Origin: Rhizobium sp. 18065
GTDB lineage: Bacteria > Pseudomonadota > Alphaproteobacteria > Rhizobiales > Rhizobiaceae
Assembly (NCBI RefSeq): GCF_902706095.1
Contig: NZ_CACSJP010000006.1
Span: 124,001-188,000, forward strand
Reading direction: 5' to 3'
DNA: 64,000 nucleotides
Within the stretch, counting starts at the first letter, position 1. Each line of letters begins with the position of its first letter. Below the pieces are notes generated by a model. It was given only the letters and a program-made list of their open reading frames with translations, had not been told where the DNA came from and did not search any database. Below, piece by piece: positions 1 to 64,000 of this stretch. A program made the translations under genes and the position numbers.

Positions 1-339
1 GTCGGTGAAGGACTTGTTGTCGAAACGGAACTTGCCGCCGGCGACATCCTCGAAGGTCGAGCTTCGCTGATCGGTCACCCGGACGCCGTCGCCGACATCG
101 ATGCGGGTGACGAAACGAAACTGGGTATTGTAGCCCTTGCAGGTCGAGCCGTTGAACTCGTAGACCATGCGACCGCGCACGCTTTCAATGCCGGAGCGGT
201 CGGAGGCTTCCTTGAGAACGACGTCGTAGATGGCACGATGAGGTGCCAAACCGATCACGCCCGCAGCTTGCACGGGACCAAGCCCCATGCTTGACGCAAG
301 GGTGGCTGTGGCGACAAGGGCCATGCGGGAACGAAACAT
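1..339 (-). CDS. eipB: EipB-type periplasmic envelope protein (DUF1849), partial at C-terminus
   Basis: Only the first 113 codons are present; the frame runs open off the left edge of the window. Translation begins MFRSRMALVATATLASS, a Sec signal peptide with likely cleavage after residue 25 (VQA), followed by the LAPHRAIYD and GRMVYEFNGSTCKGY motifs that I recognise from the DUF1849/EipB family. In Brucella, EipB is a periplasmic beta-spiral protein needed for cell-envelope integrity. The start is backed by a near-perfect Shine-Dalgarno (AGGAGGTGATC) just before ATG 339. It is transcribed divergently from the RidA gene across a 117-bp gap. The family call rests on sequence recognition only; function is inferred from Brucella. 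Confidence 0.8.
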   Translation of the reverse strand, partial: MFRSRMALVATATLASSMGLGPVQAAGVIGLAPHRAIYDVVLKEASDRSGIESVRGRMVYEFNGSTCKGYNTQFRFVTRIDVGDGVRVTDQRSSTFEDVAGGKFRFDNKSFTD

Positions 340-456
340 CGATCACCTCCTGTTGGACTCGCCATCGATGTTATAAGAACACATTCGGCAAAAGCGAGAC
401 ATGCTTTTGTCCGCGTTCTCTTTCGCACTGTTTATCAACAAGACCGGGAAATTCAC

Positions 457-927
457 ATGTCCGATACCATCGACAGCCGCCTCCAGGCATTGGGAATCAC
501 CCTACCCGAAGCAGCAGCGCCAGCGGCCAACTATGTGCCTTATGTGATCAGCGGCAATCTGCTTTATCTGTCGGGCCAACTACCCATCGAAGGCGGCAAA
601 ATTGCGGTCACCGGCATTGTCGGTGCCGATGTCATGCTGGCCGATGCCCAGCGCGCGGCCGAACTCTGCGCCATCAACATCCTGGCCCAGGCAAGCGCTG
701 CGCTTGCCGGAGACCTGTCGCGCATCACCCGTGTCATCAAGCTGAATGGCTTCGTCGCCTCGGCTCCGAGCTTTGTCGAACAGCATCTGGTGATCAACGG
801 CGCATCCAACCTGATCGCCAAGGTTCTCGGCGAAGCCGGCAAACATGCGCGCGCCGCAGTCGGCATGGCCTCGCTGCCGCTCAATGCTGCCGTCGAGATC
901 GACGCCATCCTGGAGATCAAGCTGTGA
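457..927 (+). CDS. RidA (YjgF/YER057c/UK114) family protein, long subgroup
   Basis: A 156-residue protein of the Rid superfamily, trimeric cytosolic proteins that hydrolyse reactive enamine/imine intermediates made by PLP enzymes. The signature near the C-terminus, RAAVGMASLPLNAAVEI, includes the Arg (about residue 132) that contacts substrate carboxylates in active Rid proteins. At about 155 residues it is longer than archetypal RidA (about 128), so it belongs to the larger subgroup whose substrates are poorly known. Its TGA overlaps the GTG start of the next gene by four bases (GTGA), which implies translational coupling with the phosphodiesterase. No strong Shine-Dalgarno is visible before ATG 457. 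Confidence 0.85.
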   Translation: MSDTIDSRLQALGITLPEAAAPAANYVPYVISGNLLYLSGQLPIEGGKIAVTGIVGADVMLADAQRAAELCAINILAQASAALAGDLSRITRVIKLNGFVASAPSFVEQHLVINGASNLIAKVLGEAGKHARAAVGMASLPLNAAVEIDAILEIKL

Positions 928-1655
928 GCAGCACCGACTGGATCAAAAACGTTCCGGTCGCCCATCGCGGTTTCCACGACATGAACAAGGCCGTCTGGGA
1001 AAATACGCTTTCGGCGTTTTCACGGGCGATCGAGGCCGGCTTTGCCATCGAATGCGACATCCAGCTGTCGTCCGACAGCGTGCCGGTCGTGTTTCACGAC
1101 CATGACCTGCAACGGCTGTGCAGCCTTGCGGGCGAGGTTCGCGAGCGTACCGCGGTAGAACTGGGCATGATGTCGATCGGCGGCACATCCGACCGGATCC
1201 CGACATTGAAGAAGATGCTGAACCTTGTGAACGGCCGCGTACCGCTGGTCATCGAACTCAAGGGCATCGACGCCGAGCAGGACGATGGCTTCGTTGAAAG
1301 CGTCCTTGAGGTCCTGGAGGGTTATCAGGGCAAGGTGGCGCTGATGAGCTTCGACTATCACCTGTTGCGTGCGTTGAAGGCCGTGGACTGCCCCTACCCG
1401 GTCGGTCTTACGGCCGAAGGGGCGCGGCCAGAGCAGTTCGAGGCGCATGAAGAGGCGATGGCGCTCGGGCTCGATTTTGTCTCCTACGCGGTCGCGCATC
1501 TGCCCAATAGCTTTATCACCGCCTTGCGTGAAAAAGGCACACCGGTCATTACCTGGACCGTCAGGGATGAAATCATGCGGGCGCAGACCTATACATATGC
1601 TGATCAGATGACATTCGAAGGCTTCGACCCGCGGACCTCGCCGGCGATTGCCTGA
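924..1655 (+). CDS. Glycerophosphodiester phosphodiesterase (GDPD) family protein
   Basis: A 243-residue cytosolic GDPD/UgpQ-type TIM-barrel enzyme, expected to hydrolyse glycerophosphodiesters to glycerol-3-phosphate and an alcohol. The N-terminal VAHRGFHDMNKAVWENTLSAF block carries the catalytic HRG...EN signature; ECDIQLSSDSVPVVFHDHDL supplies the metal-binding E-x-D and catalytic HD; an E-x-K occurs at VIELKG. I place the start at GTG 924, which overlaps the RidA stop, because the frame upstream of it is only the alternate reading of ridA and the GDPD domain begins about ten residues after this GTG. Likely cotranscribed with ridA and the acyltransferase that starts 11 bp downstream. Confidence 0.88.
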   Translation: MSSTDWIKNVPVAHRGFHDMNKAVWENTLSAFSRAIEAGFAIECDIQLSSDSVPVVFHDHDLQRLCSLAGEVRERTAVELGMMSIGGTSDRIPTLKKMLNLVNGRVPLVIELKGIDAEQDDGFVESVLEVLEGYQGKVALMSFDYHLLRALKAVDCPYPVGLTAEGARPEQFEAHEEAMALGLDFVSYAVAHLPNSFITALREKGTPVITWTVRDEIMRAQTYTYADQMTFEGFDPRTSPAIA

Positions 1656-1665
1656 CGGGAGATCC

Positions 1666-2865
1666 ATGGCAGACGAGGTAACGATCCGCATAGTCCGTTC
1701 CTTTTCGGAAATCGATCCGGCGAAATGGGCCAGATTGTCCGGAGCTTCACGCTCCGGACCAAGCTACAATCCCTTCAGCTCGCATGCCTTCCTGTCGTCG
1801 CTGGAGGAGTCCGGCTCAGCCGTGGCGGAGACCGGCTGGCTTGGCCATCACCTGCTGCTCGAGGATGACGGCGAACTGATCGGGGCGATCCCCTGTTATC
1901 TGAAGAGCCACAGCCAGGGGGAATATGTCTTCGACCACAGCTGGGCCGATGCCTTCCAGCGCGCCGGGGGCAAATACTACCCCAAGCTACAGGCGTGCAC
2001 GCCTTTTACACCTGCCACCGGCCCGCGACTTCTGGTGCGCGAGGGGGAGGAAATCGGCCGTGTCTCCAGCTTGCTGGCACAGGGGCTGCGCCAGGTGACG
2101 GCCGAGCTTGGACTGTCCTCGGCGCATGTGACTTTCATTCCGCAAGGCGAGCTTTCTTCCCTTACGGAATCCGGATTTCTGCATCGCATGGATCAGCAGT
2201 TCCACTTCCTCAACAAGGGTTACGCTGACCACGAGGCCTTCCTGGCCGAGCTATCGTCCTCCAAGCGCAAGAACCTGCGCAAGGAGCGTCGCAATGCGCT
2301 GGAGAACGGCATCACGATCGACTGGCTGACAGGCAAGGACCTGACCGAGGAGATCTGGGATCAGTTCTTCGCCTTCTACATGGATACCGGCAGCCGCAAA
2401 TGGGGGCGCCCTTACCTCACCCGCGACTTCTACTCGCTGATCGGCGAACGCATGGCCGACGACGTGTTGCTGGTGATGGCCAGGCGCAATGGCCGTTATA
2501 TCGCCGGCGCGATCAACTTCATCGGTTCAGATGCGCTTTACGGCCGGCACTGGGGCTGTATCGAAGACCATGCCTATCTGCATTTCGAGGTCTGCTATCA
2601 TCAGGCGATCGATTTCGCCCTCGCCAAGGGCCTGGCGCGCGTCGAGGCCGGGGCGCAGGGAGAGCACAAGCTGGCGCGCGGCTACCAGCCGGTCGTCACC
2701 CATTCGGCCCATTTCATTGCCCATGCCGGCCTGAGGCGCGCCGTGGGCGACTATCTCGAACACGAGCGACGCGAGGTGGAACAGATGGGCGATTATCTCG
2801 ACGAGCATACGCCATTTCGCAAGGGCGAACGGCAGGCCCGCGACGGGGAAGAATTTGACGTCTAG
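1666..2865 (+). CDS. GNAT/FemAB-like N-acyltransferase (DUF482, COG3146)
   Basis: A 399-residue soluble protein of the DUF482 family, tandem acetyltransferase-fold proteins related to FemAB peptidoglycan aminoacyltransferases. Visible landmarks are NPFSSHAFLSSLEESGS near the N-terminus, KRKNLRKERRNA mid-protein, and YGRHWGCIEDHAYLHFEVCYHQAIDFAL toward the C-terminus with GAQGEHKLARGY, all typical of the family. The enzyme substrate is not established. ATG 1666 was preferred over a start 18 bp upstream because GGGAG lies six bases before it. It follows the GDPD gene by 10 bp, so the three genes from 457 probably form an operon. Confidence 0.85.
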   Translation: MADEVTIRIVRSFSEIDPAKWARLSGASRSGPSYNPFSSHAFLSSLEESGSAVAETGWLGHHLLLEDDGELIGAIPCYLKSHSQGEYVFDHSWADAFQRAGGKYYPKLQACTPFTPATGPRLLVREGEEIGRVSSLLAQGLRQVTAELGLSSAHVTFIPQGELSSLTESGFLHRMDQQFHFLNKGYADHEAFLAELSSSKRKNLRKERRNALENGITIDWLTGKDLTEEIWDQFFAFYMDTGSRKWGRPYLTRDFYSLIGERMADDVLLVMARRNGRYIAGAINFIGSDALYGRHWGCIEDHAYLHFEVCYHQAIDFALAKGLARVEAGAQGEHKLARGYQPVVTHSAHFIAHAGLRRAVGDYLEHERREVEQMGDYLDEHTPFRKGERQARDGEEFDV

Positions 2866-2935
2866 GCAAGTGTCGCCCGGCTTGATCCGGGGCACGGCTT
2901 GCCTTTAATGGCCTTCACAATCGAGGAGACAGACG

Positions 2936-3361
2936 ATGAGCATTTCCGCCTACGACCCGAACAACATCTTCGCCAAGATCCTGAAAGGCGACATCCCTTC
3001 GGTGAAGCTTTACGAGGACGAAGACACACTTGCCTTCATGGATGTCATGCCGCAGGCGCCGGGGCATCTTCTGGTCATCCCGAAACAGGGTTCACGCAAT
3101 CTTCTAGACGCCGATCCGGCCGTTCTGGTCACGCTGATGCCTGTGGTACAGAAACTTGCAAGCGCCGCCAAGGAAGCGTTTGACGCAGACGGAGTCTATG
3201 TCGCGCAGTTCAACGAGCCTGCCGCCGGCCAGACCGTCTTCCACCTGCATTTCCATGTCATTCCGCGCCATGACGGCCTGCCGTTGAAGCCGCATACCGG
3301 CGGCATGGAGGATATCGAGGTGCTGAAGGCGAATGCCGAGAAGATCAAGGCGGCTCTCTAG
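2936..3361 (+). CDS. HIT family nucleotide hydrolase/transferase
   Basis: A 141-residue histidine-triad protein. The HLHFHVIPR motif gives the triad His103-x-His105-x-His107 typical of HIT nucleotide-binding hydrolases that act on AMP conjugates such as adenosine phosphoramidates. The N-terminal NIFAKILKGDIPSVKLYEDE and APGHLLVIPK blocks are standard for bacterial HIT (HinT-like) proteins and the length is normal. ATG 2936 follows GAGGAGACAGACG, a good ribosome site. The 70-bp gap from the acyltransferase gene leaves open whether it has its own promoter. It converges on azlD. Confidence 0.92.
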   Translation: MSISAYDPNNIFAKILKGDIPSVKLYEDEDTLAFMDVMPQAPGHLLVIPKQGSRNLLDADPAVLVTLMPVVQKLASAAKEAFDADGVYVAQFNEPAAGQTVFHLHFHVIPRHDGLPLKPHTGGMEDIEVLKANAEKIKAAL

Positions 3362-3437
3362 CCCATCCGGCCAGGACGGTACCGGAATGCCCGCGTCACC
3401 GGGGGCACTCCGTTTCTCGGATCCGATCGGGCGATGG

Positions 3438-3770
3438 CTACAGCCAGAGCAGCCCGGCCGCCAGGATTGCGAGCGGCACGAGCACACCGACGATGACGCG
3501 TTGGCCAAACAGCAGGAACGCTGCAAATCCGAGACCGGCTGCGGTCAGCCGCAGCCATAGGGGCGAGCTTTCAAGCGTTCCGGCCGGAAAGACGATCAGC
3601 TTGGCCGTGACCGCCATGACCAGTGCGGTTGCCACCGCCCTCACCCAAGCCAGCGCTTCCGACCCCTCCTGCAACCGATTGCCGGCGATCACGCCGAGCC
3701 AGCGCCACATGTCGGTCGCGAGCCACCCGGCAACGATGATCACAAGATACAAACCGTAATCCGCCATCAT
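3438..3770 (-). CDS. azlD: AzlD domain-containing membrane protein
   Basis: A 110-residue protein with about four hydrophobic helices, matching the small AzlD subunit that pairs with AzlC in branched-chain amino-acid (and azaleucine) export. Its ATG overlaps the azlC stop in an ATGA arrangement, so the two subunits are translationally coupled. Nothing in the sequence identifies the exported substrate in this organism; amino-acid export is inferred from Bacillus AzlCD and similar pairs. Confidence 0.88.
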   Translation of the reverse strand: MMADYGLYLVIIVAGWLATDMWRWLGVIAGNRLQEGSEALAWVRAVATALVMAVTAKLIVFPAGTLESSPLWLRLTAAGLGFAAFLLFGQRVIVGVLVPLAILAAGLLWL

Positions 3771-4534
3771 AGCACCTCATCCGTCTCGACAGCTGGCATC
3801 GGTTCGGGCTGCGCGCCGCGCACCAGATAGCGGTCGATCAGATAGGCCACCGTGCCGCCACCCAGCCCGGCGATCAGAATATCGAAGCCGGGCACCGCCA
3901 GCGCCAGCACAGGCCCGGAGACGACGCCGATGACGAAGGCAATCTTGACGACGGACTGATGGCCCGTCGCCCAGATCGACGCGATGAAATAGACGGGCGT
4001 CAGGAAAAACAGCACGGCTGCGACCACAGGCGGAAAGGCTGCGACCAGGCCATAGCAGACGCCAACGAGAGCTGTGTTGACGGTTACCAGCGTGATGCCG
4101 AAACCGGCAAAGAAGGCCACCCGCCCCTCACGCGGCACGTCCTTGAAACGGCCCATGGCAAAGACCCAGGCAGTAATCGCAACGAAATGCGACAGCAGCA
4201 GCAAGAGCCAGGTCGGCGTGCGCGAGGTTCGCATCTCCGGCACCAGCGAAGCGACCATCGGCATGAGACGGATCGAGGATAGCGAGACCGCAAGAAACAC
4301 GGCCAGAAGATTGGCGCCACCGGTCATCGTGCCGATCAGGATCATCTTGGCCGGCAGCGCCCAGACCATCGCCGTCATGAACATCGCCTCGGAACGGCTG
4401 ATGCCGGATTCGAGGGCGAAGGCGGAAAAGCCGACGAAGGAGACCATCAGGATGATGGCGGGGAGGCTGAAAAGACCGCGCATTCCGGCAAAAAACCAGC
4501 GGGTCTGGGATAGGTCAGAGGAAACCGAAGACAT
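3767..4534 (-). CDS. azlC: AzlC family permease (amino-acid exporter large subunit)
   Basis: A 255-residue polytopic membrane protein with the AzlC family landmarks: MRGLFSLPAIILMVSFVGFSAFALESG near the N-terminus (small-residue-rich helix with FxxFA), then SLSSIRLMPMVASL. Family members form a branched-chain amino-acid exporter with AzlD, whose gene overlaps the stop codon by four bases. The gene lies downstream of clpA on the same strand but is separated from it by an intrinsic terminator, so it is probably an independent two-gene unit. GGAA nine bases before ATG 4534 is the likely ribosome site. Confidence 0.9.
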   Translation of the reverse strand: MSSVSSDLSQTRWFFAGMRGLFSLPAIILMVSFVGFSAFALESGISRSEAMFMTAMVWALPAKMILIGTMTGGANLLAVFLAVSLSSIRLMPMVASLVPEMRTSRTPTWLLLLLSHFVAITAWVFAMGRFKDVPREGRVAFFAGFGITLVTVNTALVGVCYGLVAAFPPVVAAVLFFLTPVYFIASIWATGHQSVVKIAFVIGVVSGPVLALAVPGFDILIAGLGGGTVAYLIDRYLVRGAQPEPMPAVETDEVL

Positions 4535-4551
4535 GCACTGTTCCGATGCGG

Positions 4552-4581
4552 CAAAAAGAAGTGCCGGGCATTGCCCGGCAC
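4552..4581 (-). terminator. Intrinsic terminator of clpS-clpA
   Basis: A perfect 9-bp inverted repeat, GTGCCGGGC-ATT-GCCCGGCAC (4561-4581). Read on the minus strand it is followed by TTCTTTTTG. It lies 25 bp past the clpA stop codon. Confidence 0.85.
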
Positions 4582-4606
4582 CGGTTCGTCCAGCGTAGCG
4601 TGACGC

Positions 4607-7081
4607 TTATTTCTTCTTCGGCACCTTCGGCACGGCGCTGCGCTTGGCCGGCTTCGGTGCCTCGATCACGGCGGTATCCCCGTGATCCTCAGCAACGGCC
4701 GCCTTGGTAGCCGGCTTTTTCCTGCCCTTGGCCGACTTTTCAGCCACGACTTCGGCTTCCGGCTTCGGCTTGACAGGCGCCACTTCGGAAATGGCCTCCA
4801 GGTCGAGCATGTCCTCACCGGCGGGATCGGCCTTGACACCAACCTTGACCAGACCGCCCTTCTTCAGCTTGCCGAAGAGGATCTCGTTGGCCAGCGGCTT
4901 CTTGATATGCTCCTGGATGACACGACCGAGCGGACGGGCCCCCATCTTTTCATCATAGCCGCGCGTTGCCAGCCAGGCGATGGCGGCCTCGGACAGGTCG
5001 AAGGTCACGCCGCGCTCCGACAGCTGCGCTTCCAACTGCATGACGAACTTCTGCACGACCTTGTGAATGACCTCGCTCGGCAGCGACGCGAACGGGATGA
5101 TCGCATCGAGACGGTTGCGGAACTCCGGCGTGAACAGGCGGTTGATCGCCTCTTCATCCTCGCCGGTGCGCTTGGACGAGCCAAAGCCGATGGCCGACTT
5201 CGCCATTTCGGACGCGCCGGCATTGGTCGTCATGATCAGGATGACGTTGCGGAAGTCGATCTTCTTGCCGTTGTGGTCAGTCAGCGAGCCATGGTCCATG
5301 ACCTGCAGCAGGATATTGTAGATATCCGGATGCGCCTTCTCGATCTCGTCGAGCAGAACCACGCTGTGCGGATGCTGGTCGACGCCATCGGTCAGAAGAC
5401 CGCCCTGGTCGAATCCGACATAGCCGGGAGGGGCACCGAGCAGGCGCGAAACCGTGTGCCGCTCCATGTATTCCGACATGTCGAAGCGCAACATCTCGAC
5501 GCCGAGCGAGGCGGCCAGTTGCTTGGCGACTTCCGTCTTGCCGACGCCCGTCGGGCCGGAGAAGACATAGGAGCCGATCGGCTTGTTCGGTTCGCGCAGG
5601 CCGGCACGGGCCAGCTTGATCGCGGTCGACAGCGCCTCGATCGCGATATCCTGACCGTAGACGACGGAACGCAGTTCCTTCTCCAGATTGGCGAGAACCA
5701 TCTCGTCATCCTTGGAGACCGTCTTCGGCGGAATGCGGGCCATCGTCGCGATGGTGACCTCGATTTCCTTCTCGGTGATCAGCTTGCGGCGCTTGGAGGC
5801 CGGCAGCAGCATCTGGGCCGCACCGGTCTCGTCGATCACGTCGATCGCCTTGTCCGGCAGCTTGCGGTCGGAAATGTAGCGGGCCGACAGTTCGACAGCC
5901 GACTTGATCGCCTCGTTGGTGTAACGCAGCTTGTGATAGTCCTCGAAATAGGGCTTGAGGCCCTTCATGATCTCGATCGCGTCGTCTATCGACGGCTCAT
6001 TGACGTCGATCTTCTGGAAACGGCGCACCAGTGCCCGGTCCTTTTCGAAGAATTGGCGATATTCCTTGTAGGTGGTCGACCCGATGCAGCGGATCGCGCC
6101 CGACGACAGAGCCGGCTTCAACAGGTTCGAGGCATCCATCGCACCGCCCGACGTAGCACCGGCACCGATGACGGTGTGGATCTCGTCGATGAACAGCACG
6201 GCACCCGGATAATCCTCAAGTTCCTTGACGACCTGCTTCAAACGCTCCTCGAAGTCACCGCGATAGCGGGTACCGGCGAGCAAGGTGCCCATATCGAGCG
6301 AGAAGATCGTCGCGTCCGCCAACGCTTCCGGCACTTTGCCCTCGACGATACGCTTGGCAAGGCCTTCGGCGATCGCCGTCTTGCCGACGCCGGGATCACC
6401 GACATAAAGCGGATTGTTCTTCGAACGGCGGCAGAGCACCTGGATCGTCCGGTTGACCTCGGAATGGCGGCCGATCAGCGGATCGATCTTGCCGGTCTTG
6501 GCTTTTTCGTTGAGGTTGACGCAATAGGCTTTCAGGGCCTCCTGCTTGCCCTTGGCGGCGCCCTCTTCCTGCTCGCGACCGGGCTTGGCCTCGGCCTCGC
6601 CTTCTTCTGCGCCACGCGGGCTGCGAACCTGGGAAGCGCCCGGGCGCTTGCCTATGCCGTGGGAGATATAGTTGACGGCGTCATAGCGGGTCATTTCCTG
6701 TTCCTGCAGGAAATAGGCGGCGTGGCTCTCGCGCTCGGCGAAGATCGCCACGAGCACGTTTGCGCCGGTCACTTCTTCGCGACCTGAGGACTGGACATGG
6801 ATCACAGCTCGCTGGATGACGCGCTGGAAGCCGGACGTGGGCTTGGAGTCCTCGTCATAGCCGGTGATCAGATTGGACAGATCGTTGTCGACATATTCGG
6901 AGACATTCTTGCGCAACGCGTCGAGGTTGACGTTGCACGCCCCCATCACCGCCGCTGCATCGGCATCGTCGATCAACGCCAGCAGCAGATGTTCGAGCGT
7001 CGCATATTCATGATGGCGCTCGTTGGCGTAGGTCAGTGCCTGATGCAGCGCTTTTTCGAGGCTGGGAGAAAATGTTGGCAC
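4607..7081 (-). CDS. clpA: ATP-dependent Clp protease ATP-binding subunit ClpA
   Basis: An 824-residue AAA+ unfoldase that feeds substrates to ClpP, with adaptor ClpS encoded 9 bp upstream. The N-domain (about 1-145) carries two Clp repeats. AAA module 1 has Walker A GDPGVGKT at 229-236 and Walker B VLFIDE near 295-300. Module 2 has Walker A GPTGVGKT at 509-516 and the sensor/arginine region typical of ClpA. An acidic linker (150-180) follows the N-domain. The last 70-80 residues form a Lys/Ala/Pro-rich tail ending in PKVPKKK, longer than in E. coli ClpA, a feature I take to be common in rhizobial homologues. A terminator follows the gene. Confidence 0.97.
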
Positions 7082-7090
7082 GTCTGGTCC

Positions 7091-7438
7091 TCACTTTTTT
7101 TCCATGACACACTGAAGCGGATGCTCATGCTGCCTTGCGAAATCCATCACTTGGCTCACCTTGGTCTCGGCAACTTCGTAGGTAAAGACACCACACTCGC
7201 CCACACCGTGATTGTGGACCTGCAACATGACGCGAGTGGCGGCTTCCCTATCCTTCTGAAAAAAGCGCTCCAAAATATGGATGACAAATTCCATCGGGGT
7301 GTAGTCGTCGTTGAGAAGCAGGACGCGGTACAAGTTCGGCTTCTTTGTCTTCGGCTTGGTGCGCGTGATGACCGAGGTGCCGCGGTTGGCATTGTCCCCG
7401 TCGCGCTGGCTTTGCATGAAGACCGGCATAGCGATCAT
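7091..7438 (-). CDS. clpS: ATP-dependent Clp protease adaptor ClpS
   Basis: A 115-residue adaptor that binds N-degron substrates and delivers them to ClpA. The core has [17 protein letters not shown] (the Asn-Asp N-terminal-amine-binding pair and hydrophobic pocket) and [20 protein letters not shown]. The N-terminal extension of about 30 residues is flexible and Lys/Arg-rich. GGAGA lies ten bases before ATG 7438; a second ATG at codon 4 is possible. clpA begins 9 bp downstream, so the two are cotranscribed. Alphaproteobacteria often carry a second ClpS elsewhere; this is the clpA-linked copy. Confidence 0.95.
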
Positions 7439-7628
7439 TTCAGTTCATTCTCCGTTGTCCGGCCTGTTTGCCGTTACGCAGCAAAGGCGGACGAACATTC
7501 AGCACAGTAAGGTAGTTCTTAATTCGGTGATTTTAAGCCCCCCGATCGATGTCGATGACAATTTGTCACGAGGGTCGGAAAGCCCAACAAAATGAAATTA
7601 CAGGTTATACCAGAGACCACAAATGGCA

Positions 7629-7657
7629 AGACCGGCCGTGCTGGGCACGACCGGTCT
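7629..7657 (-). terminator. Likely terminator of the phasin gene
   Basis: A 13-bp stem with a 3-nt loop and one G-U pair (AGACCGGCCGTGC, then TGG, then GCACGACCGGTCT) lies 23 bp past the phasin stop on the minus strand. The following T tract is weak (TGCCATTT), so it may act as a 3' stabiliser as well as a terminator. Confidence 0.7.
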
Positions 7658-7680
7658 CGCATGCTACGCGCAAGGTTCGA

Positions 7681-8028
7681 TCAAGCGGCGGTGGAGAAAG
7701 GCACGATCGATTTACCCAGCGGCGCCTCATAGGGCTTGTAGACCGTCTTTGCGAGTTCGGAATACATCTCGCCCATCTTGGTCGCCTCAGCAATGAAGCC
7801 TTCGTAGGAGGATTTCATGAAGGTGGTCTGCAATTCGAAGGCAGCTTCCATGCTCTTCACGCCGGTCAGCGATTCCATGAAAGATGCGACGTCCTGAAAC
7901 GACTTCTTGGAATAATCGGTCGCCTCGGCAGCGATTGCCTGGAAACCCTTCGTCACTTCCGAATAGTTCTTCAGCATGCCTTCCATGGCTTCCTTGCCCT
8001 TTTTGTTGGCGTCATCAAAATTGATCAT
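7681..8028 (-). CDS. Phasin family protein
   Basis: A 115-residue amphipathic, helical protein matching the small phasins that coat polyhydroxybutyrate granules. It begins MINFDDANKKGKEAMEG and contains YSKKSFQDVASFMESL and the phasin-like FMKSSYEGFIAEATKMGEMYSELAKTVYKPYE block. GGAGG six bases before the ATG is a strong ribosome site. Upstream lie a good sigma-70 promoter and a GCACAA-type palindrome, so the gene looks tightly regulated, consistent with control by a PhaR-type repressor in other species. The PHA synthase gene is about 21 kb away in this window. Confidence 0.9.
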   Translation of the reverse strand: MINFDDANKKGKEAMEGMLKNYSEVTKGFQAIAAEATDYSKKSFQDVASFMESLTGVKSMEAAFELQTTFMKSSYEGFIAEATKMGEMYSELAKTVYKPYEAPLGKSIVPFSTAA

Positions 8029-8065
8029 TTGCGTCCTCCGTCAGCGCTTTATTTCAGAAGTCAGA

Positions 8066-8094
8066 AACATAGCAGCCGCACAAATGTCGTCAAG
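8066..8094 (-). promoter_or_regulatory. Sigma-70-type promoter of the phasin gene
   Basis: On the minus strand, -35 CTTGAC (8094-8089) and -10 TATGTT (8071-8066) are separated by exactly 17 bp and lie 38 bp before the phasin ATG. The spacer contains a TTGTGC half-site (8083-8078). Confidence 0.75.
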
Positions 8095-8099
8095 TAGAA

Positions 8100-8114
8100 T
8101 TGTGCATCGCACAA
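8100..8114. promoter_or_regulatory. Palindromic operator-like site upstream of phasin promoter
   Basis: TTGTGC-ATC-GCACAA is a perfect 6+6 palindrome just upstream of the phasin -35 element. A further GCACAA half-site occurs 31 bp away (8078-8083), about three helical turns, inside the promoter spacer. This arrangement would suit a repressor; PhaR/AniA is the obvious candidate by analogy with PHB regulation elsewhere, but its recognition sequence here is not known to me. Confidence 0.6.
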
Positions 8115-8140
8115 ATATCCATGGTTGTGTTTCGCCATAG

Positions 8141-8171
8141 AGAAAAGGGCCGCCCTCTTACGAGGCGGCCC
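8141..8171 (-). terminator. Intrinsic terminator of the DUF3126 gene
   Basis: GGGCCGCC (8147-8154) pairs with GGCGGCCC (8164-8171). Read on the minus strand the hairpin is followed by TTTTCTC, a classic rho-independent terminator 61 bp past the stop. Confidence 0.8.
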
Positions 8172-8232
8172 CACATCATTGAATGACAAGATATATATTA
8201 GCTCGCCTTCAACCTAAGGCTTCAGCCGAAAA

Positions 8233-8436
8233 TCACAGATCGACGTCGAGGATCGCCATCGAGAAATTGTAGGACAGATCGCCGTCTTCCTCGTCCTTGA
8301 AGACGACGCCGAGAAACTCGTCGCCGACATAGACCTCGGCCGAGTCATCCTTGCGCGGGCGGGCCTTGACGACCATGGAAGGGTTGAAAGTGCGCTTGAA
8401 ATAGGCGTCGAGCTTCTTGATTTCGTCAGGTTTCAC
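8233..8436 (-). CDS. DUF3126 family protein
   Basis: A 67-residue protein starting VKPDEIKKLDAYFKRTFNPS, which I recognise as the DUF3126 family, small conserved alphaproteobacterial proteins of unknown function. I chose the GTG at 8436 rather than a longer reading to 8535 because GGAGAGACAGC sits six bases before it and the family usually starts at this VKPDEIKKLD motif. The body, ending in a DLSYNFSMAILDVDL strand, suggests a small alpha/beta cytosolic protein. It lies downstream of cysE on the same strand with a 125-bp gap and has its own terminator. Confidence 0.85.
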   Translation of the reverse strand: MKPDEIKKLDAYFKRTFNPSMVVKARPRKDDSAEVYVGDEFLGVVFKDEEDGDLSYNFSMAILDVDL

Positions 8437-8561
8437 GCTGTCTCTCCATCGGCTGTCTTTGATTTGCGCCGCTTGTGGCATGGCCTTTCCGCCGATGTAA
8501 AGACGCAAAGGCAAGTTTGTCGCATCAATGCGCAATCGTGCACCGATGAGGCGGTCTCGGC

Positions 8562-9386
8562 TCAGTCGTCCGAAGCGATCATCTGGTCCATAGAGCGCGA
8601 CGGTTCGGCGCAGCCGGCTTCACCGACGATGCGGGCGGGCACGCCGGCGACGGTGACGGCCGAAGGAACCGGCTTCAAGACGACGGATCCGGCTGCGATG
8701 CGCGAGCAGCAGCCGATCTCGATATTGCCGAGCACCTTGGCGCCCGCACCGATCATCACGCCGTCGCCGATCTTCGGATGGCGGTCGGCACCCTCCTTGC
8801 CGGTGCCGCCAAGGGTGACACCATGGAGGATGGAAACGTTGTCTCCGATCCGCGCCGTTTCGCCCACGACAAGGCCGGTGGCATGATCGAGGAAGATGCC
8901 CTTGCCGATCCGTGCCGCCGGATTGATGTCCGTCTGGAAGATGTTCGAGGACCGGCTCTGCAGATAAAGCGCGAAATCGCGGCGGCCGCGGTTCCACAGC
9001 CAATGGGCAAGGCGATGGGTCTGGATCGAATGGAAACCCTTGAAATAGAGAACCGGCTCGATAAAGCGGGTGCAGGCCGGATCGCGGTCGTAGACGGCCT
9101 GGATATCGACACGCAGGATCGAACCCCATTCAGGCCAGTCCGCCAGCATCTCATCGAACGCCTGGCGCAGAACGATTGCCGGCAGGTCGCTATGATCGAG
9201 GCGTTCACAGATGCGGTAGACGACGCAATCTTCCAGCGAGCGATGGCTCAGCACGGTCGAATGGAAAAAAGCAGCCAGCATGGAATCGCGATCGGCGGCC
9301 GTGCGGGCCTCATGCCGAAGGCTGTCCCAGATCGGGTCCATCGACTTGACCACATCCACCTTGAGGGCGTCGTTCTGTGCGACCAT
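8562..9386 (-). CDS. cysE: Serine O-acetyltransferase CysE
   Basis: A 274-residue enzyme that transfers acetyl from acetyl-CoA to L-serine, the first step of cysteine synthesis. The N-terminal helical domain (WDSLRHEARTAADRDSMLAAFFHSTVL) is followed by a left-handed beta-helix of hexapeptide repeats with the catalytic DHATGLVVGETARIGD and HGVTLGGTGKE motifs. ATG 9386 has GAGGAG eight bases upstream and matches the usual family start; the longer reading upstream is not needed. The gene is divergent from the crotonase gene across 73 bp. Confidence 0.96.
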   Translation of the reverse strand: MVAQNDALKVDVVKSMDPIWDSLRHEARTAADRDSMLAAFFHSTVLSHRSLEDCVVYRICERLDHSDLPAIVLRQAFDEMLADWPEWGSILRVDIQAVYDRDPACTRFIEPVLYFKGFHSIQTHRLAHWLWNRGRRDFALYLQSRSSNIFQTDINPAARIGKGIFLDHATGLVVGETARIGDNVSILHGVTLGGTGKEGADRHPKIGDGVMIGAGAKVLGNIEIGCCSRIAAGSVVLKPVPSAVTVAGVPARIVGEAGCAEPSRSMDQMIASDD

Positions 9387-9459
9387 TTCCGGTCTCCTCG
9401 TTTGTCTCAGAGCGCAGTATATAATCCAACCCGCACCGAACTCAAATGGACTTCTAAAA

Positions 9460-10263
9460 ATGAAACGCATCAGCGAGTTTGCCAATGGTCATATCAAGGC
9501 GTCCTGCGAGGGCGGAACCGGTTTCCTGATCCTCGACAATCCTGCCCGCAAGAACGCGATTTCCGAGTCCATGTGGCATGCGATACCAGAGGCTCTGCGC
9601 TGGCTGCACGGCAAGGCAGACGCTCGCGTGATCGTCATGCAGGGGGGCGGCAATCAGGATTTCAGCGCCGGTGCGGACATTTCGGAATTCGCCCTGGTTC
9701 GCAACGACAGCAAGACGGCGCGGATCTACGAGGCCGCCAACAGCCGCGCCTTTTCGGCAATCCGCGAGGCTCCGGTTCCGGTCATCGCGTCGATCCGTGG
9801 CATTTGCTACGGCGGCGGATTCGGGCTTGCTGCCGCCGCCGACCTTCGGCTGGCATCGTCCGATGCAAGCTTTGCCGTGCCGGCCGCCCGGCTTGGGCTC
9901 GCCTACCCCGCCGACGCCATCCAGGACTTTGTCCGGGGCCTCGGATCGCAGTTGGCCCGCAAGGCGCTGTTTACCGGAACAGGCTTCAGTGCCACGGACC
10001 TGATGCAATGCGGCTTCCTGGCGGAAATCACCGATGCCGACGCGCTCGAAGGCCAAGTCCTGACGCTTGCCCGGACGATCGCGGCCAATGCGCCGCTGTC
10101 GGTTCGTGCCTCCAAGCTCGCGCTGCGTGCCGTCGAACAGGCTGACGAGGATCTGCTGCGCGAGGCCGAGATCATCGGTGCACAGACCTTTGAAAGCGCC
10201 GACTATGCGGAAGGGCGCGCCGCCTTTGTCGAACGACGCCGGCCGCAGTTCCAGGGGCGATAG
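9460..10263 (+). CDS. Enoyl-CoA hydratase/isomerase (crotonase) family protein lacking both catalytic Glu
   Basis: A 267-residue crotonase-fold protein. The oxyanion-hole segments are intact (SAGADISEF and ICYGGGFG), so it should still bind an acyl-CoA thioester. When aligned by eye with rat enoyl-CoA hydratase, however, the two catalytic glutamates (Glu144 in GGGCE, Glu164 in QPE) are replaced by Gly (GGGFG) and Ala (VPA). A classical hydratase reaction is therefore unlikely; decarboxylase, hydrolase, isomerase or non-catalytic roles are possible. The C-terminal FVERRRPQFQGR is standard for the family. ATG 9460 is chosen because the crotonase domain starts directly after it. Confidence 0.85.
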   Translation: MKRISEFANGHIKASCEGGTGFLILDNPARKNAISESMWHAIPEALRWLHGKADARVIVMQGGGNQDFSAGADISEFALVRNDSKTARIYEAANSRAFSAIREAPVPVIASIRGICYGGGFGLAAAADLRLASSDASFAVPAARLGLAYPADAIQDFVRGLGSQLARKALFTGTGFSATDLMQCGFLAEITDADALEGQVLTLARTIAANAPLSVRASKLALRAVEQADEDLLREAEIIGAQTFESADYAEGRAAFVERRRPQFQGR

Positions 10264-10302
10264 TCGGGGCCGAGATCAGAGAACCAGTGCCCGGCAATCA
10301 GA

Positions 10303-11082
10303 TCAGGAAAGCGCCGCGTAGAACTCGAGGACGGCTTTCTTGAACACACGGTCGCCGACGGCCAGCATGTGGTCGCGGCCCGGGATATCCAGCGCAGTCG
10401 CATGCTGCATCAGTTGGGCCAGTTCCTGGGCAGAGCCCGCAATATCGTCCTTGGTACCGACCCCGATCAAGGTCGGCATGTCGACCTTGGCGATATCTCG
10501 GCGGCTGACGAGATCGCGTGATGTCATGATACAGGCGGCCAGCGCCAGCCGGTCGGATTTGGTCTGGTCGGCGAAGGCGCGAAACATGCGACCGCGCTCG
10601 TGGGTCACATCGTCCAGCGATGGTGCAAGCAGCGCGTCGGCAATCGGATCCCAATCGCCCACACCATCGCACATGCCGATGCCGAGACCGCCAAAGACCA
10701 GGGAGCGGACGCGTTCCGGATGCTCCACGGCGAGGAAAGCGGATATGCGCGCTCCCATGGAGTAGCCGAAGACATGCGCGGTATCGATGCCGAGATGGGT
10801 CAGCAGGGCCGCAGCATCCCCCGCCATCAGGCTTGGACGGTAGGCTTCCGGATCGTGCGGCTTGTCGGTCGCACCATGGCCACGATTGTCCAGCGCAATC
10901 ACACGGTAGCCAGCTTCACCCAGTGTCTTCAGCCAGCCCGGATAAACCCAGTTGACGCTCGCCGACGACGCAAAGCCGTGGATCATCAGCACCGGCGCAC
11001 CGCTCGGATCTCCCTCATCGAAAAAAGCGAATTCGAGACCGCCATGGCGAAAGCGGGAAAAAGCGGGGGCGTCGAGATTCAT
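10303..11082 (-). CDS. Alpha/beta hydrolase
   Basis: A 259-residue soluble alpha/beta-hydrolase. The oxyanion-hole HGFASS motif, nucleophile elbow GYSMGA (Ser), LIGVGTKDD (catalytic Asp region) and PGRDHMLAVGD (catalytic His) give a full triad. Substrate cannot be told from sequence; the closest general classes are carboxylesterases and ring-cleavage-product hydrolases. It converges on the crotonase gene (39-bp gap), and is divergent from the NDUFS6-like gene. No partner pathway genes flank it. Confidence 0.88.
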   Translation of the reverse strand: MNLDAPAFSRFRHGGLEFAFFDEGDPSGAPVLMIHGFASSASVNWVYPGWLKTLGEAGYRVIALDNRGHGATDKPHDPEAYRPSLMAGDAAALLTHLGIDTAHVFGYSMGARISAFLAVEHPERVRSLVFGGLGIGMCDGVGDWDPIADALLAPSLDDVTHERGRMFRAFADQTKSDRLALAACIMTSRDLVSRRDIAKVDMPTLIGVGTKDDIAGSAQELAQLMQHATALDIPGRDHMLAVGDRVFKKAVLEFYAALS

Positions 11083-11277
11083 GGACAGTCCTTCGGGGAT
11101 ATTGGGGCCTTCGGGGTCTTGGGGCAGGTCGTCAGGCTCGCCACCATATTGATTGACGACCTGACATCAATTGCCGCAGGCCGATTTTCTGTGGGTTTGC
11201 ACGTGCTTTGGCTCTACACTTTTCAACCGGACGGCGCTAAGGTCCGCGCCAAACAAACAGCATTTTCGGAGACTGAC

Positions 11278-11523
11278 ATGGCCGGCCACACGATTCCCCA
11301 TTTCCAGAACGACGGCGGTCATCGCGTGATTGAAATCGGCGTGAAGGAATTCATGTGCACCGGCGCATCCTCACCGTTCGATCATCCGCATATCTTCATC
11401 GATCTCGGCCATGACACCGAGAAGGTCTGCTCCTATTGCTCGACACTCTATCGCTACAATCCGAGCCTGAAGGCCGAACAGACAAACCCGCCCGGCTGCG
11501 TCTACCACATCAAGGCGGCGTAA
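11278..11523 (+). CDS. Zinc-finger CHCC protein, NDUFS6-like complex I accessory subunit
   Basis: An 81-residue protein with the zf-CHCC pattern: Cys in FMCTG, His in FDHPH, and the CSYC pair in EKVCSYCSTLYRY. This is the domain of mitochondrial complex I subunit NDUFS6, whose homologue is a genuine accessory subunit of alphaproteobacterial complex I. The start ATG 11278 has GGAG seven bases upstream. It is a single short gene between divergent and downstream neighbours, far from any nuo operon in this window. Function is inferred from the mitochondrial and Paracoccus enzymes. Confidence 0.85.
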   Translation: MAGHTIPHFQNDGGHRVIEIGVKEFMCTGASSPFDHPHIFIDLGHDTEKVCSYCSTLYRYNPSLKAEQTNPPGCVYHIKAA

Positions 11524-11550
11524 GACGCAGCGTCGCGATTGGCATTGCTC

Positions 11551-12714
11551 ATGTCCATCACGCACGCTGCCATTGTCGGAGCCGGCATAGCCGGCCTTAC
11601 TGCTGCCCTTTCGCTGGCGCAAAAAGGCATCTCATCCGACATCATCGAACAGGCGCCGCAGCTTGGCGAAGTTGGCGCAGGTCTGCAGCTTTCCCCCAAT
11701 GCGACATCGGTGCTGGCGTCGCTCGGCGTGCTTGCCGAGATCGAGCGGCACTGGCTTGAGCCAACATCGATCCGGCTGGCATCAGGCAAGAGCCTTAAAG
11801 TGCTGGCCGAAGTTCCAGCTGGTGATTTTGCGCGGCGGCGCTGGGGCCAGCCTTACGGCGTTTTGCATCGCTCCACCCTGCAGCAGGCGCTGCTGCATGC
11901 GGTCCTATCCGAACCGCTGTGCAAGCTTCATCTCGGACGACGGGTTGCAGGCGTCGGAATTGATAGCCTCGCCTATCTCACCGGCAGCAAGCCGGATTTC
12001 GTGGTCGGGGCCGATGGCGTCTGGTCCGTGGCGCGAGAGGCCATACCGGACAGCCCGAGCGTCAGCTTTTCAGGCAACATCGCCTGGCGTTTCACCGTCG
12101 ATGGCGACACTGCGCCAGGCTTCCTTTCCCGAGATGGCGTCGTCGCGCACCTCGGCAGCCGCAGCCATCTGATTTCCTATCCGCTGAAAGAAACGAACGG
12201 CTACAATCTCGTCGCCGTCGCCAGCGGTGCGGACGCTGATGAGCACTGGGCGATTGCGGCCGATGCTGCCCGATGCGCGATGCTGCTGGAACAGTTTTCC
12301 GGCTGGCACCTGTCGATCCGGGCGCTGCTCGCCGGGGCAAAAAATGCCAATTTCTGGCCGCTCTACCAGGCATCCGAGGGTCGCTGGCAAAACGGTCGCG
12401 ACACCGTTCTGATCGGTGATGCGGCCCATGCGATGATGCCGTTTGCGGCACAGGGAGCTGCGATGGCGATCGAGGACGGTTTCGCGCTTGCGCAGTATGT
12501 GTCGGCAGCACCGCTGGCCGAGGCGCTTGCCACCTTTGAGACCGAGCGCAAGGCAAGGGCCGCCAAGGTCAAGGCGCGCGGCGATTTCAACCGCTTTGCC
12601 TACCATGCGCGCGGACCGGTACGCATTGCCCGGGATCTCGTCCTGTCAATACGGTCGCCGGAAAGCCTCGCCGCCGACCTCGACTGGCTCTATGGCCATC
12701 GCGCCGGCGGCTGA
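11551..12714 (+). CDS. FAD-dependent monooxygenase (salicylate/3-hydroxybenzoate hydroxylase-like)
   Basis: A 387-residue class A flavoprotein monooxygenase. N-terminal AAIVGAGIAGLTAALSLAQKG is the Rossmann GxGxxG for FAD, FVVGADGVWS is the DG motif, and VLIGDAAHAMMPFAAQG is the second FAD/ribityl GD motif. Related enzymes hydroxylate aromatic acids with NAD(P)H and O2; a UbiH-like role in quinone synthesis is an alternative, but the sequence resembles the salicylate hydroxylase group more. I prefer ATG 11551 to a TTG 12 bp upstream. It starts 27 bp after the NDUFS6-like gene and converges on metC. Confidence 0.87.
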   Translation: MSITHAAIVGAGIAGLTAALSLAQKGISSDIIEQAPQLGEVGAGLQLSPNATSVLASLGVLAEIERHWLEPTSIRLASGKSLKVLAEVPAGDFARRRWGQPYGVLHRSTLQQALLHAVLSEPLCKLHLGRRVAGVGIDSLAYLTGSKPDFVVGADGVWSVAREAIPDSPSVSFSGNIAWRFTVDGDTAPGFLSRDGVVAHLGSRSHLISYPLKETNGYNLVAVASGADADEHWAIAADAARCAMLLEQFSGWHLSIRALLAGAKNANFWPLYQASEGRWQNGRDTVLIGDAAHAMMPFAAQGAAMAIEDGFALAQYVSAAPLAEALATFETERKARAAKVKARGDFNRFAYHARGPVRIARDLVLSIRSPESLAADLDWLYGHRAGG

Positions 12715-12731
12715 GACAGGCGTCGTGGCCG

Positions 12732-13922
12732 TCAGATTTCCGACGCCGCTTTGAATCCGGCTTCGAGATCGGCCATCAGGTCCTCGACGTTTTCCAGGCC
12801 GATCTGCAGGCGGATCAAGGCGCCCTCCTCCGGCGCCTTGCGGATCGTGCGATCATCGAGACTGACCATGATTGCCAGGCTCTCATAGCCGCCCCAGGAC
12901 CAGCCCAGGCCGAAAATGTTCAGGCTGTCGAGGAAGGCGCGGGCCTTCGGCTTGGCCTTTTCCGGCGACCCCGCGGTCAGCACGAACGAGAAGATGCCGC
13001 TGGCGCCCTTGAAGTCGCGTTTCCAGATGTCGTGACCGGGGAAACTCGGCAGAGCCGGATGCAGTACGCGGGCGACATCGTCGCGCCCTTCCAGCCACTG
13101 TGCCATGCGCAGCGCGCTGCGGCCGTGATGCTCCAGGCGGATGCCCATCGTGCGCAGGCCGCGCAGGATCTGGTAGCTGTCGTCCGGAGCACCGCAAATG
13201 CCGAGCGTGATATTGGCCTCATGCAGCTGCGGCCAGTATTTGGCGTTGGCCGATACCGTGCCCATCAGGATATCGGAGTGACCGGACGGATATTTGGTCG
13301 CGGCATGGATGGAAATGTCGACGCCAAAATCCAGCGGCTTGAAATAGAGCGGTGTTGCCCAGGTGTTGTCCATGGTCACGACGCAGCCATGGCGATGGGC
13401 GATATCGGAAATGGCACGGATGTCCTGCATCTCGAATGTGTTGGAACCCGGCGCCTCCGTATGAACCAGCTTTGTGTTGGGCTGGATCAAGGCTTCGATC
13501 CCGGCACCGATCTCCGGATCATAATATTCGACCGTCACCCCCAGCCGCGCCAGCATCGTGTCGCAGAAATGGCGGCAGGGCGAATAGACCGAATCGACGA
13601 TCAGCGCGTGATCGCCCGCCGACAGAAATGCCAGGAACGGCACGGTGATGGCGGCCAGCCCGGACGGTACCAGAATGGTTCCGGCAGACCCCTCGAGTTC
13701 ATCGATCGCAAGGCAAAGCGCATCGGTCGTCGGCGTGCCCCGCGTTCCGTAGGTATAGGTCTGACTGCGTGTCTCCATCGCGCGGGCATTGGGAAACAGC
13801 ACTGTCGATGCGTGCACCACCGGAGGATTGACGAACCCATGATAGGAACTGGGATCATGGCCGATATGGGCCAGCCGCGTATCTGTGCCGGCCGTGGCCA
13901 ACCACTCTTTCTTTCCACTCAT
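12732..13922 (-). CDS. metC: Cystathionine beta-lyase MetC
   Basis: A 396-residue PLP enzyme of the Cys/Met metabolism family that cleaves cystathionine to homocysteine, pyruvate and ammonia. The PLP lysine is in SIHAATKYPSGHSD; SQTYTYGTRGTPTT and TEAPGSNTFEMQD are family blocks, and the Gly/Ser-rich LVPSGLAAIT segment binds the cofactor phosphate. ATG 13922 has AGGAAGG eight bases upstream and is preferred to a start 18 bp earlier. It is divergent from aapJ; metC beside aapJQMP is a recurring rhizobial arrangement. It converges on the monooxygenase gene. Confidence 0.94.
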   Translation of the reverse strand: MSGKKEWLATAGTDTRLAHIGHDPSSYHGFVNPPVVHASTVLFPNARAMETRSQTYTYGTRGTPTTDALCLAIDELEGSAGTILVPSGLAAITVPFLAFLSAGDHALIVDSVYSPCRHFCDTMLARLGVTVEYYDPEIGAGIEALIQPNTKLVHTEAPGSNTFEMQDIRAISDIAHRHGCVVTMDNTWATPLYFKPLDFGVDISIHAATKYPSGHSDILMGTVSANAKYWPQLHEANITLGICGAPDDSYQILRGLRTMGIRLEHHGRSALRMAQWLEGRDDVARVLHPALPSFPGHDIWKRDFKGASGIFSFVLTAGSPEKAKPKARAFLDSLNIFGLGWSWGGYESLAIMVSLDDRTIRKAPEEGALIRLQIGLENVEDLMADLEAGFKAASEI

Positions 13923-14152
13923 CAATAGACCTTCCTGCATGCATGAGAGCGCTAGTTCTTGCCGTCATCGGATTGAAGGTCAAGTCGTTGTTGCGCCATC
14001 CTCTGAGCGCGGATTGCCATGCACCACACGCAGGAAACACCTGCAAAAAGGCACAAATTTCATCACCAAAGCGCTAAAATCATACATATCTGCCTGTTTA
14101 TCATGCGAAATGAGCAAAATGCCGCTTTTGTTCGCAAATCACGGCTTAAAGA

Positions 14153-14182
14153 CTTGACCCTGCAGCCATTTCCGACTGTGAT
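14153..14182 (+). promoter_or_regulatory. Candidate aapJ promoter in the metC-aapJ intergenic region
   Basis: The 361-bp gap between metC and aapJ (13923-14283) is AT-richer than its surroundings and holds no gene. CTTGAC (14153-14158) is an ideal alphaproteobacterial -35; TGTGAT 18 bp later is only a fair -10. No clear sigma-54 site was found. A leader of about 95 nt would precede the aapJ ATG. Confidence 0.4.
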
Positions 14183-14283
14183 AGTCGTGCTTGCTCCGGG
14201 AGGCCGCAAGCCGATGAGCGCCGCCGAACTCGTTTGGCCGGGTGCCGTCGATGGGAAAAACAATAGAAATAAAGGTTGGGAAA

Positions 14284-15312
14284 ATGAAAAAGACACTTTT
14301 GTCAGCAGCGATTGGCGTCGCAGCCGTTGGCTTTGGCGCGGTCGCCGCTCAGGCTGGCACTCTCGATGACGTCAAGGCCAAGGGCTTCGTTCAGTGCGGC
14401 GTCAACGGCTCCAATCTGGCCGGTTTCGGCGCCCAGGATTCGTCCGGCAACTGGACCGGCATCGACGTCGATCTGTGCCGTGCTGTTGCTGCCGCCGTTT
14501 TCGGCGACGCAACCAAGGTAAAGTTCACGCCCCTGTCTGCCAAGGACCGTTTCCCGGCCCTTCAGTCGGGTGAAGTCGACATGCTTGCCCGTAACACCAC
14601 CTGGAGCGCCAGCCGCGATTCGCAGCTCGGCTTCGACTTCCGCGCCGTCAATTATTACGACGGTCAGGGCTTCATGGTCACCAAGGCTCTGAACGTCAAG
14701 TCGGCCCTCGAACTGTCTGGCGCTGCCGTCTGCGTCCAGTCGGGCACCACGACCGAACTCAACCTCGCCGACTACTTCAAGGCCAACGGCATGGAATACA
14801 AGCCGGTCGTCTTCGAAAAGCAGGAAGAAGTCGACGCCGCCTACCAGTCCGGCCGTTGCGACGTCTACACCACCGACCAGTCGGGCCTGTATTCGATCCG
14901 CCTGTCGCTCGCCAACCCGGCCGACCACGTCATCCTGCCGGAAATCATCTCGAAGGAGCCGCTTGGCCCCGCCGTTCGCCAGAACGATTCGAAGTGGTTC
15001 GACGTTGTTTCCTTCGCTCACTACGCCATGATCACCGGCGAAGACTTCGGCATCACCCAGGCCAACCTGGATGAGATGACCAAGTCCGAGAACCCGGACA
15101 TCAAGCGCTTCCTCGGCGAAGAAAAGGACCAGACCATCGGCAAGGACTTCGGTCTCGACGAGAAGTGGGCCTACAACATCATCAAGCAGGTCGGCAATTA
15201 CGGCGAATCCTTCGAGCGTAACGTCGGCCAGGGCAGCGCCCTGAAGATCGAACGCGGCCTCAATGCTCTGTGGTCAAAGGGCGGTCTGCAGTACGCACCG
15301 CCGATCCGCTAA
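14284..15312 (+). CDS. aapJ: General L-amino acid ABC transporter, periplasmic binding protein AapJ
   Basis: A 342-residue family 3 solute-binding protein with a Sec signal peptide (MKKTLLSAAIGVAAVG..., cleavage after about residue 24). VKAKGFVQCGVNGSNLAGF and WTGIDVDLCRAVAAAVFGD are characteristic of AapJ, as is a binding region DMLARNTTWSASRDSQLGFDF. In R. leguminosarum AapJ gives the Aap system broad amino-acid specificity. ATG 14284 is the methionine that starts the signal peptide. It heads the aapJQMP operon; a strong stem-loop follows the stop codon and probably keeps aapJ mRNA more abundant than that of the permeases. Confidence 0.97.
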   Translation: MKKTLLSAAIGVAAVGFGAVAAQAGTLDDVKAKGFVQCGVNGSNLAGFGAQDSSGNWTGIDVDLCRAVAAAVFGDATKVKFTPLSAKDRFPALQSGEVDMLARNTTWSASRDSQLGFDFRAVNYYDGQGFMVTKALNVKSALELSGAAVCVQSGTTTELNLADYFKANGMEYKPVVFEKQEEVDAAYQSGRCDVYTTDQSGLYSIRLSLANPADHVILPEIISKEPLGPAVRQNDSKWFDVVSFAHYAMITGEDFGITQANLDEMTKSENPDIKRFLGEEKDQTIGKDFGLDEKWAYNIIKQVGNYGESFERNVGQGSALKIERGLNALWSKGGLQYAPPIR

Positions 15313-15329
15313 GCCGGATTGCTGCATAC

Positions 15330-15352
15330 GGGAAGGCGCCATGCGCCTTCCC
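15330..15352 (+). other. Intercistronic stem-loop between aapJ and aapQ
   Basis: A perfect 10-bp stem GGGAAGGCGC-CAT-GCGCCTTCCC lies 17 bp past the aapJ stop, with no T tract after it. Such hairpins after binding-protein genes usually protect the upstream mRNA from 3' exonucleases and allow partial read-through to the permease genes. Confidence 0.75.
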
Positions 15353-15414
15353 ACCCAATACGAATAAAAAACGCAAAGCCAAAAAAACAAGGCTGCGGTA
15401 CAGGGGACAGATAT

Positions 15415-16608
15415 ATGGCAGTTGCAGCTGCAGACAGGGGCGGAGCTATGCGCTCCGGAACCTCGTTGCTTTATAATCCCGCATTACGTCAGTTCGTCTA
15501 TCAGGCGCTGACAGTGGTCTTCGTTGTCTGGCTGTTCTGGTTTGCCGGGACAAATGCGGCCGACAACCTCGCGCGGGCGAATATGACCGCCGGCTTCGAC
15601 TTCCTCGGCAGTCGCGCGGGCTTCGACATCGCCCAGACGCCGATCGCCTATACCAGTGATTCCAGCTACATGCGCGCGCTGATGCTTGGCCTGGTCAACA
15701 CACTGATCGTCGCGTTCACCGGCATCATCACGGCCACCATCATCGGCCTCCTGGTCGGCATCGGCCGTCTTTCCAACAACTGGCTGATCGCGCGCCTTTC
15801 GACTGTCTATGTCGAGGTTTTCCGCAACATCCCGCCGCTGCTGGTCATCTTCTTCTGGTACAAGGGCGTGCTGTCGCTGCTGCCCGACGTCAAGCAATCG
15901 CTGAACCTGCCGCTGTCGGTTTTCGTCAGCAACCGCGGGATCTACATGCCGGCGCCGGTCTTCGGCGAAGGCATATCGCTTGTCGTGGTAACCTTCGTCG
16001 TCGCCGTTATCGGCGCAATCCTCTACAGTCGCTGGGCGACGAAAAAGCAACTCGCGACAGGCAAGCGCCCGCCCGTGCTTTACGTCAACCTGGGGCTGAT
16101 CATCGGATTGCCGCTTCTCGCCTTCCTGCTGATCGGCGCGCCGGTCACCTTCGACATTCCGGAACTCGGCAAGTTCAACATGCGCGGCGGCACCGTGATC
16201 GGACCGGAATTCCTGTCGCTCTACATGGCGCTTTCCTTCTACACGGCCGCCTTCATCGCGGAAATCGTCCGCGCCGGCATCCGTGGCGTGTCGAAGGGCC
16301 AGTCGGAAGCGGCCAACGCGCTCGGCATCCGTTCTGGCCTCGCCACGCGCCTGGTGATCCTGCCGCAGGCTCTGCGCATCATCATCCCGCCACTGACGTC
16401 GCAGTTTTTGAATTTGACAAAGAACTCGTCGCTTGCTGTGGCCATCGGCTACGCCGATCTGGTCGCTGTCGGCGGCACCATTCTCAACCAGTCCGGTCAC
16501 TCGATCGAGATCATTGCGATCTGGATGATGATCTATGTCTCGATCAGCCTGATGACATCGCTGTTCATGAACTGGTTCAATGCCAAAATGGCACTGGTGG
16601 AGCGCTGA
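15415..16608 (+). CDS. aapQ: General L-amino acid ABC transporter permease AapQ
   Basis: A 397-residue inner-membrane permease of the HisMQ/GltJK type. A long N-terminal region with one helix precedes the core; the EAA loop, with [26 protein letters not shown], contacts the ATPase. Residues around [19 protein letters not shown] are the conserved substrate-path segment of polar amino-acid permeases. I chose ATG 15415 (GGGGACA seven bases upstream) over a start at 15319, which would add an unlikely basic leader. It overlaps no gene; aapM begins 2 bp after its stop. Confidence 0.95.
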
Positions 16609-16609
16609 G

Positions 16610-17764
16610 ATGAGCAAAGACCCTTCCTATCTCCGCCAGGAATTCCTGCCCGGTCTGCCTGCGCCGTCATCTGACAAGTCGGTCGCTGGATGGATGCGGA
16701 AAAACCTGTTCGCCACACCGCTCGACAGCCTGATGAGCGTCGCCTTCGGCGCGGTGATCATCTGGTTCGTCACCTCTGTGTTCGACTGGCTGTTTATCTC
16801 GGCTGTCTGGTCGGGTGACGGCCGTGCGGCCTGCGCTACCCTGGTGCAGGGCGGCACCCAACCGGACGGCTGGAGCGGCGCTTGCTGGGCCTATGTCGGC
16901 GACTGGTTCACCCAGTTCATGGTTGGCTCCTACCCGCGCGACCAGCTGTGGCGGCCGATCCTGATCGCTGTGCTGTTCGTTGCGCTTTTGATCCCCTTCC
17001 TCATTCCCAAGGCACCGCGCAAGGGCCTCAACGCCCTGCTTCTGCTGATCGTGTTGCCGATCGTCGCCTATGTGCTGCTGCTCGGCGGCTCCTTCGGCCT
17101 GACCCATGTCGAGACATCGCAATGGGGCGGCCTGATGGTGACGCTGATCCTGTCGTTCATTGGTATCGTCGTCTCCCTGCCCTTCGGTATTCTGCTGGCC
17201 ATGGGCCGGCGGTCGCAAATGCCGATCGTCAAGGCAGCCTCGGTCGGCTTCATCGAACTCGTGCGCGGCGTGCCGCTGATCACCGTGCTGTTCATGGCCA
17301 GCGTGCTTCTGCCGCTGTTCCTGCCGCCCGGCGACAATATCGACAAGTTCGTGCGTGCGCTGGTCGGCGTTTCGATCTTCGCATCGGCCTATATGGCGGA
17401 AGTCATTCGCGGTGGCCTGCAGGCCATTCCGAAGGGACAGTACGAAGGGGCGGATTCGCTCGGCCTGAACTACGGTCAGAAGATGTTCTTCATCGTCATG
17501 CCGCAAGCGATCAAGCTCGTCGTCCCCGGCATCGTGAACACGTTTATCGGCATGTTCAAGGACACGTCGCTGGTCTCGATCATCAACATGTACGACCTGC
17601 TCGGCATCGTGAAGGCAAGCTTCGGCGACGCCCGTTGGATCACACCCGTAACACCATTGACGGGCCTGATCTTTGCAGGTTTCATCTTCTGGATTTTCTG
17701 CTTCGGCATGTCGCGTTATTCGGCCTTCATCGAACGGCATCTCGACACCGGACACAAACGCTAA
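16610..17764 (+). CDS. aapM: General L-amino acid ABC transporter permease AapM
   Basis: A 384-residue inner-membrane permease, partner of AapQ. The cytoplasmic EAA loop is [25 protein letters not shown], and [24 protein letters not shown] is the typical family 3 permease segment. The first part adds transmembrane segments beyond a minimal permease, as in other AapM proteins. ATG 16610 is two bases after the aapQ stop with GGAG upstream, so translation is coupled. The gene is followed after 14 bp by aapP. Confidence 0.95.
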
Positions 17765-17778
17765 ACAGGAACACTCTC

Positions 17779-18552
17779 ATGGCTGAAGCTCAACTCAAGA
17801 CCGCCACGGTTTCCGATACCGACGTCGCCGTCGAACTGATCAACATGAACAAGTGGTATGGCGACTTTCACGTTCTGCGCGATATCAACCTGAAGGTGAT
17901 GAAGGGCGAGCGCATCGTCATCGCCGGTCCGTCTGGCTCGGGAAAGTCGACGATGATCCGTTGCATCAATCGTCTGGAAGAGCACCAGTCGGGCAATATC
18001 CTCGTCGACAACATCGAACTGACCAACGACCTGAAGAAGATCGACGAAGTGCGCCGCGAAGTCGGCATGGTGTTCCAGCACTTCAACCTCTTTCCGCACC
18101 TGACCATCCTGGAAAACTGCACGCTTGCGCCCATCTGGGTGCGCAAGATGCCGAAGAAGGAAGCGGAAGAAGTGGCGATGCACTTCCTCAAGCGCGTCAA
18201 GATCCCGGAACAGGCCCACAAGTATCCGGGCCAGCTTTCGGGTGGCCAGCAACAGCGTGTGGCGATTGCCCGGGCGCTATGCATGAAGCCGAAGATCATG
18301 CTGTTTGACGAACCGACCTCGGCGCTCGATCCGGAAATGGTCAAGGAAGTGCTCGACACCATGGTCGGCCTTGCCGAAGAGGGCATGACCATGCTCTGCG
18401 TCACCCATGAAATGGGCTTTGCCCGCCAGGTGGCCAACCGGGTCATCTTCATGGACCAGGGCCAGATCGTCGAGCAGAATTCACCTGCCGAATTCTTCGA
18501 CAATCCGCAGCACGAGCGCACCAAGCTCTTTCTCAGCCAGATCCTGCATTAA
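17779..18552 (+). CDS. aapP: General L-amino acid ABC transporter ATP-binding protein AapP
   Basis: A 257-residue ABC ATPase energising AapQM. Walker A is GPSGSGKST, the Q-loop is in [12 protein letters not shown], the signature is [15 protein letters not shown], and Walker B with the catalytic Glu is [14 protein letters not shown], followed by the His switch CVTHEMGFA. The start at ATG 17779 has AGGA nine bases upstream; any longer in-frame reading is the alternate frame of aapM. It is the last gene of the operon and is followed by an intrinsic terminator. Confidence 0.96.
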
Positions 18553-18575
18553 TCGGCTGAACCATTCGATAGCAG

Positions 18576-18613
18576 AAATGCCCGCCCGGGAGATGATCCA
18601 GAGCGGGCATTTT
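18576..18613 (+). terminator. Terminator of the aapJQMP operon
   Basis: AAATGCCCGC (18576-18585) and GCGGGCATTT (18603-18612) form a perfect 10-bp stem with a 17-nt loop and a short T tail, 23 bp after the aapP stop. Confidence 0.85.
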
Positions 18614-18638
18614 CATGTCAGCAATACTGTTTCGGCTC

Positions 18639-19382
18639 TCAGGGGCACCAGGACTGCCGGCGCCCCATGCGCGGCTGCGCCAGTCCTTCGGACACGAGGA
18701 TGGAGCCCAGCGATCGTCCATTGCGGGTGACGACACGGCTGACCGGTCCGCGGTCCTGCCCGCCCTGCACCTTCAGGATCTCCAGATCGAACTTGCCGTC
18801 GTTGAGCAGATCGCGCAGCCGCACCTTTGCGGCAAAACCCCGGTCGCGCTCCTGCCGGCAGGCTGCATCCTCGGTGCCGGGAGCGACAATATCCGAGAGC
18901 ACGATCTTGGTCTTGCGGTACCAGAATGTGTCACCACTGGCGATGCAGTTGTCCAGACCGGACGTGCCGCAATAGTAGAACTTGCCGGTGAAACTCTGCC
19001 CTGCAAGCGGCAGGTTGGCGGCAAGCTCGGTCGGCTTTGCATCCGGCACCGGCAGCTTGGCGACCTGACCGACCGCAACCGGCGGCACTGGCGAGACTGA
19101 AGACCGGGCAGGCTCTTGATTCCTGCGCGCGACGTTGGCGCTCTTTTTGTCCGGCCTTTCGGCTCGTGCATTCCCGCCACCGGATACCTGCCGTTCCGAA
19201 GGAAGATCTTCCAGATACGGAGAGACCTCTTTCATGATCGTGACGCGATTGTCGTAGGTGGCAATGCCACCGGCAACCACAGCCAGCAGAAGGAGCCACG
19301 ACGTCAGGCCCTGGCCGGACGAAGCGCGGGTGGATTTGCGGCGCTTGCGCGGCGCGCGGCGATTGGCAGCGGATGTCGACAT
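18639..19382 (-). CDS. Membrane-anchored staphylococcal-nuclease-like (SNase) fold protein
   Basis: A 247-residue protein with a basic N-terminus (RRAPRKRRKSTR), one transmembrane helix (about SWLLLLAVVAGGIATY) and a probable extracytoplasmic C-terminal SNase/thermonuclease-like OB fold. The fold is suggested by VLSDIVAPGTEDAACRQERDRG and NGRSLGSILVSEGLA. Compared with active SNase, where the first motif reads like IDAPE, the Asp and Glu positions appear as Val and Gly, so nuclease activity is doubtful. ATG 19382 has GAGAGGTT upstream. It converges with aapP and is otherwise alone. Function unknown. Confidence 0.72.
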   Translation of the reverse strand: MSTSAANRRAPRKRRKSTRASSGQGLTSWLLLLAVVAGGIATYDNRVTIMKEVSPYLEDLPSERQVSGGGNARAERPDKKSANVARRNQEPARSSVSPVPPVAVGQVAKLPVPDAKPTELAANLPLAGQSFTGKFYYCGTSGLDNCIASGDTFWYRKTKIVLSDIVAPGTEDAACRQERDRGFAAKVRLRDLLNDGKFDLEILKVQGGQDRGPVSRVVTRNGRSLGSILVSEGLAQPRMGRRQSWCP

Positions 19383-19514
19383 GGTTAACCTCTCGTGCAC
19401 GCAGTATGGCGGTCAAGGGTTTCCGAAAGGTTGGCGACGGCAACAGAAAAACGCCATCCACACTTTTTGCTCAAAACAGCATTGGTCGAAATTTGTAGTT
19501 ATATCTCAAACATT

Positions 19515-19591
<77 letters not shown>

Positions 19592-19638
19592 GTCAGCCGG
19601 CGCGAAGGCCAGGCAAACCGCTTGCAGCCTCGCCGAAC

Positions 19639-19944
19639 TCAGTGAGTCCAAGGCTGAAGGCGGCTGAAACGGAAATTATCAGTATAGGAAACAACCTGCC
19701 GCTTGGCTTCCTTCGGCAGGACCACACGGTATTCGATGCCTTCGCGCTGCGCATAGGCTTCGGCCTGATCAAGCGTCTCAAAAGTCAGCTTGACCTGCTG
19801 GCGGGTGTCTGCGGATGTTGTGTAACCCATGACAGGATCGATCTTGCGCGGGCTGGCCTGGTCGAATTCAAGAACCCAGAACTGGGTCTTTGCCTTGCCG
19901 GACTGCATGGCCGTCTTTGCCGGGCGGTAGATCTTCGCAGACAT
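19639..19944 (-). CDS. ETC complex I subunit, NDUFS4 homologue
   Basis: A 101-residue protein beginning MSAKIYRPAKTAMQSGKA and ending YTDNFRFSRLQPWTH, the PF04800-type NDUFS4 (18-kDa/AQDQ) accessory subunit of respiratory complex I. Alphaproteobacterial complex I carries this subunit, peripheral to the hydrophilic arm. I choose ATG 19944 because the family normally starts there; an upstream ATG 12 bp earlier has a Shine-Dalgarno abutting it with no spacing. The gene sits between tRNA-Arg and tRNA-Pro, an arrangement that may mean cotranscription with the tRNAs. Confidence 0.9.
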   Translation of the reverse strand: MSAKIYRPAKTAMQSGKAKTQFWVLEFDQASPRKIDPVMGYTTSADTRQQVKLTFETLDQAEAYAQREGIEYRVVLPKEAKRQVVSYTDNFRFSRLQPWTH

Positions 19945-20029
19945 GGTCGCATCCATCTCCAGGACATATGCGGCGAGCCGTCCCGCCGCCTCGATCCAGC
20001 CGACCATCGATGATCGGCTTGTTATTGCT

Positions 20030-20106
<77 letters not shown>

Positions 20107-20200
20107 TTCCAGCAATGTTTGCCGGAATACACGGTTCACCTGTGCGCCGCAACAGTAAAAAAGCGGTTTCCCAGCAGGTATTTGCACAAAATGAAAAACC

Positions 20201-20689
20201 TTACGGCTGCGGCTCGTTCGGAACCGCCAGCGGCAGGCTCAAACGGCCACCGGCGGTGATCCCGAGTTCGCCTGCCCGGCCGCCGCGAATCTCCAGGACA
20301 TAACGCACCGCTTCGCCCGAACCGACGATGGCTTCGGAAAACGGCGTGGTGCGCTCGGCAACACGCACGATTCGGCCGGTCTCGTTGATGAACACCATGT
20401 CCAGAGACAGCGGCGTGTTGGCCATCCACATCGTTACCATGCGGCTTTCGCCGAAATCGAACAGCATCCCGGCGTCATCCGCGAGCTGTTCGCGCTGCAT
20501 CAGCCCCCTCGCCCGCTGTTCCATGCTGATCGCCCATTCGACGTCGAATTCGCGCTTCTCGCCAGTCGCCGTCAGAAGGGTCAGCTTGCCGGTGGCAAAC
20601 GTGACCTCCGCAAGGGATGGAAGGATAAAGCCAAGCAACAAAAAAAGCGCCAGAACGGCGCTTTTCAATTTCTGCACAGACGAGGCCAT
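20201..20689 (-). CDS. DUF192 family secreted protein
   Basis: A 162-residue protein with an N-terminal signal peptide (about residues 1-27, VLALFLLLGFILPSLAE) and a DUF192 domain with the motifs RARGLMQREQLADDAGMLFDF and MWMANTPLSLDMVFI...G. The family forms small beta-barrel periplasmic proteins of unknown function. The gene starts 4 bp after the stop of the cold-shock protein gene and is surely cotranscribed with it; the pairing recurs in rhizobia as far as I recall. Confidence 0.9.
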   Translation of the reverse strand: MASSVQKLKSAVLALFLLLGFILPSLAEVTFATGKLTLLTATGEKREFDVEWAISMEQRARGLMQREQLADDAGMLFDFGESRMVTMWMANTPLSLDMVFINETGRIVRVAERTTPFSEAIVGSGEAVRYVLEIRGGRAGELGITAGGRLSLPLAVPNEPQP

Positions 20690-20693
20690 CGGA

Positions 20694-21272
20694 TCAATGC
20701 GCCATTGTTGCAGGTGATGGATTGTCCGGATGGATTTCCGCCGCCATCAGACCCTTGTCGCCGGGGCCGAAACGCACCAGCACCGTCTGGCCGGGCCGCA
20801 GCTCGGTCAGGCCAAAGCGGCGCAGCGTTTCCATATGTACGAAAATGTCCTCCGTGCCTTCCCCGCGCGTCAGGAAGCCGAAGCCCTTGGTGCGATTGAA
20901 CCACTTTACCAGCGCACGCTCCAGTCCGCTTGTCGCCGTGACCTGCACATGCGTGCGCACGGGCGGCAGCTGCGAAGGATGCACCGCCGTCGACTGGTCC
21001 ATGGAGAGAATGCGGAAGACCTGGTAACCGCGGTCACGCTTCTGGATGAGCGCGACGATGCGCGTGCCTTCCAGAATGGTCTGATATCCGTCGCGACGCA
21101 GGCAGGTGACGTGCAAGAGCACATCCTGCATGCCGTTGTCCGGTATGATAAACCCGAACCCCTTGGCAACGTCGAACCATTTAACAACGCCGGTGATCTC
21201 TATGAGGTCAACAGCATCGCCAGACAGCTCCTCGAAACCAGCGAGCCCTTTCGATGATATCTTGTCCGCCAT
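20694..21272 (-). CDS. Double cold-shock-domain protein
   Basis: A 192-residue protein with two cold-shock domains. The first (about 25-95) has [15 protein letters not shown] and VLLHVT, the second (about 118-185) has [18 protein letters not shown] and DIFVHMETL; these are RNP1 and RNP2 RNA-binding motifs. Alphaproteobacterial double-CSD proteins of this kind (Caulobacter CspC/CspD type) act in stationary-phase or cold physiology as RNA chaperones. A linker of roughly 25 residues joins the domains. The gene is divergent from gloA and precedes DUF192 by 4 bp. Confidence 0.92.
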
Positions 21273-21457
21273 TTCCCCAAGCCCCTCGAAAACGCGTCAC
21301 ATTGTAGGGTTAACCGATTCTTGTCGATCAGATTAACATTCCGTTAACGGATCAGCGCAAGCCCTAGTTTGATATTTACCCAGAAGCTTTTGCAGACTTA
21401 GCCTTGCTCGAACCTGTCCACTGTTCCATATCACCTCAGTAATCAGGGAGAACGCTC

Positions 21458-21898
21458 ATGCGCTATTTGCACACAATGGTCCGGGTCAAAGACCTGGATG
21501 CCTCACTCGACTTCTATTGTAACATTTTTGGCCTGAAAGAGATCCGTCGTTACGAAAACGACAAGGGACGGTTTACGCTGGTCTTTCTCGTGGCAGACGA
21601 GGATGTCGATCAGGCAAAAGCCCATTCCGCACCGTGCCTCGAACTGACCTATAACTGGGACACCGAGGACTATGCCGGCGGTCGCAATTTCGGCCATCTC
21701 GCCTATGAGGTCGATGACATCTATGCGATCTGCCAGAAACTGATGGATGCGGGCGTGACGATCAATCGCCCACCCCGTTGCGGCCACATGGCCTTTGTCC
21801 GCTCGCCTGACGGCATCTCCATCGAGATCCTGCAGAAGGGCGAAAGCCTGGCGCCGGCCGAACCGTGGCTGTCCATGCCGAACACCGGCGCCTGGTAA
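21458..21898 (+). CDS. gloA: Lactoylglutathione lyase (glyoxalase I)
   Basis: A 146-residue VOC-fold metalloenzyme that converts the methylglyoxal-glutathione hemithioacetal to S-lactoylglutathione. Metal ligands are visible as His5 ([10 protein letters not shown]), Glu in [10 protein letters not shown], His in [10 protein letters not shown] and Glu in [11 protein letters not shown] at the dimer site and the length fit bacterial (Ni-dependent) GloA. AGGGAGAA seven bases before the ATG is a strong ribosome site. It is divergent from the cold-shock gene across 185 bp. Confidence 0.95.
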
Positions 21899-22004
21899 AG
21901 CCCGCCTCGCGCAAGTTTGCGCGCTTATTTGGGTTCTGACGGAGCGCGCCGTTCGCGGCGCCTCCAGCCCCTGACCGGGGCCTTCCGACAGGACAGAGGC
22001 CAAG

Positions 22005-22973
22005 ATGAGCAGTTTCCTTCTTTCCCGCACGGCACCCTTGCGCACAGCTGCGATGCTGTCAGCACTGATGCTGGCCTCCTGTCAGACCAGTGCCGATGAG
22101 GTAATGTCTCAGGGCGACGCAACTCAACCGGTTGCTGCGAGCGGCAAGGCCACCGACAAGACAAAAAGCTATGTCGACCCGCTGGTGGTCGCGGCCGGCA
22201 GTGCTGGCACGAAGGCTGCAACGGCGTCCGGTAACGGCGAACTGCCGCTGTATGAACCGGGCCCAGGCATCAGCCCATCCAAATCCTCGACAATGGCTGC
22301 CGCCTATGCCGACATCGCCGAACCACCGCCCGAAGTCATGGCGGTCACGCAACAGCAGCAACCGGCCGATCTTAGCCAGGTCATCATGCAGCCTGCCCGA
22401 GTCAATGCCGGCAACAATAGCCTGTTCTCCGCTTCGGCCGGCGCTCCGGCCGTCGAGCCCACGGATACGGGCCCAACAGCCGGATCTCAGCCGACCGAAG
22501 TTGCCGGGTCTTCCAGCATCGTGCCCAGCGACATGCCGATCATGAAGATCAACGCGATGAGCAAGAGCCTGTTCAGCCCGTCGGCACAGCCGCAGCAGGG
22601 AATCGTCGATATTCCAGCCGATGCGTTGCCATTGACCGAGGCAGAAGCCGATGGACAGGTAAATGCACAGGCGAATGCAGAAACCGTTGCGGTCGCACCG
22701 ATTGCCCAGGAAGACGGACCTCCGGTGCTCAAGCGCCTGTCCGATCCGCGACCGAAGCGCAAGATGCTGTCCTATGCCCCCGCTCCAATGCCCACGGCAC
22801 AAGTGCAGGCAGGCGCACAGGCGGGAGGGGTCGATCCCGGCCAGGCCGCGATCCCGGTCGGTGCGGACGCCACCGAAGCCACACCGGCCGCGCAGCAGAA
22901 AAAGAACAAATTCATGTCGTCGCTGCGCCGGATGCTGACCGGCAAGAAAAATGTTGAGGCACCGAAGCTCTGA
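22005..22973 (+). CDS. Low-complexity lipoprotein of unknown function
   Basis: A 322-residue protein with a lipoprotein signal; the lipobox LASC puts the acylated Cys at residue 26. The mature part is disordered-looking, rich in Ala, Pro, Gln, Thr and Ser, with no domain that I recognise. Two internal segments resemble each other (NNSLFSASAG and SKSLFSPSAQ), suggesting a short repeat. The C-terminus turns basic (KKNKFMSSLRRMLTGKK). GAGG seven bases before ATG 22005 supports the start. It follows gloA by 106 bp on the same strand. The lipobox implies an envelope location; no function is offered. Confidence 0.75.
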   Translation: MSSFLLSRTAPLRTAAMLSALMLASCQTSADEVMSQGDATQPVAASGKATDKTKSYVDPLVVAAGSAGTKAATASGNGELPLYEPGPGISPSKSSTMAAAYADIAEPPPEVMAVTQQQQPADLSQVIMQPARVNAGNNSLFSASAGAPAVEPTDTGPTAGSQPTEVAGSSSIVPSDMPIMKINAMSKSLFSPSAQPQQGIVDIPADALPLTEAEADGQVNAQANAETVAVAPIAQEDGPPVLKRLSDPRPKRKMLSYAPAPMPTAQVQAGAQAGGVDPGQAAIPVGADATEATPAAQQKKNKFMSSLRRMLTGKKNVEAPKL

Positions 22974-23104
22974 GACACTCGAAGACCATGCAGGCCGGAG
23001 GGCGGGAACGCCTCTTCGGTCAAGGCTTCTGAATCATTCAATTTTCAAGGTTTTCCACACCCCGGATGCGACTGTCATTTTTTTGAAAAAATCGAAAAAT
23101 GACG

Positions 23105-23133
23105 CTTGCGGCTTTGCATGCCCCTGACTATAA
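23105..23133 (+). promoter_or_regulatory. Promoter of tRNA-Glu copy 1
   Basis: -35 CTTGCG (23105-23110), 17-bp spacer, -10 CTATAA (23128-23133). The tRNA begins 19 nt after the -10. The 800-bp stretch from 22974 to 23773 has no protein gene and is occupied by the three tRNA-Glu units. Confidence 0.8.
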
Positions 23134-23151
23134 GGGCGCCACGGAGCGCAC

Positions 23152-23226
23152 GCGCCCTTCGTCTATCGGTTAGGACACCAGATTTTCATTCTGGGAAGAG
23201 GGGTTCGACTCCCCTAGGGCGTGCCA
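23152..23226 (+). tRNA. tRNA-Glu (anticodon TTC), copy 1 of 3
   Basis: A 75-nt gene starting GCGCCCTTCGTCTATCGG, anticodon loop TTTTCAT flanked by CCAGA/TCTGG, T-arm GGGTTCGACTCCC and encoded CCA. Acceptor GCGCCCT pairs with AGGGCGT (G-U at 1-72). Identical in sequence to copies 2 and 3. Confidence 0.97.
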
Positions 23227-23361
23227 CTCCATTTTCTTCCGGAAAATTGAACTTCCCCCCATGAATTGAACTCTGCGGAACCCGGAGATGTTGCGGGTTT
23301 TACTGCATTTCTCCCGGTCGGTCAGCGATCGAATTTTCTCATGAACAACGGCAAGTTTCCG

Positions 23362-23390
23362 CTTGCCGGATCAAATCGCCCTGACTATAA
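23362..23390 (+). promoter_or_regulatory. Promoter of tRNA-Glu copy 2
   Basis: -35 CTTGCC (23362-23367), 17-bp spacer, -10 CTATAA (23385-23390), again 19 nt before the tRNA. The rest of the 182-bp spacer from copy 1 has no other feature and is not similar to the following spacer. Confidence 0.8.
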
Positions 23391-23408
23391 GGGCGCCACG
23401 AAGCGTAT

Positions 23409-23483
23409 GCGCCCTTCGTCTATCGGTTAGGACACCAGATTTTCATTCTGGGAAGAGGGGTTCGACTCCCCTAGGGCGTGCCA
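23409..23483 (+). tRNA. tRNA-Glu (anticodon TTC), copy 2 of 3
   Basis: Same 75-nt sequence as copy 1, including the encoded CCA. Start to start distance from copy 1 is 257 bp. Confidence 0.97.
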
Positions 23484-23616
23484 CTTCTTCTTCCTTCACA
23501 AGCTGTGCATAACTATGGGAATGCTTTCCGCTAACCCGTTCACTGCGCATTGTTTTTTCCAGTTCTGTATTTTCGCTGGAGGCTGTGGAAAAAACCACTG
23601 CCACGCAAAAAATAGG

Positions 23617-23645
23617 CTTGCAGGAATCACCTCGCCCGGCCATAA
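23617..23645 (+). promoter_or_regulatory. Promoter of tRNA-Glu copy 3
   Basis: -35 CTTGCA (23617-23622), 17-bp spacer, -10 CCATAA (23640-23645), once more exactly 19 nt before the tRNA. The -10 differs from the other two copies at one base. Confidence 0.75.
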
Positions 23646-23663
23646 GGGCGCCACGAAGCGCAG

Positions 23664-23738
23664 GCGCCCTTCGTCTATCGGTTAGGACACCAGATTTTCA
23701 TTCTGGGAAGAGGGGTTCGACTCCCCTAGGGCGTGCCA
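23664..23738 (+). tRNA. tRNA-Glu (anticodon TTC), copy 3 of 3
   Basis: Same 75-nt sequence as copies 1 and 2 with encoded CCA; start to start distance from copy 2 is 255 bp. No clear terminator follows before the convergent recJ stop at 23774. Confidence 0.97.
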
Positions 23739-23773
23739 CTTTCCCTTAAGATACCTTCTTTACGTTACGTAAG

Positions 23774-25576
23774 TTATGGCGCCTTTGCGGCGTCGAGCAC
23801 GCGCAATTGAATGCGGCGGTTGCCCTGCCAATGATCGGCGCCCAGCGTGCCGGCCACGTGAACCTGGTTGCCGCGATTGTTCATCAGGAAATGGCCCAGT
23901 TCGGTTTCCGCTGCGCGGAAGGCGATGCCTTCGAGCTTGCTGCCATCCAGCGCCTCCAGCGTGATTTTCACATGGGTGGTGCCGACCGGGCGCACGTCGC
24001 GCAGCCGGTGCATCGGCACGGCGAAAATCGGCTGCGCGTGGCCGGAACCGTAAGGACCAGCGGCCTCGAGCTGGTCGATCAGCGCAAGCGTTGCCCCCGA
24101 TGCGCCGATGGCACCGTCGATCTTCAGCGTCTGGTTGGCCGCAAGGCTTGCGACCTGGGTGGATGCCTGCTCGTCGAAGAACGCCCTGAGGCGACCGAGA
24201 TTGCCGCGCTCGACCGTCAGGCCGGCCGCCATTGCGTGGCCTCCGCCCTTGACCAGCAGGCCGTTGTCGACGGCTGCCCGCACCATCTTGCCGATGTCGA
24301 ACCCGTTGATCGAACGGCCGGAGCCTGCCCCCTTGCCCGACGGATCGAAGGCAATGGCAAAGGCCGGGCGCTTGAACCGTTCCTTCAACCGGGCGGCCAG
24401 CAGACCGACAATGCCGGGATGCCAGTTTTCCCGTGCCGTGACGATCACCGCGGCCGTCTCGCCCGTGCCGTATTCCGCCATGGCCTCAGCCTCGGCCTCG
24501 GCCAGCATGACCGCCTCCATGGCCTGGCGTTCGCGATTGAGTTCGTCCAGATGGGTGGCGATCTTGTCGGCTTCCGCAGGCTCGTCGATGGTCAGCAAGC
24601 GACTGCCCAGGGCGGCATCGCCGATGCGCCCCCCGGCATTGATTCTTGGTCCTACGAGAAATCCGAAATGGTAGGGCGTCACCGGGCCGCCAATGCCGGC
24701 AATGCGCAGCAGCGAGGCAAGTCCGGCATTTTGCTGGTGGCGCGCGGCAATCAGGCCCTTGGTAACATAGGCCCGGTTCAGTCCCTTCAACGGAACGACA
24801 TCGCAGACGGTCGCCAGCGCGACCAGGTCAAGCCAGGCGAGTAGGTCGAGCGAGCGGGCATAGGCGTGCCCCTCTTCGCGCAAACGCCGCAGGCAGGCCA
24901 CCAGCACCATGAATACGACACCGGCAGCGCAGAGATGGCCCTGCCCCGACAGATCGTCCTCGCGGTTGGGATTGACCAGCGCATGGCAGGCCGGCATCTC
25001 GTGTCCCATCTGGTGGTGGTCGATGACCACGACATCGATCTTGCGCCGCTCGGCGGCGGCGAGCGCCTCGATGCTGGTCGAGCCGCAGTCGACGGTGATG
25101 ATCAACTGGGCGCCGCGATCGATCAACTGGTCGATGGCGGCAGGGTTCGGTCCATAGCCCTCGAAAATCCTGTCCGGGATATAGATTTCCGCATCGATGC
25201 CGAAATGGTGCAGGAAGCGAAACATCAAGGCGGATGAAGCCGCGCCATCGACGTCGTAGTCACCGAAGATGGCCACGCGCTCGCCACGATTGACGGCGGC
25301 ACAGATGCGCTCGGCTGCCGTATCGCAATCGGTCAGCCGCGACGGGTCCGGCATCAGGTTGCGGATGGTCGGATCGAGAAAGGCGGGAGCCTCGTCTACG
25401 CCCACGCCCCTGCCCGCCAGCACACGCGCGACAAGCTCCGGAATGCCGTGGACCTGGCTCATCGCCAGCGCCCTGTTCTGCGCCGCCTGATCGGCGCGCG
25501 TCATCCAGCGCTGGCCACTGACGGATTGCTCGACACCAAGAAAAGCGCGCTGGACGGGATCTACCGGTTCGGACAT
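23774..25576 (-). CDS. recJ: Single-stranded-DNA-specific exonuclease RecJ
   Basis: A 600-residue 5'-3' ssDNA exonuclease of the DHH family, used in recombination and mismatch repair. Motif I is IFGDYDVDGAAS, motif III is the DHH box VVIDHHQMGHEMP, and VGPRINAGGRIGD and GGHAMAAGLTVE (DHHA1 domain) follow. Length is normal. I chose ATG 25576 because the family sequence begins with PVDPVQRAFLGVEQSVSGQRW right after it; a longer reading to 25648 adds an unlikely leader. It converges on the tRNA-Glu cluster. Confidence 0.94.
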   Translation of the reverse strand: MSEPVDPVQRAFLGVEQSVSGQRWMTRADQAAQNRALAMSQVHGIPELVARVLAGRGVGVDEAPAFLDPTIRNLMPDPSRLTDCDTAAERICAAVNRGERVAIFGDYDVDGAASSALMFRFLHHFGIDAEIYIPDRIFEGYGPNPAAIDQLIDRGAQLIITVDCGSTSIEALAAAERRKIDVVVIDHHQMGHEMPACHALVNPNREDDLSGQGHLCAAGVVFMVLVACLRRLREEGHAYARSLDLLAWLDLVALATVCDVVPLKGLNRAYVTKGLIAARHQQNAGLASLLRIAGIGGPVTPYHFGFLVGPRINAGGRIGDAALGSRLLTIDEPAEADKIATHLDELNRERQAMEAVMLAEAEAEAMAEYGTGETAAVIVTARENWHPGIVGLLAARLKERFKRPAFAIAFDPSGKGAGSGRSINGFDIGKMVRAAVDNGLLVKGGGHAMAAGLTVERGNLGRLRAFFDEQASTQVASLAANQTLKIDGAIGASGATLALIDQLEAAGPYGSGHAQPIFAVPMHRLRDVRPVGTTHVKITLEALDGSKLEGIAFRAAETELGHFLMNNRGNQVHVAGTLGADHWQGNRRIQLRVLDAAKAP

Positions 25577-25777
25577 GGGACTCGCTTTGAAACACGGTCT
25601 TGCGGAAACCTGACGATCACCGCATGGCCGCGACACTGGAAGGGACACGATGCCGGCAAAGGGCCGTCACCATCGTCCTTCCGCTGTTCTAGCGGTCCTG
25701 ACAAAAATGAACAGAGGAAAGCCGACCTTCAACAAGGCCAGTGCGACATGCGCACCTGACTGCAGACATCTGGCGGC

Positions 25778-25996
25778 TTACGCCATTAGCCAGGCCACCA
25801 GCGCGAATGGCAGGACCATGGCAGACAAGAAGGCAAGGATCATTGCCCAGTCCGACATGCCATCGGCCGATGCCTCCCAGCTGTCAGCATCTGACGCGGA
25901 GTTCGCCCGCCGTTGGGCATCAGGCTGGTTGCGCTCGAATGATGCGTCGCATCCGGCAAAATCGGCCGGTGAAACCCATGTCTTTCCCACACTCAT
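25778..25996 (-). CDS. Small single-pass membrane protein, unknown
   Basis: A 72-residue protein with a polar, charged N-terminal half and one C-terminal hydrophobic helix (WAMILAFLSAMVLPFALVAWLMA), so probably a tail-anchored inner-membrane microprotein. GGGGAGGAG lies about nine bases before the ATG, a strong ribosome site that supports it as a real gene. I recognise no family. It lies between hom and recJ on the same strand, a place where other rhizobia usually carry glpX. The flanking gaps (201 and 185 bp) hold no other feature that I can see. Confidence 0.6.
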   Translation of the reverse strand: MSVGKTWVSPADFAGCDASFERNQPDAQRRANSASDADSWEASADGMSDWAMILAFLSAMVLPFALVAWLMA

Positions 25997-26181
25997 CGCT
26001 GAGGCTCCTCCCCAAGAACCTGACAGATGGCGACAATCTACCGCGCAGGCACAAGCATGGCGAGAGCGGGACCGTGATTTTATGTAGGTGGCGCGTCGTT
26101 TTCCGCCAATCGGACCAATTGCTTCGCAGATGCAGCAGCGAAATCGGGCGAATTACCCGAAAACGCTGCGCTGCAAAAGAC

Positions 26182-27501
26182 TTAGGACTTCGGCCGTTCG
26201 ATGCGAATCATCTGCGGTTCGCCGACGAGGTAACCTTCGTGCTTGATCGCATCGACGGCCTTGCGCACGGCGATCTCCATCGTGGCATGGGTGACCAGAA
26301 TAATCGTCTGGGGCTTTCCCGCGACCATGGGCTGCTTCGAATGCTGGACAATGGATTCGAGCGAGATGTTGTTTTCGGCCATCTTGGTCGCGATGCTGGC
26401 GAACACGCCGGTGCGATCCTGCACCGTCAGGCGGATGAAGTAGCCACCTTCGTGGCTCTGCATCTCGGCCTGGCGATACGGTTCGAGCAGATGCGCCGGG
26501 CGACCGAGCACCGGCACGTCCTGCGCACCCGGGCGGCTCTTGGCAATGTCGGTGATATCGCCGAGCACGGCCGATGCCGTCGCATTGCCGCCGGCACCGG
26601 GGCCGACCATCAGCAGTTCGCCGAGAATATCAGATTCCAGCGCCACCGCGTTGGTCACACCATCGACCTGGGCGATCACCGAATCGAGCGGCACCATGGT
26701 CGGATGCACGCGCTGTTCGATCCCGCTGTCCGTCTTCTGGGCAACACCCAGCAGCTTGATGCGATAGCCGAGATCGGCGGCCGCATGGATATCCTCGATC
26801 GAGATATTGGTGATGCCTTCGAGATAGATCTTGTCGGCGGCAATTTCCGAACCGAAGGCCAGCGTGGTGAGGATCGACAGCTTGTGGGCCGTGTCATTGC
26901 CTTCGATGTCGAAGGCCGGGTCGGCTTCGGCGTAACCGAGACGCTGGGCTTCCTTCAGGCAATCGGCAAAGGAAAGACCTTCCTTCTCCATCTTGGTGAG
27001 GATGTAATTGCAGGTGCCGTTCATGATCCCGTAGATGCGGGAGAAATTATTGCCGGTCAGCGACTCGCGCAGGGTCTTGATGACAGGAATACCGCCGGCA
27101 ACCGCCGCTTCGTAATTGAGCAGCAGGCCTTTTTCCTCGGCCAGTTTTGCGAGTTCGACGCCGCAACGGGCCAGTAGCGCCTTGTTGGCGGTCACGACAT
27201 GCAGGCCGCGACCGAGTGCTGCACGCACCGAGAGATCCGCCGTTCCCTCGGAGCCGCCGACCAGTTCGACAAAAACGTCGATATCGGCATTCTCGGCCAT
27301 ATCCACCGGATCGGAAAACCATTGCATGCCGGATATATCGATGCCGCGGTCCTTCGCCTTGTCGCGTGCCGAGACAGCCTTGACGACAATCGCACGACCG
27401 CAGGCAAGGGTCAGCGCATTCGAACGCTGCTGGAGGATACGGACGAGCGCGGCACCAACGGTACCAAGACCCGCCACGCCAATTTTAAGGGCATCAGCCA
27501 T
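26182..27501 (-). CDS. hom: Homoserine dehydrogenase
   Basis: A 439-residue NAD(P)-dependent enzyme reducing aspartate semialdehyde to homoserine in threonine/methionine synthesis. The N-terminal Rossmann motif is GVAGLGTVGAALVRIL; the central catalytic block YGIMNGTCNYILTKM and EADPAFDIEGNDTAHKL are diagnostic; the C-terminal 85 residues form an ACT domain (GGYFIRLTVQDRTGVFASIA) for feedback regulation, probably by threonine. alaC lies immediately upstream (90-bp gap) on the same strand, so the two are probably cotranscribed. Confidence 0.96.
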   Translation of the reverse strand: MADALKIGVAGLGTVGAALVRILQQRSNALTLACGRAIVVKAVSARDKAKDRGIDISGMQWFSDPVDMAENADIDVFVELVGGSEGTADLSVRAALGRGLHVVTANKALLARCGVELAKLAEEKGLLLNYEAAVAGGIPVIKTLRESLTGNNFSRIYGIMNGTCNYILTKMEKEGLSFADCLKEAQRLGYAEADPAFDIEGNDTAHKLSILTTLAFGSEIAADKIYLEGITNISIEDIHAAADLGYRIKLLGVAQKTDSGIEQRVHPTMVPLDSVIAQVDGVTNAVALESDILGELLMVGPGAGGNATASAVLGDITDIAKSRPGAQDVPVLGRPAHLLEPYRQAEMQSHEGGYFIRLTVQDRTGVFASIATKMAENNISLESIVQHSKQPMVAGKPQTIILVTHATMEIAVRKAVDAIKHEGYLVGEPQMIRIERPKS

Positions 27502-27591
27502 GGATCAGTCCTGACATAATCAGATAATGGAAATCGGCGGCCGCAAGCGGGCCGCCCAAGAAACTCAACGATGGGCGCTCAACGATAACGC

Positions 27592-28809
27592 TCAGCGGTG
27601 GGCGTTGAGCGAAATGACGTTGTGCATCGTCTCGTCGGCCGTCGACAGGAACTTCTTGATACTGCGGGCCGCCTGGCGGATGCGGTGCTCGTTCTCGACC
27701 AGCGCAAGGCGGACATATTCATCGCCCATTTCGCCAAAGCCGATACCCGGAGCCACGGCGACATCGGCCTTTTCGACCAGCAGCTTGGAGAATTCCAGCG
27801 AACCGAGATGACGGAATTTTTCCGGGATCTTGGCCCAGGCGAACATGGTCGCTGCCGGCGGCGGCACTTCAAAACCAGCCTTGCCGAAGCTTTCGACCAT
27901 GACGTCACGGCGACGCTTGTAGATCGAGCGGACTTCGGCAATGTCGGAACCGTCGCCGTTCAGGGCATGGGTCGCGGCAACCTGGATCGGCGTGAATGCA
28001 CCGTAGTCGAGATAGGACTTGACCCGGGTCAGCGCGGAAATCAGCCGTTCATTGCCGACAGCAAAGCCCATGCGCCAGCCGGGCATGGAAAAAGTCTTCG
28101 ACATAGAGGTGAACTCGACAGCGATATCCATTGCGCCCGGCACTTCCAGAACCGAAGGCGGCGGCGTGTCGTCGAAATAGATTTCCGAATAGGCAAGGTC
28201 GGAGAGCACGATGATGTCGTGCTTCTTCGCAAAGGCGATGACATCCTTGTAGAAATCAAGCGTCGCTACGCGCGCCGTCGGGTTCGACGGATAGTTGATG
28301 ATCAGCGCCAGCGGCTTGGGAATCGAGTGGCGAACGGCGCGCTCGAGCGGCGGAAAAAACGTCTCGTCGGGCTCGACCGGGATCGAACGGATGACGCCGC
28401 CGGTCATCAGGAAGCCGAAGGCATGGATCGGATAGGTCGGGTTCGGGCACAGGATCACGTCGCCAGGCGCGGTAATCGCCTGCGCCATGTTGGCAAAGCC
28501 TTCCTTGGAGCCGAGCGTCGCGACCACCTGGGTGTCCGGGTTCAGCTTCACGCCGAATCGGCGCGCATAATAGGCAGCCTGGGCGCGGCGCAGGCCGGGA
28601 ATACCCTTGGACGACGAATAGCGATGGGTGCGCGGGTCCTGGACCGCTTCGCAAAGCTTGTCGACGATTGCCTGCGGGGTCGGAAGGTCGGGATTGCCCA
28701 TGCCAAGGTCGATGATGTCGGCGCCACCGGCTCGCGCGCTTGCCTTCAAACGATTGACCTGTTCGAAAACGTAGGGCGGCAAGCGCCGGACTTTGTGAAA
28801 TTCTTCCAT
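27592..28809 (-). CDS. alaC: Alanine transaminase AlaC-type aminotransferase
   Basis: A 405-residue fold-type I PLP aminotransferase closely resembling E. coli AlaC throughout: RRLPPYVFEQVNRLK, DLGMGNPDLPTP, YSSSKGIPGLR, NYPSNPTA, SDLAYSEI and the PLP-lysine region SMSKTFSMPGWRMGF. It should interconvert alanine/pyruvate and glutamate; some relatives are annotated as LL-diaminopimelate aminotransferase. I chose ATG 28809 with AGGGG upstream, although an in-frame TTG lies 6 bp earlier. It is upstream of hom. A 9-bp inverted repeat (27576-27584, 27603-27611) flanks its stop codon. Confidence 0.92.
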   Translation of the reverse strand: MEEFHKVRRLPPYVFEQVNRLKASARAGGADIIDLGMGNPDLPTPQAIVDKLCEAVQDPRTHRYSSSKGIPGLRRAQAAYYARRFGVKLNPDTQVVATLGSKEGFANMAQAITAPGDVILCPNPTYPIHAFGFLMTGGVIRSIPVEPDETFFPPLERAVRHSIPKPLALIINYPSNPTARVATLDFYKDVIAFAKKHDIIVLSDLAYSEIYFDDTPPPSVLEVPGAMDIAVEFTSMSKTFSMPGWRMGFAVGNERLISALTRVKSYLDYGAFTPIQVAATHALNGDGSDIAEVRSIYKRRRDVMVESFGKAGFEVPPPAATMFAWAKIPEKFRHLGSLEFSKLLVEKADVAVAPGIGFGEMGDEYVRLALVENEHRIRQAARSIKKFLSTADETMHNVISLNAHR

Positions 28810-29036
28810 CTTCAACCCCTGAAACCGCGCGGGCCTTGTCCGCGGCAGGCGGGTTCGTTTGTCCCAGTGATCGCCAGCCCCGCAACGAACCGCAAAACCG
28901 GCGCTGGACGATAGTATCTCAACACGAGAGCTGGCAGCAAATTTTGTCGCAAATCCGACCCGCGCGACGAGTCACGCTGAAAAACCTGCCGAAAGCCCTT
29001 CGTTGATTTGCGGAAAATCCCGCCGAAAGGCAAGTG

Positions 29037-29444
29037 CTATTTGGCGATCAGCGCCTGCGTCTCTGGGCCATGCTGGGCCGCGAGCGTGCGCAGTTCGGCA
29101 AGCTTGCGCTGGTATTCGGCTTCGGTGATGGTTCCGGACTGGCGCGCGCTGGACAGTGCGGTGAGCTGCTGCTGCAGCGCTGCGGCCTCTTCATTGTTCA
29201 TCTGAACATTGGCGGCATTCAACGAACCACCGAAATTCGGGAAGCCGTCCTTGGATGTCGGACGCTGCGCCGGCTGATCGGGCGCATCCGTATCATCAAC
29301 AGTCACCTGCAAGGCCGAGGGCGTCGGGGTGACGGTTGCCGTTTCAGCGGATGACTGGCAGCCAGCTGCGGCAAGCATGCCGATGATGGCGGCCAGGAGT
29401 GCCGGCCGGGTGAGGCTTTCGAGGCTAAAGGTCGTCTGTGCCAT
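29037..29444 (-). CDS. Small SHOCT-like lipoprotein
   Basis: A 135-residue lipoprotein: the signal ends in a lipobox LAAAGC with the modified Cys at residue 29. A Thr/Pro/Asp-rich linker follows, then a helical C-terminal part (NNEEAAALQQQLTALSSARQSGTITEAEYQRKLAELRTLAAQ) resembling a SHOCT-like short helical motif with G-x-I-T-x-x-E-Y/F. I take ATG 29444 as the start; an ATG 18 bp upstream is possible. It is divergent from phaC across 162 bp. Function unknown. Confidence 0.75.
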   Translation of the reverse strand: MAQTTFSLESLTRPALLAAIIGMLAAAGCQSSAETATVTPTPSALQVTVDDTDAPDQPAQRPTSKDGFPNFGGSLNAANVQMNNEEAAALQQQLTALSSARQSGTITEAEYQRKLAELRTLAAQHGPETQALIAK

Positions 29445-29465
29445 GGTATCAACAATCCGCATGCC

Positions 29466-29481
29466 TGCTGGAAATCCAGCA
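29466..29481. promoter_or_regulatory. 16-bp palindrome in the phaC upstream region
   Basis: TGCTGGA-AA-TCCAGCA is a perfect inverted repeat between the divergent lipoprotein gene and phaC. It is a reasonable operator candidate for either gene; no binding protein is known to me. Confidence 0.4.
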
Positions 29482-29606
29482 AATTCAAAGGGTGCATTTT
29501 CCCGCTACCTGCGAAAGACTATGCGCCAATCGCTGGAACTTGTAGTCATTTTCATGCAGGATGCGCAAATACAAAAGACGCCAGATACAATCCTGGGGAG
29601 GATGCC

Positions 29607-31445
29607 TTGGACAACAAACGGGAAGAGACGGCACAGTCCGGTCCGGCATTCGATGCAAAGCTGATCGAACCCTATATCATCAAGGACCCGCAGGCTCTGG
29701 CCATCAATGCGGCAAAGGCGCTCGAGAACCTCGGAAAAGCGGCGTCCAGCTGGCTTGCGCCGCGTGAAAGGGGCGAGATTGTCGATCCCGTCGCCGAACC
29801 GGTGTCCGAGCTGATCAAGACGATGTCCAAGCTGGCCGAATACTGGATGTCTGACCCGAAGCGTACGTTGGAAGCGCAGACCCACCTGCTAAACGCCGTC
29901 TTCGGCATCTGGGCGCGCTCGCTGACCCGGCTCTCCACATCGCCGGACACGCCGGTCGACGATCCCCTGCCGAAGGACAAGCGATTCGCCGACGAAGACT
30001 GGCAGCGCAATCCGTTCTTCGATTTCCTCCGCCAGACCTATCTGGTCCTGTCCGATTGGGCCGACAAGATGGTCATTGACGCCGAAGGGCTCGACGAGCA
30101 TACGCGCCACAAGGCGGCCTTCTACGTCCGCCAGATCACGGCGGCGCTGTCGCCGGCAAACTTCGTCGCCACCAATCCGCAGCTCTACCGGGAAACGGTG
30201 GCCAGCAGCGGCGCCAATCTGGTCAAGGGCATGCAGATGCTGGCCGAAGATATCGCCGCCGGCAAAGGCGAGCTGCGTATCCGCCAGACCGACACAAGCA
30301 AGTTCGCCGTCGGCGAAAACATGGCCATTACACCCGGCAAGGTCATCGCACAGAGCGATATCTGCGAAGTCATCCAGTATGAGCCCGCCACCGCAACCGT
30401 ATTGAAGCGGCCGCTTTTGATCTGCCCGCCATGGATCAACAAGTTCTACATTCTCGACCTCAATCCGCAGAAGAGCTTCATCAAGTGGTGCGTCGAGCAG
30501 GGGCACACCGTCTTCGTCATCTCCTGGGTCAATCCCGACGAGCGTCATGCGAACAAGGATTGGGAATCCTATATCCGCGAGGGTATCGATTTCGCCCTCG
30601 ACACGATCGAGAAGGCAACCGGCGAGAAAAAGGTCAATGCCATCGGCTACTGTGTCGGCGGCACGCTGCTTGCCGCAGCCCTTGCCCTGCATGCGCAGGA
30701 AAAGGACAGCCGCATCGCCAGCGCCACCCTGTTCACGACGCAGGTGGATTTCACCTATGCCGGCGACCTGAAGGTGTTTGTCGATGAAGAGCAGTTAAAG
30801 GGGGTCGAGGACCGCATGCGGGAAACCGGCTACCTCGACGGCTCGAAGATGGCCTCGGCATTCAGCATGCTGCGCGCCTCCGAGCTGATCTGGCCCTATT
30901 TCGTCAATAATTACCTGAAGGGTCAGGATCCGATGCCCTTCGACCTGCTTTACTGGAATTCCGATTCGACCCGGATGGCGGCGGCCAACCATTCCTTCTA
31001 TCTGCGCAATTGCTATCTCAACAACACGCTGAGCCAGGGCAAGATGCAGCTCGCCGGCAAGACGCTGTCGCTGAAGAAGGTGAAGATCCCGATCTACAAT
31101 CTTGCCACTCGCGAAGACCATATCGCGCCGGCAAAATCGGTCTACATCGGCAGCGCGCTGTTTGGCGGACCTGTCGAATTTGTCGTGACGGGATCTGGCC
31201 ACATTGCCGGCGTGGTCAATCCGCCGGACAAGAAGAAATACCAGTACTGGACCCATGGAAAGGCCGGGGGCAGCTATGAGGATTGGCTTGCCAGCGCCGA
31301 AGAGACGGCAGGGTCCTGGTGGCCGCATTGGCAGGCGTGGATCGAAAAGCTTGACCACAAGCAGGTCCCGGCCCGCAAACCGGGTGGTGATGCGCTGAAC
31401 GCAATTGCAGATGCGCCCGGCAGAAACGTGCTGGAACGCGTATGA
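29607..31445 (+). CDS. phaC: Class I poly(3-hydroxyalkanoate) polymerase PhaC
   Basis: A 612-residue PHA synthase that polymerises (R)-3-hydroxybutyryl-CoA into storage granules. The lipase-like box GYCVGGT gives nucleophile Cys349; the acid is Asp504 (REDHIAP) and the base His532 (GSGHIAG). The PhaC N-terminal domain and [14 protein letters not shown] precede it. No phaE lies nearby, fitting class I. Start is TTG 29607 with GGGGAGG seven bases upstream; no in-frame ATG fits better. Its stop overlaps the alternate reading at the start of sfsA, which follows closely. It probably works with the phasin encoded at 7.7-8.0 kb. Confidence 0.95.
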
Positions 31446-31473
31446 CCGCTTACTGCACGGTCAGGACCCGCCG

Positions 31474-32193
31474 TTGATCTTCGATCCGCCCTTGATCCCT
31501 GCCCGGTTGATCCGCCGCTACAAGCGCTTCCTGTTCGATGCCGTGCTGGACAGTGGCGACGAGATCACCGGATTTTGCCCGAATACCGGCTCGATGCGCG
31601 GACTGACGGACCCCGGCTCGCAGATCTGGCTCTCGGTCCACGATGCGCCGAAGCGCAAGTATCGCCATGCGATGGAACTGGTGGAAGCAGACGGAACGGT
31701 GGTCGGCGTCAACACCGCCCTGCCCAACCGTCTGGCCGAAGAAGCGATCCGCACGGGCCTGGTTCCGCCGCTTGACGGTTTTTCCACATTGAAACGCGAG
31801 CAGCGCTACGGTCGCAATTCGCGCATCGACATCCTGCTCGAGGACGCAGCCAAAGGCAGCGTGCATGTCGAGGTGAAGAATGTGCATTTCATCCGCGAGG
31901 CAGGCCTGGCGGAGTTTCCCGATAGCGTGACGACACGTGGCGCCAAACATCTGGAAGAAATGGGCAATCTGGTCGAGACCGGCAGGCGGGCGGCGATGCT
32001 GTTCCTGATCCAGCGAAGCGACTGCAGCCGCTTCCGCATCTGCGCCGATCTCGACCCCGCCTATGGCCGCGCCTTTGTCCGGGCAACCGCCCGCGGCGTC
32101 GAGGCCTATGCGCTCGCCTGCGACATCACGCCTGGCAAAATCGCCCCCGTGCGGCTGATCCCGATAGACTTGTCGGGCCCTGCTGCTTTATGA
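31474..32193 (+). CDS. sfsA: DNA/RNA nuclease SfsA family protein
   Basis: A 239-residue protein of the SfsA family, first named for sugar-fermentation stimulation in E. coli. Family blocks visible are [47 protein letters not shown] and [11 protein letters not shown], the last two resembling a PD-(D/E)xK nuclease core (D...E-x-K). I use TTG 31474, because the family starts [18 protein letters not shown] and CAGGA lies upstream; the reading to 31405 would overlap phaC. The 28-bp gap from phaC suggests cotranscription. The biochemical role is not settled. Confidence 0.88.
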
Positions 32194-32235
32194 ACGGGAA
32201 AACACTGTCATTCACAGGGATCCGGAAGCGGCTCA

Positions 32236-33060
32236 ATGGTCACCTATATCGACGCGGCATCGGCACCGCTCAAGAATACCGGCGCAATCCGCCTCTATAG
32301 CGCGGAAGACTTCGACGGCATGCGCCGTGCCAGCCAGTTGACCGCCCGATGCCTTGATGCGCTCGTGCCGATGATCAATCCGGGCGTCACGACCAATGCG
32401 ATCGATCGCTTCGTCTTCGAGTTCGGCATGGATAATGGCGCCCTGCCCGCGACGCTGAACTATCGCGGCTACAAATATTCCGTCTGCACTTCGATCAACC
32501 ATGTGGTCTGTCACGGCATGCCCGACGACAAGCCGCTGCGCGAAGGCGATATCGTCAATATCGACGTCACCTATCTCCTGGACGGCTGGCATGGCGATTC
32601 CAGCCGGATGTATCCGGTCGGCCAGATCAAGCGGGCGGCGGAACGGCTGATGGAAGTGACCTATGAATGCCTGATGCGCGGCATTGCCGCCGTGCGTCCC
32701 GGTGCCCGCACCGGTGCGATCGGTGAGGCGATCCAGACCTATGCCGAAGCGGAACGCTGCACGGTGGTGCGCGATTTCTGCGGCCATGGCGTCGGCCGTC
32801 TGTTCCACGACAGCCCGAACATCCTGCATTACGGCCGCGCGGACGAAGGCCCGGAACTGCGTGAAGGCATGATCTTCACCATCGAGCCGATGATCAATCT
32901 CGGTAAGCCGCATGTGAAAGTCCTGTCCGATGGCTGGACTGCCGTAACGCGCGATCGCTCGCTGACTGCACAGTACGAACACGCCGTCGGCGTGACGGCG
33001 ACCGGCTGCGAAATTTTCACGCTGTCGCCTGCCGGCCTCGATCGCCCCGGCCTCTCTTGA
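32236..33060 (+). CDS. map: Type I methionine aminopeptidase
   Basis: A 274-residue dimetal aminopeptidase that removes the initiator methionine. The five metal ligands are visible in order: Asp in [10 protein letters not shown], Asp in GWHGDSSR, His in [14 protein letters not shown], Glu in FTIEPM, Glu in QYEHAV. The [10 protein letters not shown] segment with NHVVCHG is standard. Start ATG 32236 is 42 bp after the sfsA stop, and the three genes phaC-sfsA-map may be one transcript. Confidence 0.95.
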
Positions 33061-33214
33061 TCGTCGCGCACAAGCCTGCAACCAATCGACGCAGAACTAT
33101 GCGGTAGCATCTTGCGCGATACAGCAGGGATGTCACTATATCCCTGCGACGGTGATCAAGACTGCATGCTCGCCCTCGCCGCGTGACTATGATGGTCCAT
33201 GCAAGGGTTTGACG

Positions 33215-34063
33215 ATGGCGAAGCTCCCGCGTTCCGAAAACGGCTCCCTGTTCGGCGACACCGTTGTCGATCTGGGTCAGGATTTTTCCGAAAAATCTGA
33301 CCACGACGAACGCCACTTCTTTGCCGAACAGACGCCCCGTGCCGACCGGCTGAAACCGTCACCCGCCGTGGACAACAGCCCGCAGGCCGCCGATGCGCAC
33401 TATCATGGACACCGCGACCGGCTGCGGGCGCGGTTTCGCGAGGGTGGCGAAACCGCATTGGCCGACTACGAGATCCTTGAACTGCTGCTGTTCCGGCTGA
33501 TCCCGCGCCGAGATACCAAGCCGATCGCTAAAGCGCTGATTGCGCGGTTCGGCACATTGGCGGGCGTGTTCGGCGCACCACCGGCCCTGCTGCAGGAGGT
33601 CAAGGGTGTCGGTGAGACGGTGGCGCTGGACCTCAAGCTGATCGCCAGCGTCGCGCAGCGCATGCTGAAAAGCGAATTGCGCGGCAAGCAGGTCCTGTCG
33701 TCCTGGTCGTCGGTGATCGACTACTGCCACGCCGCCATGGCCTATGAAACCACCGAACAGTTCCGTATCCTGTTCCTCGACAAGCGCAATGTGCTGATCG
33801 CCGACGAAATCCAGGGACGTGGAACTGTCGACCATACGCCGGTCTATCCGCGCGAAGTGGTCAAGCGCGCGCTTGAACTTTCGGCCACAGCGATTATTCT
33901 TGTCCATAACCATCCGAGCGGCGACCCAACCCCATCACGCGCCGATATCGACATGACACGCACGATCGTCGATACGGCCAAGCCGCTCGGCATCACCGTC
34001 CATGACCACATCATCATCGGCAAGGACGGCCATGCGAGCCTCAAGGGACTGCGCCTGATCTGA
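33215..34063 (+). CDS. radC: RadC family JAB-domain protein
   Basis: A 282-residue protein with a helix-hairpin-helix ([19 protein letters not shown]) and a C-terminal JAMM/MPN+ metal site [16 protein letters not shown]. The family name comes from a radiation-sensitive E. coli allele later shown to be recG, so repair function is not proven; a role in natural competence or replication stress is more often cited. I take ATG 33215, with AAGGG eight bases upstream, over the longer reading from 33152. It follows map by 154 bp. Confidence 0.92.
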
Positions 34064-34239
34064 CTGTGAACCGTTCCCAGCGGACGGCAGGCGATGCAAA
34101 ACTGCCGCGCGCACGCAAATTTCCGTCGTCGACAGACACAAATCATTAGCGATAACGAAACGGTTAGATTGCCCTGCTAGTTTCACTATGGGACACATTG
34201 CAGTGCAATATCCCGACACGCGAATCAGGGACGAATATC

Positions 34240-35664
34240 ATGAACCAATACGACTTTGTCGTCATCGGCAGCGGCCCGGCCGGGCGCCGCGCCGCCATCC
34301 AGGCAGCCAAGCTGGAGAAGAAGGTTCTGGTGATCGAAAAGGGAACCCGCGTCGGCGGCGTTTCCGTGCATACCGGTACCATTCCTTCAAAGACGCTGCG
34401 CGAAACCGCGCTGAACCTGACCGGCTGGCGCGAGCGCGGCTTCTATGGCCGCAGCTACCGGGTCAAGCAGGAGATCAATGCCGACGACCTTCGCCGCCGC
34501 CTGCTGATCACGCTGGACCACGAAGTCGAGGTGCTGGAGCACCAGTTCGCCCGCAACCGCGTGCAGCAGATGCGCGGCACGGCGACATTCGTCGATGCCC
34601 ACACCATCGAGATTGCCAAGGAAGATGGCGAGATCCTGCGGGTGCAGACCAAATCCGTGCTGCTCGCCGTCGGCACAAGACCTTTCCGCCCCTCGCATGT
34701 GCCCTTCGATGACGTCAGCATTCTCGACAGCGACGATATCCTGGAAATCAAGGAACTGCCGCGCTCGATGGTGGTGATTGGCGCCGGTGTCATCGGCATC
34801 GAATATGCAACGATCTTCTCGGCGCTGGATACCGCCGTCACCGTGGTCGAGCCGCGCGACACCATGCTCGACTTCATCGACAAGGAAATCGTCGAGGACT
34901 TCACCTACCAGCTGCGCGACCGCAATATGAAGCTGATCTTCGGCCAGACGGTCGAGACGGTCGAAAAGATCGACGGCAAATGCCGTGTGACGCTGAAAAA
35001 CGGCCGCGTGCTGATGGCCGAGATGGTGCTGTTTGCCGCAGGACGCGTTGGCGCCACCGACACACTGAACCTTGCGGCCTGCGGTCTCGAGGCCGACAAT
35101 CGCGGCCGGTTGAAGGTCAATCCCGAAACCTTCCAGACCGCCGTTCCCAACATCTATGCCGCCGGCGACGTGGTCGGTTTCCCGAGCCTTGCCTCGACGT
35201 CGATGGAACAGGGCCGCATTGCCGCGCGCCATGCCGTCGGCGCGCCTTCGCACGAGCCGCCGCAGTTCTTCCCCTATGGCATCTATGCCGTGCCGGAAAT
35301 TTCCACCTGCGGCCTGACCGAAGAGGAAGTGATCCAGCGCAACATTCCCTACGAATGCGGCATCGCCCATTTCCGCGAAACCTCGCGCGGCCACATCATG
35401 GGCCTCGACAGCGGCATGCTGAAGATGATCTTCTCGCTGAAGACCCGCCGTCTGCTCGGCGTGCATATCGTCGGCGAAGGTGCGACCGAACTGGTGCATA
35501 TCGGCCAGGCCGTTCTCAACCTCAAAGGCACGGTCGAGTATTTCGTCGAGAATACATTCAACTACCCGACGCTCGCCGAAGCCTACAAGATCGCCGGCCT
35601 GGATGCCTGGAACCGCATGGGCGAACTGAAGGTGGAGAAGGTCGAGCGCAAGGCTGCCGAATAG
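34240..35664 (+). CDS. sthA: Si-specific soluble NAD(P)+ transhydrogenase SthA
   Basis: A 474-residue flavoprotein that moves hydride between NADPH and NAD+. FAD site VVIGSGPAGRRAA, NAD site MVVIGAGVIGIEYATIF, FAD second motif IYAAGDVVGFPSLA, and a dimerisation domain ending FVENTFNYPTLAEAYKIAGL. The active-site disulfide Cys pair of related oxidoreductases is absent: the segment reads GGVSVHTGTIPSK (Ser and Thr), as expected for the transhydrogenase class. ATG 34240 has AGGGAC eight bases upstream. Monocistronic by context. Confidence 0.93.
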   Translation: MNQYDFVVIGSGPAGRRAAIQAAKLEKKVLVIEKGTRVGGVSVHTGTIPSKTLRETALNLTGWRERGFYGRSYRVKQEINADDLRRRLLITLDHEVEVLEHQFARNRVQQMRGTATFVDAHTIEIAKEDGEILRVQTKSVLLAVGTRPFRPSHVPFDDVSILDSDDILEIKELPRSMVVIGAGVIGIEYATIFSALDTAVTVVEPRDTMLDFIDKEIVEDFTYQLRDRNMKLIFGQTVETVEKIDGKCRVTLKNGRVLMAEMVLFAAGRVGATDTLNLAACGLEADNRGRLKVNPETFQTAVPNIYAAGDVVGFPSLASTSMEQGRIAARHAVGAPSHEPPQFFPYGIYAVPEISTCGLTEEEVIQRNIPYECGIAHFRETSRGHIMGLDSGMLKMIFSLKTRRLLGVHIVGEGATELVHIGQAVLNLKGTVEYFVENTFNYPTLAEAYKIAGLDAWNRMGELKVEKVERKAAE

Positions 35665-35759
35665 GATTGACACGGCGCGGTGTGAAAAGCCCTGCGTCCG
35701 TGTCACGACCCCCCGCGACGGGCTGACGGCCGTTGCGACTCATGCGATGGTAGTGTTTC

Positions 35760-35784
35760 AAACACCCACATCTTGTGGGTGTTT
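35760..35784. promoter_or_regulatory. Perfect 11-bp inverted repeat upstream of the MFS gene
   Basis: AAACACCCACA-TCT-TGTGGGTGTTT (35760-35784) lies 28 bp before the MFS start and 95 bp after the sthA stop. A second, overlapping repeat GTGTTT-C-AAACAC begins at 35754. It may be a terminator for sthA (T tract very short) or an operator for the transporter. Confidence 0.55.
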
Positions 35785-35812
35785 CCGCCTTCATCAGCAC
35801 AAAGCCAATTTC

Positions 35813-37009
35813 ATGCCTTCATCCTTCGGCCAGATTGCCGGCCGCCCGCAATTGCTCGTCCTGTCCCTGATGATCTTCGCCCAGGGGTCTGCATTCGGGG
35901 CGACGATACCCTATCTTTCGGTGACCGCAATCGGCACGCTCGGCATGAGCAACCAGGCCTATTCGCTGCTGGTGTTCGTCTCCTCGATCTCGGCCGTCAT
36001 CATCAGCGTCTCGCTTGGCATCCTGTCGGACATGCTGGGTGACCGGCGACACATGCTGATCGCTATGTCGGCCCTGGGCGTACTCGGCTATGGCGCCATT
36101 TATCTTTATCCATCGGCGCCCGTCTTCCTCGGCGCGACCTCGCTCGTCATCCCTTTCTTCTACGCCACCAGTTCCCTGCTATTTGCCTGCGCTCGGCTGG
36201 AGACGGGCGAGCTCGAACCGGTGGATGCCGCTTCGGTCAATGCGACCTTGCGCGCCGTCATCTCGGCTGCCTGGGTGGTGACGCCGGCCGGCCTGGGGCT
36301 GGCGCTTGGGGCATCCGGCAGCATGCTGGGTGCCTGGGGGCTTGCCTCGCTCTTCTGCCTGTTCATCCTCCTATGCGCGACCCTTGCCCTCAAGTCGCCA
36401 CCATCCCGGCCTGTCCGCGACACCTCAGCGCCTGGCTTTTTCGGTGCGCTGCGCGAACTGGCAGCGCCAGACATGCTGATCCGGTTGATCTCGATCGCGT
36501 CAATCACGTCGACCCTGCGCCTGAGCGGAACCATCTGGCCGCTGATCCTCACCCTGCAGCTCGGCGGCAAGACCGCCGATGTCGGGCTGATTGCCGGCAT
36601 GACGGCGCTGGTCGAGATCCCCTTCATGCTGATATGGGCAGGCTTGCTGAAACGCTACAGCATTATCGGCATCATCGTGACGGCGGCTCTCGCCTATGGC
36701 GGCTACATGGTGGCGTTGAGTTTCGCGACAGCGCCCTGGCACATCTATGTACTCGCTGTGCCGGGTGCTGCCTTTGCCGCCGCGCTGCTGGCCCTGCCAC
36801 TCAACTATTTCCAGGATCTGTTTCCCGGACGCCCTGGTCTCGGCACCGCCTTCATGCCGATCAACTCCTTCCTCGGAAACGGCCTGAACGCCGCGGCCTT
36901 CGCCCTCGGCTCGCATTTCCTCGGCTATTCGGGAACAAGCCTGCTCGGTGTCGCGCTCGCCGCAGCCGGTGTGTCGATGCTGCTTTTCGTCGAGCGACGG
37001 CGAGGATGA
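35813..37009 (+). CDS. MFS transporter, sugar-efflux (SET) like
   Basis: A 398-residue, 12-helix major-facilitator protein. The segment LPLNYFQDLFPGRPGLGTAFM in the C-terminal half closely recalls SetA/SetB sugar efflux transporters (YMQDLLPGRAGL). DMLGDRRHMLIAMSAL at the 2-3 loop is the MFS signature. Substrate is inferred only. Start ATG 35813 was chosen because the first helix follows directly; no good Shine-Dalgarno is visible. The upstream inverted repeat may regulate it. The next gene, an EEP hydrolase, starts 82 bp downstream. Confidence 0.85.
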   Translation: MPSSFGQIAGRPQLLVLSLMIFAQGSAFGATIPYLSVTAIGTLGMSNQAYSLLVFVSSISAVIISVSLGILSDMLGDRRHMLIAMSALGVLGYGAIYLYPSAPVFLGATSLVIPFFYATSSLLFACARLETGELEPVDAASVNATLRAVISAAWVVTPAGLGLALGASGSMLGAWGLASLFCLFILLCATLALKSPPSRPVRDTSAPGFFGALRELAAPDMLIRLISIASITSTLRLSGTIWPLILTLQLGGKTADVGLIAGMTALVEIPFMLIWAGLLKRYSIIGIIVTAALAYGGYMVALSFATAPWHIYVLAVPGAAFAAALLALPLNYFQDLFPGRPGLGTAFMPINSFLGNGLNAAAFALGSHFLGYSGTSLLGVALAAAGVSMLLFVERRRG

Positions 37010-37091
37010 TAGACGGTTCCGGCGCGCTTGAAGTGCTGCAATGGTGCAACTATCCTGCCGGCAACGCCCCTTGGCCACGCTGCTGGATACA

Positions 37092-37895
37092 ATGAAGATC
37101 GCTTCCCTCAATATCTGGGGCGGAATGCTCCATGAGCCGCTGATGCGCTATCTGGCGAACATCGACGCCGACGTTCTCTGCCTGCAGGAAGTCGCACGCG
37201 CACCTGGCGCGCGGAACGACTGGCTGACCTATCGTGACGGATCGGTCGAACTGCAACAGCGCGCGCATCTGTTTGACGAGATCGCTGCAGTTCTGCCGGC
37301 CCATGACGGGATCTTCTGCCCGACGGCCAGAGGCATGCTTGAGGATGGCGACGAACCTTGCTGGCAGGAATTCGGCATCGCGACCTTCGTGCGCAAGGAT
37401 ATTCCAATCATCGGCCAGGCGCTCGATTTCATTCACGGCAGCTTCTCAGCCAACGGCTTCGGCGCCCATCCGCGGCCGCGCAATGCGCATGGCATCAGGA
37501 TCTTCGACCATCACACCGGCGCGCCGATTGCCGTCGTCCAACTGCACGGCCTGCGTGACCCCGCCGGCAAGCAAGACACGCCGGCGCGCGAGCGCCAGAT
37601 CGAGGCACTGATTTGCCTGATCAAGCGTATCTGGCACACAGGTGAACCGCTGGTGGTCTGCGGTGATTTCAATGTGCTGCCCGACAGCGCGACCTTTGCA
37701 GCACTGGGCCAGCTCGGCCTCAGCGACCTGGTGACCGGTCGTGGGTTTTCCGACACACGCACATCGCACTACCGGAAAGACGGCCGCTTTGCCGATTACA
37801 TGCTGGTCACGCCGAATGTTCGCGTGAACACATTCGAGGTCGTCGCAGAGCCGGAGGTCTCGGATCACCGCCCTCTCATCCTTGATATCGCCTGA
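37092..37895 (+). CDS. Endonuclease/exonuclease/phosphatase (EEP) family hydrolase
   Basis: A 267-residue metal-dependent phosphohydrolase. The characteristic motifs are MKIASLNIWGG, LQEV (metal-binding Glu), VVCGDFNVLPDS and the terminal SDHRPLILDI, as in the DNase I/exonuclease III fold. No signal peptide, so cytosolic. Nucleic acid and phospholipid substrates are both possible. Start ATG 37092 puts the first beta strand at the N-terminus; no strong ribosome site is visible. It could be cotranscribed with the MFS gene. Confidence 0.85.
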   Translation: MKIASLNIWGGMLHEPLMRYLANIDADVLCLQEVARAPGARNDWLTYRDGSVELQQRAHLFDEIAAVLPAHDGIFCPTARGMLEDGDEPCWQEFGIATFVRKDIPIIGQALDFIHGSFSANGFGAHPRPRNAHGIRIFDHHTGAPIAVVQLHGLRDPAGKQDTPARERQIEALICLIKRIWHTGEPLVVCGDFNVLPDSATFAALGQLGLSDLVTGRGFSDTRTSHYRKDGRFADYMLVTPNVRVNTFEVVAEPEVSDHRPLILDIA

Positions 37896-38014
37896 ATGCA
37901 GCGGAAGGCCGCCCTGTTTCTGGATCAGAAACAGTCTGTCACCGCGTTGCCCCTATGAGACGTGGCTGCTTGATGCCATCTAGGGTTCAATCGTCATCAC
38001 GAAAGCATATCATC

Positions 38015-39034
38015 ATGAAGAACATTGGTTTTCTCTCCTTCGGCCACTGGTCGCCTTCGCCGCAATCGGGCACGCGTTCGGCCCAGGACACGCTGCTGCA
38101 ATCGATCGACCTTGCGGTCGCGGCAGAGGAACTGGGTGTCGACGGCGCCTATTTCCGCGTCCACCACTTCGCCCGCCAGCTTGCCTCGCCCTTCCCGCTG
38201 CTGGCCGCCGTCGGCGCGCGGACCTCGACGATCGAGATCGATACGGGCGTCATCGACATGCGCTATGAAAACCCGCTCTACATGGCGGAAGATGCCGGTT
38301 CCGCCGACCTGATCTCGCGTGGACGCCTGCAGCTCGGCATCAGCCGTGGCTCGCCGGAGCAGGTGATCGAGGGCTGGCGCTATTTCGGCTACCAGCCGGA
38401 AGAAGGCCAGAGCGATGCAGACATGGGTCGCCGCCATGCCGAGGTCTTCCTCGACGTGCTGAAGGGCGAAGGTTTTGCCAAGCCCAATCCGCGGCCGATG
38501 TTTGCCAATCCGCCGGGCCTGCTGCGACTGGAGCCGCATTCGGAAGGTTTGCGCAATCGCATCTGGTGGGGTGCCGGCTCGAATGCCACCGCCATCTGGG
38601 CCGCAAAGCTCGGCATGAACCTGCAAAGCTCGACACTGAAGGACGACGAAACGGGAGAGCCGTTCCATATCCAGCAGGCCAAGCAGATCCGCGCCTATCG
38701 CGAGGCCTGGAGGGAAGCCGGCCACACACGCACGCCGCGCGTTTCCGTCAGCCGTTCGATCTTCGCCATCGTCAATGACATGGACCGCGCCTATTTCGGC
38801 CAGAACAAGGACCAGGATTCGATCGGCTATATCGACGAGAACACCCGGGCGATCTTTGGCCGGTCCTATGCAGCGGAGCCGGACAAGTTGATCGAGGAAC
38901 TGAAGAGAGACGAGGCGATTGCCGAAGCCGACACCCTGTTGCTGACCGTCCCGAACCAGCTCGGCGTCGACTACAACGCCCACGTTCTCCAGTCGATCCT
39001 CACCCATGTCGCGCCGGGCCTCGGCTGGCGCTGA
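38015..39034 (+). CDS. LLM-class (luciferase-like) flavin-dependent oxidoreductase
   Basis: A 339-residue bacterial luciferase-like monooxygenase, an FMNH2-dependent TIM-barrel enzyme. Landmarks are FGHWSPSPQSGTRSAQD, YFRVHHFARQLASPFPLLAAVGARTSTIEIDTGVIDMRYENPLYMAEDAGSADLISRGRLQLGISRG, split here into runs below twenty where the exact order matters: RVHHFARQ then ENPLYMAEDA then RLQLGISRGSPEQ. Substrate unknown. ATG 38015 has GAAAG nine bases upstream and begins MKNIGFLSFG, typical of the class. A hairpin follows the stop at 39054-39075. Confidence 0.85.
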   Translation: MKNIGFLSFGHWSPSPQSGTRSAQDTLLQSIDLAVAAEELGVDGAYFRVHHFARQLASPFPLLAAVGARTSTIEIDTGVIDMRYENPLYMAEDAGSADLISRGRLQLGISRGSPEQVIEGWRYFGYQPEEGQSDADMGRRHAEVFLDVLKGEGFAKPNPRPMFANPPGLLRLEPHSEGLRNRIWWGAGSNATAIWAAKLGMNLQSSTLKDDETGEPFHIQQAKQIRAYREAWREAGHTRTPRVSVSRSIFAIVNDMDRAYFGQNKDQDSIGYIDENTRAIFGRSYAAEPDKLIEELKRDEAIAEADTLLLTVPNQLGVDYNAHVLQSILTHVAPGLGWR

Positions 39035-39053
39035 TAGGTCGACAATGAAAAGG

Positions 39054-39075
39054 CAGCGCGTTCGGTAACGCGCTG
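39054..39075 (+). terminator. Hairpin after the LLM oxidoreductase gene
   Basis: CAGCGCGTT-CGGT-AACGCGCTG is a perfect 9-bp stem, 19 bp past the stop. It lacks a proper T tract (TCTATAAT), so termination is probable but not certain. Confidence 0.55.
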
Positions 39076-39202
39076 TCTATAATCCGCCAATAGCAGCATT
39101 TCTGCGCCGTGTGATCTGCACCGTCCGGACGATCGACAAACCATTTCCAGCGCGCATTCCCCCAGCACACGTTCCCACGTCGTTTTCCAATCCCAGACAA
39201 GC

Positions 39203-39230
39203 AAAAAGGCCGTCCTGACGGACGGCCTTT
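39203..39230 (-). terminator. Intrinsic terminator of tig
   Basis: AAGGCCGTCC-TGAC-GGACGGCCTT is a perfect 10-bp stem. Read on the minus strand it ends in TTTTTGC. It lies 28 bp past the tig stop. Confidence 0.88.
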
Positions 39231-39257
39231 GCAATTTTCTTGAAAGGATGCCGAAGA

Positions 39258-40739
39258 TTATTCGGCGTCGCCTTCAGCAGCCTTCTTCTTCGGGGCTGCC
39301 TTCTTCTTTGGAGCGGCTTCTTCGCCTTCGGCAGCGTCGTCAGCCTTGGCAGCAGCCTTTTTCTTGGCGGCGGTCTTCTTGGCCGGCTTGTCGCCGTCTT
39401 CAGTCTCGTCGTCAGCCATCAGCTCTTCCTTCGACACGGACTTGTCCGTGACGTTCACTTCGGCGAGCAGCTTGTCGATGACCTTCTCTTCGAAGATCGG
39501 CGCGCGCAGCGAAGCCGATGCGCCAGGCGTGTTGCGGAAGAAGTCGAGGATCTGCTTCTCCTGGCCCGGGAACTGCTGCAGCTGGGCAAACAGCGAACGC
39601 TGCATTTCCTCGTCGGTCACTTCGATGCCGGCCTTTTCGCCGATTTCGGAGAGAACGAGGCCGAGGCGAACGCGACGTTCGGCCAGCGCGCGATATTCGT
39701 CGCGGGCTGCTTCTTCGGTCGTGTCTTCGTCAGCAAAGGTCTTGCCCGACTGTGCGAGGTCGGTGTTGATCTGGCGCCAGATGTTGTCGAACTCGGCGTC
39801 GATCAGCTTCGACGGAGCGTCGAACTTGTAGAGCGCGTCGAGCTGGTCGAGGATCTGACGCTTGACCTTCTGGCGGGTGACGTTGCCGTACTGGCTTTCG
39901 ATCTGGCCGCGAACGACTTCCTTCAGCTTGTCGACCGATTCGACGCCAAGCTTGGTGGCCAGTTCATCGTTGATTTCCAGAGCGGCCGGGCCTGCAACTT
40001 CCTTGACGGTGATGTCGAAGGTTGCGTCCTTGCCTGCCAGGTCAGCAGCCGGATATTCAGCCGGGAACGTGACGTTGATGACCTTCTCGTCGCCAGCCTT
40101 GAGGCCGACGAGCTGGGCTTCGAAGCCCGGGATGAAGCGGTTCGAACCGATGACCAGTTCTGCGTCTTCGTCCTTGCCGCCGTCGAAGGCAACGCCATCG
40201 ACCTTGCCGAGATAGTCCATGGTGACGCGGTCGCCATCAGCGGCCTTGCCCTTCTTGGTCTCGAACGTGCGGGCGTTTTCAGCGATCTTGAGGATCTGCT
40301 CGTTGATCTCGTCTTCCGAGACTTCAACCACTTCGCGCACGATCTTGATACCGTCGACCGACTTCAGTTCAATCGGCGGGATGATTTCGTAGGAGAGCGT
40401 GAATTCGAGATCGGCCTGTGCGGACAGGATCTTCTCGGCTTCGGCTTCGTCCTCGGTCATGACGATTTCCGGCTGGGTCGCCGACTTTTCGCCGCGCTCC
40501 GACAGGATTGCGCTCGGACGGTCGCGGATGATCTCGTTGACGAGTTCAGCCATGATCGACTTGCCGTACATCTTCTTCAGATGCGCGGTCGGAACCTTGC
40601 CCGGACGGAAGCCGTTGATGCGAACCTTGCCCTTGGCATCAGCCAGGCGTTCGTTCATCTGCTGTTCCATATCCTTGGCCGGGATGATGACCTTGATTTC
40701 GCGCTTCAGCCCTTCAGCGAGCGTTTCGATAATCTGCAT
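39258..40739 (-). CDS. tig: Trigger factor (ribosome-associated chaperone and PPIase)
   Basis: A 493-residue chaperone. The ribosome-binding N-domain has the [18 protein letters not shown] signature, the FKBP-like PPIase domain lies in the middle ([20 protein letters not shown] to TFDITVKEV), and the C-domain is helical. The last 60 residues are a low-complexity Lys/Ala/Glu tail ([16 protein letters not shown]...), longer than in E. coli. I use ATG 40739, with AAGG upstream and [14 protein letters not shown] the standard start. Terminator downstream at 39203-39230. Confidence 0.96.
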
Positions 40740-40922
40740 GTTCTTACCTTCATGTCGTGGCGGCCGTGCTCGGACAGCCGGTGGTTTCACTGAGCACGAC
40801 GCCGGAATTTCTTTTCCCGGACGTGGCTGCGTCGCTAACGTCAAACATATGCCAAGCAAAACGGCGCCGGACAGACGGGATCAGCAAAGGCTGCCTCTCA
40901 CATCAATCCCGCGCGGCTAAGC

Positions 40923-41007
<85 letters not shown>

Positions 41008-41179
41008 GTCCAAAAGCGCATGCTGCGTGAGCGCATGGCCCCTCCGGAGCGCGCGTCTCTATATCACCCGTTTTCCGCCACGCAAAGGAAAAATGACACC
41101 CGTCCCCGGCCAAACAATGCCAGCATTCCCGGCGTTGGCATCGGCCGGGTACCGGGTTTGGCGCAAAGCTTGATGGCAA

Positions 41180-41755
41180 TCAGTAGAGCGGTTCCTGATA
41201 AAGCGGAGCACCATCGAGCATCAGGGCGCGAATCTGTGGCTGGCCGCTTTCGGAGACACGCACGGCGACGGTGACGCGACCGGTGTTGCGACCATCCTCG
41301 ATCGGGCGCCCCTCGCCTTCCGGCACATAATAGCTCTCGATGCCGTAATTGACCCAGATGGTGCCATCGGTGCCGCTTGGCACATCATAGGCGCGCAGGG
41401 GCAAGGGATGCAGGATCACGCTACCGTCCATCGCCAGCAGTGGCTCGAAAGAGGCCTCCGCCACGGTCCAGAAACCGTCAGAGCCTGGCTTCAGCCGCAC
41501 TTGCAGCGGCATCTTCTCATCGCCGACGGGCCTGTCGCCGGTGACAAGCGCCGTGGAAATCGTCGAGATATCGTAGCTGAGGATGACGTAGTCGCCGCGC
41601 AGCAGATCGCGCGGGTCGACGGGGGCCGTCTTCAACAGGATTTCTGTGCCATAACGCAGAATGCTGGCCCGGCTTTCGACCATGTAACCGAGGATCGCCG
41701 TCTGTCCGAGGCAGACGGCGAGTGCCGCAAGAGCGAAGCGTCTGGTTGCGATCAT
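41180..41755 (-). CDS. GDYXXLXY domain protein
   Basis: A 191-residue protein with one N-terminal hydrophobic segment (LAALAVCLGQTAILGYMV) acting as a signal anchor, and the family motif RGDYVILSYDIS. GDYXXLXY proteins are extracytoplasmic and of unknown function; they are typically paired with DUF2157 membrane proteins, as here. Its ATG overlaps the DUF2157 stop (ATGA), so the two are translationally coupled and probably form a complex. Confidence 0.88.
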   Translation of the reverse strand: MIATRRFALAALAVCLGQTAILGYMVESRASILRYGTEILLKTAPVDPRDLLRGDYVILSYDISTISTALVTGDRPVGDEKMPLQVRLKPGSDGFWTVAEASFEPLLAMDGSVILHPLPLRAYDVPSGTDGTIWVNYGIESYYVPEGEGRPIEDGRNTGRVTVAVRVSESGQPQIRALMLDGAPLYQEPLY

Positions 41756-42864
41756 GGCTGCACCTCCGTCGAACGTCTTCCGAAATGTTTCTCAAGGCGG
41801 ATGACGAGAAAGGCAAGCACGGCAACAACAAGACCGGCGAGCAGGAAGAAGGCCGAGGTTCCGAGAATGCTGTCGATCGTCTCATAGGACAGATAGAGGA
41901 CCTCGAACGCAAAGACGATGTAGGCGAGGAAACGAACCGCGCCATTGTCCCGCCCTTCCAGCGCCAGCGCTGCCAGGCAAAGCGCGATTATCAGGACGCC
42001 GAGGATCACCATCGTCTGGCCATTGACGGCATTGCCATGCCAATAGGCGAGACCGATGAAGGCGAGCAGCAGCGGATAAAACGTGACGGAGGCGCCGAGC
42101 TTTGTCCGCAGACGCGACAAAGGCGATGCCGGCAGCGCAAAAGCAAAGAATACCACGCTCCCCACCCCGGTCATCAGCGTCGCCCAAAGCAGATCATCGC
42201 CGAGCACATAAAACCAGACGCACCAGCACAGCAGCAGCAGATAGGCAAAATGCTTGGCCGGATCGGTCCGGGTCCAGATCGTCAGCGCCGCCAGAACAGC
42301 GGCTGCGGCCGGGGGCCAGTACGAGGCCAGTTCATGCCAACGGAAGTCATAGTCGAATCGATCGATGATGACCGTCCAGAAGACAACAAAGGACAGGATG
42401 CCGGCCATCACCGTCAGCGCGCCTGAACGGAAGAGTGCCGCGGAGCCGGCGGTGACGACAAACCACAGCAGCATGGCGGAGAATGTGTCCCCCGACAGGT
42501 GGTAGAGTTGGCCGATCAGGGAGATCGCGCCGCCGAAACTGGCGGCCCCGAGCACAAGGCAGGCAGCGGCCAGTCTGTCGGCATCCCGCGACCGGGCAAA
42601 CAGCGCCACCAGATGGAAGATCCAGATCAAGGCGACAATACCGATGACCTTGGTCAGGCGCGGGATCGCCTCCCAGTTGGACGCGACCAGCAACAGCACG
42701 GAAGCGGCGATCAGCACAGCCGCCAGCATGACCAGCACGGTGCCGACGCTGAAGGCCGAACGCCTGGCATCGACATCGGCGAGCAGGCGGCCGGCAGTCG
42801 CCTCGTCGATCAGCCCCTTGCGGGTCCATTCCTGCAAGTCCCGTTTCAAATGACCGCGATACAT
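41752..42864 (-). CDS. DUF2157 multi-spanning membrane protein
   Basis: A 370-residue protein beginning with a cytosolic helical segment (HLKRDLQEWTRKGLIDEATAGRLLADVDARR), the DUF2157 signature, followed by about ten or more transmembrane helices. Function is unknown; the pairing with a GDYXXLXY protein through an ATGA overlap is the strongest functional clue. The gene lies upstream of its partner. A 715-bp gap on its 5' side holds the cuckoo-type RNA described separately. Confidence 0.88.
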   Translation of the reverse strand: MYRGHLKRDLQEWTRKGLIDEATAGRLLADVDARRSAFSVGTVLVMLAAVLIAASVLLLVASNWEAIPRLTKVIGIVALIWIFHLVALFARSRDADRLAAACLVLGAASFGGAISLIGQLYHLSGDTFSAMLLWFVVTAGSAALFRSGALTVMAGILSFVVFWTVIIDRFDYDFRWHELASYWPPAAAAVLAALTIWTRTDPAKHFAYLLLLCWCVWFYVLGDDLLWATLMTGVGSVVFFAFALPASPLSRLRTKLGASVTFYPLLLAFIGLAYWHGNAVNGQTMVILGVLIIALCLAALALEGRDNGAVRFLAYIVFAFEVLYLSYETIDSILGTSAFFLLAGLVVAVLAFLVIRLEKHFGRRSTEVQP

Positions 42865-43067
42865 CCAACCCCCGCCTCAGATCCCGCCACCTCATAGAGG
42901 CAAAATTACAGGATTTGTCCGAAGTCTGGAACGGTCGGCCGCGAAACTCAATCGAAGATCGGCGACATTCGGTAAAAAGATAAAATCCCCTCAAATGCTT
43001 AGGGCTTTTCGGCGGGTCAAATACGGCACGGAATGCATGCGAAATGCGCATGGCTTCCATGATAATA

Positions 43068-43102
43068 TTGCACTGCACAAAACGGCGAATCGGGCGTATC
43101 TT
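43068..43102 (+). promoter_or_regulatory. Upstream module A: TTGCACTGCACAA-N10-CGGGCGTAT
   Basis: TTGCACTGCACAA (43068-43080) and CGGGCGTAT (43091-43099) precede the stem-loop RNA. The same two blocks with the same 10-nt spacing occur upstream of the second DUF1127 gene (43928-43959). TATCTT (43097-43102) could be the -10. If so, the first base of the RNA would be near 43109. The regulator or sigma factor is unknown. Confidence 0.6.
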
Positions 43103-43108
43103 CAAAAT

Positions 43109-43296
43109 CAACAAAGGGCAGGCGAAAACAGTTTTCACCAGCCCCGACTGACCGGAAACGGTCAAACCTGCTTCGGCCCCGCACTATCCTCCTCCCGATG
43201 CGGGATCGAATGACCCGCGACACTCCTCCTCCCAGTCGTTGGTCTGTCAAAATGACGCTCACCGGATCCTCCCCCGGTGAGCGTTATTCGTTTTGG
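43109..43296 (+). ncRNA. Cuckoo/alpha-r14-type small RNA with CCTCC anti-Shine-Dalgarno loops
   Basis: Four stem-loops follow one another. A GNRA hairpin TGACCG-GAAA-CGGTCA (43149-43164). Hairpin 1: CCCGCA (43178-43183) pairs with TGCGGG (43199-43204), with CCTCCTCCC (43188-43196) in the loop. Hairpin 2: GCGAC (43217-43221) pairs with GTCGT (43235-43239) around CCTCCTCCC (43225-43233). Hairpin 3: ACGCTCACCGG (43255-43265) pairs perfectly with CCGGTGAGCGT (43274-43284); its loop holds CCTCCC and a T-rich tail follows, so it doubles as terminator. CCUCCUCCC loops in tandem are the mark of the alphaproteobacterial cuckoo RNAs, which lie near DUF1127 genes, as here. The 5' end is estimated. Confidence 0.78.
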
Positions 43297-43579
43297 CCAT
43301 ATCGTTCCCCCGCATTCCGCAAGCCAATGTCGCGCCGCGCACCCTGCCCGCAAGGCGGCAAATTTCGGTGCTGCCATGCCCGGCATTGCGGCAACGCATT
43401 CTGGGAGGCAACAGCCTCAAAAAGCATCAGTTTACAGTCGATTAACCGTGCTGTTATGCGATTTTCGCATGGGTGGTGTGAGGCTTTATGTCTTCAATCG
43501 TTTCGCAATGCAGCATATATTCCGGTCATCGAATTTGAACACGGCGCCGACAGTTGCGCCCAACCCATGAGGCAAGGCC

Positions 43580-43726
43580 ATGAACATCGCTCGCTCGCTC
43601 AACAACTGGCGCAAGTATCGTCAGACCATCACCGAACTCGGCCGCATGTCGGACCGCGAACTGCGTGACCTCGGCATCGGCCGCGAAGACATCCGTCGCG
43701 TCGCCCGTCACGCCGTCAACAGCTAA
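43580..43726 (+). CDS. DUF1127 family small Arg-rich protein (copy 1)
   Basis: A 48-residue protein: NIARSLNNWRKYRQTITELG, then RELRDLGIGREDIRRVARH. This is the DUF1127 (YjiS-like) pattern with the conserved L-x-D-I/L-G-I/L core. Small DUF1127 proteins in alphaproteobacteria bind RNA or affect its turnover and phosphate and carbon physiology; Rhodobacter CcaF1 lies next to cuckoo-type CcsR RNAs. GAGG/AAGG lies before ATG 43580. It follows the cuckoo-type RNA by about 290 bp and may be transcribed by read-through; no independent promoter is obvious. A strong hairpin follows. Confidence 0.9.
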   Translation: MNIARSLNNWRKYRQTITELGRMSDRELRDLGIGREDIRRVARHAVNS

Positions 43727-43765
43727 TTCCGTCACGGCGCCCAGGCGTCGGGCAATTTGATCGGT

Positions 43766-43797
43766 CACAAGGCCTCCCGCTTGCGGGAGGCCTTGTG
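43766..43797 (+). terminator. Terminator hairpin of DUF1127 copy 1
   Basis: CACAAGGCCTCCCGC-TT-GCGGGAGGCCTTGTG, a perfect 15-bp inverted repeat (effective loop CTTG) 39 bp after the stop. It lacks a clear T tract, so it may stabilise the 3' end as well as terminate. Confidence 0.7.
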
Positions 43798-43927
43798 CGT
43801 TTATGTCCTGCCCTATTTTCGCAATGAAATCATACGGCAAGACGGCGGAAATGCTTCTGCCTAATTTCTGCACTCTGCTGCTAATATCGTCATCATCATG
43901 CACAAATGCATAGCAGTCGCCTAGAAT

Positions 43928-43962
43928 TTGCACTGCACAATCTTATTCTACGGGCGTATAAG
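43928..43962 (+). promoter_or_regulatory. Upstream module B: TTGCACTGCACAA-N10-CGGGCGTAT
   Basis: TTGCACTGCACAA (43928-43940) and CGGGCGTAT (43951-43959) lie about 70-100 bp before DUF1127 copy 2. TATAAG (43957-43962) is a fair -10. Block order, sequence and spacing equal those of module A at 43068. The 303-bp gap between the two DUF1127 genes otherwise holds only the terminator hairpin. Confidence 0.65.
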
Positions 43963-44029
43963 ACGGTCAATCGCTGAGGCGGAAACGAACCGCAAGATCA
44001 GCAACAAAGATCCCACAAGGAAAACGACC

Positions 44030-44173
44030 ATGAACCCGCTTCGCATTGCAAAAAACTGGATGAGCTATCGCCGCACTCTCGCTGAACTCGGCAACCTGTC
44101 GAACCAGACCCTCAGCGACATCGGCATCACTCGCTACGAAATCCGCAATATCGCTTCGCGCTCCTTCCGTTAA
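44030..44173 (+). CDS. DUF1127 family small Arg-rich protein (copy 2)
   Basis: A 47-residue paralogue: NPLRIAKNWMSYRRTLAEL, then NQTLSDIGITRYEIRNIASRSFR. It shares the DUF1127 core L-x-D-I-G-I with copy 1, and the RxLAELG/TITELG segment, but the C-terminus differs. AAGGA lies eight bases before ATG 44030; the reading that starts at 43928 would begin inside the promoter module and is rejected. Two hairpins follow, the second a proper terminator. Having its own upstream module, it is probably expressed independently of copy 1. Confidence 0.9.
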   Translation: MNPLRIAKNWMSYRRTLAELGNLSNQTLSDIGITRYEIRNIASRSFR

Positions 44174-44181
44174 TCGGAAGC

Positions 44182-44243
44182 CCGCCTTATTAAGGCGGCA
44201 GCCAAAGCGACGACTGTCAGACGGCACCTTGGGTGCCGTTTTT
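44182..44243 (+). terminator. Terminator region of DUF1127 copy 2
   Basis: Two hairpins: CCGCCTT-ATT-AAGGCGG (44182-44198), then ACGGCACC-TTG-GGTGCCGT (44221-44239) followed by TTTTT, a textbook intrinsic terminator 65 bp after the stop. Confidence 0.88.
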
Positions 44244-44371
44244 GATTCCAGCCTGCCAGCGAGTCTGGTCGTGCATCCAGTGAGCACGCACGGTGATTCT
44301 CGCGCGTTTTGATCCCCGGATGTGTTGCAAAGCATGGACCTGCCAAGCCGCGCCATGATATGGAGCCGCCC

Positions 44372-45781
44372 ATGACACACAGCACTCTCTCCCCAATCCA
44401 CATCATCGGCGGCGGTCTTGCCGGCTCGGAAGCGGCCTGGCAGGCAGCGCAAGCCGGCGTTCCCGTCATCCTGCACGAAATGCGCGGCGTGCGCGGCACC
44501 GATGCGCACAAGACCGACAGCCTGGCCGAGCTGGTCTGCTCCAATTCGTTCCGCTCCGACGATGCGACGGCCAATGCCGTCGGCGTCATCCATGCCGAGA
44601 TGCGGCTTGCCGGATCGCTGATCATGGCCTGCGCCGATCGCCATCAGGTGCCGGCCGGCGGTGCGCTTGCCGTCGACCGCGACGGATTTGCCGAAGCGGT
44701 GACCGCCGAGGTCGACCGGCATCCGCTGATCACCGTGGTTCGCGAGGAAATCGCCGGCCTGCCGCCGGAGGACTGGGACCAGGCGATCATCGCCACCGGC
44801 CCGCTCACCTCCCCGGACCTTGCAGAGGCGATCCGCGCCAAGACAGGCGAGGATGCGCTCGCCTTCTTCGACGCGATTGCGCCGATCGTGCATCGCGACA
44901 GCATCAACATGGATATCTGCTGGTATCAGTCCCGCTACGACAAGGTCGGACCGGGCGGCACGGGCAAAGACTATATCAACTGCCCGATGGACCAAGCGCA
45001 GTACAATGCCTTCCTCGATGCCCTGATTGCCGGCGATGCGGTCGGCTTCAAGGAATGGGAAGGCACGCCCTATTTCGACGGCTGCCTGCCGATCGAAGTG
45101 ATGGCCGAGCGCGGCCGCGAGACGCTCAGGCATGGGCCGATGAAGCCGATGGGCCTGACCAACGAGCACAATCCGACCGTCAAGGCCTATGCCGTCGTGC
45201 AACTGCGCCAGGACAATGCACTGGGCACCCTCTACAATATGGTCGGTTTCCAGACGAAGCTGAAATACGGCGCTCAGGCGGAGATCTTCCGGATGATTCC
45301 GGGTCTGGAAAACGCCGAGTTTGCCCGCCTCGGTGGCTTGCACCGCAATACCTACATCCACTCCCCGACATTGCTCGATCCGACCTTGCAGCTGAGGAAC
45401 CGTCCCGGCCTGCGTTTTGCCGGCCAGATCACCGGTTGCGAAGGCTATGTCGAGAGTGCATCGATCGGCCTTTTGGCCGGACGCTTCGCTGCAGCGGAAC
45501 GCAAGGGCGAAGAAATCAGCCTGCCGCCAGCAACCACGGCGCTCGGCTCGCTGCTCAACCACATCACCGGTGGCCATCTCGTCTCGCATGACGAACCGGG
45601 CAAGCGGTCGTTCCAGCCGATGAACATCAATTTCGGTCTGTTTCCCGAACTGGAACCCGGCTCGATCGTCAAGCCGGAGGGCGTCAAGCGCTTTCGTGGC
45701 AAGGAGAAGACGGTGATGAAGCGGCAGCTAGTCGCTCTACGCGCACTTGCCGACTGCAAGGCCTGGCTCGGCCTCGCATAA
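44372..45781 (+). CDS. trmFO: tRNA (uracil-5-)-methyltransferase TrmFO (folate/FAD-dependent)
   Basis: A 469-residue flavoenzyme making m5U54 in the T-loop of tRNA with methylene-tetrahydrofolate and [24 protein letters not shown] is the FAD Rossmann motif, [11 protein letters not shown] and [28 protein letters not shown] are diagnostic GidA-like/TrmFO blocks, and the C-terminus carries [25 protein letters not shown] 44372 with GGAG upstream is favoured over a reading from 44309. It converges on the next gene. Confidence 0.94.
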
Positions 45782-45802
45782 TCGGATCTGCTCGAATCGC
45801 GC

Positions 45803-45828
45803 GGCTGCCGATCAGACGGTCGGCAGCC
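45803..45828. terminator. Convergent hairpin between trmFO and the 152-residue protein
   Basis: GGCTGCCGA (45803-45811) and TCGGCAGCC (45820-45828) form a perfect 9-bp stem that overlaps the stop codon of the minus-strand gene. No T tract on either side; a weak bidirectional terminator at most. Confidence 0.4.
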
Positions 45829-46270
45829 CGTTCGGGGCCGGATCGAGATCGGCCGGCCCGACATAGTTTCCCAGCAGCCAAAGCGACACTTCCGCAGCAT
45901 CGGCCGCTGAAGCGAAGGTGAACTCGCCGTTGTGGGCCGGCGAATCGAGAAACTCGACCGCAAAGCCCTTGCCATTGGCCAGATTTCGGACGCGCACGGT
46001 CCCAGGCTCGATGAGGTGGCAAGCATAGTGGTTGCGCAAGGTGCGCATGATACCGGCCTTGTTGTCATGCAGGCGGACAAACACGGCCTTGGCATCTGCC
46101 GTCGCATGAAGGCTGCGAATGGCTTCCTGCGGGAAGGCGCGGCCGAACTCGAGGATCGCCAGGCCGGTGTCCTGCAAGCCATCCTCTTCCTTATGCCTGG
46201 CCATACGGGTGGAATAGAATGCCAGAGCAACCACTATTCCCAACAGGACCGCCCAAGTTACCACGCTCAC
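45812..46270 (-). CDS. Single-pass membrane protein of unknown function
   Basis: A 152-residue protein with one N-terminal helix (VVTWAVLLGIVVALAFYSTRMA) followed by a soluble part containing VFVRLHDNKAGIMRTLRNHYACHLIEPG and FTFASAADAAEVSLWLLGNYVG. I do not recognise the family with confidence; homologues appear to be conserved hypotheticals of rhizobia. Start is GTG 46270 with GGGAG nine bases upstream. It is downstream of the squalene-synthase-like gene on the same strand (121-bp gap) and converges on trmFO. Confidence 0.7.
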   Translation of the reverse strand: MSVVTWAVLLGIVVALAFYSTRMARHKEEDGLQDTGLAILEFGRAFPQEAIRSLHATADAKAVFVRLHDNKAGIMRTLRNHYACHLIEPGTVRVRNLANGKGFAVEFLDSPAHNGEFTFASAADAAEVSLWLLGNYVGPADLDPAPNGLPTV

Positions 46271-46391
46271 CTTAAGTCTCCCGTCGAGGCAAATGCATCA
46301 TCATCGATGTTCTAGCAACCGAGCCTTGCGTGAACGTGACGCCTGCCGGCTGGCCGCGCCCGTCCACGGGACAGTTCACCTGAAAGATAGG

Positions 46392-47246
46392 TCAGATTCG
46401 CCCGGAGACCAGCGTCGCCATCATGCGCAACTGTCGGCGCCATTGCGGGGGGCGGATGTCGTGGTCGAGGATTGCCGCCCCCCTGCTTCGCGCCGACAGC
46501 AAGATCCGCTGTGCCAGTGTCATCGGTAGATAGGCCGGCAGAATTGAGCGAGGCGGCGTGCCGGAACGCCTGGCCTTTTGCAGATGATCGAGGCCAAGGC
46601 CGGCAAAGGCTTCGATCGCCGCCGACAGCCGCACCTTGTCAGAGCCCTTGAGCAGATCCGGACCTTCCAGGCCAACGGCGCGCAGAATTTCGAGCGGCAG
46701 ATAGACCTGGCCGCGTGCCCGATGGATCGGCAGAAGCAAGAGGCAGCCGGCAACCGCCTGGGCAACGCCCGCATGGCCGGCCGTGTCTGCTGCGGATGCG
46801 GCTGCCGCCGGATCGAGAACCAGGCTGGCCAGCTGGATCAGGGATGCCGCCGTCTCGCCGGCATAACCCTCGAACATGGCAACCGATTCCATCGGATCGT
46901 CATAGAGGTCGAAGATTCGGGCATCGGCCATGGCGGCAAGCGGCCCGACCGGAAGATGATGATCCTGCATGGCCTTCAACAGTTCCGCAGCGACCGGATT
47001 GGCATCCGAAGCGCCATGGGCAACACCCTGCAGCAGATCGCGCCAGTATTGCAGCCGCACCTCGCCGGGAAGCGGTTCGCGAACGAGATCACGGACCCGC
47101 GCCAGTTCGGCATTGTAGGCATAAAGTGCCGCGACCGCTGCACGGCGGTCAGCCGGCGTCAGCAACGCTGCAAGATAGCGGTCCCGATCGAAATCGCGCA
47201 ATGCTGCAAGGCACAGCGCCTCGTTGGCCGGTTTCGTCTCGCTCAA
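46392..47246 (-). CDS. Squalene/phytoene synthase family protein, NDUFAF6-like
   Basis: A 284-residue trans-isoprenyl diphosphate synthase-fold protein. The substrate-binding Asp motifs are altered relative to squalene synthase (YNAELARVRDLV; ARIFDLYDDPM). Homologues include the mitochondrial complex I assembly factor NDUFAF6 (C8orf38), and the gene sits directly beside an NDUFAF3-like Mth938 gene, so I favour a complex I assembly role over carotenoid or hopanoid synthesis. No crt or hpn gene is nearby in this window. It begins 17 bp after the Mth938 gene. Confidence 0.8.
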   Translation of the reverse strand: MSETKPANEALCLAALRDFDRDRYLAALLTPADRRAAVAALYAYNAELARVRDLVREPLPGEVRLQYWRDLLQGVAHGASDANPVAAELLKAMQDHHLPVGPLAAMADARIFDLYDDPMESVAMFEGYAGETAASLIQLASLVLDPAAAASAADTAGHAGVAQAVAGCLLLLPIHRARGQVYLPLEILRAVGLEGPDLLKGSDKVRLSAAIEAFAGLGLDHLQKARRSGTPPRSILPAYLPMTLAQRILLSARSRGAAILDHDIRPPQWRRQLRMMATLVSGRI

Positions 47247-47263
47247 GGCGCACCTATCTCGGT

Positions 47264-47662
47264 TCAGACCGCAACCAGCGCGGCGGCAACCGGACGCTGC
47301 TCGGCCAGCATGATATTGTATGTGCGCACGGCGGCCCCGGTTCCCATCGGATCGGTGGCGATGCCGCGCTGCTTGAGCGCCGCGCGAACATCCGGATCCA
47401 CCAGGCGCATCTGTTTGCCCGTGCCCAGCAGCAGAAACTCGATGCCGGTCTCTGCCAGCACACGCTCGAAGACAGCAAGCGTCAGTTCGTCGCCTTCATT
47501 GACATCCCAGCCATAGACGCCGGATGGCAGCAGCAGAAGCGATCCACGATGCGACATGTCGGCGAAGCGGAAACCGCCATTGCCATAGGCATCGATGGGC
47601 GCCCGGCCGGGGAAATGAGCCTCGCGGATGACGATGCCCTTGTCTCCAAAGCCGAACACCAT
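47264..47662 (-). CDS. Mth938-like (DUF498) protein, NDUFAF3 homologue
   Basis: A 132-residue protein with the Mth938 domain, spanning REAHFPGRAPIDAYGNGGFRF through FLLLGTGKQMRLVDPDVRAAL. Mitochondrial NDUFAF3, a complex I assembly factor, belongs to this family, and linkage of its bacterial homologue to secDF has been described. The start ATG 47662 follows the secDF stop by 4 bp with GGGAG upstream, so it is cotranscribed with secDF and with the squalene-synthase-like gene. Function is inferred from the mitochondrial protein. Confidence 0.87.
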   Translation of the reverse strand: MVFGFGDKGIVIREAHFPGRAPIDAYGNGGFRFADMSHRGSLLLLPSGVYGWDVNEGDELTLAVFERVLAETGIEFLLLGTGKQMRLVDPDVRAALKQRGIATDPMGTGAAVRTYNIMLAEQRPVAAALVAV

Positions 47663-47666
47663 TCGA

Positions 47667-50228
47667 TCAGGCTCCCGCCTTGGCGGCTGTCTTCGCAGGT
47701 TTGTCGCTCTTGTCGTCGTCCTGCTGGAAGCTTTCCGGGCGCAGCTTGAACGCAATCAGCACCGGTGCCGCGATGTAGACGGACGAGAAGGTTCCGATCA
47801 GCACGCCGAACAGCATTGCCAGCGTGAAGGACGAGATGACCTCACCGCCGAACATATAAAGCGCAAGCAGTGCCAGCATCGTTGTCGAGCCGGTCAACAC
47901 GGTACGCGACAGCGTCTGGTTGATCGAGATGTCGATCAACACATTGAGCGGCATCTTCTTGTAGCGCCGCAGGTTCTCGCGCATTCGGTCATAGACGACA
48001 ACCGTATCATTGAGCGAGTAGCCGATGATCGTCAGGATCGCGGCAATGCTGGTCAGGTTGAATTCCAGCCCAAGGAAGACAAACAGACCGATCGTCAGGA
48101 TCACGTCATGCATGGTCGCGATGATCGCGCCGACGGCGAACTGCCATTCGAAGCGGAACCAGATATAGATCAGGATGAAGAGCAGCGAGACGGCCACGCC
48201 AAGCGTGGCACTGAAGGTCAGGTCGCTCGACACGGAAGGACCAACGACTTCCACGCGCCGGAATTCATACTGTTCCTCCAGCTCGCCACGCACCTTGCTC
48301 AGAGCGGACTGTTCCGCGTTCTCGCCACCCTCTTGCGCCTGCAAGCGGATGAGCACACTCGACTCATCACCAAAGCCCTGAGCCTGCACCTCGCCAAGAT
48401 TGAGCTGGCTCAGCCGTTCGCGGATATCGGAAATGTCGGCCGGGCCACTGCGGGCCTTCGCCTCGATGATCGAGCCACCCTTGAAATCGATGCCAAGGTT
48501 CATGCCAAGCGTTGCAAAACCGGCCAGGGATATGAACGCCATGGCACCAGCCAGAGCGAACGTGTAGTTGCGGGCCGCCATGAAGCGAATGTTCTGCGCG
48601 TCGAACATGCCGGTGCGCACCCCCTTCGGGATATGCTTCGGACGCTTCCAGCGGAACCACATGGCCATCAGCCACTGGGTCATGGTGAAGGCGGTAAAGA
48701 CCGTGGTCACGATACCGACCGCAAGCGTCACGGCAAAACCGCGCACCGGACCGGATCCAAGGAAGAACAGAACCACGGCTGCAATCAACGTCGTCAGATT
48801 GGCGTCGACGATGGTGGCAAAGGCCTTGGTAAAGCCGGTGTCGATCGCCTGATGCAAGGGTCGGCCGGCCTTCGCCTCTTCGCGGATGCGTTCATAGACC
48901 AGAACGTTGGAATCGACCGCCATTCCCATGGTGAGCACGATACCGGCAATCCCCGGCAAGGTCAGCGTCGAACCGATCAGGCTGAGTACCGCCAGGATCA
49001 TGGCCACGTTGGCGGCCAGGGCGATATTCGCCATGATACCCCAGGAGCCGTAGAAGGCGATCATGAAGAAGACGACGAAGAGTGCGCCGATGCCACTGGC
49101 GACGACGCCGGCGTTGATCGAGTCGGCGCCGAGACCCGGGCCGACCGTGCGCTCTTCGACCACCGTCAATGTGGCTGGCAACGCCCCGGCGCGCAGCAAT
49201 ACGGCAAGATCGTTTGCGCCTTCGACGGTGAAGTTGCCGGAGATCTGGCCGGAGCCGCCAAGGATCGGTTCGCGAATGACCGGCGCCGAAATCACCTGCT
49301 GGTCGAGCACGATCGCGAACGGACGGCCGACATTCTGCTGGGTTGCCTGGGCAAAACGCTGAGCACCGCGGCTGTCGAAGCGGAAGCTGACGACCGGTTC
49401 ATTGCTACGCTGATCGAAAGACGCCTGGGAATCGACGAGGTTTTCGCCGGAAACCAAAGCACGCTTTTCGATCAGATACGGAACCGCCGGATCGTCGGTG
49501 GAATAGAGAATTTCAGACGACGGTGGCGGACGATTGTTCATCGCCTCAGTCACCGGCATCGAGGTATCGACCATGTGGAAGGACAGCTTGGCGGTCTGGT
49601 TGAGCAGCGACTTCAGGCGCTGCGGATCCGTCAGGCCGGGAACCTGGACGATGATGCGATCGTCACCCTGGCGCTGGATCAGCGGTTCGGTCGTGCCAAG
49701 CTCGTCGACACGGCGGCGAACCACTTCCATCGACTGGGTCAGCGCCGACGACACGCGGTAGTCGATACCGGCATCTGTCAGGTTCAGCCGCAAAAGGCCG
49801 CCATCCTGTTGCTCAAGCGTCACTTCGGTAATCGATCCGCCTGTCAGGCCACCGGCGCTGACAGGATCCGTCAGTGTGCGTAGCGCTTCCACGGCGGCCT
49901 CGACCTTGTCTGCATCCGTGATGCGGACCTGGACCTGCTGACCGACGCCGGAAAGGCCGGTGTAGCGAATGCTCGCGTCGCGCAATTGCGCGCGGATATC
50001 GCCGACCACAGTTTCCAGACGTTCCTTGACGATGTCCGCACGCTCAAGCTTGAGCATGATATGCGAACCGCCCTGAAGGTCGAGACCAAGGGTTACCTTG
50101 TTGGTCGGGAACCAGGAGGGGAAAGCCGACAATTCTTCATCGCTGAAGGCGTTGGGCAAAGCCAACAGTACGCTGACCAGAACGGTCAGCCAGATAAACA
50201 CTGTCTTCCAGCGAGAAACGTATAGCAT
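47667..50228 (-). CDS. secDF: Protein translocase subunit SecDF (natural fusion)
   Basis: An 853-residue fused SecD-SecF, the RND-type accessory that uses the proton gradient to complete Sec export. SecD half: D1 domain with GLDLQGGSHIMLKLE, periplasmic P1 domain, SecD membrane motif VVEERTVGPGLGADSI and GMAVDSNVLVYERIREE. SecF half (about from 550): IDFKGGSIIEAKARS and YSLNDTVVVYDRMREN. Fused SecDF is frequent in Rhizobiales. ATG 50228 begins MLYVSRWKTVFIWL, with GAGAG upstream; the reading beyond it is unlikely. yajC is upstream (65 bp), with a hairpin between. Confidence 0.96.
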   Translation of the reverse strand: MLYVSRWKTVFIWLTVLVSVLLALPNAFSDEELSAFPSWFPTNKVTLGLDLQGGSHIMLKLERADIVKERLETVVGDIRAQLRDASIRYTGLSGVGQQVQVRITDADKVEAAVEALRTLTDPVSAGGLTGGSITEVTLEQQDGGLLRLNLTDAGIDYRVSSALTQSMEVVRRRVDELGTTEPLIQRQGDDRIIVQVPGLTDPQRLKSLLNQTAKLSFHMVDTSMPVTEAMNNRPPPSSEILYSTDDPAVPYLIEKRALVSGENLVDSQASFDQRSNEPVVSFRFDSRGAQRFAQATQQNVGRPFAIVLDQQVISAPVIREPILGGSGQISGNFTVEGANDLAVLLRAGALPATLTVVEERTVGPGLGADSINAGVVASGIGALFVVFFMIAFYGSWGIMANIALAANVAMILAVLSLIGSTLTLPGIAGIVLTMGMAVDSNVLVYERIREEAKAGRPLHQAIDTGFTKAFATIVDANLTTLIAAVVLFFLGSGPVRGFAVTLAVGIVTTVFTAFTMTQWLMAMWFRWKRPKHIPKGVRTGMFDAQNIRFMAARNYTFALAGAMAFISLAGFATLGMNLGIDFKGGSIIEAKARSGPADISDIRERLSQLNLGEVQAQGFGDESSVLIRLQAQEGGENAEQSALSKVRGELEEQYEFRRVEVVGPSVSSDLTFSATLGVAVSLLFILIYIWFRFEWQFAVGAIIATMHDVILTIGLFVFLGLEFNLTSIAAILTIIGYSLNDTVVVYDRMRENLRRYKKMPLNVLIDISINQTLSRTVLTGSTTMLALLALYMFGGEVISSFTLAMLFGVLIGTFSSVYIAAPVLIAFKLRPESFQQDDDKSDKPAKTAAKAGA

Positions 50229-50257
50229 GGCACTCTCAGAAATGAGGCGTCGAACAA

Positions 50258-50285
50258 AACGCAAAGGCCGGCTCTAGGCCGGCCT
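50258..50285 (-). other. Hairpin between yajC and secDF
   Basis: AGGCCGG (50265-50271) and CCGGCCT (50279-50285) flank CTCTAGG. Read on the minus strand it is followed by TTTGCG and TTTTG. It may partially terminate or stabilise yajC mRNA relative to secDF. Confidence 0.45.
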
Positions 50286-50293
50286 GGCGATGA

Positions 50294-50641
50294 TTAGGAG
50301 GCAGCGTCTGTCTTGACCGGCTCGCCCTTGACGCGGACTTCGGCCACGTAAGTGCGCACGGCACGAACCTTGACGCCGTCGGCGATTTCAACTTCGAGTT
50401 CCGTGTCGTCGATCACCTTGGTGACCTTGCCGACCAGACCGCCGCCGAGAACGACCTGATCGCCACGACGAATGGCCGACAGGGATTCCTGGCGCTTCTT
50501 CAACTGGGCGCGCTGCGGGCGAATCAGGAAGAAATACCAGACCACCATCAGCGGTGCGAACAGCAGCAGCATTTCGAACCCGGAACCCATCGCGCTCGGA
50601 GCTGCGGTCGTTCCCTGGGCAAAGGCCTGCGTGATAAACAT
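50294..50641 (-). CDS. yajC: Preprotein translocase subunit YajC
   Basis: A 115-residue single-helix protein: MLLLFAPLMVVWYFFLIRPQRAQLKKRQESL is the membrane segment and KKR-rich cytosolic region, followed by the conserved GDQVVLGGGLVGKVTKVIDD core. YajC is an accessory of the SecYEG/SecDF complex. It starts the yajC-secDF-Mth938-squalene synthase run on the minus strand. The N-terminal FITQAFAQG segment is typical of alphaproteobacterial YajC. Confidence 0.95.
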   Translation of the reverse strand: MFITQAFAQGTTAAPSAMGSGFEMLLLFAPLMVVWYFFLIRPQRAQLKKRQESLSAIRRGDQVVLGGGLVGKVTKVIDDTELEVEIADGVKVRAVRTYVAEVRVKGEPVKTDAAS

Positions 50642-50850
50642 GAAAAACTCCTATGAAGACAAGCGGCAGGCTTCACGGCCCCCGCGTTCAGGTCGCCGGA
50701 ATATAGTGACCAAGCCTGCGAATGCAACAAAAACAGCGCGCCTGCGTACCATTTTCCCGGCTCTTACCCTTTCGGTGGAAAAATCGCCATGATACCCGGC
50801 AGACAAGCGGCCATCGAGGCCGGACGGATGCGTATTGCAGGGAGGTTGCG

Positions 50851-51729
50851 ATGAGCGATGACACGACGCGGGCTTTGCTGGGTGAAGTCAAACGACTGGC
50901 AGATGCCATCGAGCGACTGGCAGGTCCTCCGCCCGTGGTCAACGACTGGAGCGCCGCCGACTGTTTTGTCTGGAATGCAGCGCGTCATCACCTCCAGCCT
51001 GTGGTTCGGCCCAACCGCGTCGAACTGCAACTGATCCGCGGCGTCGATCATGTGCGCGACATCCTGCATGACAACACCTTGCGCTTCGCCGAGGGTTTTC
51101 CGGCCAACAATGTCCTGCTCTGGGGTGCCCGCGGCATGGGCAAGTCATCGCTGGTCAAGGCCGTGCATGCCGATATCCGCAACACGAGCGGTGTTTCGCT
51201 GAAACTGGTCGAGGTGCATCGCGAGGATATTTCCAGCCTGCCCGGTCTACTGGATATTCTCAAAGTCGCCGAGCACCGGATCATCGTGTTCTGCGACGAC
51301 CTGTCGTTCGACCATGACGACACCGCCTACAAGTCGCTGAAAGCGGCTCTCGATGGCGGCATCGAAGGCCGGCCGGACAATGTGCTGTTCTACGCGACCT
51401 CGAACCGACGCCACCTGTTGCCGCGCCATATGATGGAAAACGAGCAGTCGACGGCGATCAACCCTTCGGAAGCGGTCGAGGAAAAAGTCTCGTTGTCGGA
51501 TCGGTTCGGTCTCTGGCTCGGCTTCCACAAATGCAGCCAGGACGACTATCTGACCATGATCGATGGCTATGCCGACTATTTCAAGCTGCCGCTCGAAAGG
51601 GAGGCACTGCATCACGAGGCGCTGGAATGGGCGACGACGCGCGGTGGCCGCTCCGGCCGCGTTGCCTGGCAATATATCCAGGATCTCGCCGGGCGGATGC
51701 GCATTTCGGTCGACCGTCCGCAGGCCTGA
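50851..51729 (+). CDS. DUF815 AAA family ATPase
   Basis: A 292-residue P-loop ATPase. Walker A is WGARGMGKSSLVK, Walker B is IIVFCDDLSF, and SNRRHLLPRHMMENE is the sensor segment typical of DUF815 (COG2607). Domain order is a small N-terminal helical part then the AAA core. Function is unknown; homologues are widely conserved and predicted to be cytosolic. ATG 50851 has GGGAGG six bases upstream. It is divergent from yajC and converges on the LytM lipoprotein gene through a shared terminator. Confidence 0.87.
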   Translation: MSDDTTRALLGEVKRLADAIERLAGPPPVVNDWSAADCFVWNAARHHLQPVVRPNRVELQLIRGVDHVRDILHDNTLRFAEGFPANNVLLWGARGMGKSSLVKAVHADIRNTSGVSLKLVEVHREDISSLPGLLDILKVAEHRIIVFCDDLSFDHDDTAYKSLKAALDGGIEGRPDNVLFYATSNRRHLLPRHMMENEQSTAINPSEAVEEKVSLSDRFGLWLGFHKCSQDDYLTMIDGYADYFKLPLEREALHHEALEWATTRGGRSGRVAWQYIQDLAGRMRISVDRPQA

Positions 51730-51735
51730 ACGCAA

Positions 51736-51761
51736 AAAGGCCCGGGTTCCCCCGGGCCTTT
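51736..51761. terminator. Bidirectional terminator between the DUF815 gene and the LytM lipoprotein gene
   Basis: AAAGGCCCGGG-TTCC-CCCGGGCCTTT, a perfect 11-bp stem with A tracts to the left and T to the right; suited to both converging genes. Confidence 0.85.
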
Positions 51762-51783
51762 CTCGCTACCTGGTACGCAAAAC

Positions 51784-53352
51784 CTACTCCAGGAAAGTCA
51801 TCGGATTGACCGGCGATGCGTTCTTGCGCACTTCGAAATGCAGCATCGGCCGCTTGACGTTGCCGCTCATGCCGGACGTGGCGATCGTCTGGCCGCGCTG
51901 AACCTTCTGGCCGCGCTGAACACTCAGGGCATCGGCATGGCCGTAGACGGTGACGGTACCGTCGTCGTGGCGGACGAGGACCGTATTGCCGAGTTCCTTC
52001 AGGCCGTTGCCGGCATAGATGACCACGCCATTTTCAGCCGCCTTGACCGGGGTACCCGTGGGGACAGAGATCGAGATGCCGTCGCTGCGCTTGCCATCGA
52101 CATTGGCGCCGAAGCCGGCAATGACCGCACCGCGGGCGGGCCAGCGATATTTGCCGATGCCAGTTGCTTCCGGTGCTGCCGATTCGGTATCGACGGAGGC
52201 GACTTCGCTGACTGACTTGGTCGCGGTCGGCGCCTTGTAGCCTGCCGGTTGGTTTGCGGCAGGGACGGATGCCGTCTTGACCAGGTCGGTCGCCGGGGCC
52301 GCCTTGGCAATACCTGTGCCGTTTGCCGGTATCCTCAGTGTCTGGCCGATACGGATATTGGCGGTGGTCAGGCCGTTGGCCTTTTTCAGCTGTTCAACCG
52401 GCGTACCTGTCGCCTTGGCAATACGAGCCAGTGAATCGCCCGGCTTCACCACGTAGCTGCCGGGCGCATCGCCCTCGCCCGCACCGGAAAGAGACTTGCC
52501 ATTGGCGCTGGCGGCAGCCGTCTGCTGCTTTTCACGCGAATTGAGCGAGGTCGGCAGTACGGCAACGTTCTGCTGCTGGTCGGGCAGGATCGGCTTCTTG
52601 CCATCGAGCGGAACCGCGGATGAATCCGAGGCTGCACGGGCTGCATTCGCGCCGCCGCCGAAGGTCGGGATGATGACCATCTGACCGCTTGCGGCATCGC
52701 TGGACTTCGACAGGCCGTTGACCTTGAGGATTTCCTTCTGCGGCACGCCGTAGCGATCGGAAAGCGTGGCAATGGTTTCGCCCGGTCTCAAGGTGACACG
52801 CGCACCATTGGTCGCACTCCAACCGGACGTCTTCGGCGTGGTGCCTGTTGTCGCCGGCTCTGCAAGGCTCCTCGCAGGGGCAGCCAGTGCCACGGTATCG
52901 TTGCCATTCTGCGCCGGAGCGCTCGGGAACGGCTGCGCCAGCGCTTCCGCACGGGCGGTGTTGCGTTCGTTTCCGGCAGACGCTGCGGCACCCGTCGGTG
53001 CGGCGAGTTCGGTCCGCTGGACGGCGACCGGCGTGCTGGCGGCGCGCGCCGAGGCCGGCTGATAAGTGCTGGCGGCCGGCATGGGCTGCGCCATCGCCTG
53101 CTGCTGGTTGTAATTGTAAGTCGGCTGCGATGCGACGGAGCCGCTGCCGATATTCTCGGCGGGCATCGGCGCCTGGCCGTTCATCCTGGCCTGCTGGCGC
53201 GGGATCGACGCAGTGGTGATATTGTCCGTAGAAAACAGCGAACTGAAACGGGTCGCATCGGAACTGCACCCTGCCGCGGTACTGGCCAGAAGAATGGCAC
53301 CGCAGAGACGGGCGAAGGGCAATCCGGCTTTCGGCGATACACTTTTACGCAT
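51784..53352 (-). CDS. LysM-LysM-LytM lipoprotein with degenerate M23 site (NlpD/DipM-like)
   Basis: A 522-residue lipoprotein: lipobox TAAGC (Cys29), a long Ala/Gln/Thr/Pro-rich linker, two LysM peptidoglycan-binding repeats (TLRPGETIATLSDRYGVPQKEILKVNGL and VVKPGDSLARIAKATGTPVEQLKKANGL), and a C-terminal LytM/M23 domain. The zinc ligands look lost: the HxxxD motif reads SDGIS and the HLH motif reads MLHFE. Like E. coli NlpD and EnvC it is therefore more likely an activator of an amidase than a peptidase, with a role in cell separation. ATG 53352 is preferred to a GTG 12 bp upstream. Confidence 0.85.
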   Translation of the reverse strand: MRKSVSPKAGLPFARLCGAILLASTAAGCSSDATRFSSLFSTDNITTASIPRQQARMNGQAPMPAENIGSGSVASQPTYNYNQQQAMAQPMPAASTYQPASARAASTPVAVQRTELAAPTGAAASAGNERNTARAEALAQPFPSAPAQNGNDTVALAAPARSLAEPATTGTTPKTSGWSATNGARVTLRPGETIATLSDRYGVPQKEILKVNGLSKSSDAASGQMVIIPTFGGGANAARAASDSSAVPLDGKKPILPDQQQNVAVLPTSLNSREKQQTAAASANGKSLSGAGEGDAPGSYVVKPGDSLARIAKATGTPVEQLKKANGLTTANIRIGQTLRIPANGTGIAKAAPATDLVKTASVPAANQPAGYKAPTATKSVSEVASVDTESAAPEATGIGKYRWPARGAVIAGFGANVDGKRSDGISISVPTGTPVKAAENGVVIYAGNGLKELGNTVLVRHDDGTVTVYGHADALSVQRGQKVQRGQTIATSGMSGNVKRPMLHFEVRKNASPVNPMTFLE

Positions 53353-53559
53353 GACTCGACCCACATATGACGCAACGAACTATGGGTTTTATTAAAGCGC
53401 GTTAGTGTTACCGGCCGGTTAACCGCTCGGAATCGTTGTGAACTATTTCGACATTACGCATGTAACCGCTTGATCATCGGCATGCGGGAAAAAGCCTGCA
53501 GCCGTGCGAAACCCGCTGCCAGGCAGGCGATGCGGACCTCGGCCGGCGTCCATCGAACG

Positions 53560-54213
53560 TCAGATATGCAGGGCGATTTTTGGCTGCATCGGCAAGAAGG
53601 GCACTTCGAACAGGTCCTCCCGCTCGAAACGGCTGCCGGTCTTGGTCAGCCGAACCATGGTACAGCGCTCTTCGTCGACCATGATCGGCACCAGCAGCAT
53701 GCCGCCGGATACCAGCTGCTCAGCGAAAAACCGTGGCATGGAAGGATAGGCGGACGTTGCGAAGATGCGGTCGAACGTGCCCTCGCCGGGCAGACCGTTG
53801 CTGCCGTCTGCCTGGCGCAGGATGACATTGCGCAAGCCAAGGCTGTCGAGCCGGCGCTGGGCGTTGCCGACAAGTGTGCGATACCGCTCGATCGAGATGA
53901 CGCGCTCGGCCAGCCGCGCCAGAACGGCGGTGACAAATCCGCTACCGGTGCCGATTTCCAGCACCCTTTGGCCCGGCTTGACCTGCAGAAGCGACAGGAG
54001 GCGCACGGCCAGATCGGCCCCTTCCATGAACTGCCCGCATTCGATCGGGATCGACCGGCTGGAATAGGCGTTCTCGGCATAGTCGGGAGAGACAAACAGC
54101 GAGCGCGGTGTCTGCTCGACTGCGGTCAGCAGATCGATATTGCTCAAGCCTTCTGCCCGCAGACGCAGGACCAGCGCGGCAAACCCCTCCTTCTCGAGCA
54201 AAGCAGACTTCAC
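53560..54213 (-). CDS. pcm: Protein-L-isoaspartate O-methyltransferase
   Basis: A 217-residue SAM-dependent methyltransferase that repairs isoaspartyl residues in aged proteins. [19 protein letters not shown] is the SAM motif [16 protein letters not shown] and the post-I IERYRTL are family features. The typical PCMT active-site QTISQP segment is replaced by a divergent IECGQFME region, as in some alphaproteobacterial homologues. Its ATG overlaps the surE stop (ATGA), so the two are coupled, a classic surE-pcm pair. Confidence 0.92.
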
Positions 54214-54980
54214 ACGTCGCTCCCGAAACCGAGAGCTGCTGCCACCCGATCCTGAACCGCATAGTCGGTCATATCGAGCTTGAGCGGTGTGACGGAGATC
54301 TTCTTTTCGCGCATCGCCTGGAGATCCGTGCCGGCGCGGAAATCACCCTTGCGATCGCCGAACTGCAGCCAGAAATAGGGAACCCCGCGATTGTCATGCC
54401 GCTCTTCGACACTGAGGCCGAAATCGAGCTTGCCCTGCCCCGTCACCTCGACACCCTGGACCTCGCTCGGCTTCGCGCACGGAAAGTTCAGGTTGAGAAA
54501 AGTGCCCGGCGGCAGGTCGACGGTAGACAGCTTGCGGATCAGGTCCGGCGCATGGGTTTCAGCCACATCCCACGGAACCGGCGTGCGGGCCACGTAGTCA
54601 TAAACCTGGGAAAGTGCGAAGGAACGCACGCCATGCACGGTGCCCTCGATCGCGCCGGCCACAGTACCCGAATAGGTCACGTCATCGGCAATATTGCCGC
54701 CGGCATTGACGCCGGACAGGACCAGATCCGGCTTGCGATCGAGCACCTTGCGGATCGCCATGATGACGCAATCGGTTGGCGTGCCGCGCAGCGCGAAACG
54801 CTTTTCGCCGGTTTCGCGCAGGCGCAAAGGCTCCGACAGGGTCAGCGAATGGGCAAGCCCGCTCTGGTCGGTCTCCGGCGCGACGATCCAGACGTCGTCG
54901 GACAGCGTGCGGGCGATCCGCTCGAGAACCGCCAGGCCTTCGGCATGGATCCCGTCGTCATTGGTCAGCAGAATGCGCAT
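54210..54980 (-). CDS. surE: 5'/3'-nucleotidase SurE
   Basis: A 256-residue metal-dependent nucleotidase. [20 protein letters not shown] holds the NDDG metal motif, [18 protein letters not shown] and [28 protein letters not shown] the active-site Asn/Asp residues. It is upstream of pcm with overlapping codons and 20 bp after serS, forming a serS-surE-pcm run common in alphaproteobacteria. Confidence 0.96.
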
Positions 54981-55000
54981 CGCCCGGTCCCTCTTGCGGC

Positions 55001-56284
55001 TCAGTTGGCCTTTTCGATTTTCGTCAGACCGCCCATGTAGGGCAGCAGGACGTCGGGAACAGTGATCGAGCCATCTTCATTGAGATAGTTTTCCATGACC
55101 GCGATCAGGCAGCGGCCGACCGCCGTGCCCGAGCCGTTCAGCGTGTGCACGAAAGTCGTGCCCTTGCCGTCCTTGCCGCGATAGCGCGCATTCATGCGCC
55201 GCGCCTGGAAATCGCCGCAGACCGAGCAGGACGAGATCTCGCGGTAGGTGTTCTGGCCAGGCAGCCAGACTTCAAGGTCATAAGTCTTGCGCGAGCCGAA
55301 ACCCATGTCGCCGGTGCACAGCGTCAACGTGCGGAAATGCAGGCCGAGGCGCTTCAAGACTTCTTCGGCGCAGGCCGTCATGCGCTCGTGCTCGGCAATC
55401 GAGCTTTCGGCATCGGTGATCGAGACGAGTTCACACTTCCAGAACTGGTGCTGGCGCAGCATGCCGCGGGTATCGCGACCGGCCGAGCCTGCTTCCGAGC
55501 GGAAAGACGGCGTGAGTGCCGTGAAACGCAGCGGCAGCTTTTCCTGATCGAGAATCTCACCGGCGACGAGGTTGGTCAGCGTCACTTCGGCGGTCGGGAT
55601 CAGGTAGCGACCATCGGTGGTCTTGAACAGATCTTCCTCGAACTTCGGCAGATTGCCGGTGCCGTAGAGCGTTTCGGCCCGCACCATCAGCGGCGACGAC
55701 ACTTCCGTATAGCCGTGTTCGCTGGTGTGCAGGTCGATCATGAACTGGCCAAGGGCCCGTTCGAGCCTGGCCAGCGGCCCGGTGAGCACGGTGAAACGCG
55801 AACCCGACAGCTTGGTGGCGCGTTCGAAATCCATGTAGCCGAGCGCTTCGCCGATCTCGTAATGTTCCTTGGCCGGATGGTTCCAGCCCGGCTTCTGGCC
55901 GGTCATGCGGGTGACGACGTTGTCGTTTTCGTCGCGGCCGACCGGCACGTCGTCGTGCGGAATGTTGGGGATGCGCGACAGGGCATCCGAAAGCTCGGCG
56001 TTCAACCGGCGCTCGTCCTCTTCGGCTGCCGGCATCGTGTCCTTCAGGTGGGCCACTTCGGCCTTCAGCCTGTCGGCCAGCACCATGTCCTTCTGGGCCA
56101 TGGCAGCACCGATCTCCTTGGAGGCGGCATTGCGGCGCGACTGCATGTCCTGCAGCGCCTGAACGACGGAGCGGCGCTTTTCATCCAAAGCGATCAGGCC
56201 GGCGGACAGCGGTTCTGCGCCGCGCTTGGCCAGCGCAGCATCGAGAGCCTCGGGATTGTCACGGATCCACTTGATATCGAGCAT
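55001..56284 (-). CDS. serS: Seryl-tRNA synthetase
   Basis: A 427-residue class II synthetase. The N-terminal coiled coil (residues 1-100: [20 protein letters not shown]...) reaches the tRNA long arm. Motif 2 is near [20 protein letters not shown] with [13 protein letters not shown], and motif 3 includes [23 protein letters not shown] 56284 begins [12 protein letters not shown], the usual start, with GGAA upstream. It is 105 bp after tatC. Confidence 0.97.
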
Positions 56285-56389
56285 TGTCGTTCCAGGTCTT
56301 GATTTGGACCGGGATCGGATCTGGCCGGCGGCCTCGTCCGGCCCCATGTCGGCATGGGTTAAACCGGCGGCGGGAATGGCGGAGAACGC

Positions 56390-57199
56390 CTATTCCGTCT
56401 CGTTCAAGGCAGCCTCGACAGCGGTAGTCTTGGCCCGATTGCGCTCGACGATTCGCGCCGCATAGATGGAAATCTCGTAGAGAAGGATCGTTGGCAGCGC
56501 AAGACCGATCTGGGAGACCGGGTCCGGCGGCGTAAGGACCGCGGCCACAACAAAGGCGATGACGATGAAGTACTTGCGCTTGTCTGCCAGCCACTGGCTT
56601 TCGATGATGCCGACACGGGCGAGCAAGGTGGTGATCACCGGCAGCTGGAAAACCAGGCCGAAGGAAAACACCAATGTCATGATCAAGCTCAGATATTCGG
56701 ACACCTTGGGCATCAGCGAAATCGCCACCTCGCCCTCACCCGGTGCCTGCTGCATGGCGAGGAAAAACCACATCACCATCGGCGTGAAGAAGAAATAGAC
56801 CAGCGAGGCGCCCAGCAGGAACAACACGGGAGAGGCAACGAGGAATGGCAGGAAGGCCTGGCGCTCGTTCTTGTAGAGACCCGGTGCGACAAACTTGTAG
56901 ACCTGCGAGGCGATCACCGGGAAGGCAATGACCATGGCACCGAAGGCAGCGACCTTGACCTGGGTGAAGAAGAACTCCTGCGGCGCCGTGTAGATCAGTT
57001 CCGCCTTGGACAGATCGAGGCCAGCCCAGAGAACAGCCCATTTGTAGGGAATGACCAGCAGGTTGAAGAGCTGCTTGGCGAAGAAGAAGCAGACGATGAA
57101 GGCGAGGAAAAACGCGCCGATCGCCCAGATGAGCCGGGACCGCAACTCGATCAGGTGTTCGATCAATGGCTGCGGCTTGTCTTCGGTTTCGCCGCTCAT
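56390..57199 (-). CDS. tatC: Sec-independent protein translocase TatC
   Basis: A 269-residue, six-helix membrane protein forming the Tat receptor with TatB. PLIEHLIELRSRLIWA is the conserved N-terminal segment with Glu and Arg, and FGLVFQLPVITTLLARVGI is a conserved helix. It overlaps tatB by ATGA, so the two subunits are coupled. Length is normal. Confidence 0.96.
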   Translation of the reverse strand: MSGETEDKPQPLIEHLIELRSRLIWAIGAFFLAFIVCFFFAKQLFNLLVIPYKWAVLWAGLDLSKAELIYTAPQEFFFTQVKVAAFGAMVIAFPVIASQVYKFVAPGLYKNERQAFLPFLVASPVLFLLGASLVYFFFTPMVMWFFLAMQQAPGEGEVAISLMPKVSEYLSLIMTLVFSFGLVFQLPVITTLLARVGIIESQWLADKRKYFIVIAFVVAAVLTPPDPVSQIGLALPTILLYEISIYAARIVERNRAKTTAVEAALNETE

Positions 57200-57984
57200 G
57201 CACGGTCCTCACTCTTGGTCTTGCGTGGCTTGCGCGGCGCAGCAGGCGCTGCAACCGTTCCGGCTTGCGTAACGACAGCGACGGGCTCTGCCGTCTTTGG
57301 TTCGGCGATCTCGGGTGAGAGCGCCTTGGTTGCCGCCTTCGACGCAACCTTGGGGGTCGCCGTCGCGGCGGATGGCGAAGCAGCCGTTGCAGTGCGCTTT
57401 ACCTTAGGGGACTTGGCGACTGTTACGGAAGCCTCGGTCACGTCGGTCGTTGCCGGCGCTTTCTTCCGGCTCGCCGTCTTCTTCACCGGCTGGTCGAGGC
57501 CGGCCGGAGATGATGTAGCCGGCGCGGTGGCGGTGGCGGCAACCGGCGGCGTCGAAACGAGGTCGGCAGGCGGCGCCGTCGGCGCGACCAGATCGGGCAG
57601 GATCGAATGTTCGGCAACGGGCGTGCCGGCCACATCACTTGCGGTCGCAGGTTTCTGCGAGACGGCGGCGGGTGCATCGACGCGGCTCGCCTTCTGCAGG
57701 TCGGATTTGATCTCCTGGCCCATCTGGCGCAGCGGATTGATCGCATCGCGCAACGAATTGGTCGGATTGAGCGACCGGATATCATTGACCGATTGCTTCA
57801 AATCGTCGAGTTCAGCCTCGCGCAGAGCTTCGTCGAACTGCGAGCGAAATTCGCCCGCCGTCTTGCGAAGACGCTTGGTCATCTTGCCAAATGCGCGGAT
57901 CATCGGCGGCAGGTCCTTGGGACCAACCACGACAATCAGGATCACCGCGATGACGAGCAACTCGGTCCAGCCAATATCCAGCAT
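57196..57984 (-). CDS. tatB: Sec-independent protein translocase TatB
   Basis: A 262-residue TatB: one N-terminal helix (MLDIGWTELLVIAVILIVVVGP, with the Glu8-Pro21 pattern) then an amphipathic helix, then a very long low-complexity Ala/Pro/Thr/Lys tail (about 170 residues). The tail greatly exceeds E. coli TatB (171 residues in total). It starts 122 bp after tatA and overlaps tatC. Confidence 0.94.
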   Translation of the reverse strand: MLDIGWTELLVIAVILIVVVGPKDLPPMIRAFGKMTKRLRKTAGEFRSQFDEALREAELDDLKQSVNDIRSLNPTNSLRDAINPLRQMGQEIKSDLQKASRVDAPAAVSQKPATASDVAGTPVAEHSILPDLVAPTAPPADLVSTPPVAATATAPATSSPAGLDQPVKKTASRKKAPATTDVTEASVTVAKSPKVKRTATAASPSAATATPKVASKAATKALSPEIAEPKTAEPVAVVTQAGTVAAPAAPRKPRKTKSEDRA

Positions 57985-58106
57985 TCAACGGCTCCTGATG
58001 CCATAGTCCGGCGGCGCGACGATATAGCGCCATTCAATCCCGCATCCATGCGTTAGCGCAGTCCCGGCGGCATGGGCCGCCGGATCCGGACACGGGGTAA
58101 GGGTTG

Positions 58107-58328
58107 TTACTTGGTCTCGTCGGCCTTGTGGTCGACAGTCTTCGCGGTGGTTGCACCTGGCGTGGTCGAGGATGCCGTATCCTGCTCGTCCTCGTCGCTG
58201 ATGCCCTTCTTGAAGCTCTTGATGCCCTTGGCAACGTCACCCATGAGTTCCGGAATCTTGCCACGACCGAACAGCAGAAGGACAATCGCCAGGACGATGA
58301 TCCAGTGCCACAAGCTGAAAGAACCCAT
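58107..58328 (-). CDS. tatA: Sec-independent protein translocase TatA
   Basis: A 73-residue pore-forming TatA: one helix in [21 protein letters not shown], the [17 protein letters not shown] amphipathic hinge, and a polar tail. ATG 58328 has AAGGAG nine bases upstream and begins 13 bp after the stop of the ABC ATPase gene. The reading to 58388 would extend into that gene and is rejected. Confidence 0.95.
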
Positions 58329-58341
58329 TACCTGCCACTCC

Positions 58342-59469
58342 TTAGATTTGCGTTTCCCCGATGTAGGGGTTTTCCGTCGACTTTTCAAACACCAAAATGT
58401 CTCGGGGATCGACTGCGATACTCACATCCCTGATAGCTGGGGATAACAGATCGGCGCGGATGCGGGCGCGCACGGGACGCTCGGTGCCCGGTATGGCAAG
58501 GTCGAGAAGTTCGACCACGCCGAGGAAGCGGCGGGCGAGGATGCGGGCCGGGATCGAGCCGCCTGTTTCACGCACCGAAAGACCGGAAAGCCTGACGGCG
58601 ATCGAAACCTCGCTGCCCTCCCCGAACCCGGCGGCAGAAGCAGCACCCAGCGGCGTCTCCACCCTGCCGCCCGCAACCGTTCCGGAGAACTCGTTGATTT
58701 CCGAAAAGAATGCCGCGGCAAACAGATCGCGCGGTCGCCGATAGAGATCGTCGGACGTGCCGACCTGCACAAGTTGGCCGTCGCGCAGAAGCGCGATCCG
58801 GTCGGCCATGCGCATGGCTTCCTCGGCATCATGGGTGACGACGACGGCGGTTGCCCGACTTTCGCGCAGGATATCCAGCGTGTCGGCCCGAATTGTGTCC
58901 TTCAGCCGCGAATCGAGACCGGAAAAAGGCTCGTCCATCAGCAGCACGCTCGGACGCGGGGCCAGCGCCCGGGCCAGTGCCACACGCTGCTGCTCGCCGC
59001 CCGACAGCGCATGCGGATACTTGTCGGCATAATGCGACAGCCCTACCCGCTCCAGCGCGAGCATCGCCTCGGACACCGCGTTCTTCGATGGCATCGCCGT
59101 CAGACCGAAGCGGACATTGTCCAGCACGCTCATATGGGGAAACAGGGCAAAATCCTGAAACATCAGCCCGATGCCGCGCTTTTCCGGTGGCAGGAAGCCG
59201 GACGGACCGGCCACTTCGCTGTCGTTGATCAACAGCCGGCCGCTGGTCTGCACCTCGATACCGGCGGCAATGCGCAGCAGCGTCGTCTTGCCTGATCCGG
59301 AGGGTCCGAGCAGACACAGAACCTCACCCGGCTCCGCCGTCAGCGTGACGCCGCGGATCGTGTCCTTGCCGTGATAGCGGTGGCGGATATCCTCAAAGGT
59401 CAGGCGCGCGGCAAAGGTCACGCCGGCCGTGCGCTGTCCGTCTCCATGCTGGCTTCTCGCTGGGTTCAT
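58342..59469 (-). CDS. ABC transporter ATP-binding protein, Fe3+/spermidine/POT type
   Basis: A 375-residue ABC ATPase with a C-terminal TOBE-like regulatory domain (about 260-375). Walker A is [12 protein letters not shown], signature [15 protein letters not shown], Walker [15 protein letters not shown], switch THDAEEA. It resembles the FbpC/PotA group, whose members couple to a cognate binding protein and permease. No such permease genes are in this window. It lies between scpB (100 bp) and tatA (13 bp), so it would be cotranscribed with the Tat genes. Start ATG 59469 with GGACGACGGA upstream. Confidence 0.87.
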
Positions 59470-59569
59470 TCCGTCGTCCGCGCGGCCTCTTGCCCGCAGG
59501 ATGCACCGCCGGGACTGAGTTCCCACCGGGCATCCGGGGGAACTGCCGGTTACCATTCAAAAGCTGACC

Positions 59570-60304
59570 CTATTCCTCTGCTTCACCGCCCGGAGTCAAG
59601 AGGCCGAGTTCCTCGAGATCGAGCTGCGTGATCGGATCCTCGTCTTCTGTCAGGTCATCGCTGCCGAAGGGGAGCGGAATATTGAAATTCGACGGAATGC
59701 GCCCGGACAGCAGTCCAGCGCCCTTGAGTTCCTCGAGACCCGGCAGATCGCGCAGTTCCTCCAGACCGAAATGATCGAGAAAATCGCGCGTCGTGCCCAG
59801 TGTCACCGGGCGCCCCGGCGAGCGGCGGCGACCGCGAAACCGTACCCAGCCCGCCTCCATCAGCACGTCCAGCGTGCCCCTGGATGTCTGGACGCCACGG
59901 ATATCCTCGATTTCCGCCCGCGTCACCGGTTGGTGATAGGCGATGATCGACAGCACTTCCAATGCCGCTCGCGACAATTTCTTGACCTCTGTCTCTTCGT
60001 TGCGAATGGCAAAAGAGAGGTCGGCTGCCGTGCGGAAAGCCCAATAGTCGTCGACCTGAACCAGGTTGACGCCGCGACTGGCATAGTCGTCCTTCAGACG
60101 ATGGAGGATCTTGCCTGCGTCGATATCGCGCGGCAGGCGTTCTGCGACGAAATGGGTCGACACCGGTTCGGCAGAGGCAAACACCAATGCCTCGGCAATG
60201 CGCAGTGCCTCGCGCTCGTCGAAAGCCCGCTGCGGATCGGCCAGCGTCTCGCCGGTCTCCAAATCCTGGTCATCGATGAAGTCGCTCTGGTCACTGCCGG
60301 TCAT
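59570..60304 (-). CDS. scpB: Segregation and condensation protein B (ScpB)
   Basis: A 244-residue winged-helix protein binding ScpA and Smc in the bacterial condensin. The two winged-helix domains are visible (LRIAEALVFASAEPVST... and AALEVLSIIAYHQPVTRAEIEDIRGVQ). The C-terminus is acidic, ending LLTPGGEAEE. Start ATG 60304 is 7 bp after scpA, so scpA-scpB are one unit. Length and motif order are typical. Confidence 0.94.
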   Translation of the reverse strand: MTGSDQSDFIDDQDLETGETLADPQRAFDEREALRIAEALVFASAEPVSTHFVAERLPRDIDAGKILHRLKDDYASRGVNLVQVDDYWAFRTAADLSFAIRNEETEVKKLSRAALEVLSIIAYHQPVTRAEIEDIRGVQTSRGTLDVLMEAGWVRFRGRRRSPGRPVTLGTTRDFLDHFGLEELRDLPGLEELKGAGLLSGRIPSNFNIPLPFGSDDLTEDEDPITQLDLEELGLLTPGGEAEE

Positions 60305-60311
60305 ACACGCC

Positions 60312-61181
60312 TCATTCCACCGATTTCAGGGCTTGGGCCTTGGGTCCGCTGCGCATGAAGATCGGCTGGAATGCGCCTTCCTGGCGGATCTCCAGCCGTC
60401 CCTCGCGAACCAGTTCCAGCGAGGCGGCAAACGAGCTGGCAATTGCCGTCACGCGCTCGTCCTCGCTTGGCAAATAGCGCAGGAGATAGTGTTCCAGCGC
60501 GGTCCAGTCGTCGATCTCGCCGATCATGCGGGTCAGCATGCCGCGCGCATCGACGAGCGACCACACCTTGCGGCGCTCGATCGTCACCTGCGTCACCGCC
60601 TGACGCTGGCGCAGGGATGCGTAGGCGGTCAGCAGATCATACAGCGTCGCCTCATAGGCGCTCTCTGTCCGACGCGGCACATGTTCCGGTGCGCCGCGGG
60701 CGAACACATCTCGCCCCAGCCGATTGCGGTTGATCAGGCGCGTGGCTGCATCGCGCATCGCCTCCAGCCGCTTCAGCCGGAAGGCCAGCGTCGCGGCCAT
60801 CTCTTCGCCCGATGGTCCGTCGTCCTTGGCCTGTTGCGGGATCAGCAGCCGCGACTTCAGATAGGCAAGCCACGCCGCCATAACCAGGTAGTCGGCCGCC
60901 AGTTCAAGCCGGATGCGCCGCGCGCTTTCGACGAATTGCAGATACTGTTCGGCCAGCGCCAGCACGGAAATCCGCGACAGGTCGACCTTCTGGTTGCGCG
61001 CAAGGAACAGCAGCAGGTCGAGCGGCCCTTCAAAGCCGGCGACATCGATCAGCAGGGCGGGATCGGTGACGGCACGGTCCTCGGCATTGTCCTGCCACAG
61101 ACTGTCCATCGGCATCGGTGCCGGGGTCTCGGCATTCGACGGACGGTGAATGATCGTCGGCTGAACCGGGCCGCGCACCAT
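60312..61181 (-). CDS. scpA: Segregation and condensation protein A (ScpA)
   Basis: A 289-residue kleisin linking Smc and ScpB. DVAGFEGPLDLLLFLARNQKVDLSRISVLALAEQYL is the diagnostic N-terminal block. The start at 61181 overlaps the nagZ stop by one base (TGATG), but an in-frame ATG about 22 codons later gives the usual family N-terminus MDSLWQD; the start is therefore uncertain. The C-terminal winged helix interacts with Smc. Downstream is scpB. Confidence 0.92.
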   Translation of the reverse strand: MVRGPVQPTIIHRPSNAETPAPMPMDSLWQDNAEDRAVTDPALLIDVAGFEGPLDLLLFLARNQKVDLSRISVLALAEQYLQFVESARRIRLELAADYLVMAAWLAYLKSRLLIPQQAKDDGPSGEEMAATLAFRLKRLEAMRDAATRLINRNRLGRDVFARGAPEHVPRRTESAYEATLYDLLTAYASLRQRQAVTQVTIERRKVWSLVDARGMLTRMIGEIDDWTALEHYLLRYLPSEDERVTAIASSFAASLELVREGRLEIRQEGAFQPIFMRSGPKAQALKSVE

Positions 61182-62206
61182 CAGGCAAGGGCCAGAAGCG
61201 AAGCGAACTCGTCGCGCAAGGCCTGCTCGTCGCTGTCATCCGGCAGCCCGAATGCCGCCTCGACCGCGTCGGCCCGCCGCCTTGCGGCGCCCGACAGTTC
61301 GGATGCAGCGGCAGCAACCGCCTGCATTTCGTCCATATGACCATGGCAATGCAGGATGACGTCGAGCACGCCGGCAATGCGCTCGGCCCGCTCGCCGATC
61401 GTGCCCTTCAGGGCGTTCATCGAGATATCGTCCGACATCAGCAGCCCTTCAAAACCGATAGACCCGCGAATGATCTCGTCGGTGACGATCCGCGACGTCG
61501 ATGCCGGATGCTCCGGATCGATATCGGAATATACCACATGGCAGCTCATGGCCATCAGCTCGTTGCGCAGGGCCCTGAACGGCAGGAAATCATGCGCTTC
61601 GAGATCAGCGCGTGGCACGGTGACGACCGGCAAGTGATGATGGCTGTCGGCCATGCCGCGTCCGTGGCCCGGGATATGTTTCATCACCGGCAGCACGCCG
61701 CCGGCCTTCAGGCCATCGGCCGCCGCCTGCCCGATGGCGGCAACGATCTGCGGGTCGGTTGCATAGGCGCGGTCGCCGATCACATTACTGGCACCCTCGA
61801 CCGGCACATCAAGAACCGGCAGGCAATCGACATTGATGCCGAGACGGAAAAGGTCGAAGGCATGAAGACGCGACAGCAGCCAGGCGGCCCGAAGACCCTT
61901 TTCCACATCGGCGCGATACAATTCACCGATCATTGCGCCGGACGGGTAACGCGGCGCGATCGGGTCACGAATGCGCTGCACGCGTCCCCCCTCCTGGTCG
62001 ATCAGCACCGGCGCGTTGCGCCCGCCGACCGTCTCGCGCATCTCGGCAACGAGGTCCTTGATCTGCGCTGCCTCGCCGATATTGCGGCCGAACAGGATGA
62101 AGCCCCACGGCTGTTCGTCTCGGTAGAACGCCTTTTCATCTGCCGTCAGGCTTTGGCCGAGGCAGCCGAGGATCATCGATTTGGAAGAGGCGTTTGTCTG
62201 GGTCAT
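61181..62206 (-). CDS. nagZ: Beta-N-acetylhexosaminidase NagZ
   Basis: A 341-residue cytosolic glycoside hydrolase family 3 enzyme for peptidoglycan recycling, removing GlcNAc from GlcNAc-anhydroMurNAc peptides. Blocks include FILFGRNIGEAAQIKDLV, VLIDQEGGRVQRI, KHIPGHGRGMADSHHHLP (the His/Asp loop) and the nucleophile Asp in LLMSDDISMNAL. I chose ATG 62206; an upstream ATG at 62218 is possible and equally weak in ribosome site. It is cotranscribed with scpA. Confidence 0.93.
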   Translation of the reverse strand: MTQTNASSKSMILGCLGQSLTADEKAFYRDEQPWGFILFGRNIGEAAQIKDLVAEMRETVGGRNAPVLIDQEGGRVQRIRDPIAPRYPSGAMIGELYRADVEKGLRAAWLLSRLHAFDLFRLGINVDCLPVLDVPVEGASNVIGDRAYATDPQIVAAIGQAAADGLKAGGVLPVMKHIPGHGRGMADSHHHLPVVTVPRADLEAHDFLPFRALRNELMAMSCHVVYSDIDPEHPASTSRIVTDEIIRGSIGFEGLLMSDDISMNALKGTIGERAERIAGVLDVILHCHGHMDEMQAVAAAASELSGAARRRADAVEAAFGLPDDSDEQALRDEFASLLALA

Positions 62207-62275
62207 GGCCTGAATCATAATTCCGGAGGGACGAAAGCCGAAGCGGAGGATCTTGCGAGGACTGGCCTCATACAC

Positions 62276-62305
62276 AGAAAAAGAGGCGGAACCGTCGGTC
62301 CCGCC
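62276..62305 (-). terminator. Terminator after the SPOR-domain gene
   Basis: GGCGG-A-ACC-GTC-GGT-C-CCGCC (62285-62305), one internal mismatch; on the minus strand it is followed by TCTTTTTC. It would reduce read-through into nagZ. Confidence 0.65.
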
Positions 62306-62335
62306 CCCTGAATCATGCAATCTGAGATGCAAGGG

Positions 62336-64000
62336 TCATTTCGAGACCAGGCAACTGCCGCCGGCTGCACGATATTTTTCGCACAGCGCCACGGCTTCGG
62401 CCTTGCTGCCGGCACCGACGCGGACGCGGTAGAACGTGCCCTTGCCTGGAATATCGGCTTTGCGAATCTCGAACGGCTGACCGCCGAGCACGCTGGCAAA
62501 CTTACCGGACAGGTTTCGATAGCTCTTCTGCGCATCGGCCTCAGACGGCAGCGAGGCAATCTGGATGGCATAGCTGCCGGACGCGGCAGAAGCCGCCGGT
62601 GCTGTCGCTGCCGGTGTCGCGGGTGCGACAGCAGCCGTTTCGGTCGGGGCAGTCGGTGCCTGGGTCGCAGCCGGTGCCGGTGCTGGTGTCGGTGTCGGGC
62701 GCACATTGCCCTGATCCGTGACCGTGCTGACGACATTGACCGGCTGCTGGGCCGGGCGGCTTGTCGGAATGGGGGCCTTCGGATCCGGCGTACCGGTCAT
62801 TTCCGCAGCCGGTGCCTCGACAGGAGCAACAGCCGCTGTCTCGACAGGGGCGGACGCAGCCGGCGTTGCGACCGGCGGAACGACACTGGTCTCGATCGGC
62901 TTGACCACATCCGTCGTGTTGGTGGACGCAAGGCTCGGCGCCGCCAGAACCGGTGTCGCGGTCTGCTGGCCAGCCTGCGATGCGGCAGCGGTCTGCGTTT
63001 GGGTCGCGACTTCCGGAACGTCCTGGGCAACCAGGGTGCCATCCGGCCGAACGATCATCGTACGCACCTTGCGCGGCGTAATCGTGCCCGGATCTTCGGC
63101 GGCGGCAGTGGCCGCTTCCTGTGGCTGGCCATCCGGCAGCAGACGCGGATCTTCCGTATCGCCAACCGGCGTCGCAATCACGCCATCCTGGCTCTCACCT
63201 TCCATCGGCAGGTTTTCAGGAATGAGGGTCCGCTGAACCACGTCCATCGGCTCTTCTTCAGACGAAATCAGGCTGGTCTGCTTGGGATCTTCCACACCAT
63301 TGCCGGCAACGCGGTCATAGACTGCCTTGTCCTGGTTCGGCACGGATTTGCCACCCGGATTTTCCGGCACGATCTTCACCGGATCCTTGTCGGCTGCGAT
63401 TACCTGCGGCTCGCCGCTCGTCAATGTGCCGACCGAGCCGGTGCCGAGCCATGCATAGAGACCACCAGCACCGAGCAGCAGGACCACAGCGGCAGTTCCC
63501 GCCATGAGATAAGGCTTGATCCGGCGGAAGCCCTTGGCCTCACCGGCGATGGTGATGTGACCGCGCGTTTCGCGTTCAAAGGTCTGGGTCGAATTCAGCG
63601 ACGTGCGGAAGTCTTCCTCGAGCGCGCGCTCGAACGCCTCGAACTCATCCAGCGGAGGCTGGGCCGCGGCGGGCTTGACCGGGGTTTCAACGGCAACGCG
63701 ACCGACGTTGGGCAGCGGCGTCGCGGGCGGCGGGTTCGCCGCCGGTTCGTCGAACAGCGTGGCCAGTTCGGAATCGATATCGAAATCGTAGTCGGCCTGA
63801 GGTGCTGCCTGCGGACGCGCTTCAGCAACCGGCACTTCCGGCACGTCCATGCCGGAGAAGCTTTCGATCTGCTCGTCCTGCTCGGCAATCTCGGCTGGAT
63901 CAAAACCAAGGCTGTCCTCGTAGTCCGGCACGGCGCGGGCCGCCGGTTCAGATTGCACAGGCTCGGACCGGACAGACGCCGAGATGGTCGGCTGCGGCTG
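62336..64000 (-). CDS. SPOR-domain membrane protein, partial at N-terminus
   Basis: The frame is open to the right window edge, so the N-terminus is missing; 554 codons are visible. It has an acidic N-terminal cytosolic part, one transmembrane helix (MAGTAAVVLLLGAGGLYAWLG), a long Ala/Pro/Thr-rich periplasmic linker and a C-terminal SPOR domain (SGSYAIQIASLPSEADAQKSYRNL... to RVRVGAGSKAEAVALCEKYRAAGG). SPOR domains bind denuded glycan strands at the septum, so a cell-division role is likely. It precedes nagZ by 129 bp with an intervening terminator. Confidence 0.88.
   Translation of the reverse strand, partial: QPQPTISASVRSEPVQSEPAARAVPDYEDSLGFDPAEIAEQDEQIESFSGMDVPEVPVAEARPQAAPQADYDFDIDSELATLFDEPAANPPPATPLPNVGRVAVETPVKPAAAQPPLDEFEAFERALEEDFRTSLNSTQTFERETRGHITIAGEAKGFRRIKPYLMAGTAAVVLLLGAGGLYAWLGTGSVGTLTSGEPQVIAADKDPVKIVPENPGGKSVPNQDKAVYDRVAGNGVEDPKQTSLISSEEEPMDVVQRTLIPENLPMEGESQDGVIATPVGDTEDPRLLPDGQPQEAATAAAEDPGTITPRKVRTMIVRPDGTLVAQDVPEVATQTQTAAASQAGQQTATPVLAAPSLASTNTTDVVKPIETSVVPPVATPAASAPVETAAVAPVEAPAAEMTGTPDPKAPIPTSRPAQQPVNVVSTVTDQGNVRPTPTPAPAPAATQAPTAPTETAAVAPATPAATAPAASAASGSYAIQIASLPSEADAQKSYRNLSGKFASVLGGQPFEIRKADIPGKGTFYRVRVGAGSKAEAVALCEKYRAAGGSCLVSK

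Follow-up and report, generated by a model that had tools for sequence, protein, structure and literature searches.

The window analysed here, a stretch of 64,000 nucleotides from Rhizobium sp. 18065, carries on its forward strand a row of hairpins with CCTCC-type loops upstream of two short DUF1127 genes, and the locus raises the question of whether this RNA acts by itself or belongs to the genes behind it, and of how the two came to stand together. Our reading, to which we would give a probability of about 80%, is that it is a standalone small RNA (sRNA) of the ar14 family, transcribed from its own promoter, induced along with both DUF1127 units by a regulator of the LsrB/VtlR type, and repressing mRNAs through its anti-Shine-Dalgarno (anti-SD) loops. 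The ar14 family, its manner of action, the regulator of its Sinorhizobium meliloti member NfeR1 and the linkage of cuckoo RNAs to DUF1127 genes are already in print; what may be added here are the promoter elements shared by the sRNA and the DUF1127 genes, a history of the locus and a predicted 60-nt leader with two hairpins.

Identity and structure of the RNA core

The initial annotation, made from the letters alone, had assigned the RNA to the alpha-r14/cuckoo type and had suggested a covariance-model search and a comparative alignment as checks, and we carried out both. The search matches positions 43168-43289 (+) to the Rfam ar14 model (RF02344) over its full length (1-123) at 89.0 bits, against a cut-off of 58.8 (E 8.4e-15); together with the co-varying stems and nearly invariant loops of 37 same-genus copies, this confirms the RNA as a real member of a family that has already been described. 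The core is composed of three anti-SD hairpins, the third of which is also the terminator. Their CCTCC-type loops are where they had been placed, with CCTCCTCCC at 43188-43196 and 43225-43233 and CCTCCC at 43268-43273; in the RNA the motif CCUCCUCCC is complete in loops 1 and 2, while loop 3 (43267-43273, from the sequence and the Rfam alignment) reads only UCCUCCC, a shortening that sets it apart from the 36 other aligned copies, all of which carry CUCCUCCC. Within the window CCTCCTCCC is found at these two places only, and by itself it is weak evidence, occurring at least twice in 12 of 100 shuffles. Folding of 43097-43296 gives -79.7 kcal/mol against -52.6 +/- 4.2 for 200 shuffles, none of which is as low (z -6.5), and produces three hairpins in which the anti-SD motifs are mainly unpaired.

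The terminator hairpin (43251-43288) had been described as a perfect 11-bp stem; that perfect core is present, but the predicted hairpin extends beyond it to 15 pairs (43251-43265 with 43274-43288) around an 8-nt loop. The U tract on its 3' side is poor (TTATTCGTTTT), and the hairpin was not listed by a simple consensus scan for terminators. Four ar14 copies are present in this genome; at 89 bits the window copy scores lowest with the Rfam model, the other three lying between 106.8 and 114.6 bits.

The comparative alignment comprised 37 ar14 cores from this and same-genus genomes, the window copy included. RNAalifold predicts 28 pairs, 22 of which show changes on both sides, and the anti-SD motif is retained letter for letter in 37 of the 37 copies in loop 1 and in 36 in loop 2, as the initial annotation had expected of compensatory stems and CCTCC loops. 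Paired cells make up 97.4% against 79.3% in shuffles, and the co-variation score is 0.600 against 0.266, a value reached by none of 500 shuffles and compared with 0.03-0.09 when the register is slid; one of the five measures, the number of further pair types, was no higher than in shuffles (44 vs 43.0). The structure tested was derived from the same alignment and so favours itself, but the margin is wide nonetheless. A covariance model built from these 37 copies (R1) scores the window copy at 114 bits, as one of its own members, and finds 103 matches at E <=0.01 when run on the window together with the 80 named loci. The ar14 core is a conserved structured RNA in which the stems vary and the loops are fixed.

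A predicted two-hairpin leader

Upstream of the core, and outside the Rfam model, lies a predicted 5' leader of about 60 nt (43108-43167, +), its start being placed from the -10 hexamer described below. The GAAA-tetraloop hairpin previously noted in front of the core is present (43149-43164, 6 bp), but it is not the only one, since a second is predicted at 43116-43144. Leaders at the orthologous same-genus loci fall into a short class of about 30 nt with one hairpin (7 of 23 loci) and a longer class of 46 to 72 nt (16 of 23); two hairpins are found in 13 of the 16 longer leaders by our reading of single-sequence folds, and L053, L061 and L062 do not show two simple hairpins. In an alignment of 15 of the longer sequences, RNAalifold predicted no pairs shared across the leader region, so that the evidence for two hairpins comes from single-sequence folds, without support from co-variation.

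Predicted promoters of the sRNA and the DUF1127 genes

Two DUF1127 genes follow on the same strand: gene a (43580-43726, 48 aa; Pfam PF06568, 58.7 bits), behind which the terminator scan places a terminator with a 14-bp stem (43766-43797, +), and gene b (44030-44173, 47 aa; PF06568, 51.9 bits), itself followed by a trmFO/gidA-type gene (44366-45781, +; Pfam GIDA, 332 bits) that provides a syntenic anchor. The RNA had been said to stand directly upstream of a DUF1127 gene. The neighbourhood is as stated, PF06568 being matched by both genes and the arrangement being conserved, but 290 nt separate the RNA from the start codon of gene a at 43580, and that gene has a predicted promoter of its own.

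An LsrB-type box is present upstream of the sRNA and of both DUF1127 genes, and in each case 44 nt lie between its GCAT and a -10-like hexamer. At the sRNA the box (43038-43051, +) reads TGCG-N6-GCAT, one base off the published TGCA-N6-GCAT of NfeR1, and the predicted -10, GTATCT (43096-43101), lies 17 nt after CTGCAC; the GCAT also begins a composite element, GCAT-N16-TTGCACTGCA (43048-43077), that recurs exactly before DUF1127b (43908-43937, +), where the -10-like sequence is GTATAA (43956). The box of DUF1127a (43457-43470, +) continues as GCAT-N3-TG-N3-T and is followed by ATATAT (43515). On this evidence the sRNA would be transcribed from its own sigma70-type promoter, with a start near 43108 and an end after the hairpin at 43288, as an RNA of about 180 nt that contains two leader hairpins and three anti-SD hairpins; a generic promoter scan found no promoter at the sRNA. 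The two DUF1127 genes would form separate transcription units, and because the same type of box occurs at the same distance in all three units, we propose that the sRNA and the two DUF1127 genes are induced together.

Two kinds of evidence bear on this proposal, the rarity of the composite element and the conservation of the box. Searched throughout the 5.28-Mb genome with TKS in place of TTG, the composite element is found exactly at two places, 5' of the sRNA and 5' of DUF1127b 860 nt further on; once two mismatches are permitted, the count comes close to that of a reversed control (175 vs 141 matches). At orthologous sRNA promoters it is present with at most one mismatch in 23 of 23 same-genus loci (14 exact) and at DUF1127b promoters with at most two in 14 of 14 linked loci (11 exact), these promoters coming from related genomes and not being independent samples. 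Among the best 80 of 578 trmFO loci considered below, 29 named loci have a free-standing first ar14, and the element occurs there with at most one mismatch in 22 (19 exact, counting either T or C at the second T) and with two or three mismatches in four, and is absent from L102, L113 and L141. At the 23 same-genus loci the box in the form TGCR-N6-GCAT stands before the orthologous sRNA in 21 cases, 15 of them with TGCA, and before DUF1127a in all 23; with a spacing of 5-7 it precedes DUF1127b in 12 of 14. Among random 170-nt stretches taken from the window, 0.7% contain it at the fixed spacing and 3.6% at the relaxed one. Over the whole window TGCR-N6-GCAT occurs 11 times where 11.2 would be expected; as the box itself is at chance frequency, the weight is carried by its position and conservation.

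With regard to the regulator, we infer that a LysR-type protein resembling LsrB/VtlR switches on the sRNA through the box 44 nt upstream of the -10. In S. meliloti the NfeR1 promoter is reported to be bound and activated by LsrB at TGCA-N6-GCAT, with NtrC repressing transcription (PMC10746234), and three DUF1127 genes of Brucella melitensis are described as positively regulated by VtlR (PMC12595884). The published VtlR/LsrB consensus, given as GCAT-N3-TG-N3-T (PMC7486931, PMC8844928), is matched exactly at 17 of 23 DUF1127a promoters, at none of 23 sRNA promoters and at none of 14 DUF1127b promoters, the window sequences of the latter two being one base and two bases off respectively; for this reason the LsrB/VtlR assignment is good for DUF1127a, and likely but not certain for the sRNA and DUF1127b. 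In the genome of the window the exact consensus stands 5' of the ar15 model match at AbcR, 61 nt ahead of its start, and also 5' of the two ar14 copies on contig C3 (L001 and L002); a LysR gene adjoins AbcR/ar15, which is the published position of lsrB. In the literature searched, with most subscription journals outside it, we found no joint treatment of NfeR1 and DUF1127, and we do not claim the shared promoter as unpublished.

Linkage of ar14 and DUF1127 within the genus

Seven DUF1127 matches are present in this genome. Across 24 same-genus genomes, this one included, at least 37 of 75 ar14 copies (those over the Rfam cut-off) have a DUF1127 gene on the same strand within 700 nt, the neighbours being sought among 50 of the listed DUF1127 matches, most of them chosen by eye as lying near an ar14 copy, and none on the opposite strand was seen among the matches listed; we roughly estimate the chance of such a neighbour at 0.1% per copy. 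For the other 38 copies no DUF1127 gene lies within 700 nt among the matches listed. The order of the window, RNA then DUF1127, is found in at least 23 copies, one in each of 23 of the 24 genomes, that is, in 22 of the 23 besides this one, the exception (G015) being 84% complete; the reverse order is found in at least 14 copies in seven same-genus genomes. The association of a short DUF1127 gene with a CCUCCUCCC-hairpin RNA, by which cuckoo RNA/CIN1 loci are recognised, is found at this locus. The near-identical copies L001 and L002 of this genome represent a second type: a VtlR-type box in front of them is exact, a fourth anti-SD hairpin precedes the ar14 core on its 5' side, and a DUF1127 gene lies 292 nt upstream.

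trmFO loci in the wider order

With the neighbouring trmFO/gidA-type protein serving as anchor, we examined the best 80 of 578 loci, among which the best named match listed is Rhizobium sp. Root274 (93% identity). An ar14 RNA lies upstream of trmFO on the same strand in 61 of these 80, and 59 of the 61 have a DUF1127 gene too, the other two (L118 and L136) reaching a contig end; no ar14 match was found at trmFO in the other 19. L081 and L082, the nearest two named loci by TrmFO among those listed, have no ar14 match within the 6-kb flank, and DUF1127b and its promoter element are present in both. In one genome (G005, contig C99) ar14 and DUF1127a are about 47 kb away from DUF1127b.

Among the same best 80 of 578, two arrangements recur. 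In 29 loci, whose titles place them in the Rhizobiaceae or among unnamed Rhizobiales, a free-standing ar14 comes first and DUF1127 after it; in 31 loci ar14 stands at most 100 nt behind a DUF1127 gene, with up to six tandem copies (L135). Of the latter, 29 lie outside the free-standing group and are labelled Phyllobacteriaceae, Brucellaceae, Aurantimonadaceae and others; Rhizobium albus (L116) and Pararhizobium haloflavum (L132) count in both. The gap between DUF1127 and ar14 is 243 nt in L140, and in Nitratireductor (L123) the order is DUF1127-ar14-DUF1127-ar14-DUF1127. The Aurantimonas loci L135 (5082-5884) and L146 (2193-2687) have six and four tandem ar14 copies behind a single DUF1127 gene, like ccaF1-CcsR1-4 of Rhodobacter. 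In an AT-rich genome of 2.3 Mb from the same order (L066; G030:C130:29500-34500), four DUF1127 genes are interleaved with ar14 matches, of which the Rfam model gives three at E <=0.001 and R1 two at E <=0.01, as if a DUF1127-RNA unit had been multiplied.

In a midpoint-rooted FastTree phylogeny of the DUF1127 proteins, based on about 47 residues and with local support of 0.75-0.86, DUF1127a falls together with operon genes, first those of L116 and L132 (0.85) and at the next deeper fork those of L123 (0.75); DUF1127b clusters with the final DUF1127 gene of L123 (0.86), in a clade that contains no operon members. In other families the trmFO locus is a DUF1127-ar14 operon, and the intermediate arrangements suggest that the Rhizobiaceae have split it while keeping common control; the ancestral state may have been a row of DUF1127-ar14 units divided by loss in the Rhizobiaceae, a history for which the tree is a weak guide. 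Weak ar14 matches remain behind DUF1127a in L089 (31.5 bits) and L086 (26.5 bits); in the window the corresponding search gives 13.0 bits at 43702-43798, compared with 18.8 for an opposite-strand match. The terminators behind DUF1127a in the window (43766-43797) and in L042, L049 and L055 contain CCTCCC, in the latter three within the loop, which is possibly the trace of a lost second ar14.

This history can be extended, tentatively and with the odds against it, to a functional module. If the first DUF1127 gene and the second ar14 were lost, the sRNA would now stand directly on a former DUF1127 promoter, the sister promoters would remain under the same regulator, and the DUF1127 proteins would be RNA partners of the sRNA in trans. 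Such a module fits the synteny and the promoters, and the service of DUF1127 to the sRNA is putative only. The sRNA appears to share its on-switch with two small-protein genes, and the RNA and the proteins may work together. The short DUF1127 proteins of Agrobacterium tumefaciens are reported to act through PhoR by protein contact, and CcaF1 to be able to replace them, in a study that calls the status of DUF1127 as an RNA-binding or protein-binding domain a puzzle (PMC12501420); given these findings, a dedicated RNA role is no more than possible. Were a single LysR-type regulator indeed to govern the sRNA and two DUF1127 proteins together, and were RNA and DUF1127 gene joined in one operon in related families, the question of what DUF1127 binds would become testable with a natural candidate RNA, and there would be named candidates for the missing protein partner of NfeR1.

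The same locus data bear on whether the RNA is instead a leader or attenuator of DUF1127a, starting at 43108, usually stopping at the hairpin at 43288 and read through conditionally into the gene. This is unlikely, given that a separate box precedes DUF1127a in all 23 same-genus loci and is followed, where measured, by a -10-like site at the fixed spacing, that operon-type relatives have DUF1127 before ar14, the reverse of the order in the window, and that the loops and terminator stem are conserved also in copies for which no DUF1127 gene was found within 700 nt. What speaks for a leader is that the two lie on one strand, 290 nt apart and in conserved order, that the U tract of the terminator is poor and the scan missed it, and that one S. 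meliloti DUF1127 gene is reported to be controlled by premature termination after a small-ORF leader (PMC12218461).

Probable mode of action and candidate targets

As a standalone ar14/cuckoo sRNA acting in trans, the RNA would lower translation of those mRNAs in which the ribosome-binding site shows unusual complementarity to CCUCCUCCC, with targets probably among uptake and metabolism genes; the earlier suggestion of ribosome-site sequestration is most sensibly understood as pairing with the Shine-Dalgarno sequences of mRNAs. In S. meliloti, NfeR1 is reported to block translation by pairing with ribosome-binding sites, its three loops acting redundantly at the translation initiation regions of transporter mRNAs and ntrB, and an ntrB fusion is lowered by NfeR1 and not by the loop mutant NfeR1abc (PMC10746234). 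The pattern GGGAGGAGG-N3-10-ATG occurs at seven places in the genome against none for the reversed pattern, a weak control in that Shine-Dalgarno-like sites are common before genes anyway. Five of the seven sites are followed by frames of at least 78 aa, four with Pfam domains (an ABC transporter ATPase, TRAP DctQ, a GMC oxidoreductase and a xylose-isomerase-like TIM barrel) and the fifth a 78-aa protein without a Pfam match; the other two are probably not starts because their frames are only 20 aa and 1 aa.

Two further candidates were considered and rejected. For ntrB as a conserved target, only AGGAGG precedes the ATG, and the predicted duplex of -11.6 kcal/mol is beaten by 11 of 101 ORF starts in the window (mechanically called ORFs). 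For the DUF1127 mRNAs the predicted pairing is weak, at -7.1 and -4.4 against a background median of -7.4.

The loops of ar14 RNAs resemble the 3' end of 16S rRNA, and the RNA might on that account be mainly a decoy, holding proteins or other factors through its likeness to the anti-Shine-Dalgarno sequence and not pairing with specific mRNAs. Three near-identical loops on variable stems, several copies per genome and a linked protein family that includes the RNA-binding CcaF1 (PMC10253847) would all suit a decoy, but we think it improbable, as the loop mutant NfeR1abc is reported no longer to lower the ntrB fusion or tagged NtrB and NtrC, although for the tagged proteins the effect was small and appeared only in the absence of chromosomal ntrC (PMC10746234). 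That the window copy is a decayed, non-functional ar14 is very improbable: it has the lowest score of the four and the sole shortened third loop among the 37 aligned copies, but it retains loops 1 and 2 and the terminator stem intact, its promoter element has no mismatch, and 22 of 23 congeners preserve both order and promoter.

Comparison with related RNAs

The standalone ar14 sRNA proposed here has its closest described analogue in NfeR1 (SmelC397, Smr14C2) of S. meliloti, with which it shares three hairpins with CCUCCUCCC-type loops on variable stems, a third hairpin that doubles as terminator, several copies per genome and an LsrB-type promoter box, which in the window is one base off the published site. 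NfeR1 is further characterised by LsrB-dependent expression that nitrogen stress induces and by repression of ntrB, whose site in the present genome is ordinary. It differs in its predicted leader of about 60 nt with two extra hairpins and in its shortened third loop, NfeR1 being given as 115 nt (PMC8844928) or as 122 nt by coordinates (PMC7143759). The Sinorhizobium and Ensifer loci L105 and L109-L112 have ar14 at the same trmFO locus, with two copies where the window has one. By position the window RNA is probably the counterpart of NfeR1, a comparison made through these five Sinorhizobium and Ensifer loci.

The cuckoo RNA/CIN1 loci, such as ccaF1-CcsR1-4 of Rhodobacter sphaeroides, likewise link CCUCCUCCC-loop RNAs to a short DUF1127 gene, and the CcsR loop motif is of the CCUCCUCCC type. 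In R. sphaeroides, however, the DUF1127 gene is described as coming first, with the RNAs behind it in a single operon driven by an RpoHI/HII promoter (PMC10253847), whereas in the window the RNA precedes two DUF1127 genes and three LsrB-type promoters are predicted.

AbcR1 and AbcR2 (ar15) are also anti-SD sRNAs of the Rhizobiales that act on transporter mRNAs, but they are of another family and, in this genome, at a separate locus. AbcR1 of S. meliloti and A. tumefaciens and AbcR2 of Brucella are reported to depend on LsrB/VtlR (PMC8844928, PMC7486931), and AbcR is described as Hfq-bound while NfeR1 is reported in the same source without Hfq interaction (PMC8844928). The present draft genome, 96% complete, has a single AbcR/ar15 match, which adjoins the LysR gene (L181, 475-1386 and 1501-1616); at that position two AbcR RNAs are reported for S. 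meliloti and A. tumefaciens (PMC7486931, PMC8844928).

Elsewhere in the window, three tandem tRNA-Glu (TTC) genes with equal Rfam scores lie at 23152-23226, 23409-23483 and 23664-23738 (+), at intervals of 257 and 255 nt.
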